This document shows positions 1 to 64,000 of a stretch of DNA of 64,000 nt, in pieces; within the stretch, counting starts at the first letter, position 1; every line of letters begins with the position of its first letter. The notes under the pieces were generated by a model. It ran no database searches and was not told where the DNA came from. It saw nothing but the letters and a program-made list of their open reading frames with translations. This DNA is from Staphylococcus saprophyticus subsp. saprophyticus ATCC 15305 = NCTC 7292. GTDB lineage: Bacteria > Bacillota > Bacilli > Staphylococcales > Staphylococcaceae. Both the position numbers and the translations under genes were made by a program. The DNA lies in assembly GCF_000010125.1 (NCBI RefSeq), contig NC_007350.1, positions 1,364,001 through 1,428,000 of the forward strand, given 5' to 3'.

Positions 1-130
1 ATTAAAAACACAATTGAGAGAAATTGAAACCAATCGCGATGATATCATTAAACAAATGCAAACATATAAAGAAAGCTTTACGCGTCAGGATTTATTCCAA
101 AAGATAATAAACGATGCTTTAAGCGAATAG
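1..130 (+). CDS. murG: Probable MurG C-terminus (partial)
   Basis: The window opens inside a reading frame that stops at TAG 128-130; only about 42 C-terminal residues are present. They are a charged helical tail (ending FQKIINDALSE) that resembles, from memory, the C-terminus of staphylococcal MurG, the glycosyltransferase that adds GlcNAc to lipid I in peptidoglycan synthesis. No catalytic motif lies inside the window, so the identification rests on this tail and on the expected gene order upstream of a PAP2 gene and arlRS. The next gene starts 12 nt after the stop with its Shine-Dalgarno (SD) sequence overlapping the stop, so the two are probably co-transcribed. Confidence 0.55.
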   Translation, partial: LKTQLREIETNRDDIIKQMQTYKESFTRQDLFQKIINDALSE

Positions 131-142
131 GAGGTACATGCA

Positions 143-757
143 ATGAGTCGTTGGAAAAGAATATCATTACTCATTATTTTTACGTTAATATTTGGCATCA
201 TTGCATTCTTCCACGAATCAAGACTGGGAAAGTGGATTGATAATGAAGTATATGAGTTCATTTATTCTTCTGAAAGTTTCATCACCACAACGATATTTCT
301 CGGTGTAACCAAAGTTGGAGAAGTTTGGGCAATGGTTTGTTTATCTCTGTTGCTCGTTGCTTATTTAATGTTAAAACGTTTAAATATTGAGGCTTTATTT
401 TTCGCAATTGCAATGAGTTTATCGAGTACATTAAACCCATTACTTAAAAATATCTTTGATAGAGAACGTCCAACGCTACTTCGACTTATTGATATCTCAG
501 GATTTAGTTTCCCGAGTGGTCATGCGATGGGTTCTACAGCATTCTTTGGAGGTACGATATATATCGCCAATCGAGTTATGAAGGGTAAATCTAAAGCCTT
601 TATGATTGGTCTCTCAGCTTTATTTATCATTATGATATCGTCATCAAGAGTTTATCTTGGTGTACACTATCCTACAGATATTATAGCAGGTATTATTGGT
701 GGCGCATTCTGTGTCGTATTATCAACATTAATATTACGCCATAAATTGCAAGTATAA
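143..757 (+). CDS. PAP2-family membrane phosphatase
   Basis: A 204-residue membrane protein of the type 2 phosphatidic acid phosphatase superfamily. The three signature motifs are in order: K-x6-RP (KNIFDRERP), PSGH (FPSGHAMGS) and SR-x5-H-x3-D (SRVYLGVHYPTD), which give the catalytic His pair and the phosphate-binding Arg and Lys. Five or six hydrophobic segments span the protein. Members hydrolyse lipid-linked phosphates such as phosphatidylglycerophosphate or undecaprenyl pyrophosphate; which of these is the substrate cannot be read from sequence. The ATG at 143 follows AGGAGG with 8 nt spacing. Its position after a probable murG suggests, but does not prove, a role in undecaprenyl-phosphate recycling. 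Confidence 0.88.
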   Translation: MSRWKRISLLIIFTLIFGIIAFFHESRLGKWIDNEVYEFIYSSESFITTTIFLGVTKVGEVWAMVCLSLLLVAYLMLKRLNIEALFFAIAMSLSSTLNPLLKNIFDRERPTLLRLIDISGFSFPSGHAMGSTAFFGGTIYIANRVMKGKSKAFMIGLSALFIIMISSSRVYLGVHYPTDIIAGIIGGAFCVVLSTLILRHKLQV

Positions 758-828
758 TTCCATTCAATTCAACTTATGTGCATCCATAGTGTCTGATGTA
801 ACTTATAATTTATTTAAAAACACATTAA

Positions 829-866
829 AAAAGCAGTTAGGTGAATAAATTCATCTAACTGCTTTT
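829..866 (+). terminator. Intrinsic terminator after PAP2 gene
   Basis: The stem AAGCAGTTAGGTGAA pairs with TTCATCTAACTGCTT across a 3-nt loop, with a T-rich 3' side and an A-run on the 5' side. It could work in both directions. Confidence 0.75.
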
Positions 867-880
867 ATGTGTCAAAATTT

Positions 881-1050
881 ATTATAAAAACCGATTTTAC
901 AATGTAAAACCGGTTTTTATATTCACGTTGTCTCGCAACGTTAGTCTTTTACGGGCATATAAAAGGGGATATTTTTGAAAATGATCAATCCAAATAAGAA
1001 CGAAATATGTGTGGGGGGAATGTCTTATTTTGGTATTGATAATCATTTTC
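881..1050 (-). ncRNA. isrR: IsrR-like Fur-controlled small RNA
   Basis: Minus-strand transcript of about 165-170 nt predicted between the PAP2 gene and arlR. Seen directly: a consensus promoter TTGACA (1084-1079), a 16-bp spacer and TATAAT (1062-1057); two Fur boxes covering the -35 element and the start site; and a bidirectional stem-loop at 886-918 whose minus-strand side runs into T-rich sequence. The RNA carries three C-rich unpaired patches (TTCCCCCCAC near 1015, ATCCCCTTTT near 967, TGCCCGT near 953). Its 5' end GAAAATGAT can pair with ATCATTTTC near 980, so the first C-patch sits in a loop, and ACGTTG/CAACGT forms a second hairpin (929-946). S. aureus IsrR is an iron-sparing sRNA of similar size with C-rich patches and two Fur boxes, located, as I recall, next to arlR. 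The homology call is by architecture and position, not alignment. Confidence 0.8.
886..918. terminator. Bidirectional terminator, 3' end of IsrR-like RNA
   Basis: AAAAACCGATTTTAC pairs with GTAAAACCGGTTTTT with one mismatch across a 4-nt loop. The minus-strand 3' side continues in T-rich sequence, which fits termination of the IsrR-like RNA; it may also back up the PAP2 terminator. Confidence 0.75.
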
Positions 1051-1083
1051 AATTACATTATACAACACCGAGAATGATTGTCA
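1037..1083. promoter_or_regulatory. Two Fur boxes
   Basis: TGATAATCATTTTCA at 1037-1051 matches the 7-1-7 Fur consensus TGATAATNATTATCA at all but one position and overlaps the start site of the small RNA. CGAGAATGATTGTCA at 1069-1083 is a weaker match (three mismatches) that overlaps the -35 hexamer. Binding of iron-loaded Fur at both would block the minus-strand promoter. The nearest plus-strand start, arlR, lies about 160 nt away, so control of arlRS is less likely. Confidence 0.8.
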
Positions 1084-1084
1084 A
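1057..1084 (-). promoter_or_regulatory. Consensus sigma-A promoter of IsrR-like RNA
   Basis: Minus strand TTGACA-16-TATAAT, six of six bases in both hexamers. There is no coding region downstream on this strand before the stem-loop at 886-918. The predicted start is near 1050. Confidence 0.8.
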
Positions 1085-1241
1085 TTAAATTCGAATAATT
1101 TTTTCAAATTTTATGAAATACCTATATATTACAATAAAAGGGATTAAAATCATGAAGTATTTTAAAAACATTTTGAAATTTTTATACAATAACTTTCTAC
1201 AAACAAGCATTTATTATAATATATAATTTGAGGTGCTACAT

Positions 1242-1904
1242 ATGACAAAAATCTTAATAGTAGAAGACGAGCAAAACCTTGCGCGTTTTATAGAGCTTGA
1301 ACTTGAACATGAAAATTATGACGTAGATATTGAATATGATGGGAAGCCTGGTTTAGAAAAAGCATTATCAAATACTTATGATTTAATTCTTTTAGACTTA
1401 ATGCTTCCAAATATAAATGGTTTAGAAATTTGTCGTCAGATTCGTCAAAATCAAACTACACCTATCATTATCATCACTGCTAAAAGTGATACTTACGATA
1501 AGGTGGCTGGTTTGGATTACGGTGCGGATGATTATATCGTTAAACCGTTTGATATAGAAGAATTATTAGCAAGAATCAGAGCTATGTTACGAAGACAACC
1601 ACAAAAGAATCTAATCGATATCAAAGGCATCATTATAGATAAAGATGCTTTTAAAGTCACTGTGGATGGACAACCACTTGATTTAACAAAAACAGAATAT
1701 GATTTGTTATTTTTACTAGTTGAAAACAGAAACCACGTTCTGCAAAGGGAACAAATCATTACGGACGTATGGGGATACGATACAGAAGTAGAAACAAATG
1801 TAGTAGATGTTTACATTCGATATTTAAGAAACAAATTAAAACCCTTTGGTAAAGATAAGTGTATCGAAACAGTACGCGGTGTAGGGTACGTGGTAAGACA
1901 ATGA
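1242..1904 (+). CDS. arlR: Response regulator ArlR
   Basis: OmpR/PhoB-type response regulator of 220 residues. The receiver domain (about 1-120) has the acidic pair EDE at 8-10, phosphoacceptor D52 in LLDLMLP and K in VKPF. The winged-helix DNA-binding domain (about 125-220) ends with the family signature [14 protein letters not shown]. ArlR with ArlS controls adhesion, autolysis and virulence regulators in staphylococci. The ATG at 1242 is preferred over an upstream GTG at 1233 because GAGGTG (1230-1235) is correctly spaced for it. Its stop overlaps the arlS start in ATGA, so the two are translationally coupled. Confidence 0.95.
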
Positions 1905-3256
1905 AACAACGTAAACTTAAAACTAAATGGATGTTGATTACTACGACGATTACGTTTTTAACCATTTTTCTTTTTAGCATCATAATCATTTTCTTCCTCA
2001 GTAATTCATTAAGACATAATGAAGTAGATGAGGCTGAACGTAGTTCGGAAGATATAGTTAAATTATTTGAATCTAAACAAATTGAACACGTCACACCACT
2101 TGATTTAAATGCATCCTTAGGTAATTTTCAAAAAGTCATGTTATTTAATGAAGATGGTCACAAATTAATGGAAACATCAAATGATAACTCCATTACGTTT
2201 TCTCCGAATATCGTACCGACAAATGTAAATCGTATAGCAGTTAAAAGTGATCACAAAAAAGATTATCTCATCATCACAGATCATATTGAGTCACCAAAAT
2301 TTAATGGTTACAGTGTGATAGTGCATTCTTTAGAAGACTATAAAGCACTTGTAAACTCTTTATATTTTATCGCTCTAATATTTGGTGTGATAGCAACGTT
2401 TATAACTGCAATTATTAGTTATTTCTTTTCTTCGCAAATTACAAAACCATTAATATTGATGTCGAATAAGATGCAACAAATTCGAAGAGATGGTTTCCAA
2501 GAAAAAGTAGAATTAAGTACAAATTACGAAGAAACAGACAACTTAATTGTGACATTTAATGAGATGATGCTCCAATTGGAAGAATCTTTTAATCAACAGC
2601 GACAATTTGTCGAAGATGCGTCACATGAATTACGTACTCCCTTACAGATCATTCAAGGCCATCTTAATCTCATCAATCGCTGGGGTAAAAAAGATGCTGC
2701 TATATTAGAAGAGTCTTTAGATATTTCATTAGAAGAAATGACAAGAATTACAAAACTTGTAGAAGAACTATTATTACTTACAAAAGACAATAATAACAGT
2801 AGAGACGGTGAAATTGAAAATGTTGAGATAAATCAAGAGATTGCATCTCGAATTAAATCTTTATCACAATTGCACAGTGATTATACATTTGAATTCGATG
2901 CGTTTCCTAAACCATTAAACATAAAAATTGATCGTTATCAATTTGAACAAATGTTGATCATCTTTATTGATAATGCTATGAAATATGATCAGATAAATAA
3001 ATACATTCAGATACAAACAAAGTTGAGAAACAAACAAATTTCTATTGAAATTACTGATCACGGTGTGGGTATACCTAAAGAAGATATAGAATTTATTTTT
3101 GATAGATTTTATAGAGTTGATAAATCACGTTCTCGCAAATTAGGTGGTAATGGATTGGGATTATCTATCGCTAAAAAAATCATAGAACTAAATAATGGTA
3201 CTATACATGTCGATAGTGAAGTTGATAAATATACAACGTTTAAGATTACTTTTTAA
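1901..3256 (+). CDS. arlS: Sensor histidine kinase ArlS
   Basis: Membrane histidine kinase of 451 residues, the same length as S. aureus ArlS. It has an N-terminal transmembrane helix (about 12-34), an extracytoplasmic domain, a second transmembrane helix (about 150-180), HAMP, a dimerisation domain with the H-box [12 protein letters not shown] (phospho-His near 242), and a HATPase domain with N-box [10 protein letters not shown]1 DHGVGIP and G2 GGNGLGLS. It phosphorylates ArlR. The start at 1901 overlaps the arlR stop by 3 nt; an in-frame start further upstream would lie inside arlR and lacks support. Confidence 0.95.
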
Positions 3257-3329
3257 CATTCAAAACTAATTGGTGCAAAATGTTTTTTCTAACAACATAT
3301 ATGTTACCCTATTATATATAAAACTTATG

Positions 3330-3365
3330 AGCAGAACCAAAGTAAAAAAAGGTTCTGCTTTTTTA
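3330..3365 (+). terminator. Terminator of arlRS
   Basis: AGCAGAACC / GGTTCTGCT stem followed by six T, directly downstream of arlS. Confidence 0.85.
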
Positions 3366-3420
3366 GTAATAAGTGCGCTATTGGTACTTTAATTTGTATA
3401 TAATAAGTGCTATTATTGAT

Positions 3421-3435
3421 TTGTAAGCGTTTCAA
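3421..3435 (+). promoter_or_regulatory. Possible cre-like site upstream of odhA
   Basis: TTGTAAGCGTTTCAA resembles the CcpA operator consensus TGWAANCGNTNWCA with two mismatches at the 3' end. It lies 22 nt before the odhA start and just upstream of the RBS, a position suited to a roadblock or repressor. Carbon-catabolite control of TCA-cycle genes is established in Gram-positives; this particular site is an inference. Confidence 0.4.
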
Positions 3436-3456
3436 CTATTTTGTGGAGGGTGTAAT

Positions 3457-6258
3457 ATGAGCAACGAAAGTCAGGTTTCCGAGGCACCTGTAAATTTCGG
3501 AGCAAATCTTGGATATGTTTTAGACTTATATGACATATATCTAGACAATCCTAGTGCAGTTCCAGAAGATTTACAAGTCCTATTTAGTACAATTAAAAAC
3601 GGTGAAGCAAACATCGCAACAAACACAGAAGGTCAATCAAATGTGACTAAAGGAGATAGCACAATCAAACGTGTTATGCGCCTAATCGATAACATTCGTC
3701 AATATGGGCATTTATTGGCAGATATTTATCCTGTAAACCGACCTCAAAGAGAAAACGTACCGAAATTAAACATGGAAGACTTCAACTTAGATCAAGAAAC
3801 ATTAGAATCTATTTCAGCAGGTATTGTGTCTGAACATTTTAAAGACATATATGATAATGCTTATGAAGCGATTGTGCGTATGGAAAAACGCTACAAAGGT
3901 CCTATCGCCTTTGAATATACGCACATCAATAATAATCGTGAACGTGTATGGTTAAAACGCAGAATTGAAACTCCATACAAAGCAACATTGAATGACAATC
4001 AAAAAATTGAATTATTTAAAAATTTAGCTCATGTTGAAGGTTTTGAAAAGTATCTTCATAAAAACTTCGTAGGCGCAAAACGTTTTTCTATTGAAGGTGT
4101 AGATACTTTAGTACCAATGCTTCAACAGACATTAAGAATTGCGAGCGATGAAGGCATACAAAATATTCAAATAGGTATGGCACACCGTGGTAGATTAAAT
4201 GTATTAACCCACGTATTAGAAAAGCCTTATGAAATGATGATTTCTGAATTTATGCACATAGATCCTATGAAATTCTTACCTGAAGACGGTAGCCTACAAT
4301 TAACTTCAGGATGGACTGGAGACGTTAAATATCATCTTGGTGGTGTTAAAACTACGCAATCTTACGGTAGTGAACAACGCATTTCATTAGCAAATAACCC
4401 AAGTCATTTGGAAATCGTCGCACCAGTAGTATTAGGTAAGACTCGTGCAAATCAAGATACAACAGATAAACCAGGTGCAGTTACTACTGAATTTAAAAAA
4501 TCAATGCCGATTTTAATACATGGTGATGCTGCCTACCCAGGTCAAGGTATTAACTTTGAAGCAATGAATTTAGGTAATCTAGAAGGTTATTCAACAGGTG
4601 GTTCACTTCACATCATTACTAATAACCGCATTGGTTTTACGACTGAACCTGAAGATGGCCGTTCAACAACATATTCTTCAGATGTTGCTAAAGGTTATGA
4701 TGTGCCAATCATGCATGTCAATGCAGATAACGTTGAAGCTACAATCGAAGCAATAGAAATTGCAATGGCATTTAGAAAAGAATTTAACAAAGACGTCGTG
4801 ATTGACTTAGTCGGCTATCGTCGTTACGGTCATAATGAAATGGACGAACCATCCATCACAAACCCACTACAATATTATGAAATACGTAAGCATGAGTCTG
4901 TTGATATCCTATACGGTAAACAACTCGTAAATGAAAACATTATCTCTGAAAATCAAATGAATCAAATTTTTGATGATGTTCAAAATACATTACGTGCAGC
5001 TCATGACAAAATCGATAAAAACGATAAAATGGATAATCCAGATATGCAAAAACCAGATAGTCTGGCAGAACCAATCCAAACTAAAGATGAAGAAGTAAGC
5101 TATGAACAACTCAAAGAAATCAACGATGCAATGCTATCGTACCCATCAGATTTCAATGTACTGAAAAAACTTAACAAAGTATTAGAAAAACGTAGAGAAC
5201 CATTTGAAAGTGAAGACGGATTAGTTGATTGGGCTCAAGCAGAACAATTAGCATTTGCTACAATAACTCAAAATGGTAGACCTATACGCTTAACTGGCCA
5301 AGACAGTGAACGTGGTACATTTAGTCATCGTCATGCTGTATTACATGACCCTGACACAGGCGCACAATATGTTCCATTACACAATGTGCCTGACCAAAAA
5401 GCAACGTTTGAAGTGCGTAATTCACCATTGTCTGAAGCCGCAGTAGTGGGCTTTGAATATGGTTATAATATTCAAAATAAATCATGTATGACAATTTGGG
5501 AAGCCCAATATGGTGACTTTTCAAATATGGCTCAAATGATTTTTGATAATTTCTTATTTAGTTCTCGTGCCAAATGGGGCGAACGTTCTGGGCTAACACT
5601 ATTCTTACCACATTCATTTGAAGGACAAGGTCCTGAACACTCATCAGCACGTTTAGAGAGATTTTTACAACTTGCCGGTGAAAATAATTCAACAATTGTT
5701 AATTTATCTAGCTCTAGTAACTATTTCCATTTATTACGTGCACAAGCTGCTAACTTAGGTACACAATCTATGAGACCTTTAGTTGTGATGTCACCTAAGA
5801 GTTTATTACGTAATAAAACAGTTGCAGATCCTATCAGCAAATTCACTTCAGGTAAATTCGAACCTATTTTACCAGAAGCACATGATAAAGCATCTGTTAA
5901 AAAAGTTATTTTAGCTTCAGGAAAAATGTTTATTGATTTAAAAGAGTATCTGACAAAAAATCCAAATAAGTCAATTTTACTTGTAGCAGTAGAGAGATTG
6001 TATCCTTTCCCTGCAGATGAAATCGATGCATTGTTAAGCGAGTTACCTAATTTAGAACATGTAGCTTGGGTACAAGAAGAACCTAAAAATCAAGGGGCTT
6101 GGTCATTCGTATATCCTTATCTAAAAGAGTTAACAACAGACAAATACGATTTGAGTTATCATGGTCGTATACAACGTTCAGCGCCAGCTGAAGGTGACGG
6201 TGAAATTCACAAACTCGTACAAAATATGATAATAGAACAAAGTACAAACATTAACTAG
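3457..6258 (+). CDS. odhA: 2-oxoglutarate dehydrogenase E1
   Basis: Thiamine-diphosphate-dependent E1 subunit (933 residues; the S. aureus protein is about 932) of the 2-oxoglutarate dehydrogenase complex, which converts 2-oxoglutarate, CoA and NAD to succinyl-CoA in the TCA cycle. Recognisable blocks are [22 protein letters not shown] (substrate/ThDP region), [12 protein letters not shown], the transketolase-like segment with [10 protein letters not shown], and the C-terminal LYPFPADEI and [13 protein letters not shown]. It has the Gram-positive length without extra fusions. The ATG follows GGAGGG with 8 nt spacing; odhB follows after 13 nt, so the two form one operon. Confidence 0.96.
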
Positions 6259-6271
6259 GGGGAAGTTAAGC

Positions 6272-7546
6272 ATGCCAGAGGTAAAAGTTCCAGAATTAGC
6301 AGAATCCATAACAGAAGGTACCATTGCAGAATGGTTAAAACAAGTCGGTGATAGCGTTGATAAAGGCGAAGCTATCGTTGAATTAGAAACGGACAAAGTT
6401 AACGTTGAAGTCGTTTCAGAAGAAGCTGGTGTACTTCAAGAATTATTAGCAAATGAAGGCGATACGGTTGAAGTAGGCCAAGCTATTGCAGTTGTAGGTG
6501 AAGGCAGTGGTAATAACACTTCAGAAGCACCTGCGAAACAAGAAGCACCTAAACAAGAAACTGAAACATCTACAGACGACAAATCAGCGCAACCAGCTGA
6601 AGCAACTAGCAATGATACAGATGATAAATCACAAGATAATAACCAACGCGTTAATGCAACACCATCTGCACGTAAATACGCACGCGAAAAAGGTATTGAT
6701 TTATCTGAAATAGCTGCAGCTTCAAATGATGTAGTTAGAAAAGAACATGTTGATCAAAGCCAAACTCAAACAAGCACCCAACAACAAGCACAACCGGCTG
6801 CTAAAGAAGAAACGAAAAAACTAACACAACAAAATCCATCAAAACCTGTAATCAGAGAAAAAATGTCTCGTCGTAAGAAAACAGCAGCGAAAAAATTATT
6901 AGAAGTTTCTAATAACACAGCTATGTTAACTACATTTAATGAAATTGACATGACAAATGTTATGGATTTACGTAAACGTAAAAAAGAACAATTTATTAAA
7001 GATCACGACGGTACTAAACTTGGTTTCATGTCATTCTTCACAAAAGCTGCAGTTGCTGCATTGAAGAAATATCCTGAAGTCAATGCTGAAATTGATGGAG
7101 ACGATATGATTACTAAACAATATTATGATATTGGAGTTGCCGTATCTACAGAAGATGGTTTACTTGTACCTTTCGTCAGAGATTGCGATAAGAAAAACTT
7201 TGCTGAAATCGAAGATGAAATTGGCAACTTAGCGAAGAAAGCACGCGACAAAAAACTTGGTTTAGACGACATGGTTAATGGATCATTCACGATTACCAAC
7301 GGCGGTATCTTTGGTTCAATGATGTCTACACCAATTATCAATGGTAGCCAAGCTGCAATTCTAGGTATGCACTCAATTATTACGCGTCCAATTGCTATCG
7401 ATGCAGATACAATTGAAAATCGCCCAATGATGTATATTGCATTAAGCTATGATCATAGAATTATCGATGGTAAAGAAGCAGTAGGATTCTTAAAAACAAT
7501 CAAAGAATTAATTGAAAACCCAGAAGATTTACTATTAGAATCTTAA
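6272..7546 (+). CDS. odhB: Dihydrolipoyl succinyltransferase E2
   Basis: E2 component of 424 residues: one lipoyl domain (1-76) with the lipoylated lysine K42 in [11 protein letters not shown], a flexible Ala/Gln/Thr-rich linker (about 80-125), a peripheral subunit-binding domain with [16 protein letters not shown], a second linker, and a catalytic acetyltransferase domain with the active site YDHRIIDG near the C-terminus. It transfers the succinyl group from E1 to CoA. The E3 subunit is not in the window. The RBS AGGGGGAAG lies directly after the odhA stop. Confidence 0.96.
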
Positions 7547-7578
7547 TCCACAACACAAAATAGTTTACTAACCCTAAT

Positions 7579-7608
7579 ACAACGGCGTTTAACGTCGTTG
7601 TATTTTTT
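7579..7608 (+). terminator. Terminator of odhAB
   Basis: ACAACGGCGTT pairs with AACGTCGTTGT (one G-U), followed by a T-rich tract. Confidence 0.85.
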
Positions 7609-7810
7609 ATGTATTTATGCATTTTTGAAATACACACGGAATCTTTCCTAAATTATGAGTCCTTTGATTTACTAGCTTGTATTTTGTGACAAAAAACAGG
7701 CATATTACAACAGTTATGAAATAAAATCAAACACTTAGCAAAAAATAAATCGCTTACATTATAAAATGATATAATATATTTGATATAAATAATTAAGTAG
7801 AGAAGATGGA

Positions 7811-8002
7811 ATGATTTTGAAAAAATTATTATTCACAACTTTGGCTACAAGCGATCCTTTAGGTGGTTCTATTGGTAGTCTCCTAGGTGCTATGGCTAGT
7901 TCAGCCCTAGATATAAGTAAAGGTGTTTATATAAATATAAAATCTGTAAAAAATGCCGCTGGTAATTACGTGTTTCAAGGTACTAATTGGGGTTATCAAT
8001 AA
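7811..8002 (+). CDS. Hypothetical small protein (uncertain)
   Basis: Open frame of up to 63 codons between the odhAB terminator and a bidirectional terminator at 8108-8147. The peptide begins with a basic-hydrophobic stretch (MILKKLLFTTL), followed by a Gly/Ser-rich segment (GGSIGSLLGAMASS) and a polar C-terminus ending in NWGYQ. I do not recognise it. The RBS is weak: AGATGGA fits better with the TTG at 7817 than with the ATG at 7811. It could be a secreted or membrane-active peptide, a remnant, or non-coding. About 200 nt upstream of it show nothing recognisable. Confidence 0.3.
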   Translation: MILKKLLFTTLATSDPLGGSIGSLLGAMASSALDISKGVYINIKSVKNAAGNYVFQGTNWGYQ

Positions 8003-8107
8003 AAAAGAAATGATTTTTAATCGTTTAATAAATTAAATAGCGGCATTATAAACAAGTCAATATGATAATCGTTAATCCTAATAGACTGTTTCTATATACT
8101 ATAAAAC

Positions 8108-8147
8108 AAAGGCATCGATTCCACATTTTAGTGGTGTCGATGCCTTT
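8108..8147. terminator. Bidirectional terminator
   Basis: AAAGGCATCGA..CCAC pairs with GTGG..TCGATGCCTTT over about 17 bp with a short loop; A-rich and T-rich flanks on either side let it serve both the small plus-strand ORF and the minus-strand XRE regulator. Confidence 0.8.
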
Positions 8148-8151
8148 ATTG

Positions 8152-8700
8152 TTAATAATGTATAACCATATTTATACGAATCGTTGTATCATGGTTATTA
8201 GCATAATTGTGAAACATATTCGCATTAAACTTTATTGATTCATTTTCTTTAATGATAAATTGCTCATCTGCTAATATAAGCGTCAATGTGCCATCAAATA
8301 CGGTTATGTATTCCATAGTGCCAGATCCATGTGGTTCACCGCTCATAGTCCCTCCAGGCTCAATAAGCACCATATAGCTTTCGAATTTTTTCTCAATATC
8401 AAATTTAAAATACGGATAAATTTGATATTTATTATCTTCTGATGCTAAAGGTTGAATATCATTCAAAGTGATCTTTCTAATGATTTCATCATTTTCTTGA
8501 GTAAGCTCAGTAAATGAAACTTTTAGACCATTAGCTATTTTCCAAAGTGTCGTAATAGATGGTATAGATTCTTTACGTTCAATTTGTCCTAGCATCGTTT
8601 TACTTACTTCAGTAAGATACGATAAATGTTCCAGTGAATATCCATTTTGTTTTCTATAGAGTTTTAAATTTTCAGCAATAATATCATTAATTTCTTTCAT
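8152..8700 (-). CDS. XRE-cupin transcriptional regulator
   Basis: 182-residue regulator. The N-terminal XRE helix-turn-helix (about 8-62; EHLSYLTEVSKTMLGQIER is the recognition part) is followed by a C-terminal cupin fold (about 100-182) with GEPHGSGTMEYI as the His-containing barrel motif. This architecture is common for local repressors or activators that bind a small amino acid or polyamine ligand in the cupin. It is divergent from a LysE-type exporter gene 112 nt away, the usual arrangement for a regulator that controls the exporter. Palindromes in the shared intergenic region are candidate operators. Confidence 0.85.
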   Translation of the reverse strand: MKEINDIIAENLKLYRKQNGYSLEHLSYLTEVSKTMLGQIERKESIPSITTLWKIANGLKVSFTELTQENDEIIRKITLNDIQPLASEDNKYQIYPYFKFDIEKKFESYMVLIEPGGTMSGEPHGSGTMEYITVFDGTLTLILADEQFIIKENESIKFNANMFHNYANNHDTTIRINMVIHY

Positions 8701-8723
8701 TCTTTAAACACCTCTATTTACAA

Positions 8724-8787
8724 TATAACGCACATAAAGTATACTTTAAAGTACAAACGTTATAACGCATTTAAAAACTTTATAACG
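8724..8787. promoter_or_regulatory. Candidate operator of the XRE-cupin regulator
   Basis: The intergenic region holds a perfect 14-bp palindrome TAAAGTATACTTTA (8735-8748), a perfect 10-bp palindrome CGTTATAACG (8758-8767) and three direct TATAACG copies (8724, 8761, 8781). This density between two divergent genes fits an autoregulatory operator. Confidence 0.5.
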
Positions 8788-8812
8788 TTTTTCACGATAG
8801 GGGGGGAGTGCG

Positions 8813-9399
8813 TTGTTACTACTCAACATGCTGGTTTATGCTGTTGTAGCAAGCTTTACACCAGGTCCAAACAATATTATGCCTTGTTTTTCTCGCAAAA
8901 TTTAACCTTTAAAAAAGCATTTCGTTTTTCATTAGGTGTTGGATTGGTTTTTTTAGCTTTACTATGTTTATCCAACATTTTTAATGAATCACTCAATACA
9001 GTTTTTCCTAAAATTGAAATATACATGAAAATTTTTGCTTTTATTTATCTTTTATATTTAGCTTATAAAGTATTAATAAGTTCAATCGGTGGCCCAAAAA
9101 AATCCTTTGATGAAAAATATAGTAATATAAAATATGCAATGATACTTCAATTTATTAATCCAAAAGGTGTAATTTATGCATTAACAGTTATCTCAACTTT
9201 TGTGACACTTAATTATTCCAATTGGATAGTGCAATTGAATTTAGTAATTTTATTGGCTTTTATTGGCTTTCTAGGTACTTTGAGTTGGGCTGCTATAGGT
9301 ACGCTCTTAAAAGAATGGATTACCAAACATGAATTACTATTTAATATTATTATGTCATGCCTGTTAATTTATGTAGCTTTTAGCATTGTTCTACATTAA
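8813..9399 (+). pseudogene. LysE-family exporter, frameshifted
   Basis: The frame opened by TTG at 8813 (preceded by GGGGGGAG) encodes MLLLNMLVYAVVASFTPGPNNIM, with the family hallmark FTPGPNN, then runs into TAA about nine codons later. The rest of the exporter continues from about 8884 in another frame (FFSQNLTFKKAF onward) to 9399. The frame offset equals a single-base deletion near 8882. Joined, the product would be about 195 residues with six hydrophobic segments, the normal LysE/RhtB length, including the conserved FINPKGVIY. Members export amino acids. Translation could start internally, but such a product would lack the first helix, so I score the gene as broken (or a sequencing error). 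Confidence 0.8.
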
Positions 9400-9558
9400 T
9401 TTACGGAAGCTGAGTAGTGTAATGCATTTACTTTCATCACATCTCCTTAAATTGTTGGTCTTTTATCATCATAGCTACTGCTTAATTTTGTTCAATAATC
9501 ACCACAATAAATACCATTCTAATTACAGGCGACTGATAACCTCATATGCTTTTATGCA

Positions 9559-10434
9559 TCATGACGTTAAATGTTGCTGATAATATTTTCTTGGACTACA
9601 ACCATAAGATGTTTTAAATCTTCTGTAGAAATTAGAATAATCACTGAAACCACACTGTATTGCAACTTGTTGTGGACTATGACCATTTTTTAACATACGT
9701 TGCGCATTTTGAAGTCGTTTATTTAATAAATAGCGATAAGGTGGGTAGCCAACTAAACGTGTAAAATGTTGTGTTATTTTATAACGACTAACTAAAAATT
9801 TCTTTTCAATATCTTCTAACGAAATTTGATCTGCATAGTGTAATTCCATATAGTCTAATACTCGTCGAACAAGTTGTGCTTCTGGATCATCATTATGCGT
9901 TGGTGATTCGTTCTTTATGAAAATTCTATTTAATAGTATAAAAAATTGCGTTAAAATTGCTTCTTCTGCCAGTGATTTTCCAAATTTTTGATTATCTTGT
10001 TCATTAATTAATCCCTGCAATAAATAATATAACTCTCTTTTTTGTGACTCATTTAATTGCAGTAAGTTTTTAAATTGAGATGACTGTGTATCAAAACATT
10101 GAGTTAAATCCACAGATTCACTAGACAGTCTTTCTAATAATTGGGAATCAAAACGCAAACCAATACGTTCTGCGTGTCCATCCATTTGTTCGTTTAATTA
10201 ATGAAATTCATAAGGTGTAATGATAAGCATTGAGCCAACGTCTAATTTGTATTTTCTACCTTCAATTGCGTAAAGCAAGTTCCCAGATAATGAAAAGAAT
10301 ATTTCATAATGATCATGATAATGTAGTTCATTTCCAAAATGACCATCACTGATTTTATGACATGCTGCATATTCACCTTCGTATGGCAATGAGATTGAAT
10401 CAAATTGAAATTTTATTGCCTTATCTCCAATCAT
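9559..10434 (-). pseudogene. AraC-family regulator with internal stop
   Basis: One continuous frame from ATG at 10434 to 9559 (292 codons including stop) is interrupted by a TAA at 10200-10198, between PYEFH and LNEQMDGHAERIG. The upstream part is an AraC-type cupin sensor domain (HYHDHYEIFFSLSG); the downstream part carries the two AraC helix-turn-helix motifs, ending in GFSDYSNFYRRFKTSYGCSPRKYY. Because the frame is unchanged, the lesion is a point mutation, for example CAA to TAA. It is divergent from the sugar genes at 10555 onward, so it was presumably their activator. An internal start at 10185 has no obvious RBS. Confidence 0.85.
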
Positions 10435-10554
10435 TTAAGCCCTCCTCTCAAAAAACAATCTTTTTTCACGTTTTTACAATATTGCTAATTTTCACATAAT
10501 TTATAATAACATTATAACACTTAAAGGTATTTAATAATGAAAGGATGAACTAAA

Positions 10555-11421
10555 TTGACTAAACCTCAAATTGGTGTACAAATGATGATGCTTAAGCAAA
10601 AGGTTGAAGAAGAAGGCATTTATACAGTCTTACAAAAATTAAGTGAGCTTGGGTACAATGCAGTTGAAGTATCACAAATTGAAATGACAGCGCATAATAT
10701 TTCTGAAATGCAACGCGCAATTAAAGATTATGACATCAATATTGCTTCCATGTCTTGTGGAGTCGAAGATATATCTGAAGATCAAAAATATTCGGGTGAC
10801 ACTTTGCAGAATGATTTCGATAAAATTGTTGCTGCCTGTAAAGCTGTGGATTGTACAATATTAAGAATTGGCATGTTACCCATGAACTATATGGGATCAA
10901 AAGAAAGTACTTTAAATTTTGCTAAAATCTGTGATGAATATGCAACACGTTTAAAAGAAGAAGGCATTGATTTATATTATCATGCACATAATATAGAATT
11001 TGTACGTTACGATGGACAATTTATGCTTGATTTAATGCGTGATCATACACAATACTTAGGTTTTGAATTAGATGTGCATTGGATTTGGCGTGCAGGTCTA
11101 AACCCAATTGAAGTTATACCAAATTACGCAAATAGAATTCGTGCAATTCATTTAAAAGACTATCGCGTTGGTGAAATTGATATGGCTCAATATCCAGGTG
11201 AGGGTCAAGAAAAACTTTATTATATGCTACATATGATTACACAGTTTGCTGAGCTTGGCGAAGGTACTTTACCTTTGAAAGAAATTATCGAAGTAGGTCG
11301 TGAAAGTGGCAGTGAGTATTTCTTCGTTGAACAAGACGAGTTACATGGTGCTGATTCATACGATTGCCTAATTACCAGTCGAGATCATTTATTAGAATTG
11401 GGATATAAAAACTGGTTCTAA
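10555..11421 (+). CDS. Sugar phosphate isomerase/epimerase (TIM barrel)
   Basis: 288 residues of the xylose-isomerase-like TIM-barrel superfamily (as in IolE/IolI-type proteins). Metal-binding positions are recognisable: the H-x-H-N-x-E stretch YHAHNIEF, ELDVHW, and HLKDYR, plus the late VEQDE. It probably epimerises or isomerises a keto-sugar or inositol derivative; the substrate is unknown. The start is TTG at 10555, preceded by AAAGGATGA; no in-frame ATG precedes the conserved N-terminus. It is the first gene of a catabolic cluster that also holds a second isomerase and two Gfo/Idh/MocA dehydrogenases, and it is intact. Confidence 0.82.
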   Translation: MTKPQIGVQMMMLKQKVEEEGIYTVLQKLSELGYNAVEVSQIEMTAHNISEMQRAIKDYDINIASMSCGVEDISEDQKYSGDTLQNDFDKIVAACKAVDCTILRIGMLPMNYMGSKESTLNFAKICDEYATRLKEEGIDLYYHAHNIEFVRYDGQFMLDLMRDHTQYLGFELDVHWIWRAGLNPIEVIPNYANRIRAIHLKDYRVGEIDMAQYPGEGQEKLYYMLHMITQFAELGEGTLPLKEIIEVGRESGSEYFFVEQDELHGADSYDCLITSRDHLLELGYKNWF

Positions 11422-11467
11422 TCAGGGCTATATATTAATAAAAATAGAATCAATTTATACATTATTT

Positions 11468-11481
11468 TGAAAGCGATTACA
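11468..11481 (+). promoter_or_regulatory. Perfect cre site (CcpA operator)
   Basis: TGAAAGCGATTACA matches the cre consensus TGWAANCGNTNWCA at every fixed position. It lies between the first and second gene of the sugar cluster, 30 nt before the second start, consistent with carbon catabolite repression of the locus. Confidence 0.7.
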
Positions 11482-11510
11482 AACTTTTGATTAAAGGGGG
11501 ATTCATTCTT

Positions 11511-12394
11511 ATGTTAAAAAATATCGCAATATCCGGATTTTCTGATGAAATATCGTCTGACTTCGAAACACAATTACAAAAAGTTAATGAATTAGGCATG
11601 AACTATATTTCATTACGTGGTATTGATGGCGAAAATATCGGTAAATTTACAGTTGATAAAATTCGAACAACGGTTTTACCCAAATTAAAAAAATGGAATA
11701 TTGGTGTATCATCTATAGGTTCGCCTATAGGTAAAATTTATATTCAAGATGATGCAGCTTTTCAAGAACAACTATCCATATTAAAAACAATGTGTGAAAT
11801 TGCAAATGAACTTGAATGTAAATATATACCAATTTTCAGCTTTTATATTCCAAAAGAGGACAATTTTGATGATTACGAATCAGATGTCATTTCTAAATTA
11901 AAACAATTTGCAACAATAGCTGAACAGTACAACATTATTTTATTGCACGAAAATGAAAAAGACATCTTTGGTGATATTGCACGTCGTTGTAAAGTCATCC
12001 TTGATAAAGTAGGTTCAGCTCATTTTAAAGCTATTTTTGATTTTGCTAATTTTGTACAATGTGGCGAAGATACACAAGCATGTTATGATCTCTTATCAAA
12101 TCATATCGAGTACATACACATAAAAGACGCTGTTTATGAAGATAGTATCAATGTGGTACTGGTGATGGTCAAATAGCATCTATTCTAAAACAAGCCATCG
12201 ACGGTGGTTATCAAGGATTCTTAACTTTAGAACCGCATCTTGTCGTTTTTGATGTGATTTAAGATTTAGAATTAGAACATTCTACAGAGACTATTCAAAA
12301 TACTGCAGCAAAAGATGGTGCGGAAGGTTATCAAATGCAATACGAAGCACTTTTAGATATTTTAAAAAATATTGAATATAAGGAGAATGCATAA
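11511..12394 (+). pseudogene. Second TIM-barrel isomerase, two lesions
   Basis: Xylose-isomerase-like TIM barrel starting at ATG 11511 (AAAGGGGG upstream; an earlier in-frame start at 11487 would overlap the RBS). The first frame ends at TAG 12174-12176 just after HIKDAVYEDSINV. The conserved continuation (GTGDGQIASILKQAIDGGYQGF) is in the +2 frame, which implies a one-base deletion near 12155. That frame then meets an in-frame TAA at 12260-12262 before continuing (DLELEH onward) to TAA 12392-12394, which overlaps the next ATG. Without the lesions it would encode about 294 residues. The N-terminal 220 residues could still be made but lack the last barrel strands. Confidence 0.85.
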
Positions 12395-13535
12395 TGAATA
12401 AAGTTCGTTTAGGTATTATAGGATTAGGTGCACAAGGTGGAACATATGCAGGTTTTATCAATGATAATAAAATAGCCAATTTAGAACTCGGCGCAATATG
12501 TGATATTGATCCAGAGAAAAGAACAGTCGCTGCAGAAAAATATCCCAACGTACCTTTCTACGACAATTATATTGATATGTTAGAAAGTGGGGATGTGGAT
12601 GCAATTGTAACGACAGTGCCTCATTACTTGCATACAGAAATTGGAAAAGAGGCATTATCTCGAGATATTCATGCATTACTAGAAAAACCTGGTGATATCT
12701 ATGCAGAAAAAGTAAAAGAAATAAGTGATTTAGCCGCTTCAAAGCCAAATTTAACATTTGGAATCTTTTTCAACCAAAGAACAAATCCACTTTATCAAAA
12801 AGTAAAATCTTTAATTGATAACGGGGAAATTGGTGAAATTCGTCGTACCAATTGGATTATTACGACATGGTGGCGTCCACAAGCTTATTATGACCAAAGT
12901 TCATGGAGAGCAACATGGTCAGGTGAAGGTGGCGGTGTACTAGTAAACCAAGCACCGCACCAGATTGATTTATTACAATGGCTATGTGGTTTACCTAAAA
13001 AAGTTTACGCTAATGTAAAATACGGCTATCAAAGAGATTTAAATGTAGATGATGATGTAACAACCGTATTAGATTACGGTAATGGGGCAACGGGTGTATT
13101 CATCACATGTACGCATGACATTATCGGTACTGACCGTTTAGAAATCACTGGTGATAAAGGTAAAATTTTAGTAGAAGATAGCAAAAAAATCACATTGAAG
13201 AGCTTGAATCAATCAGAAACACAAATGAACCAAGACATGACTTGGGAAGAAGTGGCAGAGCTTTTCAAAGGCAATGGTATGGGCGATATTTATAAAGAAG
13301 AAACATTTGAATTTGAAAGTGTGTGGGGCCAACAGCATATAAGTGTTTTAGAAAACTTTACAGCAAACATCTTAGACGGGACACCTTTAATCGCACCAGG
13401 TAGTGATGGTATCAATGTGTAAACTTTGTAAACGCCATGTACTTGTCTAGCTGGTTAGGCAAGGAAGTTTCACTACCAGTGGATCCAAATGAGTTTGAAA
13501 ATGCATTACAAGAAAAAATCAATTCAGAGAAATAA
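12394..13535 (+). pseudogene. Gfo/Idh/MocA oxidoreductase, 3' frameshift
   Basis: NAD(P)-dependent sugar dehydrogenase with Rossmann motif GIIGLGAQGGTYAGF at the N-terminus, the EKP motif (ALLEKPGDIY) and the C-terminal alpha/beta domain with GGGVLVNQAPHQIDLLQWL. The intact frame gives 342 residues and stops at 13422 after GSDGINV. The conserved end (VNFVNAMYLSSWLGKEV to INSEK) continues in the other frame to TAA at 13535, as expected if one G was lost at about 13419 (AATGGTGTAAAC to AATGTGTAAAC). The full product would be 380 residues. The truncation removes only the last helices, so partial activity cannot be excluded. TAATG overlap with the preceding gene. Confidence 0.82.
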
Positions 13536-13569
13536 TTTGTCATAACTTATAATCAATGGAGATGGTCAG

Positions 13570-14577
13570 ATGCTTAAAGTAGCTGTTGTTGGTCTTGGAG
13601 ATATTTCTCATGTACATATCCACGCGATACAAAATAGTACTAAAGCACAATTAGTCGCTGTTTGTGATGAAAATGAAAAATTGAGTCAACAAGTACCACA
13701 TGTAAATTATTATAATGATTTACAAACCATGATAGATTCTGAAACGTTGGACTGTGTTCATATTTGTTTACCACATTATTTGCATGTTTCGGCTACAACA
13801 ACATGCGTAGAAAATGGAATTAATGTGCTACAGGAGAAACCATTAGCGGTAAATGCTAAAGAAGGACTCGAGCTCGTAAAGCTTCAACGAAAGTATCCGA
13901 ATATTAAAATTGGTATATGTTTCCAAAATAGATATAATGCTACTTTCCAAGCATTACAAGAAATTGTTGAAAGTAAAACGTATGGAGAGGTGATTGGTGT
14001 AAAGGGATTAGTTACGTGGTTTAGACCTGAATCATACTACACAGACAAACCATGGCGTGGTCAAATGGCTACTGCAGGTGGTGGTGTGCTTATTAACCAA
14101 TCCATTCATACATTAGATTTAATTCAACTTTTATGTGGAAAAATTGCATCAATCAAAGGCACTGTTTCTCAGTTACTGGACTACGATATTGAAGTGGAAG
14201 ATACTGCCTCTGCACATATCAAGTTTGAAAACAAAGCAAATGGTATGTTCTTTGCTACAAATGCGAATTTCGGAAATTCAAATGTTGAATTACAGATTAT
14301 CTTTGAAAATGAAAAATTTACAATCAAAGATAATATACTTACTCGTTTTAATGAAGCGGGCGAAAAGATAAAAATTGCTGAAGATGAAAAAATGACCGGT
14401 AACAAAACGTATTACGGGCCAAGTCACGGAAAATTAATTAATGCCTTTTATGACTGCATCAATAATGATAGTAATAACTACGTTCATCCAAAGGATGCAT
14501 TAACTTCTATCGCTATGATTGATGCCATACAGAAATCATCAGAATCACTTAAAACAGTACAATTCGACAGTATTTAA
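13570..14577 (+). CDS. Gfo/Idh/MocA family oxidoreductase
   Basis: Intact 335-residue NAD(P)-dependent dehydrogenase. N-terminal Rossmann fold VVGLGDISHVHIHAI, the EKP motif in LQEKPLAVNA, and GGGVLINQSIHTLDLIQLLCG in the second domain with the catalytic-region His. Family members oxidise sugars, inositols or their derivatives; this one is only distantly similar to the neighbouring broken paralogue. RBS GGAG about 10 nt before the ATG. It is the last gene of the sugar cluster and is followed by a strong terminator. No transporter gene lies in the cluster. Confidence 0.85.
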   Translation: MLKVAVVGLGDISHVHIHAIQNSTKAQLVAVCDENEKLSQQVPHVNYYNDLQTMIDSETLDCVHICLPHYLHVSATTTCVENGINVLQEKPLAVNAKEGLELVKLQRKYPNIKIGICFQNRYNATFQALQEIVESKTYGEVIGVKGLVTWFRPESYYTDKPWRGQMATAGGGVLINQSIHTLDLIQLLCGKIASIKGTVSQLLDYDIEVEDTASAHIKFENKANGMFFATNANFGNSNVELQIIFENEKFTIKDNILTRFNEAGEKIKIAEDEKMTGNKTYYGPSHGKLINAFYDCINNDSNNYVHPKDALTSIAMIDAIQKSSESLKTVQFDSI

Positions 14578-14593
14578 TACCTCAAAATTTTCT

Positions 14594-14632
14594 ATGGTAG
14601 TATCGTTCTTACGTGACGATGCTACCATTTTT
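14594..14632 (+). terminator. Terminator of sugar cluster
   Basis: ATGGTAGTATCGT pairs with ACGATGCTACCAT, followed by six T. Confidence 0.85.
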
Positions 14633-14753
14633 TATTCATCGATGTTGGTTTAATATATTTAAAACGTTGCAATTAAATGTACACACTTTAATTGATATTT
14701 GAACAGAACTTCCATTACACTTGATATAATCTTATCGAAATGAGGCTGTTTAC

Positions 14754-15311
14754 ATGAATAACAACTCCAAAATCATATTAGATTTAGCTGTTACTTTAGA
14801 TGGTTTTATTGAAGGACCAAATGGAGAAATTGATTGGTGTATCATGGAGCCTGAGATGAATTTCACTGCATTTTTAAACCAAATTGACGCTATCATTTAT
14901 GGTCGTAAAAGCTATGACTTATGGGGATCGTATACGCCTGATGATGAACAAGAAAACGATGATCAATTGATGTGGCAATTAATTCATAGCAAAAATAAAT
15001 ATGTATTTACCAACCAAACACGTTCCAACCATGACCAAACACAATTTATTAAACCTAAAGACATGTATACAACAGTGAATGACATCAAAACACAACAACA
15101 AAAAGATATATGGTTGTATGGTGGTTCGGAGCTCATTACGTCATTTATTAAACACGACCTCATAGATGAATATCGGCTATCCATCCATCCCGTTGTACTA
15201 GGGACAGGTAAACCACTATTTGAAAATATCCATAAACAACTTAATCTATCCCACGTACAAACAAACACATTTAAAAGTGGTGTTGTTCAATTGATATATA
15301 GTAAAGATTAA
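14754..15311 (+). CDS. RibD C-terminal/DHFR-like reductase family protein
   Basis: 185 residues of the dihydrofolate-reductase-like superfamily as found in the C-terminal domain of RibD and in B. subtilis YwjB/YyaP-type proteins. Visible signatures: LDLAVTLDGFIEGPNGEIDW at the N-terminus, IIYGRKSYD in the middle, IWLYGGSELI (nucleotide-binding glycines) and HPVVLGTGKPLF. It presumably uses NADPH; the physiological substrate is not known. It is probably monocistronic or first in a unit with the ABC genes that start about 20 nt downstream. Confidence 0.82.
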   Translation: MNNNSKIILDLAVTLDGFIEGPNGEIDWCIMEPEMNFTAFLNQIDAIIYGRKSYDLWGSYTPDDEQENDDQLMWQLIHSKNKYVFTNQTRSNHDQTQFIKPKDMYTTVNDIKTQQQKDIWLYGGSELITSFIKHDLIDEYRLSIHPVVLGTGKPLFENIHKQLNLSHVQTNTFKSGVVQLIYSKD

Positions 15312-15331
15312 TATAAAAAGGAATGATAAGT

Positions 15332-16138
15332 TTGAATGTAGCAGTCAATGCGAAAAATGTTTCCTTAAAGCTTAATAATAAATATATTGTTTCTAATATT
15401 TCTTTTGAAATACCAAAAGGTTCCATTACGTTAATCAAGGGCGACAATGGTATAGGAAAAAGTGTTACATTAAAATTAATAGCACAATTAATACGACCAA
15501 CAAAAGGTAAGATTCAGACTAACGGTCGTATTGCCTATGCGCCTGATAAATTTCCAAATAATTTAAAAATAAAAGTCCATACATTTTTAGAAACGATACA
15601 AAACTTAAATAATAACTATGACCATAATTGGAAATATTATAGTAAATCATTTAATTTATCTTCATTTGAAAAAGATAAATTAAACCAAATTTCAAAAGGG
15701 ACATTGCAAAAAATAAATATCATACAAGCATTGTTATCAAATGGAGAAATACTTATTTTTGATGAACCATTTAATGGCTTGGATAAAAAAACAGAGAGTA
15801 ACTTTATTTCTTTATTAAAAAAACTGTCAAAAACAAAAACAATTATTTTGACTTCTCATGAAAGCAATATCGTTCAATCATTTGCAACACATGAATTAAA
15901 TTTGCATAACGGCAAATTTAAGACAATAAATACAAACCCTAAATTTAAAGCTATTACATTTTTGACTTCTAAAAATGCATCTATCAGTTTTCCTCAAGTA
16001 TTAGCTCAGAAAATACATAATCAAATTAATATTAATAATAATTCAATAAAAATATACATAGATAGAAATGATACAAATATTATTTTGAATAACTTAATCA
16101 AGCATAATTATAAAATACTAGAAGTGAAGGACGAGTAG
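15332..16138 (+). CDS. ABC transporter ATP-binding protein
   Basis: Single ABC domain (268 residues from the preferred start) with Walker A GDNGIGKS, Walker B ILIFDEPFNGLD and H-loop LTSHE. The signature motif is degenerate (ISKGTLQKI instead of LSGGQ), seen in small ABC-2-type exporters of antimicrobial peptides or lipids. TTG at 15332 is preferred because AAAAAGGA ends at 15322, leaving 9 nt spacing; the ATG at 15323 would abut the RBS. The C-terminal 70 residues are lysine- and asparagine-rich. The downstream permease starts 1 nt after the stop, so the two form one transporter. Function unknown. Confidence 0.82.
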   Translation: MNVAVNAKNVSLKLNNKYIVSNISFEIPKGSITLIKGDNGIGKSVTLKLIAQLIRPTKGKIQTNGRIAYAPDKFPNNLKIKVHTFLETIQNLNNNYDHNWKYYSKSFNLSSFEKDKLNQISKGTLQKINIIQALLSNGEILIFDEPFNGLDKKTESNFISLLKKLSKTKTIILTSHESNIVQSFATHELNLHNGKFKTINTNPKFKAITFLTSKNASISFPQVLAQKIHNQININNNSIKIYIDRNDTNIILNNLIKHNYKILEVKDE

Positions 16139-16139
16139 T

Positions 16140-16844
16140 ATGTTACTAACATTTTTAAAATATGAAAATATTAAATTTATTAAATCATTTCAATTCATTG
16201 CACCTATATTTTTATATTTAATCTGGGTCGTTGGTATTTATATATACACGGACATTCCTATTTTATCTAGTTATGGATCGACTTCAGTAGGCCTATATAT
16301 CATTTCAACTTGGCTGACTATAACTAATTTCAAAACTGATTCTATTAATGAACGGTATGTATTTTATATTCAATTATCTTCAAAACTCAAGTATTTAATT
16401 TTTAAAATGACTTACATATTTCTTATAGTATTTACGCTAAACATCATATCTCTATTTTATCCAATATTACTTGGTAATTTTGATAAATCAATGACACTCA
16501 ATTTATTTTTCATAGGATTAATCATCCACATACTTATGGGAGGTTTTGGTATTTTGTTAGGTACTTACATAACAAATACAAATATTATTTTTAAACCTTA
16601 CTGGTGGCTGATTACTGTATTTTTCATTATTGTGTCATTAATCAAAATAATAATAGTTAATAACCTTCCTTTTACAAAATGGATATTATGGATACTACCA
16701 CCGATCAATAATTTATTATCTTATTTAACAGAGGATTCAATACAAATATATGACCTTAACTTTCTTGTACTAGTGTTAATTTCATTTGCTTACCAATTTA
16801 TTGCTTTTTGCCCCTTAATATATTTATATAAAAAGAAATACTAG
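16140..16844 (+). CDS. ABC transporter permease (ABC-2-like)
   Basis: 234-residue very hydrophobic protein with about six transmembrane helices (roughly 18-38, 45-65, 88-110, 120-145, 158-178, 205-228) and no enzymatic motif. It lies 1 nt after an ABC ATPase gene, so it is assigned as its membrane subunit. Such two-gene units often export or detoxify peptides. It is very AT-rich, like its partner, which may point to more recent acquisition than the flanking core genes, but this was judged by eye only. Confidence 0.75.
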   Translation: MLLTFLKYENIKFIKSFQFIAPIFLYLIWVVGIYIYTDIPILSSYGSTSVGLYIISTWLTITNFKTDSINERYVFYIQLSSKLKYLIFKMTYIFLIVFTLNIISLFYPILLGNFDKSMTLNLFFIGLIIHILMGGFGILLGTYITNTNIIFKPYWWLITVFFIIVSLIKIIIVNNLPFTKWILWILPPINNLLSYLTEDSIQIYDLNFLVLVLISFAYQFIAFCPLIYLYKKKY

Positions 16845-16846
16845 AA

Positions 16847-16896
16847 TGAAAATAGCCCATCGCTCACTTAAACAAGTAATCGATGGGCTATTTTCA
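16847..16896. terminator. Terminator after ABC genes
   Basis: A perfect 16-bp inverted repeat, TGAAAATAGCCCATCG with its complement, around an 18-nt loop. It can act in both directions and may also stop transcripts of the minus-strand small gene at 16953. Confidence 0.8.
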
Positions 16897-16952
16897 TGCT
16901 TAATCATTTTCATAAAGTTAAACCTTAATTTAACAATATGAAATTAAAGTAT

Positions 16953-17153
16953 TTACGCTATATAAACAAATAATTCTATAATGGCAATAATTAAAAAGAT
17001 CAAGAATACTATGCCATATATATTATTCTTCTTAACACTTTTAGCATTGGCATTTTTTTGTTTCGCTTTACTATTTAAATTAGAAAAGAAAGTGATGCCA
17101 GAATAAACAGCAATAAGTACCGTTATTGCAAAAACAATCCATACACCAGTCAT
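16953..17153 (-). CDS. Small membrane protein, 66 aa
   Basis: Short protein with an N-terminal transmembrane helix (about 4-25), a Lys/Asn/Ala-rich middle (SKAKQKNANAKSVKKNN) and a second helix (about 45-65). Its ATG has a strong AGGAGG RBS with 7 nt spacing, which supports real translation. The family is not recognised and no neighbour suggests a function. It is convergent with the ABC permease and divergent from the VOC gene. Confidence 0.65.
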   Translation of the reverse strand: MTGVWIVFAITVLIAVYSGITFFSNLNSKAKQKNANAKSVKKNNIYGIVFLIFLIIAIIELFVYIA

Positions 17154-17370
17154 ATTTCTACCTCCTATATATCATATTCCATCTATTTTTTAATCTTTCA
17201 TTAAAAATTTTAAATACGTTATATATTTATATTAATACATATTTTAAAAACGTCCAATGTATAATCTTAAAAATTCATAAAACGTTCTTTACTAACAAAC
17301 ATCATCATATTAATCACATTAAAAATACGTTATAATAAATTGAAAAGTGGTAAATAAAGGGGTTAATATC

Positions 17371-18183
17371 ATGAATGGTCTAAGAAGTGTAACAACCGGG
17401 ACAGATAATTTAGAAAAAACTAAGACTTTATTTAAAGACATACTTGGATTAAATGTTGCTGATAAAGGCAATGCTTTACGTTTTGGAGACGCTGAACTCA
17501 ATTCTGGGACACGTATTCATTTTGTAGAAATTCCAAAATATCAAAATGATGATAATCATATTGAAAATATTGGTTTGAGAATTCCAAGTGATGAAGGTCT
17601 AGATGAGTATAAAACTATATTAGATCAGCATCATATTGAGCATAGTGAAGTAACAGATTTGAATGGACATAAGTATTTTGAATTTCAAGATCAAAATAAT
17701 CAGTCTTTTAATATTTATTCAAATGAATATAATATAGGTGCGCCTTTAGGTATGCCTACATTTGATAGCACTGTCAACCCACTACATCAAATTCAAGGGT
17801 TAGGTCCTGTTTTACTTAAGGTCAATGAATTATTATTAACTCAATCTATTTTAGATAAAGTATTCGGTTTAACACACTTTGCTGAATATGCACCACATCC
17901 AGATGCGGATTATAAAGTACAAGTATTTCGTATAGGAGAAGGTGGTTTAGGTGGAGAATTGCATTTATATGCTTCCTCCGAAGAGATTAAAATGCCTGAA
18001 CATGGTATCCTTGAACAAATTGAATTCGCTACAGAGTCTAAGGCACAGTTCCAGAATGCATTACAACAACTAGAATCTATAGGCATTCCTTATCAATCAT
18101 TAGATCAAGATGGCGAAAAATCTCTTAGAATTAGTGAAAAAAGTGGTATCACTTTCATATTAACATTAGAAATCAAAGAATAA
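17371..18183 (+). CDS. VOC-family (glyoxalase/ring-cleaving dioxygenase-like) protein
   Basis: 270-residue tandem VOC-fold protein: N-terminal beta-alpha-beta units (about 1-125), a linker with PLGMPTFDSTVNPLHQIQGLGP, and a second VOC half (about 140-268). It resembles the ring-cleaving-dioxygenase group (MhqO-like), where metal is bound by His and Glu pairs, but the usual His in the first strand of the N-terminal half is absent (GLRSVTTGTDNL). Substrate unknown. ATG 17371 is preferred over GTG 17347 because AAAGGGG lies 8 nt before it. The 67-aa gene follows 14 nt downstream, probably in the same transcript. Confidence 0.72.
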   Translation: MNGLRSVTTGTDNLEKTKTLFKDILGLNVADKGNALRFGDAELNSGTRIHFVEIPKYQNDDNHIENIGLRIPSDEGLDEYKTILDQHHIEHSEVTDLNGHKYFEFQDQNNQSFNIYSNEYNIGAPLGMPTFDSTVNPLHQIQGLGPVLLKVNELLLTQSILDKVFGLTHFAEYAPHPDADYKVQVFRIGEGGLGGELHLYASSEEIKMPEHGILEQIEFATESKAQFQNALQQLESIGIPYQSLDQDGEKSLRISEKSGITFILTLEIKE

Positions 18184-18197
18184 GCGAGGTATATATT

Positions 18198-18401
18198 ATG
18201 TTACATGAAACATGGAAAAATAATACACCTATAAAGAAAGTAGAAGTCGTACATACAGATGCACAAAAATTTACTGTTTCTGATATGTTAACAATTGGTA
18301 AGCAGTATGATGTTATCAATGAAACTGAAGAATATTATCAAATTATAGATAACTCTGGACTTGTCGGTGGTTATTATAAAGATTATTTTAAAGAAGTTTA
18401 A
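18198..18401 (+). CDS. Small conserved protein (DUF6501-like), 67 aa
   Basis: Cytosolic 67-residue protein beginning MLHETWKNNTPIKKVEVVHT with the segment NETEEYYQIIDNSGLVGGYY. From memory it resembles the conserved Bacillales family DUF6501; function unknown. RBS GCGAGG about 9 nt before the ATG. Probably co-transcribed with the VOC gene and followed by a terminator. Confidence 0.7.
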   Translation: MLHETWKNNTPIKKVEVVHTDAQKFTVSDMLTIGKQYDVINETEEYYQIIDNSGLVGGYYKDYFKEV

Positions 18402-18455
18402 ACTGAGCACTGTATGCAGAACACTGTTTGCGTATTTATAATATTTTTCTAATAA

Positions 18456-18501
18456 GACTAGGGCAAACGAACGATTAACGATTCATGCCCCAGTCTATTT
18501 T
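18456..18501 (+). terminator. Terminator
   Basis: GACTAGGGCA pairs with TGCCCCAGTC (one mismatch) around a 19-nt loop, followed by TATTTTTA. Similar GGG(C/T)-type long stem-loops are frequent between staphylococcal genes. Confidence 0.65.
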
Positions 18502-18554
18502 TAGTGATTGAAAAACTAATTATTTTATCCATTTTAAAAGGAGATTATAAAGTG

Positions 18555-19346
18555 ATGGCAAATACCAATTATATTAATAGAGATGAAACTGTATTCAATG
18601 ATGCGCAATCATTAATGCAACTTAATAAAAATATATTACTAAAAGGACCGACTGGATCAGGAAAAACAAAATTAGCTGAAACATTAAGTGAGACAATGAA
18701 TAGACCTATGCACCAAATTAATTGTTCCGTTGATTTAGATGCAGAAAGTCTTCTCGGGTTTAAAACAATACAAACAAACGAAAATGGGTCACAAGAAATA
18801 GTATTTATTGATGGGCCCGTCATAAAAGCTATGAAGGAAGGTCATATTCTTTATATAGATGAAATTAATATGGCCAAACCCGAAACGTTACCTATATTAA
18901 ATGGTGTATTAGATTATCGTAGAAAATTAACTAATCCATTTACAGGTGAAGTCGTTAATGCAGCACCTGGATTTAATGTAATCGCAGCTATCAACGTAGG
19001 TTATATTGGTACATTACCAATGAATGAAGCATTAAAAAACCGTTTCGTTGTTATTCAAGTAGATTATATTGATGGAGATATTTTGAGTGATGTAATCAAA
19101 CAACAAAGCCAACTCAGTGATGACATAATGATTCAAAAAATCATTAAATTCAATGAAGATTTGCGTACAATGACAAAACAAGGTCAAATTTCTGAAGAAG
19201 CGGCAAGTATAAGAGCATTAATAGATCTAAGTGATTTAGCTACGATTATGCCTATCGAACGTGCAATACAACGTACAATTATAGACAAACTAGAAGATGA
19301 ACGTGAGCAACAGGCTATTTTAAATGCAGTAGAATTAAATTTTTAG
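18555..19346 (+). CDS. MoxR-type AAA+ ATPase
   Basis: 263 residues; an AAA+ ATPase of the MoxR/NorQ/CobS kind. Walker A GPTGSGKT (about 35-42), Walker [17 protein letters not shown], sensor region [23 protein letters not shown]. These ATPases act as chaperones that insert cofactors or activate enzymes together with a VWA-domain partner, which here is the next gene, 12 nt downstream. The ATG at 18555 is chosen; GTG at 18552 is also possible with AAAAGGAG upstream. Target unknown. Confidence 0.85.
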
Positions 19347-19358
19347 TGAGGGATAATC

Positions 19359-21251
19359 ATGAGTGATCGTTTTATAAAATTTAATGATGAACAATTAGAC
19401 GCTAAGCAAGTCATGATGCTTCAAGATTTAGCCCGACTTTTATTAAAAAATGATCAAACACAAGTAAAAATACAAAAATTTCCATATTATGATCCAATAA
19501 ACAATACCCTAATTACAAGTTCATTTTGGTCACATAGAGATATAGCAATAGAAACTACAGGATTGAAGACCGATGTCATGCTTGCTGCTTATGGTTATCA
19601 AATGATGGATGAACAAATCGTTAATGAAGTGATTCATAATACAACATTTCAACATCCAAAATTTTTCCAGCAACTATTCAAATTACTTGAAGATCAACGT
19701 ATTTTAAATGCCATTGCAAGACAACGTCCATCGATTCAACCCGCTATTCAAATGCGTAAAGAGGTACGGTTAAATTATACGAAAACACAAATTAAAGTAT
19801 ATAAAACTAAAACCACTTTCACTGACTTACTATTTTTACATTTAGAAGCATCTTTTATAACTGAAGATTTTTATGATATTCCTCAAATCCATCCACATAT
19901 TGACGATATTTTAAACAATATGTATATGTATTTGCATAATTTTTTCTATAATCAATCGTCTGAAGACAATATGTATTTAGCAGAAAGAATCATGTATCAA
20001 ATTGATGACATATTAAAAGAAGATATGTTAAATGAGTATTATCACTTACCTAAAAAAGTATACGAAGCGATTGAGGCACTCAAATTCGAAGACTTAACAA
20101 GAACTGATGCCAGTAATTCAGATGGCAAATCAGAAGAGCAAAGTGATGACAATACAGTTAGTGAAGACATGGAATCTAACCATCAAGATAGTGCTTCTCA
20201 AGGTGGTGCCTATTTAGAAATGGAATTACATGAAGGTGAAAATAGTGAAGTCATGGGGGACAATGATAACGCACGCGAAGGTGATGCAAGCGATGACATG
20301 ACTGACATGCAAACCAAAAAAGGGAACGGCCTAACCAATAATCAAATCGATGACGATGAGGGCGGTTCAGTCGGACATAATCAAGCTTTTGCATTAAAAG
20401 GCATCAATGAGCGAGTTGAAATTAAATGGAATATACCAGATATTGAACCACAATATGTACAAGCATACAAAAACGTTGAATCAGATGTTCAATTTGAAAT
20501 AAAAGATTTAATACAAATCATCCAGAAGACCATAGACAGAGAACATGTTGATGAGCGACATAATTTAACTAAAGGCAGACTGCAAAAGAATTTATTAAAT
20601 TGGTTCATTGATGACCAATACAAATTATTCTATAAAAAACAAGACTTAAGTCAATCTTTCGATGCTACTTTCACGCTACTTATTGATGCTTCAGCAAGTA
20701 TGCAAGATAAAATGGAAGAAACAATCAAAGGGGTTGTCCTTTTTCATGAAACCTTAAAATCTTTAAATGTCAAACACGAGATTCTAGCCTTTAATGAAGA
20801 TGCCTTTGATGCTGACGATGCTAACCAACCAAATATTATTGATGAAATCATTTCTTATGATCATTCAACATTAGAAAAAGATGGCCCAAGAATTATGGCG
20901 CTTGAACCCCAAGATGATAATAGGGACGGTGTCGCTATTAGAGTTGGAAGTGAGCGTCTAATGCGTCGCTCACATAATCAAAGATTTTTAATTGTATTTT
21001 CAGATGGTGAACCGTCTGCCTATAATTATAGTCAAGATGGTATCTTAGATACTTATGAAGCTGTTGAGATGTCTCGTAAAATGGGTATCGAAGTGTTTAA
21101 TGTCTTCCTTAGTCAAGAACCTATTACAGAAGACATTGAACAAACAATCCATAATATCTATGGTCAATATGCTTTATTTGTTGAAGGTGTTGAAAATTTA
21201 CCTGCACAATTGTCACCATTATTAAAAAAACTGTTGTTAAAGTCTTTTTAA
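19359..21251 (+). CDS. VWA-domain protein (CobT/NorD-like)
   Basis: 630 residues. The N-terminal half (1-240) is helical; a strongly acidic low-complexity linker (about 250-340, rich in Asp, Glu, Ser) separates it from a C-terminal von Willebrand A domain (about 430-630) with the MIDAS metal site DASAS and a second site FSDGEPS. It is the partner of the upstream MoxR ATPase; such pairs remodel or load metal into target proteins in other bacteria (CobST, NorQD). No target enzyme is encoded nearby. RBS GAGGG, start well supported. Confidence 0.85.
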   Translation: MSDRFIKFNDEQLDAKQVMMLQDLARLLLKNDQTQVKIQKFPYYDPINNTLITSSFWSHRDIAIETTGLKTDVMLAAYGYQMMDEQIVNEVIHNTTFQHPKFFQQLFKLLEDQRILNAIARQRPSIQPAIQMRKEVRLNYTKTQIKVYKTKTTFTDLLFLHLEASFITEDFYDIPQIHPHIDDILNNMYMYLHNFFYNQSSEDNMYLAERIMYQIDDILKEDMLNEYYHLPKKVYEAIEALKFEDLTRTDASNSDGKSEEQSDDNTVSEDMESNHQDSASQGGAYLEMELHEGENSEVMGDNDNAREGDASDDMTDMQTKKGNGLTNNQIDDDEGGSVGHNQAFALKGINERVEIKWNIPDIEPQYVQAYKNVESDVQFEIKDLIQIIQKTIDREHVDERHNLTKGRLQKNLLNWFIDDQYKLFYKKQDLSQSFDATFTLLIDASASMQDKMEETIKGVVLFHETLKSLNVKHEILAFNEDAFDADDANQPNIIDEIISYDHSTLEKDGPRIMALEPQDDNRDGVAIRVGSERLMRRSHNQRFLIVFSDGEPSAYNYSQDGILDTYEAVEMSRKMGIEVFNVFLSQEPITEDIEQTIHNIYGQYALFVEGVENLPAQLSPLLKKLLLKSF

Positions 21252-21287
21252 TAAAACAAATAGTTATAAATGGCTTTTATATTTTTA

Positions 21288-21302
21288 AATATTCTGAAAT
21301 TT
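21288..21302 (+). promoter_or_regulatory. CodY-like box upstream of brnQ
   Basis: AATATTCTGAAATTT matches 13 of 15 positions of the CodY motif AATTTTCWGAAAATT and lies 72 nt before the brnQ start. CodY control of branched-chain amino acid uptake is known in staphylococci; binding here is inferred. Confidence 0.55.
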
Positions 21303-21373
21303 ATATAGACGTTATCTAAACAAACATGATAGAATGGATAATATTATTTTATTGGTTAGAAGGAGAACGACAT

Positions 21374-22717
21374 ATGAATAAAAATACATGGATTATAGGT
21401 TTCACACTATTTGCAATGTTCTTTGGTGCAGGGAACCTCATTTTTCCACCAAACTTAGGCTTAGAAAGTGGGCAATATTTCTGGCCATCCATACTCGCAT
21501 TTGCATTAACAGGTATTGGATTACCTCTGTTAGGTGTTATTGTAGGTGCATTGGATAAACAAGGTTACATTGGTTCATTAAATAAAATTTCACCTAAATT
21601 TTCAATCATATTCTTAATTATTATATATCTTACAATCGGACCACTATTTGCAATTCCACGTACTGCATCTACTTCATTCGAAATGACAGTTACGCCAATA
21701 GCAAATACGAATAGTAATTTAGCACTATTTATTTTCACAGTTATTTACTTCTTAATTGTTTTATATTTATGTATTAATCCTAGCAGAATGGTTGATCGAA
21801 TTGGATCATTATTAACACCCTTACTATTGATCACTATCTTAGCAATGATTGTTAAAGGATTCGTTGATTACGGTAGTAATTCACATAGCCAAGCAACTGA
21901 TGCTTTCACATCAAACTTCAGTGGTTTTTCACAAGGATTTACGAACGGATATTTAACAATGGATGCGATTGCTGCGATTGCTTTTTCAATGATTGTTGTA
22001 AATGCAGTAAAAGCAACGGGCGTCACACATGCAAATAAAATATTCAAACAAACATTGATGGCTGGTATTATTGCTGCCGTAGCACTTATGTTTATTTACA
22101 TATCATTAGGCTACATCGGCAATCATATGGCAGTTTCTCAAGAAAAAATCGCGAGTTTGACTGCAAATGATCAAAATATCGGTACCTATTTATTAACTAC
22201 AATGGCAAGTGTTGGATTTGGAACTTTTGGTAAATATTTATTAGGCATTATTGTTGCTCTTGCTTGTTTAACTACAGCTTGTGGTTTAGTCGTAGCAGTA
22301 TCAGAGTATTTCCATAGAATTTTCCCAAGAATTTCATACAAAATTTACGTAATTATTTTCACATTAATTAGTTTTATCTTAGCTAATCAAGGCTTAAACT
22401 CTGTCATTACAATGTCTGTACCTGTATTGAGTATTGTTTATCCTATTGCGATTACATCCGTACTACTTATTTTATTAGCTCGTTTTGTACCAACAAAACC
22501 CATTGCACAACAAATACCAGTCGCTATCGTTTCTATTGTATCAATACTCAGTATGATCCATACACAAGGTTGGATAAAATTAAGCTTCATTGATAGTTTA
22601 CCGTTAAAATCATATTCATTAGAATGGTTCCCAATCGCGATTGTAACTACAATTATTGGATATATTGTAGCGGCAATGGTTAAAAAACAAAAACCGATTG
22701 TGTATGAAAAAGAATAA
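21374..22717 (+). CDS. brnQ: Branched-chain amino acid carrier BrnQ
   Basis: 447-residue LIVCS-family sodium-coupled transporter for leucine, isoleucine and valine. It opens with the diagnostic [20 protein letters not shown] and has about 12 transmembrane helices, with the conserved [17 protein letters not shown] in the fourth region. ATG 21374 has AAGGAGAA 7 nt upstream; longer in-frame starts lack an RBS and add a non-conserved extension. S. aureus has several paralogues, so the exact orthologue number is not assigned. Confidence 0.93.
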
Positions 22718-22751
22718 CTATAATCATCTCTAAAACAAAATATAAATTTTC

Positions 22752-22786
22752 AAAGAAGATTCCAATTATTTTTGGAATCTTCTTTT
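22752..22786 (+). terminator. Terminator of brnQ
   Basis: AAAGAAGATTCCAA pairs with TTGGAATCTTCTTT, followed by T-rich sequence. Confidence 0.8.
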
Positions 22787-22850
22787 ACTATTATAAAGCT
22801 ATTTTTAAATATTTTTATAATTATAGAATCAAATTATTTTAAATGCCCAA

Positions 22851-22879
22851 TTGATTACTTTTCAAAAGTAAGCTATACT
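22851..22879 (+). promoter_or_regulatory. Promoter of BCCT transporter gene
   Basis: TTGATT-17 bp-TATACT (four of six and five of six bases), about 70-100 nt before the likely translation start. Confidence 0.55.
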
Positions 22880-22945
22880 CTTTACTTCAAGTGTTTCGTC
22901 ATAATTAAACTTTTTAACATTTTGGTCTAAAGCAATGTAAATCGT

Positions 22946-24577
22946 TTGAAAAAGAAAACACGTAACATAGAGGAGTCGAATAATATTAAATATTCTCAAT
23001 GGAAAGAAAAACTAGATTGGCCAGTATTTTTAATAAGCGGGGGCATACTTGTCTTATTTGTACTGATGTCATCAATATTCACTAAGACAACATCAACATT
23101 AGTTCAAAAAGGATTTCAGCTTTCAATTACATATTTTGGTGCTTTTTGGCAAGTTTTACTGCTAGCTACTTTTGCTGTTGGAGCATTTTTAGCTTTTTCC
23201 AAATACGGACGCGTAAGATTAGGTAATGCCTCTAAACCTGAAATGGGTTATTTCAGATGGGCTGCTATTGTAATAACATCTGGTTTAGGAGCTGGTGCGA
23301 TTTTTTGGGCAGCAGCGGAACCAATGTATTATTTTATAGATGTACCGCCAACAATGGATCCAAATATTAAAAATAGCAGTACTCAAGCCATTCCGGCTGC
23401 CATGGCACAAAGCTTTACATCCTGGGGATTCACAGCATGGGCAGTTTATGGTGCAGTCAGTGGCATTATTATTATGTATGCACACTACAATAAAAATATG
23501 AAAATGCGTCCACGTACGCTGTTGTATCCAATCTTTGGAAGTAAAATTGAAAAGAATAAAATTGGATGGATGATCGATGTATTTTGTATTTTAGGTGCAG
23601 TTGCAGGTACAATTGGCACAATCGGCTTCTTTGGTTTCCAATTTAGTTATTGGTTACATAGTATATTTGGTATCCCAGATAATATTATCACCCAAATTTT
23701 ATCTGTAGTTGGTTTAATGGTCGTTGTTACAATTTCTGCCACGACAGGTATTGATAAAGGGATACAGTTTTTAAGTAAACTTAATGTATGGCTTGCTTTA
23801 GCACTTGCCGTATTTATTTTATTAATAGGGCCTGGCCGTTTTATTATTGATACATTCATTTCTTCTTACGGCGTATATCTTACTCACTTTTTAGAAATTA
23901 GTACATTCAGAGGAGATGACAAATGGGCTGGAGCATGGATGTTATTCTTTTTCGGCTGGTTTATTGGTTACGGGCCATTAATGGGCATGTTAGTTGCACG
24001 TGTTTCAAAAGGGCGTACAATCAGAGAGATATTCTTACTCGTTTCTATAGTAGCTGCTGTTGTGTCGCACTTATGGTTCTCCATACTTGGTGGTAGTGGC
24101 CTCTTTTACGAAACTAAAGATAGTGGGGCGATTAGTAACCCATTAGCTGATAATGGACTGCCAGCAGCAGTTATATCAATCGCATCACATCTACCATTAG
24201 GTACTGCACTGGTCATTGTATTATTATTACTAACTTTAATTTTCGTAATCACAACTGCGGATACGATGTCATTCTCAATATCTATGTCAGTAACTGGAGA
24301 GGGAGATCCACCTAAAATGATTAGGCTCTTCTGGGTAGTCATTATGGGTGTTATTTCAATTATCTTGATAAATATTGGTGAGGGTAGTATTAACGCTATT
24401 CAATCATTTATCATCATCACCGCCGTTCCCATATCAATCATTATGTTACCGGCTATATGGACAGCACCAAAAATTGCTCATAAATTAGCTGTTGAACAAA
24501 AAATCACTACTGAAAATAAACAAGATCATACTAAAGATAACATTTTAGAAGAAAGATCTTCAGATAATAAGCACTAA
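22946..24577 (+). CDS. BCCT-family glycine betaine/choline transporter
   Basis: About 530-543 residues with 12 transmembrane helices; betaine-carnitine-choline transporter family (OpuD type), which takes up osmoprotectants by sodium coupling. Family signatures: GAIFWAAAEPMYYF, SFTSWGFTAWAVYG, and GWFIGYGPLMGMLVARVSKGRT. The translation start is unusual: TTG 22946 has no RBS, whereas a good GAGGAG (22970-22975) precedes ATT at 22985 by about 9 nt and no ATG, GTG or TTG stands in the right place before the first helix. The true start is therefore uncertain. Lysine/glutamate-rich cytosolic C-terminus (about 510-543). Terminator follows directly. Confidence 0.9.
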   Translation: MKKKTRNIEESNNIKYSQWKEKLDWPVFLISGGILVLFVLMSSIFTKTTSTLVQKGFQLSITYFGAFWQVLLLATFAVGAFLAFSKYGRVRLGNASKPEMGYFRWAAIVITSGLGAGAIFWAAAEPMYYFIDVPPTMDPNIKNSSTQAIPAAMAQSFTSWGFTAWAVYGAVSGIIIMYAHYNKNMKMRPRTLLYPIFGSKIEKNKIGWMIDVFCILGAVAGTIGTIGFFGFQFSYWLHSIFGIPDNIITQILSVVGLMVVVTISATTGIDKGIQFLSKLNVWLALALAVFILLIGPGRFIIDTFISSYGVYLTHFLEISTFRGDDKWAGAWMLFFFGWFIGYGPLMGMLVARVSKGRTIREIFLLVSIVAAVVSHLWFSILGGSGLFYETKDSGAISNPLADNGLPAAVISIASHLPLGTALVIVLLLLTLIFVITTADTMSFSISMSVTGEGDPPKMIRLFWVVIMGVISIILINIGEGSINAIQSFIIITAVPISIIMLPAIWTAPKIAHKLAVEQKITTENKQDHTKDNILEERSSDNKH

Positions 24578-24616
24578 AAAACACGGAATTACTTATCACA
24601 GTAATTCCGTGTTTTT
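24576..24616. terminator. Bidirectional terminator between BCCT gene and telA
   Basis: AAAACACGGAATTAC pairs with GTAATTCCGTGTTTT around an 8-nt loop, A-run on one side and T-run on the other. The stem starts within the BCCT stop codon and lies just 3' of the convergent telA. Confidence 0.85.
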
Positions 24617-24626
24617 ATATACTTAA

Positions 24627-25760
24627 TTATTTATTTTCTTTCATATCTAACAATTGATTTTGTAATTCTGTTTCAAGTTCATTTAATTCTGATTCAGCCT
24701 GTTTACGTTTCGTACGGCCATGTTCTTGAATTTGTAACGTTTGTTCAATCGTTTCAATGATATCTTTTTGCGTTGTTTTCAATGTTTCAATATCCACAAC
24801 TCCGCGCTCATTTTCAGTAGCAGTTGCTAGAGCATTTTGTTTCAACAGCTCGGAATTTTTTAGTAATAAATCATTTGTAGTATCCGTAACTGCTTTTTGA
24901 GCAGAAACCGCATTACGTTGTCTCATTAATGTCAGTGCGATAGACATTTGATTCTTCCATAATGGAATACTCGTTAATATTGAACTTTGAATTTTTTCTG
25001 CAAGTGCTTGATTCACATTTTGTATCATTCGTATTTGTGGGGCAGTTTGTATAGCAATTTGTCTTGATAGTTGTAAATCATAAATACGCTTATCTAAACG
25101 ATCAACAAATTGTTCCATATCAGAAGCAGCTTGCACATCCATTTGATTTCCCGTAGATTTCGCTTGTTCTCTCAATTTAGGGATTTCATCTTGTTGCAAA
25201 ACGTATTGCTTGTGTTTAGCAGCTTCTATATATATTGATAACTCATCAAAATAGTCTTTATTCATATCATACAATTCATCCAACATATCTATATCTTTTT
25301 TTAAATTGTTTTTATGTTTATCTAGTTCAATTGAGATACGATCAATTTGTGAACCGACAGATTGCATTTTTGAAAATATCTCATTAACTGATGCCTTTGT
25401 TCGTTTAAAAATACGCTTCAACTTGGATTGGTTTTCCGGATTTAATTCTTCTGGATTGACCGATTTTAATTTACTCATTAATCCGTTTAATGAGTCACCT
25501 ACAGGTCCCACATCTGTAGTTTTGACTTCATTTAAAATTCGGTGTGAGAATTGTGACATATTTGATTGCGCTTCCGTACCATAATTTAACAAACCATCAT
25601 TATCCATTGGTTTAATTTGTTTACTCAATTTATCAATTTTTTGTTGATCTTCATGAGAAAACTGACTTGAACTTTTTATAATTTCAGACTCATTTGCTGA
25701 ATTTTCATCAATATACTTATCCAATGGATGCGAATTAATCGAGTCTTGCTCTCTAGCCAT
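24627..25760 (-). CDS. TelA-family protein
   Basis: 377-residue soluble, mostly alpha-helical protein of the toxic anion resistance (TelA/YceH) family; long coiled-coil-like stretches rich in Gln, Lys and Glu. Family members are linked to tellurite and to cell-envelope stress tolerance, with unknown biochemistry. The start at 25760 is preferred: GGAGTGG is suitably spaced, while the earlier ATG at 25775 overlaps that RBS. It follows the XpaC-like gene after 34 nt in an acyP-xpaC-telA order. Confidence 0.85.
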   Translation of the reverse strand: MAREQDSINSHPLDKYIDENSANESEIIKSSSQFSHEDQQKIDKLSKQIKPMDNDGLLNYGTEAQSNMSQFSHRILNEVKTTDVGPVGDSLNGLMSKLKSVNPEELNPENQSKLKRIFKRTKASVNEIFSKMQSVGSQIDRISIELDKHKNNLKKDIDMLDELYDMNKDYFDELSIYIEAAKHKQYVLQQDEIPKLREQAKSTGNQMDVQAASDMEQFVDRLDKRIYDLQLSRQIAIQTAPQIRMIQNVNQALAEKIQSSILTSIPLWKNQMSIALTLMRQRNAVSAQKAVTDTTNDLLLKNSELLKQNALATATENERGVVDIETLKTTQKDIIETIEQTLQIQEHGRTKRKQAESELNELETELQNQLLDMKENK

Positions 25761-25794
25761 AAAATTCCACTCCATTCTGCCTTTAATTGTCTAT

Positions 25795-26415
25795 TTATTT
25801 GTTGCGTTTCTGCTCAATTTTATTCAATTCCATTTCAATATCTAGCTGGCTATAATCTTCGTCATTAATCCTTCTTAAATCAGCAACCAAAGTTCGTTTC
25901 ACTTCATCTAATGTGATGCGCGTTTGTTCTAATTTTTGTTTTTCTTCTTTAGATTTTTTAGGTGATTTAGATAATCTCGTATAAGCTTCAATTAAATTTA
26001 AAGCATTATCTATATGAGAGTAAAAGAAACTCTCCACCTTGAAAAATGACCCTGGTCGCTGTTTAACAGCAAAATATATTGCACGGGATATACGATATAT
26101 CTCGTTGACTTGTTTAAAATCTTTAATCGATCTAACATTCACAAATGTTTTAAATATTCTTCTAATTTTATCCTGAGCATTATTTAATTGACCATTTACA
26201 AAATGATAATCTCGACGAGACAAACCAATTTCTCTTAGATACTTTCTAGAAGTTAAACGTTGGGTAGGAAAGTAAAATACAATAAATGTTGCAGCAGCTA
26301 CTAATACATCTAAAATAAAATATATATCTAATGCAAAGATACTAGCAAACCAAGCAATAACTGCTGCTGGTAAAGCAATAATTGTCCCAAAAATACGAGA
26401 AATATTATATCTCAA
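25795..26415 (-). CDS. XpaC-like membrane protein
   Basis: 206 residues; two N-terminal transmembrane helices (about 8-28 and 30-50) followed by a cytosolic basic helical domain. It matches the XpaC family (named for hydrolysis of 5-bromo-4-chloroindolyl phosphate in Bacillus), normally encoded beside telA; the pair probably act together at the membrane. The start is TTG at 26415, with AAAGGAAG 7 nt upstream; the nearby ATG is out of frame. Confidence 0.8.
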   Translation of the reverse strand: MRYNISRIFGTIIALPAAVIAWFASIFALDIYFILDVLVAAATFIVFYFPTQRLTSRKYLREIGLSRRDYHFVNGQLNNAQDKIRRIFKTFVNVRSIKDFKQVNEIYRISRAIYFAVKQRPGSFFKVESFFYSHIDNALNLIEAYTRLSKSPKKSKEEKQKLEQTRITLDEVKRTLVADLRRINDEDYSQLDIEMELNKIEQKRNK

Positions 26416-26428
26416 AATTCATCTTCCT

Positions 26429-26698
26429 TTATATCGTTCTAAATTTTTTCAATGATTGATCATAATCTAATGCTTCTATTGTGTAATCTTCAACATGTGA
26501 TGCTGGAGAGGCACCTTCTGTAACAGCGTTAATAAATTCAGTTAAGGATGGCTCATCCCCTTGAGCATAAATATCAACATAATTATCAATATTTTCAACA
26601 GTACCAACTATATTGTGTTTTTGTGCTATTTTTTCTGTATAATAACGAAAACCTACGCCTTGTACCATTCCAAATACTTTAATATGTTTACGTTGCAT
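26429..26698 (-). CDS. acyP: Acylphosphatase
   Basis: 89-residue acylphosphatase, which hydrolyses carboxyl-phosphate bonds such as acetyl phosphate or 1,3-bisphosphoglycerate. The active-site loop VQGVGFRYY (phosphate-binding Arg) and the catalytic Asn in GTVENIDNYV are intact. The start at 26698 has AAGAGGTG upstream; a longer in-frame start at 26734 would include the RBS. First gene of an acyP-xpaC-telA unit. The 346 nt upstream to 27045 show no gene, only AT-rich sequence with a perfect palindrome ATACATATGTAT at 26949-26960. Confidence 0.92.
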   Translation of the reverse strand: MQRKHIKVFGMVQGVGFRYYTEKIAQKHNIVGTVENIDNYVDIYAQGDEPSLTEFINAVTEGASPASHVEDYTIEALDYDQSLKKFRTI

Positions 26699-27044
26699 AA
26701 AATCACCTCTTAATAACATTATACGAAATTTCACTCTACAAAACTAATATTTACGTTTATAATCCAGTTGTATATAGGCCAAAAGTATGAGACAGATAAC
26801 TTGATTTTGTCGCTTAACTCGTTAGAATATTACACATAGGCAAAAATTGTACGTCTCTGAATTTAAATAATGAATCCTATATTTAGTTTTATTCATATTC
26901 TATTTATAAACATGGGGATTTTTATTTAGAGTGAATGTATCATACAACATACATATGTATATCCAATTTGCACTATAAGTCTAAAAGGTATGCATTATAA
27001 TACCAAAAATTCATTTTAGACTAATTGTGAAAGGGTGAAATAAA

Positions 27045-27353
27045 ATGTGGACAGTTGCAAAAATTCGAGCTGATTATGAAGGCTGGTGGTTATTTAGTGA
27101 CTGGACTGATCAAATCGTGGAACAGCACAATTTCGAGACTTATGATGCAATGATGGCTTTTTATAATGCTTTAATTTTAAAAAGTAAACGCCACTATGAT
27201 AATTACTTAGTCGGCAAATACAATATACATGCATTTTATAATAATTGTGAATTAGGATTTTGTGAAGATTGTGATGAAGATTTACAAATATTCTATAGTT
27301 ATATTGTTTTAAATAATAATGAAGTTTATTATAATTTACCTAACATTGAATAA
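27045..27353 (+). CDS. DUF1033-family protein
   Basis: 102-residue acidic, aromatic-rich protein beginning MWTVAKIRADYEGWWLF, typical of the DUF1033 family. In S. aureus the gene immediately upstream of cspA belongs to the msa locus (msaA, a modulator of sarA and biofilm); position and family suggest this is the equivalent, but I cannot verify the name. It has two Cys in GFCEDCDED that could bind metal. RBS AAAGGGTG 8 nt upstream. cspA follows after a 187-nt leader. Confidence 0.75.
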   Translation: MWTVAKIRADYEGWWLFSDWTDQIVEQHNFETYDAMMAFYNALILKSKRHYDNYLVGKYNIHAFYNNCELGFCEDCDEDLQIFYSYIVLNNNEVYYNLPNIE

Positions 27354-27488
27354 ACAGTTTATTCATATTAGTCTTGCAATTTACTAAAAAATGCTTTATA
27401 ATTTTAGTCAAGCAATTGTTTTATTCCATATTGCAAAGAATATTGTACGAGTAATTTTTTATAATACTGTGTCATTGTATTTTTTGTA

Positions 27489-27526
27489 ATATGCGAATAA
27501 CGCATATTGAATGAATATTAGTCTTG
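27489..27526 (+). promoter_or_regulatory. Structured 5' leader of cspA
   Basis: ATATGCG/CGCATAT hairpin (27489-27507) sits about 20 nt before the cspA RBS. The 12-mer ATATTAGTCTTG occurs twice, at 27365-27376 and at 27515-27526, where it runs into the RBS. Long folded leaders are a known feature of cold-shock mRNAs; these elements are candidates for temperature or self-regulation. Confidence 0.45.
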
Positions 27527-27540
27527 GAGGTTTCACATTT

Positions 27541-27741
27541 ATGAAACAAGGTACAGTAAAATGGTTTAACGCTGAAAAAGGTTTTGGTTTTATCGAAGTT
27601 GAAGGAGAAAACGACGTATTCGTACACTTCTCAGCAATTAACCAAGAAGGTTATAAATCATTAGAAGAAGGTCAATCAGTTGAATTTGAAGTAGTTGAAG
27701 GCGACCGCGGTCCTCAAGCTGCAAACGTTGTAAAACTATAA
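27541..27741 (+). CDS. cspA: Cold shock protein CspA
   Basis: 66-residue single cold-shock domain with RNP1 KGFGFIEV and RNP2 VFVHFSAI, a single-stranded nucleic-acid chaperone. S. aureus CspA (MsaB) also acts as a transcription regulator. The ATG at 27541 follows TTGGAGG; an upstream in-frame ATG at 27511 would overlap the leader repeat and extend a normally compact protein, so it is rejected. Confidence 0.95.
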
Positions 27742-27765
27742 TATAGATGCAATATTGACTTATCT

Positions 27766-27827
27766 AAAGAACCTTGTTAAAGGTTCTTTTTTTATAGAGC
27801 CCCTTATCTCTTTATGAGATTAGGGGC
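27766..27827 (+). terminator. Terminator of cspA plus a second hairpin
   Basis: AAAGAACCTT/AAGGTTCTTT followed by seven T (27766-27794) is a clear terminator. A second stem GCCCCTTATCTC/GAGATTAGGGGC (27799-27827) lies immediately behind it. Confidence 0.8.
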
Positions 27828-27910
27828 GCTTAATACATGCGAAACCGTATGTATACCACTATATACTTTATCTAATATCTTAATGCATGTATCTACACTA
27901 TAGGACAATA

Positions 27911-27950
27911 AAAGGTGACTGAGCTCCTTTTCAGAGACACAGCCACCTTT
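27911..27950 (-). terminator. Terminator of lysine operon
   Basis: AAAGGTGGCTG pairs with CAGTCACCTTT on the minus strand, followed by TTATTG; just 3' of lysA. Confidence 0.7.
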
Positions 27951-27953
27951 GGA

Positions 27954-29219
27954 TTATTTAGTATCATTGATAATTAATTGACGTAATGATTGACGTTTAA
28001 TAACTTCTCTTGCTTTACCATCTTTTAAGAAAAACACAGACGGTTTCTGCATTTGATTATAATTAGATGCCATAGAATAATGGTATGCACCAGTTGAAAG
28101 TATCGCTAGATAATCGCCACGCTTCACTGTGCTTGGTAATTGGGCATCTTTTATGATAATATCGCCAGATTCACATAACTTACCAGCGATTGTTACTGTT
28201 TCGTCTTTAGGATCATTTCTATTAACTAATAAGGCCTCGTATTTTGCATCATAAAGCGCTGTTCTAATATGATCGCTCATACCGCCATCAATGGAAACAT
28301 ACTTATTGACCTGAGGAATTTCCTTGATTGTTCCAACTTCATATAAAGTAATACCTGCTTCACCGACAATTGAACGACCTGGTTCGATACCAATCTCTGG
28401 TACCGGATAATCTGCATCTTCGGCAATTGATTTAATAGCAGCAGTAATCTCTGCGATACCTTCTTCGATAGGGAAACTTACATCACCCTCAACATATTTA
28501 ATGCTAAAGCCACCGCCTAAGTTAATTAAATCAACTTTGATATCATTTGCTTTCAACCAATTAATCACAATATTAGCAGTTTCAATCATAGCCTCTGTGC
28601 CTTCAATTTGAGATCCAACATGGAAATGAACACCTTTGAGGTTTAATTTTTGAGTATCTCGCACTTTTTCAATACCTTGAATAGCTAAGCCGTGCTTAAT
28701 TGATAAGCCAAATTTACTATCTTCTTGGCCTGTTTGTATAAATTCATGCGTATGGGCTTCAACGCCAGGATTCAATCTTAAAACAACATCAATTTCTTCA
28801 CTTGCATATCGCTCAATCAGAACGATTTCCTCTAATGAATCAATAACAATGTAACCAACTTTGCTTTCTAAAGCATATTGAATTTCATGTTTTGTTTTGT
28901 TGTTACCGTGAAAATGAATATGTTTTGGATCGAAACCAGCTTCTAATGCTGTATATAATTCTCCTTCAGACACTACATCTAATTCAAGTCCTTCTTCTTG
29001 TACTAATTTAACCATTTGTAAACATGTGAATGCTTTTGATGCATATGAAATATTGTATGCTAATCCACTTTGTTTGAACGCTTCATGATAACGTCTCATT
29101 TGGTTTCTAATTTGTACTTCATCATATACAAAAGTAGGGGTCCCAAAACTTTGCGCTATCGTTTTTAGACTTGTGCCTCCCATTGTAAGTTCGCCATTGC
29201 TATTATATTCTACTACCAT
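27954..29219 (-). CDS. lysA: Diaminopimelate decarboxylase
   Basis: 421-residue PLP enzyme that decarboxylates meso-diaminopimelate to L-lysine. Fold-type III signatures: the PLP-lysine in YNISYASKAF, HFHVGSQI, the phosphate-binding LGGGFSIKY, EPGRSIVGEAG and CESGD (active-site Cys/Glu from the partner subunit). Last gene of the eight-gene lysine operon; it starts 3 nt after the alr stop with an AGGAG RBS lying within the alr 3' end. Confidence 0.95.
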   Translation of the reverse strand: MVVEYNSNGELTMGGTSLKTIAQSFGTPTFVYDEVQIRNQMRRYHEAFKQSGLAYNISYASKAFTCLQMVKLVQEEGLELDVVSEGELYTALEAGFDPKHIHFHGNNKTKHEIQYALESKVGYIVIDSLEEIVLIERYASEEIDVVLRLNPGVEAHTHEFIQTGQEDSKFGLSIKHGLAIQGIEKVRDTQKLNLKGVHFHVGSQIEGTEAMIETANIVINWLKANDIKVDLINLGGGFSIKYVEGDVSFPIEEGIAEITAAIKSIAEDADYPVPEIGIEPGRSIVGEAGITLYEVGTIKEIPQVNKYVSIDGGMSDHIRTALYDAKYEALLVNRNDPKDETVTIAGKLCESGDIIIKDAQLPSTVKRGDYLAILSTGAYHYSMASNYNQMQKPSVFFLKDGKAREVIKRQSLRQLIINDTK

Positions 29220-29222
29220 AAT

Positions 29223-30296
29223 TTATCTATACTCCTTTATTAATGAGTCATGATTCATTGCACTTAATTGTTCTGAATTAGCGCCAACGCCTTTAAAAGT
29301 AAATTCATCGACACGTATATGGTTATTATATAGTATCACTTCATCTTGTGCATTGACACTGTCATCAACTTCTACAAACATATGACTCATCATAAGCGCA
29401 CGAATAGGGTAGCGCTTATGATTTATCAAAGCCTCATGTTGTGCTCTTGCTTTGAGTATACCATCACCATAACCAACATCAACGACTGCCAATTTTGTGT
29501 TATTTTTTGTCGCTTCAAAAGCAAAACTGTAACCACAAAATTCTCCCGCATTGACTTCACGCACTTGTATGACATTACCTTTAACTGTTAGCGATTGCTG
29601 TATGTCCGATTCATTGATTGTACTATAGGGTCTAGAACCATACAATGCAATACCAATACGCGCATGCGTATGGTTAGGTAATACACCTTGCTCACGATAG
29701 TAGCTTGCACTATTCTGTGCATGTATCATCTCAAATTCATATCCTTCATCAAGTAGCGTATCTACAATCTCTAACCACGCGGCGCGCTCTATATTATAAT
29801 CTGGAACATCAAATTCATCTGCGTATCCAAAATGCGTCCACAAACCACTAATGTGCATTTTATGTTCATTTTTATTCTGATTATGATGGTGAATGACTTC
29901 TTTAATTTCATCAAGTGTCTTTAAACCTGAACGATGTAATAAATTTTCATATTCCAAGTGAACTTGTATGTCATATAAGTCGTTAATATTTTCATAATAA
30001 AAAGAAAGGGAAGGCAAAGTCATTTGAATCTGATTCTCACGTATCTTATCAAATTCATAAACTGCATTCATCAAAAATATAGTAGCATTTGGCGCTAATT
30101 TGCGAATTCGAATTGCTTCTTTAAGTGATGTGGTACTAAATGTATTTATCCCTATATCTAAAAACTGTTCTACTGCAAATTCAAGTCCATAATGGTACGC
30201 ATTATTTTTTACTACTGCCATTATTTGGTTATCTTGTTTAACATTTTTAGCGTTTTCTTTAAATAATTGTCGGTTTACTGACCATGTGGCTGTCAT
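29223..30296 (-). CDS. alr2: Alanine racemase-like protein
   Basis: 357-residue PLP-dependent racemase of the alanine racemase family, with the PLP-lysine in [12 protein letters not shown] and the conserved [12 protein letters not shown] and VDVGYGDG. Its place inside the lysine operon corresponds to the second alanine racemase of staphylococci (Alr2); a role in supplying D-Ala, or on a related substrate, follows from the family rather than from this sequence. The start overlaps the dapL stop by 4 nt. Confidence 0.88.
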
Positions 30297-31450
30297 TGCG
30301 ATTGCACCTCACTATAAGATTTGAGTATTTGTTCATAGTAATCTGCAATACGTATTAATATAGATTCATTAAAGTTTAAATGAGAAGTGTGTAAACCAGT
30401 CACGTATCCTTTTGCTTCATCTCGAACTCCAACAAATACAAAATAGCTTGGTGCAATTTGACTATAGAAACTAAAGTCTTCACCAAATAAGTAAGGTGTA
30501 GGTTTATCAATCACTTCAAACTCAGCATTTACTAATCCATTTTCAACATGTTTGCGTAATTGAGGATCATTAAAAGTAGGAGGGTAACCTTCTTCAAATT
30601 TCACTTCACACTCGACATTAAATAATAATTTAACGCTTTCGCTAATTTTCGTCATTTGCTGTTTTACAATCTCTAAATCTTTCACATCATATGTTCTAAT
30701 AGTACCTTCTAAATAGCCGTTACTTGGAACCGTATTTATGGCTTCACCAGCTTCAAAATGTCCCATATGGACAATGTTTCGTTTCAATCCATTTAAATGA
30801 TATTGCTGTATCTGTCCTACTTGAGTCAATACATGTTGTAATGCCTCACCGCATGAATGCCCTTGCTCTTTATCAGCAACATGACTTGAAAGACCATGCA
30901 AATAGAATCTATACTCTGTAGCACTTGCTGTAATTTCTTCATCTCTAATCACAACACGGCCTTCATTTTCAAATGGCATGACATGTATACCAAAAACTGC
31001 TTCAATAGGATATTTTTCAAATGCACCAGCACGTATTAAACGATTCGCGCCACCTCCAGTTTCTTCTGCAGGTTGAAATATGAAGACGATATTTTGAGGA
31101 AGTTCGCCCTTATCAGCTAAATTTTTACATCGTTTAACAAATAGCATAAGGGCAGTTGTATGGCCATCATGTCCACAAGCATGCATAACATGATCTACTT
31201 CACTTCGGTAGGATACGTTATTTTCTTCGTAAATCGGTAATGCATCTATATCAGCACGATATGCAATCGTATGTGTACTATTTCCAGATAAATAGGCGAT
31301 AACGCCTGTATCTAAGGGACGTTCATATGGCACACCTAAATCATCTAAAAAATGCGCAATATACTTTGTTGTTTCATATTCATGTAAACTTAATTCTGGA
31401 TGCTTATGTAAATAACGTCTATGTTCTGTTACAAATTCCAACTCAGTCAT
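30293..31450 (-). CDS. dapL: M20 amidohydrolase, probable N-acetyldiaminopimelate deacetylase
   Basis: 385-residue metallopeptidase-like amidohydrolase of family M20D. Metal ligands: Cys/His in HACGHDGHT, Glu pair in PAEETGGGA, the later His in FGIHVMPF and the C-terminal H in GLHTSHLNF. In the acetylase branch of lysine synthesis this enzyme removes the acetyl group from N-acetyl-LL-diaminopimelate; the operon context with the tetrahydrodipicolinate acetyltransferase supports that job. The symbol follows Bacillus/Staphylococcus usage. ATG 31450 has AAAGGAT 9 nt upstream; TTG 31459 would abut the RBS. A 289-nt gap with a structured RNA element separates it from dapD. Confidence 0.85.
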
Positions 31451-31550
31451 CGATATCAAATCCTTTAAATTATTATATTAATTACACTAAATAAGCATAA
31501 TTGCTAGTTTGCTATGTATTATGTATAAAGTTTGTTTTGAATTTATAAAA

Positions 31551-31657
31551 ATAGGAGGATAGACAAACTTATCGAAACAAAGCGTAGTTTAACACTTAGC
31601 AATAGATAAGGGGAGACATCATAGTAAAATAGATATTGTCTCGTCTAAACCTCCTAT
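31551..31657 (-). ncRNA. Structured three-way-junction RNA element in dapD-dapL gap
   Basis: On the transcribed minus strand the outer stem ATAGGAGG-TT-TAGAC (31657-31643) pairs with GTCTA-T-CCTCCTAT (31564-31551), followed by TTTTTAT. It encloses two hairpins: GAGACA/TGTCTC (31642-31637 with 31618-31613) and CTTATC/GATAAG (31610-31605 with 31573-31568). The junction has only a few unpaired bases. The U-run after the outer stem suggests an attenuator or terminator within the operon; it could also be a processed RNA. No known riboswitch class was recognised. Confidence 0.55.
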
Positions 31658-31739
31658 ATTCAACAAAATAATTCCGTATCATTTTGTGTAAAATACATAC
31701 GGTAATATATAACTTGTATAAGTTTATATACTTAGTACT

Positions 31740-32459
31740 CTAGTCGTTTAATTTTCTTAGTGCCGAAACGATTTCACGTTTTGAATCTTCGACTTCAGTT
31801 GTTTGTTTAATCACTTTTGCTGGCGTACCAGCTACAACTGCGCCTGCGGGTACATCTTGAGTAACAATGGCACCAGCAGCGACAATGGCACCGGCACCGA
31901 CACACACACCTTCAAGAATGACTGCATTAGCACCAATAAGTACGTCATCTTCAATAACAACAGGTGAAGCACTTGGTGGTTCGATAACACCAGCTAAAAC
32001 TGAACCAGCACCGACATGTACATTTTTACCTGTTGTAGCACGTCCGCCTAATGTAGCATTCATATCAACCATTGTGCCTTCTCCAACAACAGCACCGATA
32101 TTAATTGTTGCGCCCATCATGATTACAGCACCATCTTCAATAATGGCTTGTTCACGAATAAATGCACCAGGTTCAATACGTGCATTCGTATTTGTTAAAT
32201 CTTTCAATGGAATAGCTGAGTTGCTTCGATCCATTTCAACTTCAATTTCATCAATAACTGATTGATTAGACTCATAAAATGGTTTCCAATCATCTGCTTC
32301 ACAAAAAATAACTTTGGAATCAGATGAACCAAATACTTTAAAATCACTTGGGAAAGTAATGTTTTCAAAATCACCATTGATGTAGACTTTTAATGGTGTA
32401 GATTTTTTTGCATCACTTATATATTGAATAATTTCTTCTGCCGTTAAATGTTGTACCAT
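31740..32459 (-). CDS. dapD: Tetrahydrodipicolinate N-acetyltransferase
   Basis: 239-residue left-handed beta-helix acetyltransferase. The N-terminal alpha/beta part (1-90) precedes about seven hexapeptide repeats ([19 protein letters not shown] and onward) that form the acetyl-CoA-binding trimer. It acetylates tetrahydrodipicolinate, committing the pathway to the acetylase branch (also called dapH). Starts 22 nt after dapB. Confidence 0.93.
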
Positions 32460-32481
32460 AATTAAATTCGCTCCTTAGGGT

Positions 32482-35079
<2,598 letters not shown>

Positions 35080-35129
35080 ATACAAAACACTCCATTTTTT
35101 ATTAGTTGATTTTAAAAAGTTTTGAAAAT

Positions 35130-36338
35130 TCAGATATCAAAAGCTTGATATAAAGTCTGTACAGCACGTTCACCGTTTTCAGCATCGATGACACATGAAA
35201 TACTAATTTCCGATGTTGTCGTTTGATAAAATGAGATATCATTTTCAATTAAAGTAATAAATGCTTTTGAAGCTACACCAGACATATCTCTCATACCTGA
35301 ACCTATTAAAGAAATTTTAACGTATTCTTCATTAATTCTGAAGTCCAAGGCACTAAAGTCTTCTTTTAAAGTTTCCAGTATAGATGAAATTTGTGCAACA
35401 TCCGTATCTTTAATTGTAAAAGACATTTGTAAGCCTTCTAAATTAACAATTTGAGATATCATATCTACATTTACAGAACCATCTTCTAATTGACTGAATA
35501 ATTTTGTGAGTAATTTATTATCTGGTAAGGGGTAACTAATTGTAACATGCATCATATGTGTATCTAATGCAACGCCTGTGACGGCTTTCTTTTCTAAAAT
35601 TTCTGTTTGTGGCATAATCCATGTTCCTTTCACATTTGATAAAGTTCTACCTAAATATAGGGGAATGTTATAATTATTTGCTAATTCAACACTTCTTGTT
35701 TCTAATACGCCTGCACCTAAAGCACTCATTTCCATCATTTCTTCATACGATACATAATCGAGTCGCTTCGCATCTTTATATAGGCGAGGATCTGTAGCAT
35801 AAACACCATCCACATCTGTATAAATTTCACAAGGCGTATGATTACTCGCAGCTAATGCAACAGCAGTCGTATCAGAACCTCCACGTCCTAAAGTCGTTAC
35901 TTCTAAATCATCATTAATACCTTGGAAACCAGCCACAACAAGCACGTCATTTTCTTCAAATGCTTGTTCAAATGTTTCAGGATTAATTTCAGCTATACGA
36001 CTTTTCAAATGGTGCCCAACCGTTTTGATACCAGCTTGATAACCTGTCATAGCTTTAGCTCGAACGCCAATGTCATTCAAAACCATCGATAAGTATGAAA
36101 CGGTTTGTTGTTCACCAGTTGTGAGTAATAGCGCTAATTCTTGATCCTTTGGACTAGTGGTTAATGTAGATACATTTGCCATTAACTCATCGGTCGTTTT
36201 ACCCATAGCACTTACTACGACAATAAGTTGTTCTCCTTGTGCAATTCTCAAACTTAACATCTCAGCTATATTTTTAATTTTAGTAAAATCACTAACTGAA
36301 GAACCACCAAATTTCAAAACACTTCTTTCCAAATTCAT
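35130..36338 (-). CDS. lysC: Aspartate kinase
   Basis: 402-residue aspartokinase: N-terminal kinase domain with VLKFGGSSVSD and the GGSDTTAVALAA segment (about 1-240), and two C-terminal ACT domains for feedback control (LEGLQMSFTIKDTDV; ISLIGSGMRDMSGVA). It phosphorylates aspartate, the first step toward lysine and diaminopimelate. RBS GAGGAGG 4-5 nt before ATG. Preceded by a lysine riboswitch, so it heads the operon. Confidence 0.95.
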   Translation of the reverse strand: MNLERSVLKFGGSSVSDFTKIKNIAEMLSLRIAQGEQLIVVVSAMGKTTDELMANVSTLTTSPKDQELALLLTTGEQQTVSYLSMVLNDIGVRAKAMTGYQAGIKTVGHHLKSRIAEINPETFEQAFEENDVLVVAGFQGINDDLEVTTLGRGGSDTTAVALAASNHTPCEIYTDVDGVYATDPRLYKDAKRLDYVSYEEMMEMSALGAGVLETRSVELANNYNIPLYLGRTLSNVKGTWIMPQTEILEKKAVTGVALDTHMMHVTISYPLPDNKLLTKLFSQLEDGSVNVDMISQIVNLEGLQMSFTIKDTDVAQISSILETLKEDFSALDFRINEEYVKISLIGSGMRDMSGVASKAFITLIENDISFYQTTTSEISISCVIDAENGERAVQTLYQAFDI

Positions 36339-36374
36339 ATCCTCCTCGTTGAATAGGGGAGAATCACAGTTATA

Positions 36375-36410
36375 TAAAAAAAGAACAAGTCCGAAATGCG
36401 AACCTGTTCT
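36375..36410 (-). terminator. Riboswitch-linked terminator
   Basis: AGAACAGGTTCG pairs with CGGACTTGTTCT on the minus strand and is followed by seven T. It lies between the L-box aptamer and lysC and is the expression platform. Confidence 0.85.
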
Positions 36411-36606
36411 ATATTATATATACAAGTGATGCACTCCATTATCTTAAAATAATGACAGACTCTTAGCTCTTAACCATAAAGTCCAACATGTTATAAGCTG
36501 CTATTATAACCGTTTCGGCATCTCACCCTTTCAAAATTAGCTGCTAGCAGTCAGATTCTTCTAATCTTTACTAATGATTGATGCGCCTCATCAAAACCTT
36601 ATTAAA
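36411..36606 (-). promoter_or_regulatory. Lysine riboswitch (L-box)
   Basis: The minus-strand leader of lysC contains the L-box core landmarks: GATGAGGCGCATCAATC at the 5' side, AGTAAAGATTAGAAG, GGGTGAGATGCCGAAACGG (conserved GCCGAAA) in the middle, AAGAGCTAAGAGTCTGTC, and GGAGTGCATCAC closing the P1 stem at the 3' side. High lysine should favour the downstream terminator and stop transcription of the lysine operon. Confidence 0.9.
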
Positions 36607-36623
36607 TTTTGTTTATGTTTTAC

Positions 36624-36652
36624 ATTATACATAGGCTTACATGTACTGTAAA
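36624..36652 (-). promoter_or_regulatory. Promoter of lysine operon
   Basis: Minus strand TTTACA-17 bp-TATAAT, starting transcription about 10 nt before the riboswitch. An imperfect palindrome TTACATGTACTGTAA overlaps the -35 region. Confidence 0.75.
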
Positions 36653-36673
36653 CCGCTTTTCTTTAATTTTTTA

Positions 36674-36688
36674 AATTTACTGAAAAAT
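36674..36688 (-). promoter_or_regulatory. CodY-like box upstream of lysine operon promoter
   Basis: AATTTACTGAAAAAT (plus-strand reading) matches 13 of 15 positions of AATTTTCWGAAAATT, about 22 nt upstream of the -35. CodY repression of lysine synthesis is established in S. aureus; this site is an inference. Confidence 0.55.
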
Positions 36689-36778
36689 ATGACATTTAAG
36701 GAGTGTTTTTTACCTCAAGAGTGTAAAATGATATCTTTTCGAGGTATTGCTTTTTTAAAACACAAAATGATGATTCTT

Positions 36779-37609
36779 TTAAAATTCCTCGTACGATGCC
36801 GGATCTTGACCTTTTAGTCGGCCATCTTGCTGTGTCAGACTATTAATTTTATCAATATCTTGTTGTTCTAAAGTAAAATCAAATATATCTTTATTTTGAA
36901 TTTGTCGCGCAATCGATGTTGATTTAGGAATAGGGACAACACCATTTTGTACATGCCATTTTAAAATGATTTGAGGGATTGTTTTATTATATTTTTCTGC
37001 TATAACAGCAACATCTTTATCCTTAATCACCTCAGATGCACGACCTAAAGGACTCCAGGCTTGTGTAATGATGCCTTTTTGATTATGATATTCAATCATG
37101 TCCTGCTGATTAAAATAGGGGTGCAGTTCAATTTGATTTACTACAGGCAACACGCCTGTTTCTTTTTCTAAAGTTTCAATATGTTCTGGTAAGAAATTAC
37201 AAACACCAATAGATTTTATCAAGCCAGCTTTTTGTGCATCTATCATTGCTTGCCATGCTTCTACATACTTGCCTTGTTTAGGATTAGGCCAGTGGATTAA
37301 GTATAAATCTAAATACTCAACACCTAGACGGTAGATTGATTCTTGGATTGCAACCATAGCTGCATCATAATCTTGATAACGACCTGGTAATTTTGAAGTA
37401 ATGATAACTTGATCTCTTGTCACATGACTATTGTCAATCGCTTTGCCCACAGTACCTTCGTTTTCATAATTATATGCTGTATCTAACAAGCGATATCCTT
37501 GATTTAATGCATTCGTTATTGCGTGTGCACCATGCGCACCATTAAGCTTATATGTACCAAATCCAATTTGAGGTAATACTTGACCGTCAATCATATTTAA
37601 ATTTTTCAT
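36779..37609 (-). CDS. Aldo/keto reductase
   Basis: 276-residue NADPH-dependent oxidoreductase of the aldo/keto reductase family (AKR5-like, as B. subtilis YvgN/YtbE). Catalytic tetrad visible as D in LLDTAYNYENEG, Y in the same segment, K in VIITSKLPG and H in YLIHWPNP. NADPH-binding C-terminal segment IPKSTSIARQIQNKD. Probably reduces methylglyoxal or other aldehydes. Single gene; RBS AGGAGG. Confidence 0.9.
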   Translation of the reverse strand: MKNLNMIDGQVLPQIGFGTYKLNGAHGAHAITNALNQGYRLLDTAYNYENEGTVGKAIDNSHVTRDQVIITSKLPGRYQDYDAAMVAIQESIYRLGVEYLDLYLIHWPNPKQGKYVEAWQAMIDAQKAGLIKSIGVCNFLPEHIETLEKETGVLPVVNQIELHPYFNQQDMIEYHNQKGIITQAWSPLGRASEVIKDKDVAVIAEKYNKTIPQIILKWHVQNGVVPIPKSTSIARQIQNKDIFDFTLEQQDIDKINSLTQQDGRLKGQDPASYEEF

Positions 37610-37774
37610 TTAAACATTCCTCCTACAGTTAATTAATTATGATTATATAATTGTGAAAATGCTTTTTAAAGCAATCGGCCTATACCTCTTTTTAAAGTAG
37701 GGGAATGAAAAAACGTGACACAAGTCTATTTTCAAAAATGTGATGTCATAACTACAATAATTAGGTGATGATAT

Positions 37775-37811
37775 GAAAAAAGCGTCTAAAACATTTATGT
37801 CTTAGACGCTT
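37775..37811 (-). terminator. Terminator of ABC-F gene
   Basis: AGCGTCTAA pairs with TTAGACGCT; the minus-strand 3' side runs into six T. Confidence 0.8.
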
Positions 37812-37825
37812 AAATATGATTACAA

Positions 37826-39430
37826 TTATTTAGCTAATACACCAGTTTCTTCTAAATAGGCTTCATAAGAAATCTCTTTTGAAACTGCACCAGCAGGATT
37901 TAAATCAATAACACGGTTCGCGATTGTGTTAATAAATTCAAAATCATATGACGTAAAGATGATTGAACCTTTGAAGTTCTTTAATCCATCATTTACCGCA
38001 GTAATACTTTCTAAATCTAAATGGTTTGTCGGTTCGTCTAACAATAGCACGTTTGCACTTGATAGCATCATTTTACTTAGCATACAACGTACTTTTTCTC
38101 CACCTGAAAGCACACTTGCTTTTTTCTTAACTTCTTCACCACTAAATAGCATACGTCCTAAGAAGCCACGTAAGAATGTTTCAGTTTGTTCGTCTTCCGG
38201 TGCATACTGACGTAACCAATCTACTAGATTCATGTCTACACCTTCAAAGTAGTCAGAGTTATCTTTAGGGAAGTAACTACGTGAAGTTGTGACACCCCAT
38301 CTTACTGAACCTTCATCTGGTTCCATCTCACCAGCTAAGATTTTCAATAATGTTGATTTAGCAAATTCACTATCTCCAATTAATACAGCTTTATCATTAG
38401 GATCCATTGTAAATGAAATATTGTCTAGAACTTTAACACCATCAATTGTTTTTGAAAGGTTTTCTACAAACAATAAGTCATTCCCAATTTCACGTTCTGG
38501 AGTGAATTTAACAAATGGGTAACGACGCGATGAAGGTTGAATATCATCGAGTTCGATTTTTTCAAGTTGTTTCTTACGACTTGTTGCTTGTTTTGATTTT
38601 GAAGCATTTGCAGAGAAACGCGCAACGAAATCTTGTAATTCTTTGATTTTTTCTTCTTTTTTCTTATTTTGATCTTGTGCCATTTTCATTGCTAATTCAC
38701 TAGATTGATACCAAAAATCATAGTTACCAACGTAAACTTTAATTTTCCCATAATCTAAATCGGCAATGTGAGTACATACGTTATTTAAAAAGTGTCTGTC
38801 ATGAGAAACTACAATAACTGTATTTTCAAAATTAATTAAGAAATCTTCTAACCAACTAATTGCAGGGATATCTAAACCATTGGTAGGCTCATCTAGTAGC
38901 AATACGTCTGGTTTACCAAAAAGACTTTGAGCCAATAAGACTTTAACTTTTTGATTATTTTCTAATTCTGACATTGTTTTATCTTGTAAATCTGCTTTTA
39001 TACCAAGACCAGATAGTAGGGAACCAGCATCTGCTTCTGCATTCCATCCATCCATTTCTGCAAATTCGCCTTCTAATTCTGCTGCTCTAATACCATCTTC
39101 ATCGCTGAAATCAGGTTTCATATAGATCTCATCTTTTTCTTTCATAACAGCATACAAACGTTCGTGACCTTTAATAACAACATCTATAACACGTTCATCT
39201 TCAAATGCAAAATGATCTTGTTTTAATACTGCTAAACGTTCATTTTTCCCCATTGAAACATGACCAGTTTGTGCATCTAATTCTCCAGATAAAATTTTCA
39301 AGAACGTTGATTTACCTGCACCATTTGCACCTATCAAACCATAGCAATTGCCATCTGTAAATTTAATATTTACATCTTCAAATAGCTTACGATCGCCAAA
39401 TCGTAAACTTACATCAGTAACTTGTAACAT
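37826..39430 (-). CDS. ABC-F family ATPase
   Basis: 534-residue protein with two ABC domains and no membrane part; ABC-F proteins act on the ribosome. Domain 1: Walker A GANGAGKS, Walker B LLLDEPTNGLD. Linker with basic helix (about 240-300). Domain 2: signature LSGGEKVR, Walker B LLLDEPTNHLD. Two oddities: the second Walker A reads GDSEFAKS, lacking the usual Gly before the Lys, and the first signature is MSELENNQK. It resembles the YbiT/YkpA branch rather than known antibiotic-protection factors. Start 39430 has AAAAGGAG 8 nt upstream; the longer frame lacks an RBS. Confidence 0.88.
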   Translation of the reverse strand: MLQVTDVSLRFGDRKLFEDVNIKFTDGNCYGLIGANGAGKSTFLKILSGELDAQTGHVSMGKNERLAVLKQDHFAFEDERVIDVVIKGHERLYAVMKEKDEIYMKPDFSDEDGIRAAELEGEFAEMDGWNAEADAGSLLSGLGIKADLQDKTMSELENNQKVKVLLAQSLFGKPDVLLLDEPTNGLDIPAISWLEDFLINFENTVIVVSHDRHFLNNVCTHIADLDYGKIKVYVGNYDFWYQSSELAMKMAQDQNKKKEEKIKELQDFVARFSANASKSKQATSRKKQLEKIELDDIQPSSRRYPFVKFTPEREIGNDLLFVENLSKTIDGVKVLDNISFTMDPNDKAVLIGDSEFAKSTLLKILAGEMEPDEGSVRWGVTTSRSYFPKDNSDYFEGVDMNLVDWLRQYAPEDEQTETFLRGFLGRMLFSGEEVKKKASVLSGGEKVRCMLSKMMLSSANVLLLDEPTNHLDLESITAVNDGLKNFKGSIIFTSYDFEFINTIANRVIDLNPAGAVSKEISYEAYLEETGVLAK

Positions 39431-39574
39431 GCATTTACTCCTTTTCGTTAATCTACCGCACAAATTATAACACACTTATCTTGCACTTTCGACCTTTCGC
39501 GCTAGACTAATGCTTGTTTTCCTATAGCATGTTATAATATAGAAGAATAAATTTTATGAACGAAGGAGAAAAGT

Positions 39575-40474
39575 ATGGCCCAAGATGAAAAAGATATTGT
39601 AGGTTCAATAGAATTCCTTGAAGTTGTAGGTTTAGAAGGTTCCACTTACAAATTAAAAGGACCCAATGGTGAAGAAGTTAAATTAAACCAATCTGAAATT
39701 AATGATGAAGATGAACTACAAATAGGTGAAGAATATAGCTTTTTTGTATATCCTAATAGATCAGGTGCATTATTCGCTACTCAAAATATGCCTGACATTA
39801 CTACGAATAAATATGATTTTGTAAAAGTTTTAAAAACTGATAGAGATGGTGCACACGTAGATGTTGGGTTACCACGAGAAGTACTGATTCCTTGGGAAGA
39901 TCTTCCGAAAGTTAAAGATGTTTGGCCAGTACAAGGTGATGAACTATTTGTTACTTTACGTATCGACAGAGATAACAACATGTTTGCTCGATTAGCGACA
40001 GAAACAATCGTTGAACAAATGTATACACCTGTGTTCGATGACGAGAAGCAAAACCAAGTGATAGAAGCAAGACCTTATCGTTTACTAAGAATTGGCAGTT
40101 TCTTACTATCTAAATATGGTTATAAAATATTCGTTCATGAAACAGAACGTAAAGAAGAACCTCGATTAGGTGAAAATGTTAGCGTTCGTATCATTGGTCA
40201 TAATGAAAAAGGGGAACTAAATGGCTCATTCTTACCCTTAGCACATGAGCGATTAGATGATGATGGCCAACATATATTTGACTTATTAGTTGAATATGAT
40301 GGGGAGTTACCTTTTTCAGACAAATCTAGTCCAGAAGCAATCAAAGAAATATTTAATATGAGTAAAGGCTCATTCAAGAGAGCAATAGGCCATCTTTATA
40401 AAAATAAAATTATCACGATTGAAAGTGGTAAAATTGCCTTAACCCAAAAAGGTTGGGGAAGAATCGAAAAATAG
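39575..40474 (+). CDS. cvfB: Conserved virulence factor B (S1-domain protein)
   Basis: 299-residue RNA-binding protein of the CvfB/YitL family: three S1-like beta-barrels (about 5-65, 70-140, 145-215) and a C-terminal winged-helix domain (about 225-299; FNMSKGSFKRAIGHLYKNK). In S. aureus CvfB affects agr-dependent virulence and binds RNA. ATG with GAAGGAG 7 nt upstream. Divergent from the ABC-F gene, single gene with its own terminator. Confidence 0.92.
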   Translation: MAQDEKDIVGSIEFLEVVGLEGSTYKLKGPNGEEVKLNQSEINDEDELQIGEEYSFFVYPNRSGALFATQNMPDITTNKYDFVKVLKTDRDGAHVDVGLPREVLIPWEDLPKVKDVWPVQGDELFVTLRIDRDNNMFARLATETIVEQMYTPVFDDEKQNQVIEARPYRLLRIGSFLLSKYGYKIFVHETERKEEPRLGENVSVRIIGHNEKGELNGSFLPLAHERLDDDGQHIFDLLVEYDGELPFSDKSSPEAIKEIFNMSKGSFKRAIGHLYKNKIITIESGKIALTQKGWGRIEK

Positions 40475-40599
40475 TTTCTTCTATTATAAAGCAGTGAACG
40501 ATTGAATTAATGATATTTAAATCACACTTCATTATTTAAGCACTTTATTACAATTGCTATTCATTGATTCAGTAAAACATCATACAGTAATCAATATTA

Positions 40600-40644
40600 A
40601 AACCTAAAAATACTACTTTTTTGTAGTTATTTTTAGGTTTTTTT
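40600..40644 (+). terminator. Terminator of cvfB
   Basis: AAACCTAAAAATACTAC pairs with GTAGTTATTTTTAGGTTT around six T, followed by a T-run. The remaining 250 nt up to pstS hold only the promoter region of the phosphate operon. Confidence 0.85.
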
Positions 40645-40778
40645 GTATTTTAATATTACAAATTCAAAACTTCTGTAATATTAAAAGAGGAGTAGAACGT
40701 TGATTTAAAGCGATTTTTGAACCAAAGTGATCACCTCACATTACAAATATAAATATTGTAAACAACAACAATAATTCC

Positions 40779-40795
40779 TTAACAAAACATTTACA
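40779..40795 (+). promoter_or_regulatory. PhoP-like box upstream of pstS
   Basis: TTAACA-5 bp-TTTACA direct repeat with 11-bp period, as in Bacillus PhoP boxes (TTAACA-like repeats), 97 nt before the pstS start. Induction by phosphate starvation through PhoPR is the expected role. Confidence 0.6.
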
Positions 40796-40891
40796 TTATC
40801 TATATTTGTATTTAATAAAAGGTGTGTAGTATAGAGAATGTAAGAAATACATATAACTTTTGGGTTATTCACTTATTAGGAGGATGTTTCA

Positions 40892-41851
40892 ATGAAAAAA
40901 TGGCAATTATTTGGTACTACAGCAATCGGTGCTTCACTTTTATTAGGTGCTTGTGGCGGCGGAGGTAACGCTGATTCAGGTAAAGGCGAAGGAGAAGTTA
41001 AAGGCGATGGCTCATCAACAGTAGGTCCAATCATTGAAAAACTTAACGAAAAATTTGCTAAAGATAATAAAGATGTAACAGTATCATCAGGTACTTCAGG
41101 TACAGGTGGGGGATTTGAAAAATTCATCTCAGGTAGCACTGATTTTTCAAATGCATCTAGACCAATAAAAGATGAAGAAAAGAAAAAATTGGATGACAAA
41201 GGTATTAAATACGATGAATTCAAAATTGCTCAAGACGGTGTAACAATCACAGTCAATAAAGATAATGATTTCGTTGACGAACTTACTAAAGAACAACTTA
41301 AAGAAATTTACTCAGGTAAAGCTAAAACTTGGAAAGATGTAAATCCAAAATGGCCATCTAAAGAGATCAAAGCTTACTCACCTGACCAATCACATGGTAC
41401 TTACGATTTCTTCACTGAAGAAGTTATGGACAAAGGGGATATCAAAGCAGAGAAAAATGCTGATACAAATGTAATTGTACAATCTGTTCAAAAAAATGAA
41501 CAAGGTATTGGTTACTTCGGTTATAACTTCTATGAACAAAATAAAGATAAATTAAAAGAAGTTAAAGTTAAAGATGATTCAGGTAAAACAACTGAACCAA
41601 CTAAGAAAACTATCCAAGATGGTTCATATGCATTGAGTAGACCATTGTATATCTACACTAACGAGAAAAAATTAAAAGATAACAAAGGATTCCAAGACTT
41701 CATGAAATTTGTTCTTGAAGACAAAGGTAAATCAGCTGAAGATGCAGGATTTGTTGCATTACCTAAGAAAGACTACACAGAACAACAATCTAAATTAGAT
41801 GACATCATTGGTAAAGATAGTAAAAAAGACGACGACAAAGACAGTAAATAA
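40892..41851 (+). CDS. pstS: Phosphate-binding lipoprotein PstS
   Basis: 319-residue lipoprotein: signal peptide with lipobox LGAC (lipidated Cys21), then a Gly/Asp-rich linker and a periplasmic-binding-protein type 2 fold. Phosphate-contact segments [21 protein letters not shown] and ASRPIKDEE are visible. Lysine-rich C-terminal tail ([12 protein letters not shown]). RBS AGGAGG. A long stem-loop separates it from pstC. Confidence 0.95.
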
Positions 41852-41870
41852 TTATAGTAAGATCGTTTAG

Positions 41871-41943
41871 GGTTGGGATTCTGGAATGGGGCAAAGTTAG
41901 ATTCGTACGCTACTTTGTCATTTTTCCAGACCCAACTTTTTTA
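41871..41943 (+). terminator. Stem-loop between pstS and pstC
   Basis: GTTGGGATTCTGGAA and inner GCAAAGTTAG pair with GCTACTTTGTC and TTCCAGACCCAAC, followed by six T. A leaky terminator or RNA-stabilising structure here would give more pstS than pstCAB mRNA, as usual for binding proteins. Confidence 0.75.
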
Positions 41944-41978
41944 AATAATTGGGAGTTTACAAGAAGGAAGGAATTCAC

Positions 41979-42908
41979 ATGGCGAATAATAATCTCTCCG
42001 TAAGTGAAATGATTGAAAAAAACAACGCTAAAAAGAATGGTACAAGCGATAAAATTGCACCGATCATTTTAGGAATCATTGCAGTTTTTTCTATTTTAGC
42101 AACTATCGGAATTATCGTGACACTTTTAACTGAAACAATTACATTCTTTACACGAGTTTCATTTGCAGACTTTTTCCTAACAATGGACTGGAATCCATTT
42201 TCATCAACACCTAAATATGGTATTTGGGCATTGATTCTAGGTACATTGAAAATTACAGTTATCGCGACTATTGTAGCTGTACCAATTGGTTTAGGTGCTG
42301 CACTTTACTTAAGTGAATATGCTTCAAGTAGAGCAAGAAGCATTATCAAACCTATACTAGAAATCTTATCAGGTATTCCAACAATTGTATTTGGTTTCTT
42401 TGCACTTACATTCGTAACGCCTATACTACGTTCTGTCTTTCCAGAACTAGGTAGTTTCAACTCTATCAGTCCCGGAATTGTAGTAGGTGTCATGATTATA
42501 CCTTTAATTTCAAGTATGAGTGAGGATGCTATGTCATCTGTACCAAATAAAATGCGCGAGGGTGCTTTAGGCTTAGGCGCTACTAAATTTGAAGTTGCAA
42601 CTAAGGTTGTTTTACCTGCTGCAACATCAGGTATCATGGCTTCAATTGTATTAGCAATTTCTCGTGCAATCGGTGAAACGATGATTGTATCATTAGCTGC
42701 AGGTAGTACACCGTCTGCATCATTAGATTTAACAGGATCTATTCAAACAATGACTGGTTATATCGTGCAAGTAGCAACAGGTGATGCGACATTCGGTTCA
42801 GATATTTATTACAGTATTTATGCAGTAGGTTTTACATTATTCTTATTCACATTAATTATGAACTTAATTTCACATTGGATTACGAAACGTTTCAGAGAGG
42901 AGTATTAA
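41979..42908 (+). CDS. pstC: Phosphate ABC permease PstC
   Basis: 309-residue membrane subunit with six transmembrane helices and the permease EAA-like loop EGALGLGATKFEVATKVVLP, followed by AISRAIGETM. ATG 41979 is chosen since AAGGAAGG is 8 nt upstream; an earlier in-frame start at 41949 lies next to the stem-loop with no RBS. Pairs with PstA. Confidence 0.94.
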   Translation: MANNNLSVSEMIEKNNAKKNGTSDKIAPIILGIIAVFSILATIGIIVTLLTETITFFTRVSFADFFLTMDWNPFSSTPKYGIWALILGTLKITVIATIVAVPIGLGAALYLSEYASSRARSIIKPILEILSGIPTIVFGFFALTFVTPILRSVFPELGSFNSISPGIVVGVMIIPLISSMSEDAMSSVPNKMREGALGLGATKFEVATKVVLPAATSGIMASIVLAISRAIGETMIVSLAAGSTPSASLDLTGSIQTMTGYIVQVATGDATFGSDIYYSIYAVGFTLFLFTLIMNLISHWITKRFREEY

Positions 42909-42909
42909 A

Positions 42910-43827
42910 ATGGCTGAAGTTAACAACAATAGTAAAGCACTTGTCGATCAAAACACCGTTGAAAAGAAACTCTCTGGGAGATTGTCGATAAATAAACTTA
43001 ATAAGTGGGCATTCTTTGCATGTACAATGATCGGCTTACTCGTCTTAGCGGCATTAATTATTGATACTTTAATTAAAGGTGTTGGACATTTAACTCCTTC
43101 ATTCTTTACGAGCTTCTCATCTTCAACACCATCAATGGCCGGCATCAAAGGCGCCTTGATTGGTACTGTATGGTTGATGATTACAATTATTCCTATTTCT
43201 ATTATTTTAGGCGTAGGTACAGCAATTTATTTGGAAGAATATGCAAAAGATAATGCATTCACAAGTTTCATAAAAGTAAGTATCTCGAATTTAGCTGGTG
43301 TACCATCAGTCGTATTCGGTTTACTAGGCTTAACAATTTTTGTAAGAGGTATGGGTATCGAATCATTAGCACTAGGTAATTCCATATTAGCTGCCGCACT
43401 CACGATGTCACTGCTTATCTTACCAGTAATTATTGTTGCGAGTCAGGAAGCAATCAGAGCAGTACCTAATTCAGTAAGAGAAGCATCATATGGATTAGGC
43501 GGTAATAAATGGCAAACAATACGCCGTGTAGTCTTACCAGCTGCAATCCCTGGTATTTTAACTGGATTTATCTTGGCACTATCACGTGCGTTAGGTGAAA
43601 CGGCACCTTTGATTCTAATTGGTATCCCGACAGTATTATTACAATTACCATCAAGTATCTTTGATCAGTTCCAAGCTTTACCAATGGCTATATACAACTG
43701 GGCGAAATTACCACAAGCAGAATTCCAAAACGTCGCTTCAGCAGGCATTATCGTATTGCTCGTCATCTTATTATTGATGAACGCAATTGCTATTTTCTTA
43801 AGAAACAAATACAGTAAAAAATTCTAA
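42910..43827 (+). CDS. pstA: Phosphate ABC permease PstA
   Basis: 305-residue membrane subunit, six transmembrane helices, EAA-like loop REASYGLGGNKWQTIRRVVLP and ALSRALGETAPLI. Starts 1 nt after the pstC stop, with AGAGGAG inside the pstC end. A stem-loop follows before pstB. Confidence 0.94.
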   Translation: MAEVNNNSKALVDQNTVEKKLSGRLSINKLNKWAFFACTMIGLLVLAALIIDTLIKGVGHLTPSFFTSFSSSTPSMAGIKGALIGTVWLMITIIPISIILGVGTAIYLEEYAKDNAFTSFIKVSISNLAGVPSVVFGLLGLTIFVRGMGIESLALGNSILAAALTMSLLILPVIIVASQEAIRAVPNSVREASYGLGGNKWQTIRRVVLPAAIPGILTGFILALSRALGETAPLILIGIPTVLLQLPSSIFDQFQALPMAIYNWAKLPQAEFQNVASAGIIVLLVILLLMNAIAIFLRNKYSKKF

Positions 43828-43856
43828 TCGTACTCAAATATAAAGTGTATTTAACC

Positions 43857-43913
43857 AAGGCTAGTCTACTGGGAATATACTATGGATATTAAATCTATAG
43901 TCTGGCTAGCCTT
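43857..43913 (+). repeat. Stem-loop between pstA and pstB
   Basis: AAGGCTAGTC pairs with GGCTAGCCTT (one G-U) and encloses ACTATGGAT/ATCTATAGT. There is no T-run, so it is more likely an RNA-processing or stability element inside the operon than a terminator. Confidence 0.6.
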
Positions 43914-43935
43914 ATATAAAAAAGGAGTTTTAATT

Positions 43936-44811
43936 ATGGCTAATAAACAAATAATTGATAAAAATGATGACTTACAAGCACATACAGATCGCAATGATAA
44001 ACCTATTGCAACAATTGAATCGAATCATAAAGAGAACAAAATTCCAGATAGTGAAAAGAAAATTGTCTATTCTACAAAAAATTTAGACTTATGGTATGGC
44101 GAGAATCACGCACTTAAAAATATTAACCTAGACATTCTAGAAAATAATGTCACTGCTATTATAGGACCATCAGGTTGTGGTAAATCAACATATATCAAGG
44201 CTTTAAATCGTATGGTAGAACTTGTACCATCTGTTAAAACTGCAGGTAAAATTTTATATCGTGATAAAAATATTTTTGACGACAAACATTCAGTAGAAAA
44301 ATTAAGAACAAATGTAGGTATGGTATTCCAACAACCAAATCCATTCCCTAAATCAATTTACGATAATATTACGTATGGTCCAAAAATCCATGGCATTAAA
44401 AACAAAAAAGTTTTAGATGAAATTGTTGAAAAATCTTTACGTGGCGCTGCAATTTGGGATGAGTTAAAAGACCGCTTAGATACAAATGCCTATAGCTTAT
44501 CAGGTGGTCAACAACAACGTGTATGTATTGCACGTACATTAGCAATTGAACCAGATGTTATTTTAATGGATGAGCCAACATCTGCATTAGATCCAATTTC
44601 AACATTAAAAGTTGAAGAATTAGTACAAGAATTAAAAGAAAAATATTCAATTATTATCGTTACACATAACATGCAACAAGCAGCACGTGTATCAGATAAA
44701 ACAGCATTCTTCCTTAACGGCTATGTAAACGAATACGATGATACAGATAAAATCTTCTCTAATCCTTCTGATAAACAAACTGAAGATTATATCTCAGGTC
44801 GTTTCGGTTGA
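43936..44811 (+). CDS. pstB: Phosphate ABC ATPase PstB
   Basis: 291-residue ATPase: Walker [10 protein letters not shown]-loop [15 protein letters not shown], signature LSGGQQQR, Walker [13 protein letters not shown]-loop THNMQ. It has an N-terminal extension of about 40 residues. Start 43936 has AAAGGAG upstream; 43882 would run through the preceding stem-loop. Energises phosphate uptake with PstSCA. Confidence 0.95.
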
Positions 44812-44818
44812 TTAATCT

Positions 44819-45469
44819 ATGGCTATAATCAGACAAAAATACGAAGGCCAACTCGATGATTTAATGAAAGATCTGCGTCGGCTTGGTCTTCATGTATATC
44901 ATAATATTGAATTTGCATTAATGTCGTTAAGTGAAGAAGATAGAAACTATGCAAGAGAATCTATTGCAAAAGATAAAAATATTAATGAACTTGAAACTGA
45001 AATTAATGAAAAAGTTATTATGCTGATTACTAAACAGCAACCAATTGCTACTGATTTAAGATTGATGATGGCAGCATTAAAAATTGCTTCTGATTTTGAA
45101 CGTATAGGAGATAACGCTGCTAATATTGCTGAAATTAGATTAAGAGCAAAGATTATAGATAAATATGTGCTAACAAGGCTCAACACAATGGGTAAATTAG
45201 CATTGTTAATGTTAAAAGATTTAAATGATGCGGTTAGAAACAATGATATCACACTTATTAAAGAAATCATTGAACGCGATAAGGATATTGATGATCTATA
45301 TAAAAATATTGTTAACACTACCTATCTCATTGATAATGATCCTTTTGTTGCCGGACAAGCGCATCTAGCAGCACGTCATTTAGAACGCATCGGAGATCAC
45401 ATTACGAATATTGCTGAAAATATATATTTCTTTATTACTGGTAATCGTTACGAATCTTACAATAAATAA
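44819..45469 (+). CDS. phoU: Phosphate transport regulator PhoU
   Basis: 216-residue all-helical PhoU with two three-helix repeats; each carries the metal-binding motif (KIASDFERIGDNAANIAE at 82-99 and HLERIGDHITNIAENI at about 183-198). It restrains Pst activity and signals to the Pho histidine kinase. Starts 7 nt after pstB with a poor RBS, suggesting translational coupling. Confidence 0.94.
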   Translation: MAIIRQKYEGQLDDLMKDLRRLGLHVYHNIEFALMSLSEEDRNYARESIAKDKNINELETEINEKVIMLITKQQPIATDLRLMMAALKIASDFERIGDNAANIAEIRLRAKIIDKYVLTRLNTMGKLALLMLKDLNDAVRNNDITLIKEIIERDKDIDDLYKNIVNTTYLIDNDPFVAGQAHLAARHLERIGDHITNIAENIYFFITGNRYESYNK

Positions 45470-45470
45470 C

Positions 45471-45524
45471 AAAGAAAAGCGCAGTGAGTGTGAAATTGAT
45501 TTTCTACTCACTGCGCTTTTCTTT
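45471..45524. terminator. Bidirectional terminator phoU/pepF
   Basis: AAAGAAAAGCGCAGTGAGT pairs perfectly with ACTCACTGCGCTTTTCTTT around a 16-nt loop; separates convergent phoU and pepF. Confidence 0.88.
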
Positions 45525-47335
45525 TATTGTTCTGCTTCAATTTCGTCTGTCAGCATTTCTAATTCGTCAACAAGCTTGCCAATATAACCAATGGTTGATT
45601 TCAATGGCGCATCTGTTCGAATATCAATACCTGCAATGTCAGCTAATTCAACTGGTGATTTACTGCCACCAGCTTTTAATGTTTCTAACCATGCATCGAC
45701 GGCAGGTTGACCTTCAGTTTGAATACGTTGTGACATAACTGTACCAATAGTTAATCCTGCAGAATAAGTATAAGAATATAACCCCATATAATAGTGTGGT
45801 TGTCTCATCCAAGTCAATTCTGTACCTTCAGTTAATTTCACACTATCTCCAAAAAACTGACTATAAACATCTAACATAATTTGATTTAACACAGGTGCTG
45901 TTAACGACTCACCATTGTCGACTTTTGTGTAAACTTCTCTTTGATAAGCTGCTTCTAGTAAATGTGTAACCATATTATGATAATACGTTCTAGAAATAAT
46001 TGAACCAATTACCCAACGTTTAAACTTCGGATCATCACTATTTTTAAATAAATAGTTAGACATCAACATCTCATTCATTGTAGAAGGTGCTTCAACAAAA
46101 TACATTGACGCTTCTGATTCCAAATAATTTTGGTGTTTTTGCGCTAATGTAAAATGGCCAGCATGACCCAACTCATGCGCTAAGACAAATGTTTCAGTCA
46201 TTTTACCTGTCCAAGAAATAAATACATAAGAATGAGAAGCATAAGGACTTGCACAATAAGCGCCTGTATCTTTACCTTTGTTTTGTGCAAAATCAATCCA
46301 TCTTTCTTCATATGCAGCTTCGACCATCTTCAAATAATCTTGTCCAAGTACATCTAATGCACCATAGATATATTGTTTTGAGTCCTCTATAGAAATCTCT
46401 GGTTCATAATTTGGATCAATAGATACTTTTAAATCTTCAAAGCCCATAACATCAAGACCGTGCACGCGTTTGATTAACTTAGCATAATTTTGCATAATAG
46501 GCGCTAAATCACTCATAATTACATCAATTTGTCGATCAAACATATCACGTGTAACTTCTTGGTCTTGTAATAAGTAATCAATAACCGACTCGTAGCCCCT
46601 TAAATCAGCTTCAATTTTTTCTTGTTGAACTTGTAAATTATAAGTTGCTGCTGTTGTATGCTGATATTTACGTAGCGCATCACTAAAATATTTAAAGCTT
46701 GTTTCTCTAAAACCTCTATCCGGATTATCTTCATATTCATTTTCAAATGTTGCATAATCTAAAGGATAATTTTGATTATTGTGCTCAAATGATTCAAAGT
46801 CAATATCTAGCATTTTAGTTGTTCCATATAAATCAAAAGCACCGTCAAAAGTAGGGGATAAACTAGCTAAAACTTTTTCAACTTCTGGAGATAATTTATA
46901 TGCTTTTTTAGCTTTAATTTTTGTTAAAAAATGTGGATATTGTGATGTTTTAATTAATTCATCTAATGTCGTATCTGAAAGTTCGATAATCTCTGAAACA
47001 ACAAATGATAATTCACTTGCTATCTTTCCACAGGAAGTTGAAAATTTACCGCTCAATGTTTGTGCTTGTTCATTAGCCGTATCGACACTTAAATTCAATT
47101 CGGCATAATTTGCCATTCTATCCAATTGAATTAATATATCAGAATATGCATTGAGTGCAACTTCAATCATTTCAGCATGATTCAAACGTTCTGTATATTG
47201 TTTATTAAATGCTTTGGCTGCTTCTAAAGTTTCATCTAACACTTGATAAAATGCTTCATCAGAACTAAATAATTCAGTAATATCCCAAGTTTCGTCTTTA
47301 GGGACATCACTTCTAAACGGTAATGTTCCAGTCAT
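45524..47335 (-). CDS. pepF: Oligoendopeptidase F
   Basis: 603-residue M3B metallopeptidase that cleaves medium-size cytosolic peptides. Zinc site HELGH in FVLAHELGHAGHF with the third ligand Glu in ESEASMYFVEAPST. N-terminal PepF/M3 helical domain (about 1-190), catalytic domain after that. ATG with AAGGAGTG RBS. A 10-bp inverted repeat AATCTTTTGT/ACAAAAGATT lies at 47461-47487 in the upstream gap. Confidence 0.94.
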   Translation of the reverse strand: MTGTLPFRSDVPKDETWDITELFSSDEAFYQVLDETLEAAKAFNKQYTERLNHAEMIEVALNAYSDILIQLDRMANYAELNLSVDTANEQAQTLSGKFSTSCGKIASELSFVVSEIIELSDTTLDELIKTSQYPHFLTKIKAKKAYKLSPEVEKVLASLSPTFDGAFDLYGTTKMLDIDFESFEHNNQNYPLDYATFENEYEDNPDRGFRETSFKYFSDALRKYQHTTAATYNLQVQQEKIEADLRGYESVIDYLLQDQEVTRDMFDRQIDVIMSDLAPIMQNYAKLIKRVHGLDVMGFEDLKVSIDPNYEPEISIEDSKQYIYGALDVLGQDYLKMVEAAYEERWIDFAQNKGKDTGAYCASPYASHSYVFISWTGKMTETFVLAHELGHAGHFTLAQKHQNYLESEASMYFVEAPSTMNEMLMSNYLFKNSDDPKFKRWVIGSIISRTYYHNMVTHLLEAAYQREVYTKVDNGESLTAPVLNQIMLDVYSQFFGDSVKLTEGTELTWMRQPHYYMGLYSYTYSAGLTIGTVMSQRIQTEGQPAVDAWLETLKAGGSKSPVELADIAGIDIRTDAPLKSTIGYIGKLVDELEMLTDEIEAEQ

Positions 47336-47589
47336 TTAATCACTCCTTCACGTAATTTAGGTTTCATATTGATTATACATGAAAGACGATAACAAAGCAC
47401 AATTGCAAGTTTAATTATCATTGAAGCAGGGAAGATAATTAGATGAAATGTAATGTATGGAATCTTTTGTCTTTAAAACAAAAGATTACTACATACTACT
47501 ATAGTCCGAATAAGATTGTGGTAAATTGTAGTATAATCTTAATCATTAAGTTAAAATTATAAACAAAAGATATGTAAGGAGTGCAACAC

Positions 47590-47940
47590 ATGACAATATT
47601 TGATATGCCTAATTATTTATGGATTTCAGTAGTTGCTGTGATATTAGTAACTATTTTCTGTAATCTAGCTTTAAATAAATGGTTTGTCCCAGCTGTATTA
47701 ACAATCGTCGTATTAGGAATAGCTGCTTTCTTGATTCCTAATTTTGAAGATATTACATATGAACCATTATTAGGATTTGCGGCATTTATGGCTGTAATCA
47801 GTTTAATTATTAGTTTCTTAATTTGGTATTTCACACGCAATTGGAGACGAAGCCGTCGCGAGAAAAAAGCGAAAAAAGAAATTCGTAAACGTGGCGGTAT
47901 TCCTAAAGATGAAATTGAGAACTATCGAGAAAAAAGATAG
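47590..47940 (+). CDS. Small membrane protein, 116 aa
   Basis: Three transmembrane helices (about 9-27, 33-52, 60-83) followed by a strongly basic cytosolic tail (NWRRSRREKKAKKEIRKR). The family name is not recognised; similar proteins occur next to pepF in other staphylococci as far as I recall. ATG 47590 has AAGGAG 8 nt upstream. TATAAT at 47532-47537 is a likely -10. Confidence 0.7.
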   Translation: MTIFDMPNYLWISVVAVILVTIFCNLALNKWFVPAVLTIVVLGIAAFLIPNFEDITYEPLLGFAAFMAVISLIISFLIWYFTRNWRRSRREKKAKKEIRKRGGIPKDEIENYREKR

Positions 47941-47947
47941 ATATAAT

Positions 47948-47985
47948 AAAAGCCATTGTAGTGGGTTACATTACAATGCCTTTTA
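47948..47985. terminator. Bidirectional terminator
   Basis: AAAAG-CATTGTA pairs with TACAATG-CTTTT with two mismatches; lies between the small membrane protein gene and the convergent lipoprotein gene. Confidence 0.65.
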
Positions 47986-48016
47986 TTATTGCCACTAAAT
48001 AGGTTAGTGGGGAAGA

Positions 48017-49024
48017 TTATTTAAATGCTTTCTGTATTTGTTCAAGTTGGTCGATGGTTAATTTGATACCACCTTCACCGAAAAACCAACTGTTTGCTTC
48101 AAATAATGTAACGCCATTATTTTTAATTGCCTTTGAATTTTTTATAACATCATTCTGTAACGCTTGCGGCATACTTTCACTTTTTACATTTCCATGTTTA
48201 GTTCGATCAATAACAAATAATTTGTCTGGATTCATTTCATTTAAATATTCATTTGAAATAAGTATACCACTTGAGTTCGGTTTCATTTTTTTATCAGCAT
48301 GTTTAATGCCTAAATCTTCATTTAAAAAACCACCGAATCTACCAGTAGCACCATAGGTTTTTATACCTTTATCATCTACATTTAGAAATAATACAGATTC
48401 ATTTTCAATTCTTTTTTTAGTTTCAGCAACCTTATCATCCAGTTCTGTAATTAATGCCTTTGTTTCTTTTTGTTTTTCAAAAATTTTACCTATATTTTCA
48501 GTATTTTTCTTAATTGAAGCTATGTAATCATCGTTTTGAGGACTAATAAAAACAATTTTAGCATTTGGTACAGCTTTTTTCATTTCTTCTAAAGTTTTAG
48601 TATGTGCTTGCCTGAAAGAAGCAACAACAACATCTGGTTTAGATTTTGCTAATTCATCGTAATTAGGTTGACCGGGGTTGCCAATATTGTTGTATTGGCT
48701 GCTTTTAAATGCTTTTAGGCTGTCTGGTAAAAATGAAGCACCTTGGCCCTTAGCAATAGCAACGATATGGTCTTGCAATTTTAATTGTTGCATCACATCT
48801 AACACACCGTAATCCATTACTGCAACGCGTTTAGGATTAACCGGAACCTCTACAACTTCATGCTTAATTTCGCCTTTATTATGATCTTGATTTTTATCTT
48901 TAAACTCATAAGAAGTTTCAATTTTAATTGTTTCTTTAGATGCTTTATTACTTTGGGTATGACTACAAGCACCTAAAAATAAAAAGCAAAGGGCGGTTAA
49001 TGCAATACATATAAACTTATTCAT
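48017..49024 (-). CDS. Siderophore-binding lipoprotein (SstD/CeuA-like)
   Basis: 335-residue lipoprotein: signal peptide with lipobox LGAC (Cys20), then a type III (FepB/BtuF-like) substrate-binding fold with the N-lobe motif NPKRVAVMDYGVLDV, the C-lobe NSWFFGEGGIKLT and a long connecting helix. The similarity is to catecholate-siderophore receptors such as SstD and YclQ. No permease or ATPase is adjacent, so it must share a transporter encoded elsewhere. A Fur box lies 43 nt upstream. ATG 49024 is preferred over TTG 49030 by its distance to GGAGAG. Confidence 0.87.
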   Translation of the reverse strand: MNKFICIALTALCFLFLGACSHTQSNKASKETIKIETSYEFKDKNQDHNKGEIKHEVVEVPVNPKRVAVMDYGVLDVMQQLKLQDHIVAIAKGQGASFLPDSLKAFKSSQYNNIGNPGQPNYDELAKSKPDVVVASFRQAHTKTLEEMKKAVPNAKIVFISPQNDDYIASIKKNTENIGKIFEKQKETKALITELDDKVAETKKRIENESVLFLNVDDKGIKTYGATGRFGGFLNEDLGIKHADKKMKPNSSGILISNEYLNEMNPDKLFVIDRTKHGNVKSESMPQALQNDVIKNSKAIKNNGVTLFEANSWFFGEGGIKLTIDQLEQIQKAFK

Positions 49025-49066
49025 ATACAATCTCTCCTTTAATATAAAAGTTAATTATATATTAAT

Positions 49067-49081
49067 TGAAAATCATTATCA
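49067..49081 (-). promoter_or_regulatory. Fur box of siderophore lipoprotein gene
   Basis: TGATAATGATTTTCA on the minus strand, 14 of 15 matches to the Fur consensus. Confidence 0.8.
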
Positions 49082-49860
<779 letters not shown>

Positions 49861-49875
49861 TCTTAAAATCTTTTA

Positions 49876-49900
49876 GTGTTCCTTTTCTTTTTTTGGGTAT
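49876..49900 (+). promoter_or_regulatory. Possible sigma-B promoter of HdeD-like gene
   Basis: GTGTTC-13 bp-GGGTAT resembles the sigma-B pattern (GTTTAA, 12-15 bp, GGGTAT), 35 nt before the start codon; only the -10 is a good match. Confidence 0.4.
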
Positions 49901-49934
49901 ATACTGTTTAGAGAATATTTTAGGAGTGAAATTT

Positions 49935-50456
49935 ATGCAACGATCTTCAGGTATTAAATGGTCAAGTTTGATCATTGGTGTTATTTTCTTAGTTATTGGC
50001 GTATTTATCGTTAGTTTTCCAGAAGAAAACTTATTTGCTATAACTTGGTTAATTGGTCTTTTATTTATTATTAATGGTTTTATAGAAATTTTCATCCGTC
50101 GTATAATGAAAAAAGCGACACAAAGGGGCTCCAATTTACTGATTATACTTGGTATAATTAATATAATCATCGGTTTGTTAATCCTATTTAATGTCGTAAC
50201 GAGTACAACCTTTATTATTTATTTATTTGCTATTTGGTTTATTATTAATGCTATTTTCAATATATTCACCGTAACACCAGCTGAAAAGTCGAATAAAGCT
50301 TTCCATACTTTTTCAATTTTACTAAATGTAATTGAAATTGTTTTTGGTATTATTTTATTATTCAACCCGTTAATCGCTGCGGTAATTATTGCTATATTTA
50401 TGTGTATTGTATTCTTTATCATAGGTATCACATATATTATTGATGCTTTGAATTAA
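49935..50456 (+). CDS. HdeD/DUF308-family membrane protein
   Basis: 173 residues with six transmembrane helices in three pairs, typical of the HdeD/DUF308 family (repeats such as IGVIFLVIGVFIVSFPE and LNVIEIVFGIILLFNP). Family members are linked to acid resistance in enterobacteria; function in staphylococci is unknown. ATG 49935 has TAGGAGTG 7 nt upstream; an earlier in-frame ATG (49854) overlaps the putative promoter. Confidence 0.8.
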   Translation: MQRSSGIKWSSLIIGVIFLVIGVFIVSFPEENLFAITWLIGLLFIINGFIEIFIRRIMKKATQRGSNLLIILGIINIIIGLLILFNVVTSTTFIIYLFAIWFIINAIFNIFTVTPAEKSNKAFHTFSILLNVIEIVFGIILLFNPLIAAVIIAIFMCIVFFIIGITYIIDALN

Positions 50457-50521
50457 TTTAATATAGCAAATTAAATTTTATATTTTAACTAGGGCGCTTA
50501 ATAATAAAAATCAAAAACCAT

Positions 50522-50564
50522 AAAAACCATGTTGTGATTTGTCGAATTACAACATGGTTTTTTT
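50522..50564 (+). terminator. Terminator of HdeD-like gene
   Basis: AAAACCATGTTGT pairs with ACAACATGGTTTT, followed by more T. Confidence 0.85.
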
Positions 50565-50643
50565 AACCTATTCTATTACTTACACCGAGTAAATATATAC
50601 ATTTTTTATATTTACTTTTTTGAATCATTATGCTATTGTTATA

Positions 50644-50671
50644 TTGATATTATATAATTTTATGCTATAAT
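50644..50671 (+). promoter_or_regulatory. Promoter of candidate small RNA
   Basis: TTGATA-16 bp-TATAAT, five of six and six of six matches; no coding region downstream on this strand. Confidence 0.6.
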
Positions 50672-50675
50672 AAAA

Positions 50676-50816
50676 ATGTGGCTAACAACTAGAATCAACC
50701 TCATAGAATATGCCACATACTAGATTACCGTTATATTGGAAAGCCATCCTTTTATAACGAATCCTAAACAAAAGAAAGCATACTGATATACGCTTACAAC
50801 CAGTATGCTTTCTTTT
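50676..50816 (+). ncRNA. Candidate small RNA with three hairpins
   Basis: Non-coding plus-strand segment of about 140 nt between a consensus-like promoter and a strong terminator. Three stems fold without overlap: ATGTGGC/GCCACAT (50676-50682 with 50712-50718), CGTTATA/TATAACG (50729-50735 with 50753-50759), and the terminator AAAGAAAGCATACTG/CAGTATGCTTTCTTT (50771-50785 with 50801-50815). No known RNA family recognised. The terminator also serves femB on the other strand. Confidence 0.55.
50771..50815. terminator. Bidirectional terminator at 3' end of femB
   Basis: 15-bp perfect stem AAAGAAAGCATACTG with its complement; T-run on the plus side, and T-rich TTTGTTTAG on the minus side. Confidence 0.85.
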
Positions 50817-50821
50817 TAATA

Positions 50822-52081
50822 TTATTTTTTAATTTTCTTTCTAACATTATTCAACGTATTAAATAACCAATATTTCGATTTCTTAATTGGTTTATAGAAA
50901 TCACCAATCAATTCCTCAATTTGTACGTTAAAGCCTCGTTTAAAGCGATATACACCGTAATCTTCGCTATTTTCAGTAAAGTCACCTGATAGACCATAGA
51001 AATTATAACGACCATAGCCATGATCAAAGCAATAATTCATCATATACCAGTGCATCATATAGGGTCCCATATATTGATTATATTTTTCTGATGAACCACC
51101 TGAGAAATAATTCACTTCATATGCATTTGCAAAATAAACACCCGCGGCTAAGTTTAAAATAGCACCGTCAGTTAATCTTAACTCACTCGCATGAAGTAAT
51201 TCTTTTTTATCATGTTCAATCTGTTTGTCTAGCTCTGCAATTTTCTTCAACTGCTTATCAGATTTATTCTCATTTTGCATCATTTGATCGCGGCGTGATT
51301 CTTTTTCATTAATGCTTTCTTGAGTATGATTAATATATTCATCCAAATCAATGTAGGCCAATGGGATTAATGCTTTATCACCGTAATTATCTATAAAGTT
51401 ATAAAAGTATTCATCCGTTTTAGAAACAAAACCTGTACGTTCTTCTGTTTCACGATACAATTCTAAGAATATATCAAATTCATCTCTTGTTAGTAACCTT
51501 ACCTTCACGCCAAAATTAATTGCCTTGTTAATATTACGTTTTCTTTGGCTATCAAATTGTTTTTTTAATGAAGCTGGTGTTTCACCATCAAGGTTTAATA
51601 CGCCCATCCATCTAACTTGACTAGATGTATCATACGATGTTGTAAATCCGTGATGTATATAACGATGAGATTTGAATAAATTAACGAGTGCATCATTCTT
51701 ATCATGATTAGGTAATGGATTAATATCCTTATCATATATTTGATAAATCCAATATGGATCCATTTTGACATATAAACAATTATGCTGTTGCAAATAAGTG
51801 TCTAACTCACGTAAATAGAAATCTACTAACCCCAAATCATTATAATCCATAACTGGACCGCGATTTGAATAATAAACATAGCTTCCCATTGTAGGAATTT
51901 TAGAGAAAAGACTAGCAGCAATAACTTGATTATCGTCATCTTTTAAGCCTAATAATACAACTTGAAATCCATCTTCTTCCCTTGTCGCAATATTTTCTTT
52001 CACTTGAAAATAATGACTCTCTAATGCTGGATTCTGTACAAAATTGTCATATTCTTTGACAGTTAACTCTGTAAATTTCAT
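50822..52081 (-). CDS. femB: FemB, pentaglycine bridge aminoacyltransferase
   Basis: 419-residue FemABX transferase that uses glycyl-tRNA to add Gly4 and Gly5 of the peptidoglycan cross-bridge. Two GNAT-like subdomains with a coiled-coil helical arm (about 240-300, [19 protein letters not shown]). Landmarks [17 protein letters not shown] region and [18 protein letters not shown]. Length equals S. aureus FemB. 27 nt downstream of femA, same operon. Loss in S. aureus lowers methicillin resistance. Confidence 0.95.
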
Positions 52082-52108
52082 TCTAGCTTAGTTCCCTTCT
52101 ATTTATGT

Positions 52109-53371
52109 TTATTTCTTTTTATCCTTAATTTTTTTCAATGTCGTATAAATTTTGTACATTGGCTTATTAATCGGTTTAATAAAATCACCAACATATTCTA
52201 CTACATCTGCATTAAAACCTTTTTTAAATTTAACAACACCTGCATCTTCTGCATCTTCAGTAAAATGACCACTAATACCATAAAAATTATATCTATCTAT
52301 ATTATGATCTATAGCATAATTAATCATCTTCCATTGTATTGCATAACTACCAGCAAAATGTCTAAATTCATTAGATGTACCACCTGCATAGTAAACGACT
52401 TCATAAGGATTAATAATAAAGTAAGCTGCAGAAATCGGTAATTCGTTACCATGCTTCTCTTGTAACGCAGTGGCTTCATCTATTTTTTGTTGGTTTGCAA
52501 TCAGTTGTTGTTCTAAATTTTCTTTTTTATTATACGCTTTTTTATTTTCTGGTCTTTTTTCTATATCCTTAACTGCTTTATTTATATCTTTACTTAATAC
52601 TTCGCGTTCAGCCTTTAATTCTGTTATATATTCATCAAAATCCATATAAGCTAATGGGACAAGCACACGATCTTTATAATATCTTAACCTATTATAATAA
52701 AAATCGTCATCTCTATCGTCAAAATCCTTTGTTTCAGAAGTATCTTCCATGAATGAGCGGAATATTGGCAACTCATCTTCACCTAAAAATCTTACTTTCA
52801 CACCATTTTTCTGTACTTTTTTAGTATTTCGTTTACGTAAACTATCCATACCATTAAGTACGTCTTTAGCAGTTTTTCCAGCTAAATCTAAAACAGAATG
52901 GAATCTTATTTGAAGTATTGGGTCAAAGCCAGTTAAAAAACCTTCATGCTTATAACCGAGTTGTTTCATTTTATCAAAAATCCAATCGTGACCCGCATTT
53001 GCTAATACTTCACCATCATGATTACGATATTGATAAGCAAGATAAGGATCTACTCGTAAATATAAGGCATTATGTTTTTTTACATATTTTGCTAATTCGT
53101 TAAAGAAGTAATGTACGAGTTCTTTATTTTCAAAATCTATGACTGGACCTCTATTGGAATAAAAATACTTGAAGAATTTCATAACAGGAACAGCTGTAAG
53201 TAAACATGCTGCAATTACTTCATTATCATTATTCTTAATACCTACTAGGTGTGTTTCTGTACTTTCTGCAATTTTCAATTCATAATTTCCAACCATTTGC
53301 GTAAAATGACTATTCGGCATTTTATCCGTAAATGCACCGAACTCTTTTGCAGTTAAATTCGTAAATTTCAT
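52109..53371 (-). CDS. femA: FemA, pentaglycine bridge aminoacyltransferase
   Basis: 420-residue FemABX transferase adding Gly2 and Gly3 of the interpeptide bridge. Same two-subdomain fold and coiled-coil arm (about 245-305, REVLSKDINKAVKDIEKRP). Landmarks KYFYSNRGPVIDFEN and YYAGGTSNEFRHFAGSY. Its length equals S. aureus FemA. RBS AGGAG. The 360 nt upstream contain the promoter area (TATAAT on the minus strand near 53440) and the terminator of the DJ-1 gene. Confidence 0.96.
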   Translation of the reverse strand: MKFTNLTAKEFGAFTDKMPNSHFTQMVGNYELKIAESTETHLVGIKNNDNEVIAACLLTAVPVMKFFKYFYSNRGPVIDFENKELVHYFFNELAKYVKKHNALYLRVDPYLAYQYRNHDGEVLANAGHDWIFDKMKQLGYKHEGFLTGFDPILQIRFHSVLDLAGKTAKDVLNGMDSLRKRNTKKVQKNGVKVRFLGEDELPIFRSFMEDTSETKDFDDRDDDFYYNRLRYYKDRVLVPLAYMDFDEYITELKAEREVLSKDINKAVKDIEKRPENKKAYNKKENLEQQLIANQQKIDEATALQEKHGNELPISAAYFIINPYEVVYYAGGTSNEFRHFAGSYAIQWKMINYAIDHNIDRYNFYGISGHFTEDAEDAGVVKFKKGFNADVVEYVGDFIKPINKPMYKIYTTLKKIKDKKK

Positions 53372-53673
53372 TTTTTATATACTCCTATTTATCTATAGTT
53401 CTATTTTCGAGTTTAATTCTCAATCTAGATTATTATACAATATTCATTTATAAAACTAAATCAATAGCCTGTACATAATCTTTCTAATGCAATGATTACA
53501 CTGCGTTTTATGTATTATTTAATTATATCACTACTTTTATTTTAACAAAGCGTAAGCATTTATTCATATTTAACATGTTAGATTTATAATTTAATTATGA
53601 ATAACTTTTGGTTTTATTACCTTAATTATATATTTACTGTCATCTTCACTTAATTTATTTGTAAATACATGAT

Positions 53674-53706
53674 AAAACCGGAGAACTTATCTCGTTCTCC
53701 GGTTTT
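53674..53706 (-). terminator. Terminator of DJ-1/PfpI gene
   Basis: AAAACCGGAGAAC pairs with GTTCTCCGGTTTT around a 7-nt loop. Confidence 0.8.
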
Positions 53707-53732
53707 ATATTATTTCAAGAAAAAGTTTCTAA

Positions 53733-54389
53733 TTATAAAGCATCTCTGATTGCTTTACCTATTGCTACACTTGATTGTGGATTTTGACCAGTGATAAATT
53801 GGGCATCAGATTCAATATGCTCTGTAAAATCATCTTTTGTCACAAACTTAGCACCTTGATTTTCCAATTCCGTTTGAGTTAAAAATGGAACTTTGTCTTC
53901 CAAGCCCATCGTACGTTCTTCATTATCTGTAAATGATGTTAATGTAACACCTTTAACTAAGAAATTGCCTTGTTTATCTTTGGCACCCACAAATGCACTT
54001 GGTCCGTGACATACTGAAGAAATAATTTTCTTTTCTTCTTTAAAGTCTGCAAGGATATCTGCTAATTGTTGGTTATGTGCAAAATCAAATACGGCACCAT
54101 GTCCACCAGGTAAATAGACTGCATCGTACTGTGATACATCAATATTTTCAATACTTGGTACTTGTTTTAACTTTTCAACAAAATTAGCATACTGATTTAA
54201 TTCATCATTTTGTGTAGAATTTGGATCTAATGGAATTTCTCCACCTTCAATCGACACGATATCCACATCAATACCTGCTTCTGTTAATATATTATAAGGT
54301 TCGCTCGCCTCTTCTAACCATAGTCCAGTTGGCGTGCCATCATCATATTGACTTCTACTCGTAATTATAAATAATACTTTTTTACTCAA
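53733..54389 (-). CDS. DJ-1/PfpI-family protein (class I glutamine amidotransferase-like)
   Basis: 218 residues of the DJ-1/ThiJ/PfpI superfamily, closest in layout to Hsp31-like glyoxalase III/chaperones. The nucleophile elbow SSVCHGPSAF carries the Cys-His pair; the conserved Glu is in the N-terminal half (SIEGGEIPLDP). Such proteins detoxify methylglyoxal or protect proteins. The start is TTG at 54389 with GAGGTG about 8 nt upstream; no ATG fits. Monocistronic. Confidence 0.85.
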   Translation of the reverse strand: MSKKVLFIITSRSQYDDGTPTGLWLEEASEPYNILTEAGIDVDIVSIEGGEIPLDPNSTQNDELNQYANFVEKLKQVPSIENIDVSQYDAVYLPGGHGAVFDFAHNQQLADILADFKEEKKIISSVCHGPSAFVGAKDKQGNFLVKGVTLTSFTDNEERTMGLEDKVPFLTQTELENQGAKFVTKDDFTEHIESDAQFITGQNPQSSVAIGKAIRDAL

Positions 54390-54524
54390 ATTAAGTCACC
54401 TCTTTTAAAAATAAAGGTATGAACGATAAATAATACCAACGATACTATTTATCTAACTCTTCCTCTGATATCATATTACCCTTATTTTTAATGCATACAC
54501 ATAAAAATATATGACAATCTTTGC

Positions 54525-55250
54525 TTAATTCAAGACATTTCTTATTGTTTTTAAATACTCAATGGTAGTTTGTTTATCGTCATTTTCAAAGCGTTTTACT
54601 ATTTCACTACCTATCACTACGCCATCTGAAGCTTCAATAATATCTTTTACATGTGCTGCTGTTCTTATACCAAATCCAGCTACTACAGGAACTTCAGTAT
54701 GTGCTTTTATATCTTTAATTCTATTTTTTAGCTCTGGATGAAATTTACCATCTTCGCCTGTAGTCGCATTCATCGTTACAGTATAAATAAATCCTTCTGC
54801 ATCCTTGGCTATTTGATGACTTCTAGTATTTGAAGTTGTCATAGCAATTAATGAAATAATATTTGTTTTGCGTTCTGGATGACGCGCTTTAAGTTGTTGC
54901 ACCAACTCATGAGGCAAATCTGGTATGATCAAACCATACACACCTGCTTGTTCACAAGCATTCAAAAATGCTAATTCACCATAATGATTAATGATATTGT
55001 AGTATGTCATTAACACATACTTACTTTGAATCTCATCTTGATTTTCTGTAAGTTGATCGAAAATATATTGTATATTAACGCCTTCTTGAATTGCTTTATT
55101 ACCAACATTCATGATTACCGGCCCATCAGCAACAGGGTCTGAAAATGGAACACCCACTTCAACTATATCTGCACCTGCTTCACTTAGTGTTTTTACATTT
55201 TCAATAAAGTCTCTGTTGCCCATAACATAAGGTACAAATAATTTATGCAT
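54525..55250 (-). CDS. trpA: Tryptophan synthase alpha subunit
   Basis: 241-residue TIM barrel that cleaves indole-glycerol phosphate. Catalytic Glu in [15 protein letters not shown] and Asp in the same helix region; phosphate-binding GFGIRT and GSEIV. Last gene of the trp operon. ATG 55250 chosen with AGGAGGG 8 nt upstream; GTG 55259 overlaps that RBS. It overlaps trpB by 8 nt. No strong terminator was found 3' of it. Confidence 0.94.
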
Positions 55251-56457
55251 GCGTGTCACCCTCCTGTTTCATATAATTTCTAATCGTTTCCATATCTTTA
55301 TCACCGCGGCCTGATACTGTAACCACAAGTATTTCATCGTTACGCATCGTAGGTGCCAATGTTTCTACATAACTTAAGGCATGTGCACTTTCGATAGCTG
55401 GTATGATACCTTCCGCTTTAGTAAATCGCACTAAAGCATCCATTGCTTGTTTGTCACTTGCAGTAGCATATTTCACTCTTCCAATGTCATGATAATATGA
55501 ATGCTCTGGACCAACGCCAGGATAATCCAATCCTGCAGATATTGAGTGTGCTAATTGTATTTGACCATCATCATCTTGAATTAAATACATTTTAGTACCA
55601 TGTAACACGCCTTCTTTACCTTTATTTATAGCAAGCGCGTGTTTATCTGAATCTATTCCGTCGCCCGCTGCCTCAACACCGTAAAGCTTAACATCATCCT
55701 TTACAAATGGATAAAACGTCCCGATGGCATTAGAACCACCGCCTACACATGCGACAATAGCATCTGGTAATTGACCTTCTTTTTCATGAACTTGTGCTTT
55801 AATTTCTTGACCAATAATTTTTTGAAAGTCTCTTACAATAGTAGGAAAAGGATCAGGTCCCAGTGCAGAGCCTAGCAAATAATGCGTATCATCAACATGG
55901 CTTACCCAGTACTGTAATGCTTTATTGACTGCATCAGATAATGTGCCTTGTCCTTCAGTGACTGATTCCACTTTTGCGCCTAATAGTTCCATTCTAAACA
56001 CGTTTAATGATTGTCTTTTGATATCTTCTTCACCCATAAACACAACGAGTTCCATATCAAATAAGGCAGCTACAGTTGCACTAGCAACACCATGTTGCCC
56101 CGCTCCAGTTTCGGCTACTAATTTATTTTTTCCCATGCGTTTAGCTAACAGTGCTTGACCAAGTGCATTATTAATTTTATGTGCACCCGTATGGTTTAAA
56201 TCCTCACGTTTCAAATAGATTTTTGCACCACCAAGTAATTCCGAATAAGACTTAGCATATGTTAGCGGTGTTTCACGACCTACGTAATCTTTTAAGTAAT
56301 CATCAAGTTCTATCTGAAATTGAGGATCATTTTTAGCGTCCTGATAAGCTTGTTTCAATTCTTGTATTGCGGGCATTAATGTTTCTGGTACATATTGTCC
56401 ACCATAATTACCGAAAAAACCAAATGCATCTGCTTCTGTTTGTATATTTTCAACCAT
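55243..56457 (-). CDS. trpB: Tryptophan synthase beta subunit
   Basis: 404-residue PLP enzyme joining indole and serine. PLP-Lys in [17 protein letters not shown]-phosphate loop [12 protein letters not shown] and catalytic Glu in [11 protein letters not shown]. Indole channel partner of TrpA. Starts 3 nt after the trpF stop. Confidence 0.95.
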
Positions 56458-56460
56458 AGT

Positions 56461-57090
56461 TTATTGAGCTCCTTTTAAAAGTTTTATAATTTCTAACATT
56501 TTATTTAAGTCTTTTTTATGATTCGTTTCTATGCCACTTGCAATATCATAACCAGTATGATGAAGTGATAAGTTTTCTATCTTTTGTATATTTTCATAAT
56601 TAATGCCACCTGCAATTAAATAATCAACATCATGTATGGTATCTAAAATTTTCCAATCATACGTTTTGCCAGTACCACCATAGGATTGTGATGGTGTATC
56701 AATAATAAATTGGTCAACTGAATGCTTGTAATAATCTATTGATGTTAATAATGTTTGTTGATTTACTGCAGGTAATGCTTTAATAATTTTTAAGTTACTA
56801 TTTTGTTGTCTAATATATTGCACCGTACTTATAGGTTCGTTTCCATGAAGTTGTATTGTTGTAATACCTGTATGATTAATAATGCTATCTATTGTAGCGC
56901 GTTCAGGATTTACTAGAATAATCACTTTTTCCTTATCATTTGGTATAATATCTGTAAATTGTTTAATCGTTTGAATATCAACAAATCGCTTACTCTCAGT
57001 AAAATGTATAAAGCCCATAGCGTCGATATTCAATGCTTTTGCCTTTTCAACATCTTCTAACGTACGAAATCCACAAAATTTTATTTTCAC
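56461..57090 (-). CDS. trpF: Phosphoribosylanthranilate isomerase
   Basis: 209-residue TIM barrel; catalytic Cys in [13 protein letters not shown], Asp in [19 protein letters not shown], and glycine-rich phosphate site [11 protein letters not shown]. Overlaps trpC by 4 nt. Confidence 0.93.
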
Positions 57091-57869
57091 TTTGTCACCT
57101 TAGTTAATTTTAATCCTGGTAAAAATTGACTTAAATCTTCACATTTCATTAACGACTCACCTATTAACAGACCATCAATACCTGACTCAACCACATTCGC
57201 TACATCCTGTTCATCCCGAATACCACTTTCCGAAATATAATAGTAGCCCTCTTTTTTGTTTTCTAATATTTCATTTGTATGCAGCACATCTGTGACAAAT
57301 CGTTTCAAATCTCTATTGTTTACACCAATAATTTGTGGTTTTAATTTGTAGGCCCTTTCTAATTCTTCTTTATCATGTACTTCTACTAGTACTTCTAAAT
57401 TTAGTGATGTCGCATATTGATATAAATCTTTCATTTGTTGATCTGTTAATACATTAACGATTAACAATATGATTGATGCTCCGGCTTTTTTTGCTACATC
57501 AATTTGAATTTTATCGACAACAAAGTCCTTACATAGTACCGGTAAAGTCGTTTGTAATGTTAAATCTTGCAATCTTTCATAGCTACCTCCAAAGTAATGC
57601 TCGTCTGTGAGAATTGAGACTGCATTTGCACCGTTAGCTTCGTAATCCTTAACTTGTTGTGCTAAATCTCTATTTGGTAATTGATCTAATGTTGGACTTT
57701 TAGATTTAATCTCTGCGATTACTGCTAATTGGTTAGACTCATCTAATTGCGACTTAAACGAAGATTTATGCGTAATGTCTACCTCATTTAATGTCTTTAA
57801 TTTCTCTTCATAGTAACCTTCTTTTATTAAATTTCTTTTATAATCCACGATTTCATCCAATATAGTCAT
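57087..57869 (-). CDS. trpC: Indole-3-glycerol phosphate synthase
   Basis: 260-residue TIM barrel that closes the indole ring. Conserved [11 protein letters not shown] (catalytic Glu/Lys), [30 protein letters not shown] and ISESGI. It is separate from trpF, as in other staphylococci. Its start overlaps trpD by 17 nt. Confidence 0.95.
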
Positions 57870-58869
57870 ATGTCATTCCTCCCATTTTGTTGTATTGTGC
57901 AATAGCATTGCCATTATCAATTAAGCGTTGTGCTTCAATTACACCTTGTTTAATAGAACTGACCTTCTCAGCAACATATAAAGCGATACCCGCATTAAAC
58001 ACCACTACATCACGTTTTGCGCTTCGATCAACACCCGTCAAAATATTTTTGGTAATCTCTAAATTTTCAAGTGGTGTACCACCAATGAGCGCTTCATTTG
58101 GTGCATACGCTAAACCAACGTCCTTTGGATTTACAGTATAATTTTTAGTAGCTTCGTTTTCATTTACTTCGTATATCATATTATCACCAGAAAGCGTTGC
58201 TTCATCCATGCCATTGGCTCCATAGACAACGATTGCTTTTTTACGGCCTAAATCTTTAAGTGTTTGAGCAATCTTTTCTAATTTTGATGTTTCATATACA
58301 CCCATCACTTGATAATCTAATTTAAATGGATTAATAATCGGACCAGTTATATTAAAAATTGTTGGGTTAGTCATCATTTTTCTAATAGGTTGAATGCTTT
58401 TCATAATCGGGTACGTATCTGTTGCACTCAAGAAAGCTAAACCAACTTGATTCAATTGACTTGGTGTTGCTTCAACAGAACTTGTATTTATACCCATTGC
58501 CTCTAGCAAATCTGTACTACCTGATGATGAGGTAACACTCTTATTGCCATGTTTAATCACAGGGATATTTGCGCTAGCAATTACAAACGAAACTGTCGTT
58601 GAAATATTAAAGCTATTTGATTTATCTCCCCCTGTACCACAAACACACATACTATTCGGATAATAAGGCTGCTGTCGATACATAGAATGAATCAAACTTT
58701 TTGAAATATATGTTAATTCTTCTTGAGTAATCTCTTTTTCTGAGAACGATGATAATAAATTTGCTTTTATTTCGTTTGATATATCATCAGCAATAAGTAG
58801 TTCTATAAATTCATTCATTTGTTGCTGATTTAATGGTTTATACTGTTTTAATTGTGCTTGTAGTTCCAT
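57853..58869 (-). CDS. trpD: Anthranilate phosphoribosyltransferase
   Basis: 338-residue transferase moving phosphoribosyl from PRPP to anthranilate. Signature [17 protein letters not shown] (pyrophosphate loop), [18 protein letters not shown] and [13 protein letters not shown] lies 7 nt before the start inside trpG (32-nt overlap). Length typical. Confidence 0.95.
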
Positions 58870-59434
58870 TACTTTTGTCCTCCTTTACTATATTCAAAAA
58901 ATTATTGATGATTTGTACACCATCCGCTGTTGCAAAAGATTCAGGATGATATTGAATTCCGAAGTGTAACAATTGACTATGTTCAAATGATTGAATACAA
59001 TCTTTTGTTTCTGCTGTTATAATAAATGCTTCAGGTATTGTTTTTGAATTACTAATCAGTGAATGATACCTCATTATTTCAGAATATTCTGGAATATTTC
59101 TGTACAACTTTGTATCTTTTATGATTCTCATTTGATCCGTTTTACCATGCATGATGAATTCACTTTGAATAACATCTCCACCGTGATAGCATGTTAATGC
59201 TTGAGCACCTAAACATACACCTAAGATTGGTTTATTTTCATAATGCTTTATAATTTTCATTAAATCTTCTTTATCTAATGGGTGCCCTGGCCCAGGTGAT
59301 ATGACTACACCATCTACATCTAAATGATAAATCTCCGGATCATCAGGATATTTCACTATCACTTCATTCTTTTTGTCTATCATATCTACTAGGTTATAGG
59401 TAAATGAATCATAGTTATCAACGATTAATATCAT
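58838..59434 (-). CDS. trpG: Anthranilate synthase glutamine amidotransferase subunit
   Basis: 198-residue class I glutaminase: nucleophile Cys in ILGVCLGAQAL and the catalytic His-Pro-Glu in GIQYHPESFAT; oxyanion region SPGPGHP. It supplies ammonia to TrpE. Starts 4 nt inside the trpE end. Confidence 0.94.
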   Translation of the reverse strand: MILIVDNYDSFTYNLVDMIDKKNEVIVKYPDDPEIYHLDVDGVVISPGPGHPLDKEDLMKIIKHYENKPILGVCLGAQALTCYHGGDVIQSEFIMHGKTDQMRIIKDTKLYRNIPEYSEIMRYHSLISNSKTIPEAFIITAETKDCIQSFEHSQLLHFGIQYHPESFATADGVQIINNFLNIVKEDKSNGTTSTIKTV

Positions 59435-60837
59435 GGTGACACCTCCAATAAACTCTTAGCTTTTAACTTTGTTTCTTCTAGTTCTTTTTCAGGTATTGAG
59501 TCATAGACAACGCCACATCCAGCTTCAACATTTACATGTGTTTCATCAATCATCATTGTACGTATTGCCAAGGCGAAATCTAGATCATGATTACAATTGA
59601 TGTAGCCTATACCGCCACTATAGACACCTCGTTTTTGTGGTTGCGCTTCATAGATACGTTGAATGGCTCTTAGTTTTGGAGCACCCGACACTGTACCAGT
59701 AGGTAGTAAGCTCGCAATCACAGACATTGGAGAATAGTCTTGCTTAAGTTGTCCTGTTACTTCACTTACAATATGCATAACATGTTCATAACGCTCAATT
59801 GCCATTAACTTTTGTATCTTAGAAGTACCTGTTTCACTTACTCTGTGAATATCATTTCTTCCTAAATCAACTAACATGCTATGTTCACTTAATTCTTTGT
59901 GATCGTTTTTCAATTGTGTTTCGTTTGCATTGTCTTCTTCCAGAGTGCTTCCTCTTTTTATTGTTCCAGCAATAGGATTGGTCACTACTGTTTGACCTTG
60001 AACTTTTACAAAACTCTCAGGTGAACTGCCGACGACAATGCGTTCATCCATGTTCAAGTAGTACATATACGGACTTGGGTTTTGACGTTTTAAATTTTGA
60101 TACAACTGATAAGATAATTGATGTAACTGTTGTCCAAAATTGTGTTCATAGCTGTATATGATAGATGGCACAACTTGGAACATATCACCTTGTTGTATAA
60201 GATGCTTCATTTTTTCTACTGTTGCTATAAATTGTTCCGTTGCCATATTAGATTTTATGTTTTTTTCTGTTACTTTTTGTTCATTTCGTAAAGGATAGAT
60301 ATTAATTTGTTGTAATTCTTCTACACGACGTTGCACACGTGCTTTCAATTGTTCATCACTTTGATTAGAAAATAAATTCGTTGCGATGACGTATAAATGT
60401 TCTTTGTAATGATCAAAAACATAAACATCTTCTACCATATATAATTTTGCGTCGTGTTGTGGGTGATCTGTTAATTCAATTTCTTTTAAAACAGGAAATG
60501 CATGTCTTACCAAATCAAAACTACACGAACCAACGAAACCTGAAATAAAAGGTAAATCTTCTAATATTGCATCCTCTATATTAGTTTTATATTGATCTAT
60601 AAAAGCTTGCATTTTTTCATAAGGCTGATTCTGTTCTATCGTTTTGTTAGTAGCTGTTTGAATAGTCATTTCATCATTATCCAAAGTAATTGCTCCATAA
60701 GTGTCAAAAATCACTATAGAATAACGTCCTTTTAATTGTGATTGATCTGAGCTTTCTAAAATCATTTTATTTTTTCTTAATCTTGCTAATGCTTCTGGGG
60801 TAACTTCAGCATTTAATTTTTGGTATTGTACTTTCAT
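59431..60837 (-). CDS. trpE: Anthranilate synthase component I
   Basis: 468-residue chorismate-utilising enzyme. C-terminal catalytic part: SSPESFVKV, PIAGTIKRG, LVDLGRNDIHRV, VSGAPKLRAIQ and GVYSGGIGY. N-terminal region carries the tryptophan-inhibition motif LESS (residues about 27-30). First gene of the trp operon, preceded by two T-box riboswitches. RBS AAGGAGG directly after the last leader terminator. Confidence 0.95.
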   Translation of the reverse strand: MKVQYQKLNAEVTPEALARLRKNKMILESSDQSQLKGRYSIVIFDTYGAITLDNDEMTIQTATNKTIEQNQPYEKMQAFIDQYKTNIEDAILEDLPFISGFVGSCSFDLVRHAFPVLKEIELTDHPQHDAKLYMVEDVYVFDHYKEHLYVIATNLFSNQSDEQLKARVQRRVEELQQINIYPLRNEQKVTEKNIKSNMATEQFIATVEKMKHLIQQGDMFQVVPSIIYSYEHNFGQQLHQLSYQLYQNLKRQNPSPYMYYLNMDERIVVGSSPESFVKVQGQTVVTNPIAGTIKRGSTLEEDNANETQLKNDHKELSEHSMLVDLGRNDIHRVSETGTSKIQKLMAIERYEHVMHIVSEVTGQLKQDYSPMSVIASLLPTGTVSGAPKLRAIQRIYEAQPQKRGVYSGGIGYINCNHDLDFALAIRTMMIDETHVNVEAGCGVVYDSIPEKELEETKLKAKSLLEVSP

Positions 60838-60853
60838 TTAACTTTCCTCCTTA

Positions 60854-61078
60854 TAAAAAAACAGCGCCCTTAAACTATGTTAAGGACGCTGACGCGCGGT
60901 ACCACCTAAAATTAGTAGATAAACAATTAATTTAAAATCATCTACTCGCTCTTTGTTTTATTCGTTTTAATCCAACAAAACCCAATTTCAGTATATGTGG
61001 GTGTTAGTTTGCATCAACCACTAACTTTCTGTAACTACCCTGCCATAACTTACTTCATTTTGTTTTCTAATTCAGTTC
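60854..61078 (-). promoter_or_regulatory. T-box riboswitch 2 (tryptophan), proximal to trpE
   Basis: Minus-strand leader with the stem I distal motif AGTGGTTGATGCAAACT, a specifier-loop segment ACTGAAATTGGG that offers the Trp codon UGG, the T-box sequence AGGTGGTACCGCG (60907-60895) for the antiterminator, and the terminator AGCGTCCTTAA/TTAAGGGCGCT plus T-run. Uncharged tRNA-Trp should favour read-through into trpE. Confidence 0.88.
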
Positions 61079-61088
61079 AAATTTAATA

Positions 61089-61318
61089 TAAAAAAACACC
61101 ACATTAACGCATACATACTGTAAGGACGCGTTACCGTGGTGCCACCTTAGTTAACAAATTCATTGTTCACTTTCATTGCTATTAATTTAGTACATTTAAA
61201 AGCCCAATTCACAATATATGCAGTGCTAATTTTCATCAACCATTAGCTTTCTTTTTGCTACATGACATATTTGCTACGTTATCTTTCAAATGGCAACTTT
61301 CGTTGCAAAAAGTAATTA
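61089..61318 (-). promoter_or_regulatory. T-box riboswitch 1 (tryptophan), distal
   Basis: A second full T-box upstream of the first: distal stem I motif TAATGGTTGATGAAAATTA, specifier-loop GTGAATTGGGCT with UGG, T-box AGGTGGCACCACGG (61147-61134), and a terminator in which CACCACGGTAACGC pairs with GCGTTAATGTGGTG followed by seven T (to about 61089). Both units must be passed in series by RNA polymerase. Confidence 0.88.
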
Positions 61319-61324
61319 CCTAGA

Positions 61325-61353
61325 ATCCTACTAGGATAAAATCAATTTGTCAA
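61325..61353 (-). promoter_or_regulatory. Promoter of trp operon
   Basis: TTGACA-17 bp-TAGGAT on the minus strand; perfect -35, four of six -10. The start site near 61318 begins T-box 1. Confidence 0.65.
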
Positions 61354-61429
61354 TCATTAATTTCATTTTTATACTTTCCGTGCTATTGAAAAATACATCG
61401 ATTATATTACAAAGCCATATTAGATAAGC

Positions 61430-61642
61430 CTATTCTAGCTTGTCTTTATTATTTTGATATTTTTCATAATTATCTTTTGGAGCGACTTTTTTGATTAAAT
61501 TTGCACCTATGGCAAATAAGAATAAAAAGATAATTGGATGATATTGAAATTTATGGTCAGCAAATGTTACATACATCGCATATAGTAAAACTAATATCCA
61601 AAATATCGTTAACAATATCGTTCTTAAACTCGGTTTTTTCAT
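61430..61642 (-). CDS. Small membrane protein, 70 aa
   Basis: Two transmembrane helices (about 8-27 and 33-52) with short basic tails ending NYEKYQNNKDKLE. GGGAG RBS about 9 nt before ATG. Unrecognised family; lies just upstream of the trp promoter on the same strand. Confidence 0.6.
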   Translation of the reverse strand: MKKPSLRTILLTIFWILVLLYAMYVTFADHKFQYHPIIFLFLFAIGANLIKKVAPKDNYEKYQNNKDKLE

Positions 61643-61874
61643 GATTTTATACTCCCATATTACATTTGATTGCTTTTTTTATAGTTAGTCGTTAATTTCT
61701 ATTTTAATGGTATATACATCGAGATGCCAACAGTTACCCTTAAATTGTTATAAACGGCTCATTATTATTAAAAAAGCTAATAAAGCAGCGTTTTCTTCAG
61801 TTTAAAAACCACCCTACGCGTTATTTAAATCATTTTGGCCATTCAGATTATCTTTCTTTAATAAGTAATATATA

Positions 61875-61920
61875 GACATCTTTGATTAGTACAATTTTAT
61901 ATTCCATAATCAAAGATGTC
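61875..61920. repeat. Perfect 14-bp inverted repeat
   Basis: GACATCTTTGATTA pairs with TAATCAAAGATGTC around an 18-nt loop, 20 nt 3' of the lipoprotein gene at 61941. No T-run follows, so as a terminator it would be atypical. The adjoining 61643-61874 shows nothing else recognisable. Confidence 0.55.
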
Positions 61921-61940
61921 ACTTCAATATCATCATATGC

Positions 61941-62837
61941 TTATTTTTGCTCTAGCAATCTATCCTTGAAATAATTTGAAAGTTTCTTAAGCGACGAAGG
62001 ATCAGAATAGGTAGCCTCATTTTTAGGATAATAATATATATGCTTATTTTTATAAGCTGGCTGATTTTTCCAAAGCGATGATTCTGTAAATTCATTGTTG
62101 ATAGGGTTACCTTTTTCAGTCGGAATTAATATATAATCAGCAGCATATTTGCTATATTGCTCATGTGGTATTGTTTTAAAGCCATCTTTATCAAGCATTC
62201 CCTTTACACCTTTTGGAAATGGTAATTGATATTCTTGATATATTATTGGCGTGCCTCTACCAAAATTTTCACCAAAAATTGAAAGTTGCTTAGGTTTGAT
62301 TTCCATTACGGTAAAAGTTTTATTTGAGCCTATTTTATCTTTAATTACCTTTCCATCAGATTGAAGTTGTTTCTCCATATCTTTAATTTGTTTTTTAGCT
62401 TCATTTTCTTTATTTAGTATTTTCCCTATTGCAAGATGCATTTCTTTATATGAATAATCATTGTATTTTATTGGTATTGTAGGTGCGATTTTTTGATATT
62501 TTTTTATTTTAGTATTTACATCATAAGTCAAAATTAGGTCTGGCTTCAATTTTGCAACACCTTCAACATCTTCTGAACCTACACGTTTAGCACCTTTTTC
62601 ATTGATATATTTTGATTTTGGAAAATCATTATTAACACCCACAGGTGTAACGCCTAAATCTTTAAAATTACCGAAATTTGAAGTTAAAATTACTATCCTT
62701 TTTGGGTGCTTTGGTATTTTAATACTCTTTCCTGATTGCGTTTTAAACGTCTTTGTTTCTTTATTCGAGTCTTTATTTTGACCACAAGCAGACAAAATAA
62801 TTAATAAACTTAAAAATAAAACAATTAATCTTTTCAT
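61941..62837 (-). CDS. Iron-siderophore-type binding lipoprotein
   Basis: 298-residue lipoprotein: signal peptide with lipobox LSAC (Cys18), then a type III substrate-binding fold as in FhuD/YfiY/FecB (N-lobe PKHPKRIVILTSNFGNFKDL; single long helix near 140-170). Low similarity to the other lipoprotein at 48.0 kb. No permease or ATPase is adjacent. ATG 62837 follows AAAGGGATG; the earlier in-frame start at 62873 has no RBS. A Fur box lies 53 nt upstream, so iron-starvation induction is likely. The ligand is unknown. Confidence 0.85.
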   Translation of the reverse strand: MKRLIVLFLSLLIILSACGQNKDSNKETKTFKTQSGKSIKIPKHPKRIVILTSNFGNFKDLGVTPVGVNNDFPKSKYINEKGAKRVGSEDVEGVAKLKPDLILTYDVNTKIKKYQKIAPTIPIKYNDYSYKEMHLAIGKILNKENEAKKQIKDMEKQLQSDGKVIKDKIGSNKTFTVMEIKPKQLSIFGENFGRGTPIIYQEYQLPFPKGVKGMLDKDGFKTIPHEQYSKYAADYILIPTEKGNPINNEFTESSLWKNQPAYKNKHIYYYPKNEATYSDPSSLKKLSNYFKDRLLEQK

Positions 62838-62889
62838 CGTATCATCCCTTTTAGTATATTCTTTCAATATCATTTTATTATGCAGTAAT

Positions 62890-62904
62890 TGATATTGATT
62901 ATCA
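62890..62904 (-). promoter_or_regulatory. Fur box of lipoprotein gene
   Basis: TGATATTGATTATCA, 14 of 15 matches to the Fur consensus (plus-strand reading). Confidence 0.78.
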
Positions 62905-63001
62905 ATAAGATGTCTGATTTTTCATTTAAATTTATTTATTGTTTAAGTTGTTCATTAACTTTGTTTAATTCACTTACTAGACTGTTATGATTTTTCAAAC
63001 C

Positions 63002-63032
63002 AAAAAAAGAGCCATAAATGGCTCTTTTTTTT
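63002..63032. terminator. Bidirectional terminator
   Basis: AAAAAAAGAGCCAT pairs with ATGGCTCTTTTTTT around a 2-nt loop; follows the small minus-strand gene. Confidence 0.85.
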
Positions 63033-63099
63033 AATATGTCTATGTTTTTATGGCATCAAAGATTCTAATTCCATTAACATAGCTGGTACTTCATTTAAA

Positions 63100-63282
63100 T
63101 TATGACCTATTTCTATAATTATATATACAAGAAGCAATACCTAAACCAACAAGTAAAATAGTCATCAAATAAATAGAATAATTGTCTGTTTGGATATACA
63201 TCTTAAAAAATATGAAATGTAGCGCTGCTACTATGAAATACACAGGTATGAATTTTCTTGACCAAAGTAGTGACTGTTCCAC
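63100..63282 (-). CDS. Small membrane protein, 60 aa
   Basis: Two transmembrane helices (about 12-29 and 36-54). GTG start with AAAGGAG about 8 nt upstream. Unrecognised. It lies between a terminator and an M42 peptidase gene on the same strand, which starts upstream of the window. Its 3' end overlaps another reading frame that looks coding-like (see findings). Confidence 0.55.
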   Translation of the reverse strand: MEQSLLWSRKFIPVYFIVAALHFIFFKMYIQTDNYSIYLMTILLVGLGIASCIYNYRNRS

Positions 63283-63329
63283 TCAAATTCTCCTTTTCAA
63301 CTAATAATTTAAACAATTAGTATAAACAT

Positions 63330-64000
63330 TTAGCTCTGTATAGCTGCTAGACAATAAGCCTGTAACAATGCTTGTGTTGCCTTTATAGAATCGATATGTG
63401 TCCGTTCTAATGCATGAGAGGATTCAATGCCTGCACCAAATAAACCGTGCTTGATATCAGCACCCGCTTTTAATGCTGCAGAAGCATCAGAACTATAATA
63501 TGGATAAATATCTACCTTGTACGGTATTTGCTTTATCTTACATAATTCAACCAATTGCTCTCGTAACCCTTTATGATATGGACCAGATGCGTCTTTTGCA
63601 CAAATAGAAACTGTGTATTCATCCGATGCTTGTCCATCTCCTAATGCTCCCATATCAAATGCTATAAATTCACTTATTTTTGGAGATATAGACGCATTAG
63701 CACCATAACCAATTTCTTCATTATTTGATATATAGAATTGAATCGTATGTGGTAAAGTTAAATTTTCATTTTTTATAGTCTTTAAAAATTCAATAATCAT
63801 GGCTACGCTTGCTTTGTCATCTAAATGGCGTGATTTAATAAAACCTGATGATGTAATCTGTGTTCTTGGATCAAAACTTATAAAATCGCCTACCTCTATA
63901 CCTAAACTTTGAGTTTCTTCTTTGGTTGAGACTTTTTCATCTATTCTTACTTCCATATGTTCAATATCTCTCGAGATATCGTCATTATTGCGATATACAT
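63330..64000 (-). CDS. M42-family aminopeptidase (5'-truncated by window)
   Basis: C-terminal 223 residues of an M42 metallo-aminopeptidase (glutamyl aminopeptidase/FrvX/YsdC type, dimetal). Metal ligands and catalytic acids: Asp in SRHLDDKASVA, Glu pair in NNEEIGYGAN, Asp in FIAFDMGALG, and His in IESSHALERTH. The frame stays open to the window edge (coding DDISRDIEHMEVRIDE before the first internal ATG), so the gene starts outside. Removes N-terminal acidic residues or processes peptides; substrate not certain. Confidence 0.88.
   Translation of the reverse strand, partial: VYRNNDDISRDIEHMEVRIDEKVSTKEETQSLGIEVGDFISFDPRTQITSSGFIKSRHLDDKASVAMIIEFLKTIKNENLTLPHTIQFYISNNEEIGYGANASISPKISEFIAFDMGALGDGQASDEYTVSICAKDASGPYHKGLREQLVELCKIKQIPYKVDIYPYYSSDASAALKAGADIKHGLFGAGIESSHALERTHIDSIKATQALLQAYCLAAIQS

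Follow-up and report, generated by a model that had tools for sequence, protein, structure and literature searches.

The window analysed here is a stretch of 64,000 nucleotides from Staphylococcus saprophyticus subsp. saprophyticus ATCC 15305, and its (-) strand, on which all features of the operon described below are located, carries the lysine operon lysC-asd-dapA-dapB-dapD-(gap)-dapL-alr-lysA. The operon is headed by a lysine riboswitch aptamer (36421..36599; Rfam RF00168, 109.9 bits), followed by a terminator-like hairpin detected in a pattern scan (36410..36382). The last gene ahead of the gap is dapD (31740..32459), an ORF with orthologues in 84 of 84 Staphylococcus genomes, the closest named dapD being that of Staphylococcus sp. 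GSSP0090 (97%). The first gene beyond the gap, recognised by its ORF and sequence (30293..31450), encodes an N-acetyl-diaminopimelate deacetylase of the M20 family and is presumably dapL, a name taken from its operon context. Its start is the ATG at 31450 (the ORF list has an upstream TTG at 31459), and a Shine-Dalgarno sequence AAAGGA was identified by eye at 31461..31466. The ORFs of alr (29223-30296) and lysA (27954-29219) complete the operon, with a dapL/alr overlap of 4 nt and an alr-lysA spacing of 3 nt; apart from that between dapD and dapL, the gaps in this operon are short. Beyond lysA (27905-27955), a strong terminator-like hairpin, AAAGGUGGCUG...CAGUCACCUUUU, apparently marks the operon end. 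The original prediction had located an RNA structure between dapD and dapL in the lysine operon, and the gene order dapB-dapD-(gap)-dapL-alr-lysA in the window agrees with this.

The element occupies positions 31551..31657 and folds into a hairpin with a three-way junction. The outer stem P1 is formed by AUAGGAGG (31657..31650) and CCUCCUAU (31558..31551), the perfect 8-bp end of a 107-nt inverted repeat, and is extended by UAGAC/GUCUA (31647..31643 with 31564..31560). P2 consists of GAGACA/UGUCUC (31642..31637 with 31618..31613), and P3 of CUUAUC/GAUAAG (31610..31605 with 31573..31568) plus an inner stem. The linkers of the junction are 0, 2 and 3 nt long, so the compact three-stem fold over 107 nt with few linker bases was recovered at exactly the predicted coordinates. 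For the transcribed strand (130 nt) the minimum free energy is -36.6 kcal/mol, whereas 200 shuffles gave -18.4 +/- 3.2 (z -5.6). The opposite strand folds nearly as well (z -5.1), because the element is an inverted repeat, but has no U run after its hairpin. On the transcribed strand the outer stem is directly followed by a tract of five U residues (31551..31547), as had been claimed, the first of which, 31551, doubles as the last base of P1. Seven T residues are present in the 10 nt after CCTCC (CCUCCUAUUUUUAU); the tract is interrupted by A residues and is weaker than the T run of the riboswitch itself.

Covariation was assessed in seven species, i.e., the window, GSSP0090, S. edaphicus and four members of the xylosus group. 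The junction is the same in all of them, and 94.8% of pair cells are kept. There are 12 double-change cells (4.3 in shuffles) and the covariation score is 0.21 (0.10 +/- 0.02 in shuffles), numbers which come from about two clades and thus reflect few independent events. If the paired columns are offset by one, two or three positions, the signal is lost. The compensatory changes, which the original prediction proposed to seek across staphylococcal dapD-dapL gaps, fall mostly in P3; P1 and P2 are almost invariant and hence little informative, and UAGACGAGAC hardly varies among the seven species. A covariance model searched against 84 Staphylococcus genomes gave one match per genome, all 17 matches down to E = 0.03 being at dapD-dapL. 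The fold energy, the covariation and the confinement of the matches to this locus confirm the branched RNA structure as it was earlier described.

The junction is limited to relatives of S. saprophyticus and S. xylosus. Identity among 13 related elements is 66% at the base and 36% in the apical part, although the elements were chosen by GGAGG..CCTCC and about 10 of the 47 basal positions are therefore identical by construction. In this saprophyticus-xylosus-equorum-cohnii set the apical part measures 15-115 nt, may or may not include a junction, and is sometimes missing (loci L048 and L051). In 12 of the 13, however, 6-8 T residues occur in the 10 nt after CCTCC. The base stem and the U tract thus persist, while the top varies freely.

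A wider comparison included 118 dapD-dapL gaps, 86 of them distinct and at least 50 nt long. Salinicoccus has essentially no gap at this place, and one large hairpin is found in almost every gap of Staphylococcus, Mammaliicoccus and Macrococcus. The sequences of these terminator-like hairpins are unrelated between species groups and fall into 26 clusters without alignable similarity. The best hairpin-plus-U-tract energy in 85 distinct gaps has a median of -25 kcal/mol, compared with -11.7 in shuffled gaps; the median is the fair measure here, as 76 of the 85 gaps reach a cut-off of -12, and 49% of shuffles do so too. These observations are best explained by a terminator at a fixed dapD-dapL position in most of the genus, of which the branched form is a lineage-specific version. 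In several staphylococci (loci L065, L066, L069 and L072) the hairpin is a AGGCUGGGAC...GUCUCAGCCU palindrome and seems to be a dispersed staphylococcal hairpin that has been recruited as a terminator here. Two gaps are unusually long, that of L204 (434 nt, folding to -143 kcal/mol) and that of L168 (723 nt), and possibly contain insertions of structured repeats.

We consider it probable (roughly 70%) that the element acts as a leaky intrinsic (Rho-independent) terminator inside the lysine operon, which is under riboswitch control. According to this proposal, polymerase that has passed lysC-asd-dapA-dapB-dapD would form the base of P1 (GGAGG/CCUCC with A-U pairs below it) and then transcribe the U tract, at which a fraction of polymerases would be released. 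The remaining ones would read through into dapL-alr-lysA, lowering the dose of the downstream products, alr and lysA among them. The two upper arms of the junction would be an addition specific to this lineage, by which the halves of the base stem are brought together, and the hairpin should also shield the 3' end of the upstream mRNA. Termination itself in S. saprophyticus, its efficiency and the protection of the 3' end are inferred. The main reason to prefer a terminator is the persistence of base and U tract under a varying top, as a terminator requires only these two parts and an aptamer requires its core. The element resembles known intrinsic terminators in its GC-rich base stem with a U tract immediately behind, and in its location inside a co-transcribed operon with apparent read-through. 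It differs from them in that the halves of the base are about 90 nt apart, a branched apical part with a three-way junction replacing the usual loop of 3-8 nt. The short loop is a common property of terminators rather than a mechanistic requirement. A simple terminator pattern scan did not flag the element, because its loop is far above the 8 nt allowed by the scan. The product of dapL is needed for the synthesis of lysine and of wall precursors, so strong termination would require a second promoter, and a promoter scan found no convincing one downstream of the hairpin. A weak intra-operonic terminator has reportedly been described downstream of S. aureus mazEF; our literature search found no report on terminators in the lysine operon.

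Published expression data for S. aureus bear on the position of the proposed terminator. In an array analysis of a codY mutant, lysC to dapD were up 10.9-14.4 fold and dapL and alr2 9.2 fold, with 26.4 fold for a probe in the dapD-dapL intergenic region (PMC4207797). Treatment with ortho-phenylphenol lowered the array signals of lysC to dapD 21.5-54.6 fold, with values of -23.5 for dapD and -18.5 for alr (PMC2562396). Rhodomyrtone increased the expression of asd, dapA, dapB and dapD, and lysA, which served as the unchanged control, was lower at 1 h (PMC3459976). The gene list of a clpX study includes lysC-asd-dapA-dapB-dapD only (PMC6848492). In our reading of these arrays the downstream genes follow with lower amplitude, which fits what a leaky terminator would give. 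The data support the position and not this particular fold, since the S. aureus hairpin has a different sequence at the same place.

Behind the hairpin a single motif survives between species groups, and nearly all other sequence has been lost. In the window two AUACAUA heptamers directly adjoin each other (31526..31520 and 31519..31513), each with the hexamer UACAUA targeted by MazF and EndoA. ATACATA is the top-ranked k-mer family across the unalignable gap clusters; it occurs in 53 of the 86 distinct gaps (4.3 expected) and in 13.2 of the 26 clusters (1.0 expected; largest value in 300 trials, 6). In most species the heptamer lies 0-30 nt behind the hairpin, and its distance to the dapL start varies widely, so it does not belong to the ribosome-binding site. 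As a control, five further orthologous gaps, each likewise split into many unalignable clusters, were analysed in 21 genomes and showed no excess of TACATA (found/expected 0/1.2, 2/2.1, 0/1.0, 0/0.7 and 5/4.4). In the same genomes the dapD-dapL gap gave 16/3.1 in full and 11/2.8 after removal of its last 15 nt. The heptamer does not appear to be a general post-terminator motif, as ATACATA is not enriched across the window (29 vs 25.6 expected); TACATA is weakly enriched in the gap after lysA in relatives (5 vs 2.7 expected). Pairing of AUACAUA with an upstream UAUGUAU is present in the window fold and is not general. Elsewhere in the window, the gap 40475-40891 (between the ORFs 39575-40474 and 40892-41851) has TACATA in 14 of 15 species (5.0 expected); it is alignable throughout, and plain conservation may explain the motif there.

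The heptamer raises the possibility, which we hold to be rather doubtful, that the chief role of the hairpin is to protect the upstream mRNA at its 3' end, and that under stress the chromosomal MazF toxin cuts the AUACAUA behind it (U^ACAUA). Such a cut would split the read-through mRNA into lysC-dapD and dapL-alr-lysA, and is compatible with termination. The excess of ATACATA across unalignable gaps, together with the absence of TACATA excess in other fast-diverging gaps nearby, is in line with this idea. The motif is also mostly unpaired, with a mean unpaired probability of 0.67 in 58 gaps against a background of 0.41; in the window gap, where two UACAUA hexamers (31526..31513) offer candidate single-stranded U^ACAU(A) sites, the value is only 0.49. 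Furthermore, UACAUA is depleted from the lysC-dapD coding sequences (window 31740-36338), with 2 found and 10.2 expected from synonymous shuffles in up to 21 genomes; the depletion is mostly in asd (1 vs 6.7). For dapL-alr-lysA the same comparison gave 26 found and 38.7 expected. The host has its own MazF, with about 90% identity to the S. aureus protein. The S. aureus MazF cuts UACAU in vivo even without stress (PMC4428803), and B. subtilis EndoA cuts U/ACAUA only (PMC11780869).

Other observations weigh against cleavage. The site is absent in S. aureus and several other lineages, which still encode MazF, and the additional 5' A, present in 53 of 58 sites, is not accounted for by the known MazF specificity. 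Not all UACAU sequences are cut in vivo, and mutations of the sites in spa and rsbW brought no change at the protein level (PMC4428803). When compared with MazF/EndoA sites (UACAU or U^ACAUA; e.g., S. aureus spa and rsbW), the motif behind the hairpin has the exact hexamer and is mostly unpaired, but this candidate site carries an added 5' A and is kept at one operon position across the genus. A still bolder version, to which we give slightly less credence, is that the protective hairpin or terminator and the conserved MazF target AUACAUA would form a genus-wide cassette, in which activated MazF would cut the lysine-operon mRNA at a programmed point. The same version would have the hairpin-capped, site-free lysC-dapD half kept and the dapL-alr-lysA half separated.

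What is new here is the conserved heptamer AUACAUA behind the hairpin, which by its sequence contains the MazF/EndoA hexamer. The dapD-dapL gap is the point that divides an otherwise tightly packed operon for lysine and cell-wall precursors in nearly every staphylococcus, and the heptamer matching the MazF site is almost the sole sequence kept in it. To our knowledge, the natural targets of MazF remain unclear. If MazF cuts here, this toxin-antitoxin RNase would have a conserved physiological target in the synthesis of peptidoglycan precursors; a deletion of mazEF alters beta-lactam susceptibility (PMC4428803).

The original prediction also left room for a new attenuator. The element is attenuator-like in the broad sense of a leaky intrinsic terminator, but its assignment to a regulated class found no support. 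A ligand- or protein-controlled attenuator, i.e., a new riboswitch or leader class whose junction would sense lysine, DAP or D-Ala and toggle the terminator, might be expected in a lysine/D-Ala operon, and the compact junction, the covariation in P3 and the nearly invariant segment in the seven species speak for it. We regard it as quite improbable, since the junction occurs in the saprophyticus-xylosus clade only and the apical part is hypervariable and occasionally missing. A conserved unpaired core is lacking, no antiterminator pairing is evident, a lysine riboswitch already heads the operon, and the hairpins of other staphylococci in this gap are unrelated. An Rfam search gave no match for the window element or for 20 related loci, as expected from the claim that it belongs to neither the lysine riboswitch nor any known class. 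The element shares the operon with the lysine riboswitch (RF00168) and is likewise an RNA with a terminator; it differs in fitting no Rfam model, and the riboswitch lies 4.8 kb upstream, before lysC. The element is therefore probably not a riboswitch, and the three-way junction is better seen as a terminator with a decorated top, which cautions against calling branched folds new riboswitches. A leader peptide behind the GGAGG of P1 was considered by eye and rejected: no start codon is suitably spaced from it, and other clades have not kept the GGAGG.

Equally improbable is a reading of AUACAUA as the -10 sequence of an internal dapL promoter, with the hairpin as an insulating terminator. A place between terminator and ribosome-binding site would suit a promoter, and TATACATA is AT-rich, but no -35-like hexamer lies upstream, where the terminator stem occupies the place, and the final T of TATAAT is absent in most copies. 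In several species no more than about 9 nt separate the motif from the Shine-Dalgarno sequence, which leaves too little room for a start site, and the promoter scan called no promoter there; this reading was rejected for want of a -35 sequence and because of the spacing.

That the element is a mobile palindromic or MITE-like repeat inserted between dapD and dapL, as the original prediction alternatively suggested, can be set aside almost entirely: the 107-nt inverted repeat with its perfect 8-bp end and the fast turnover of gap sequence between species groups would suit such an origin, but BLAST of the own genome found one full copy, so the multiplication typical of a repeat element is not seen, the confident covariance-model matches in 84 genomes are single and always at dapD-dapL, and the fold is preserved by compensatory changes. 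A search for relatives on plasmids gave no match. Apart from the lysine operon, the window has a match to the S. aureus small RNA tsr25 (RF02578, 101.5 bits) at 884-1060 on the (-) strand.
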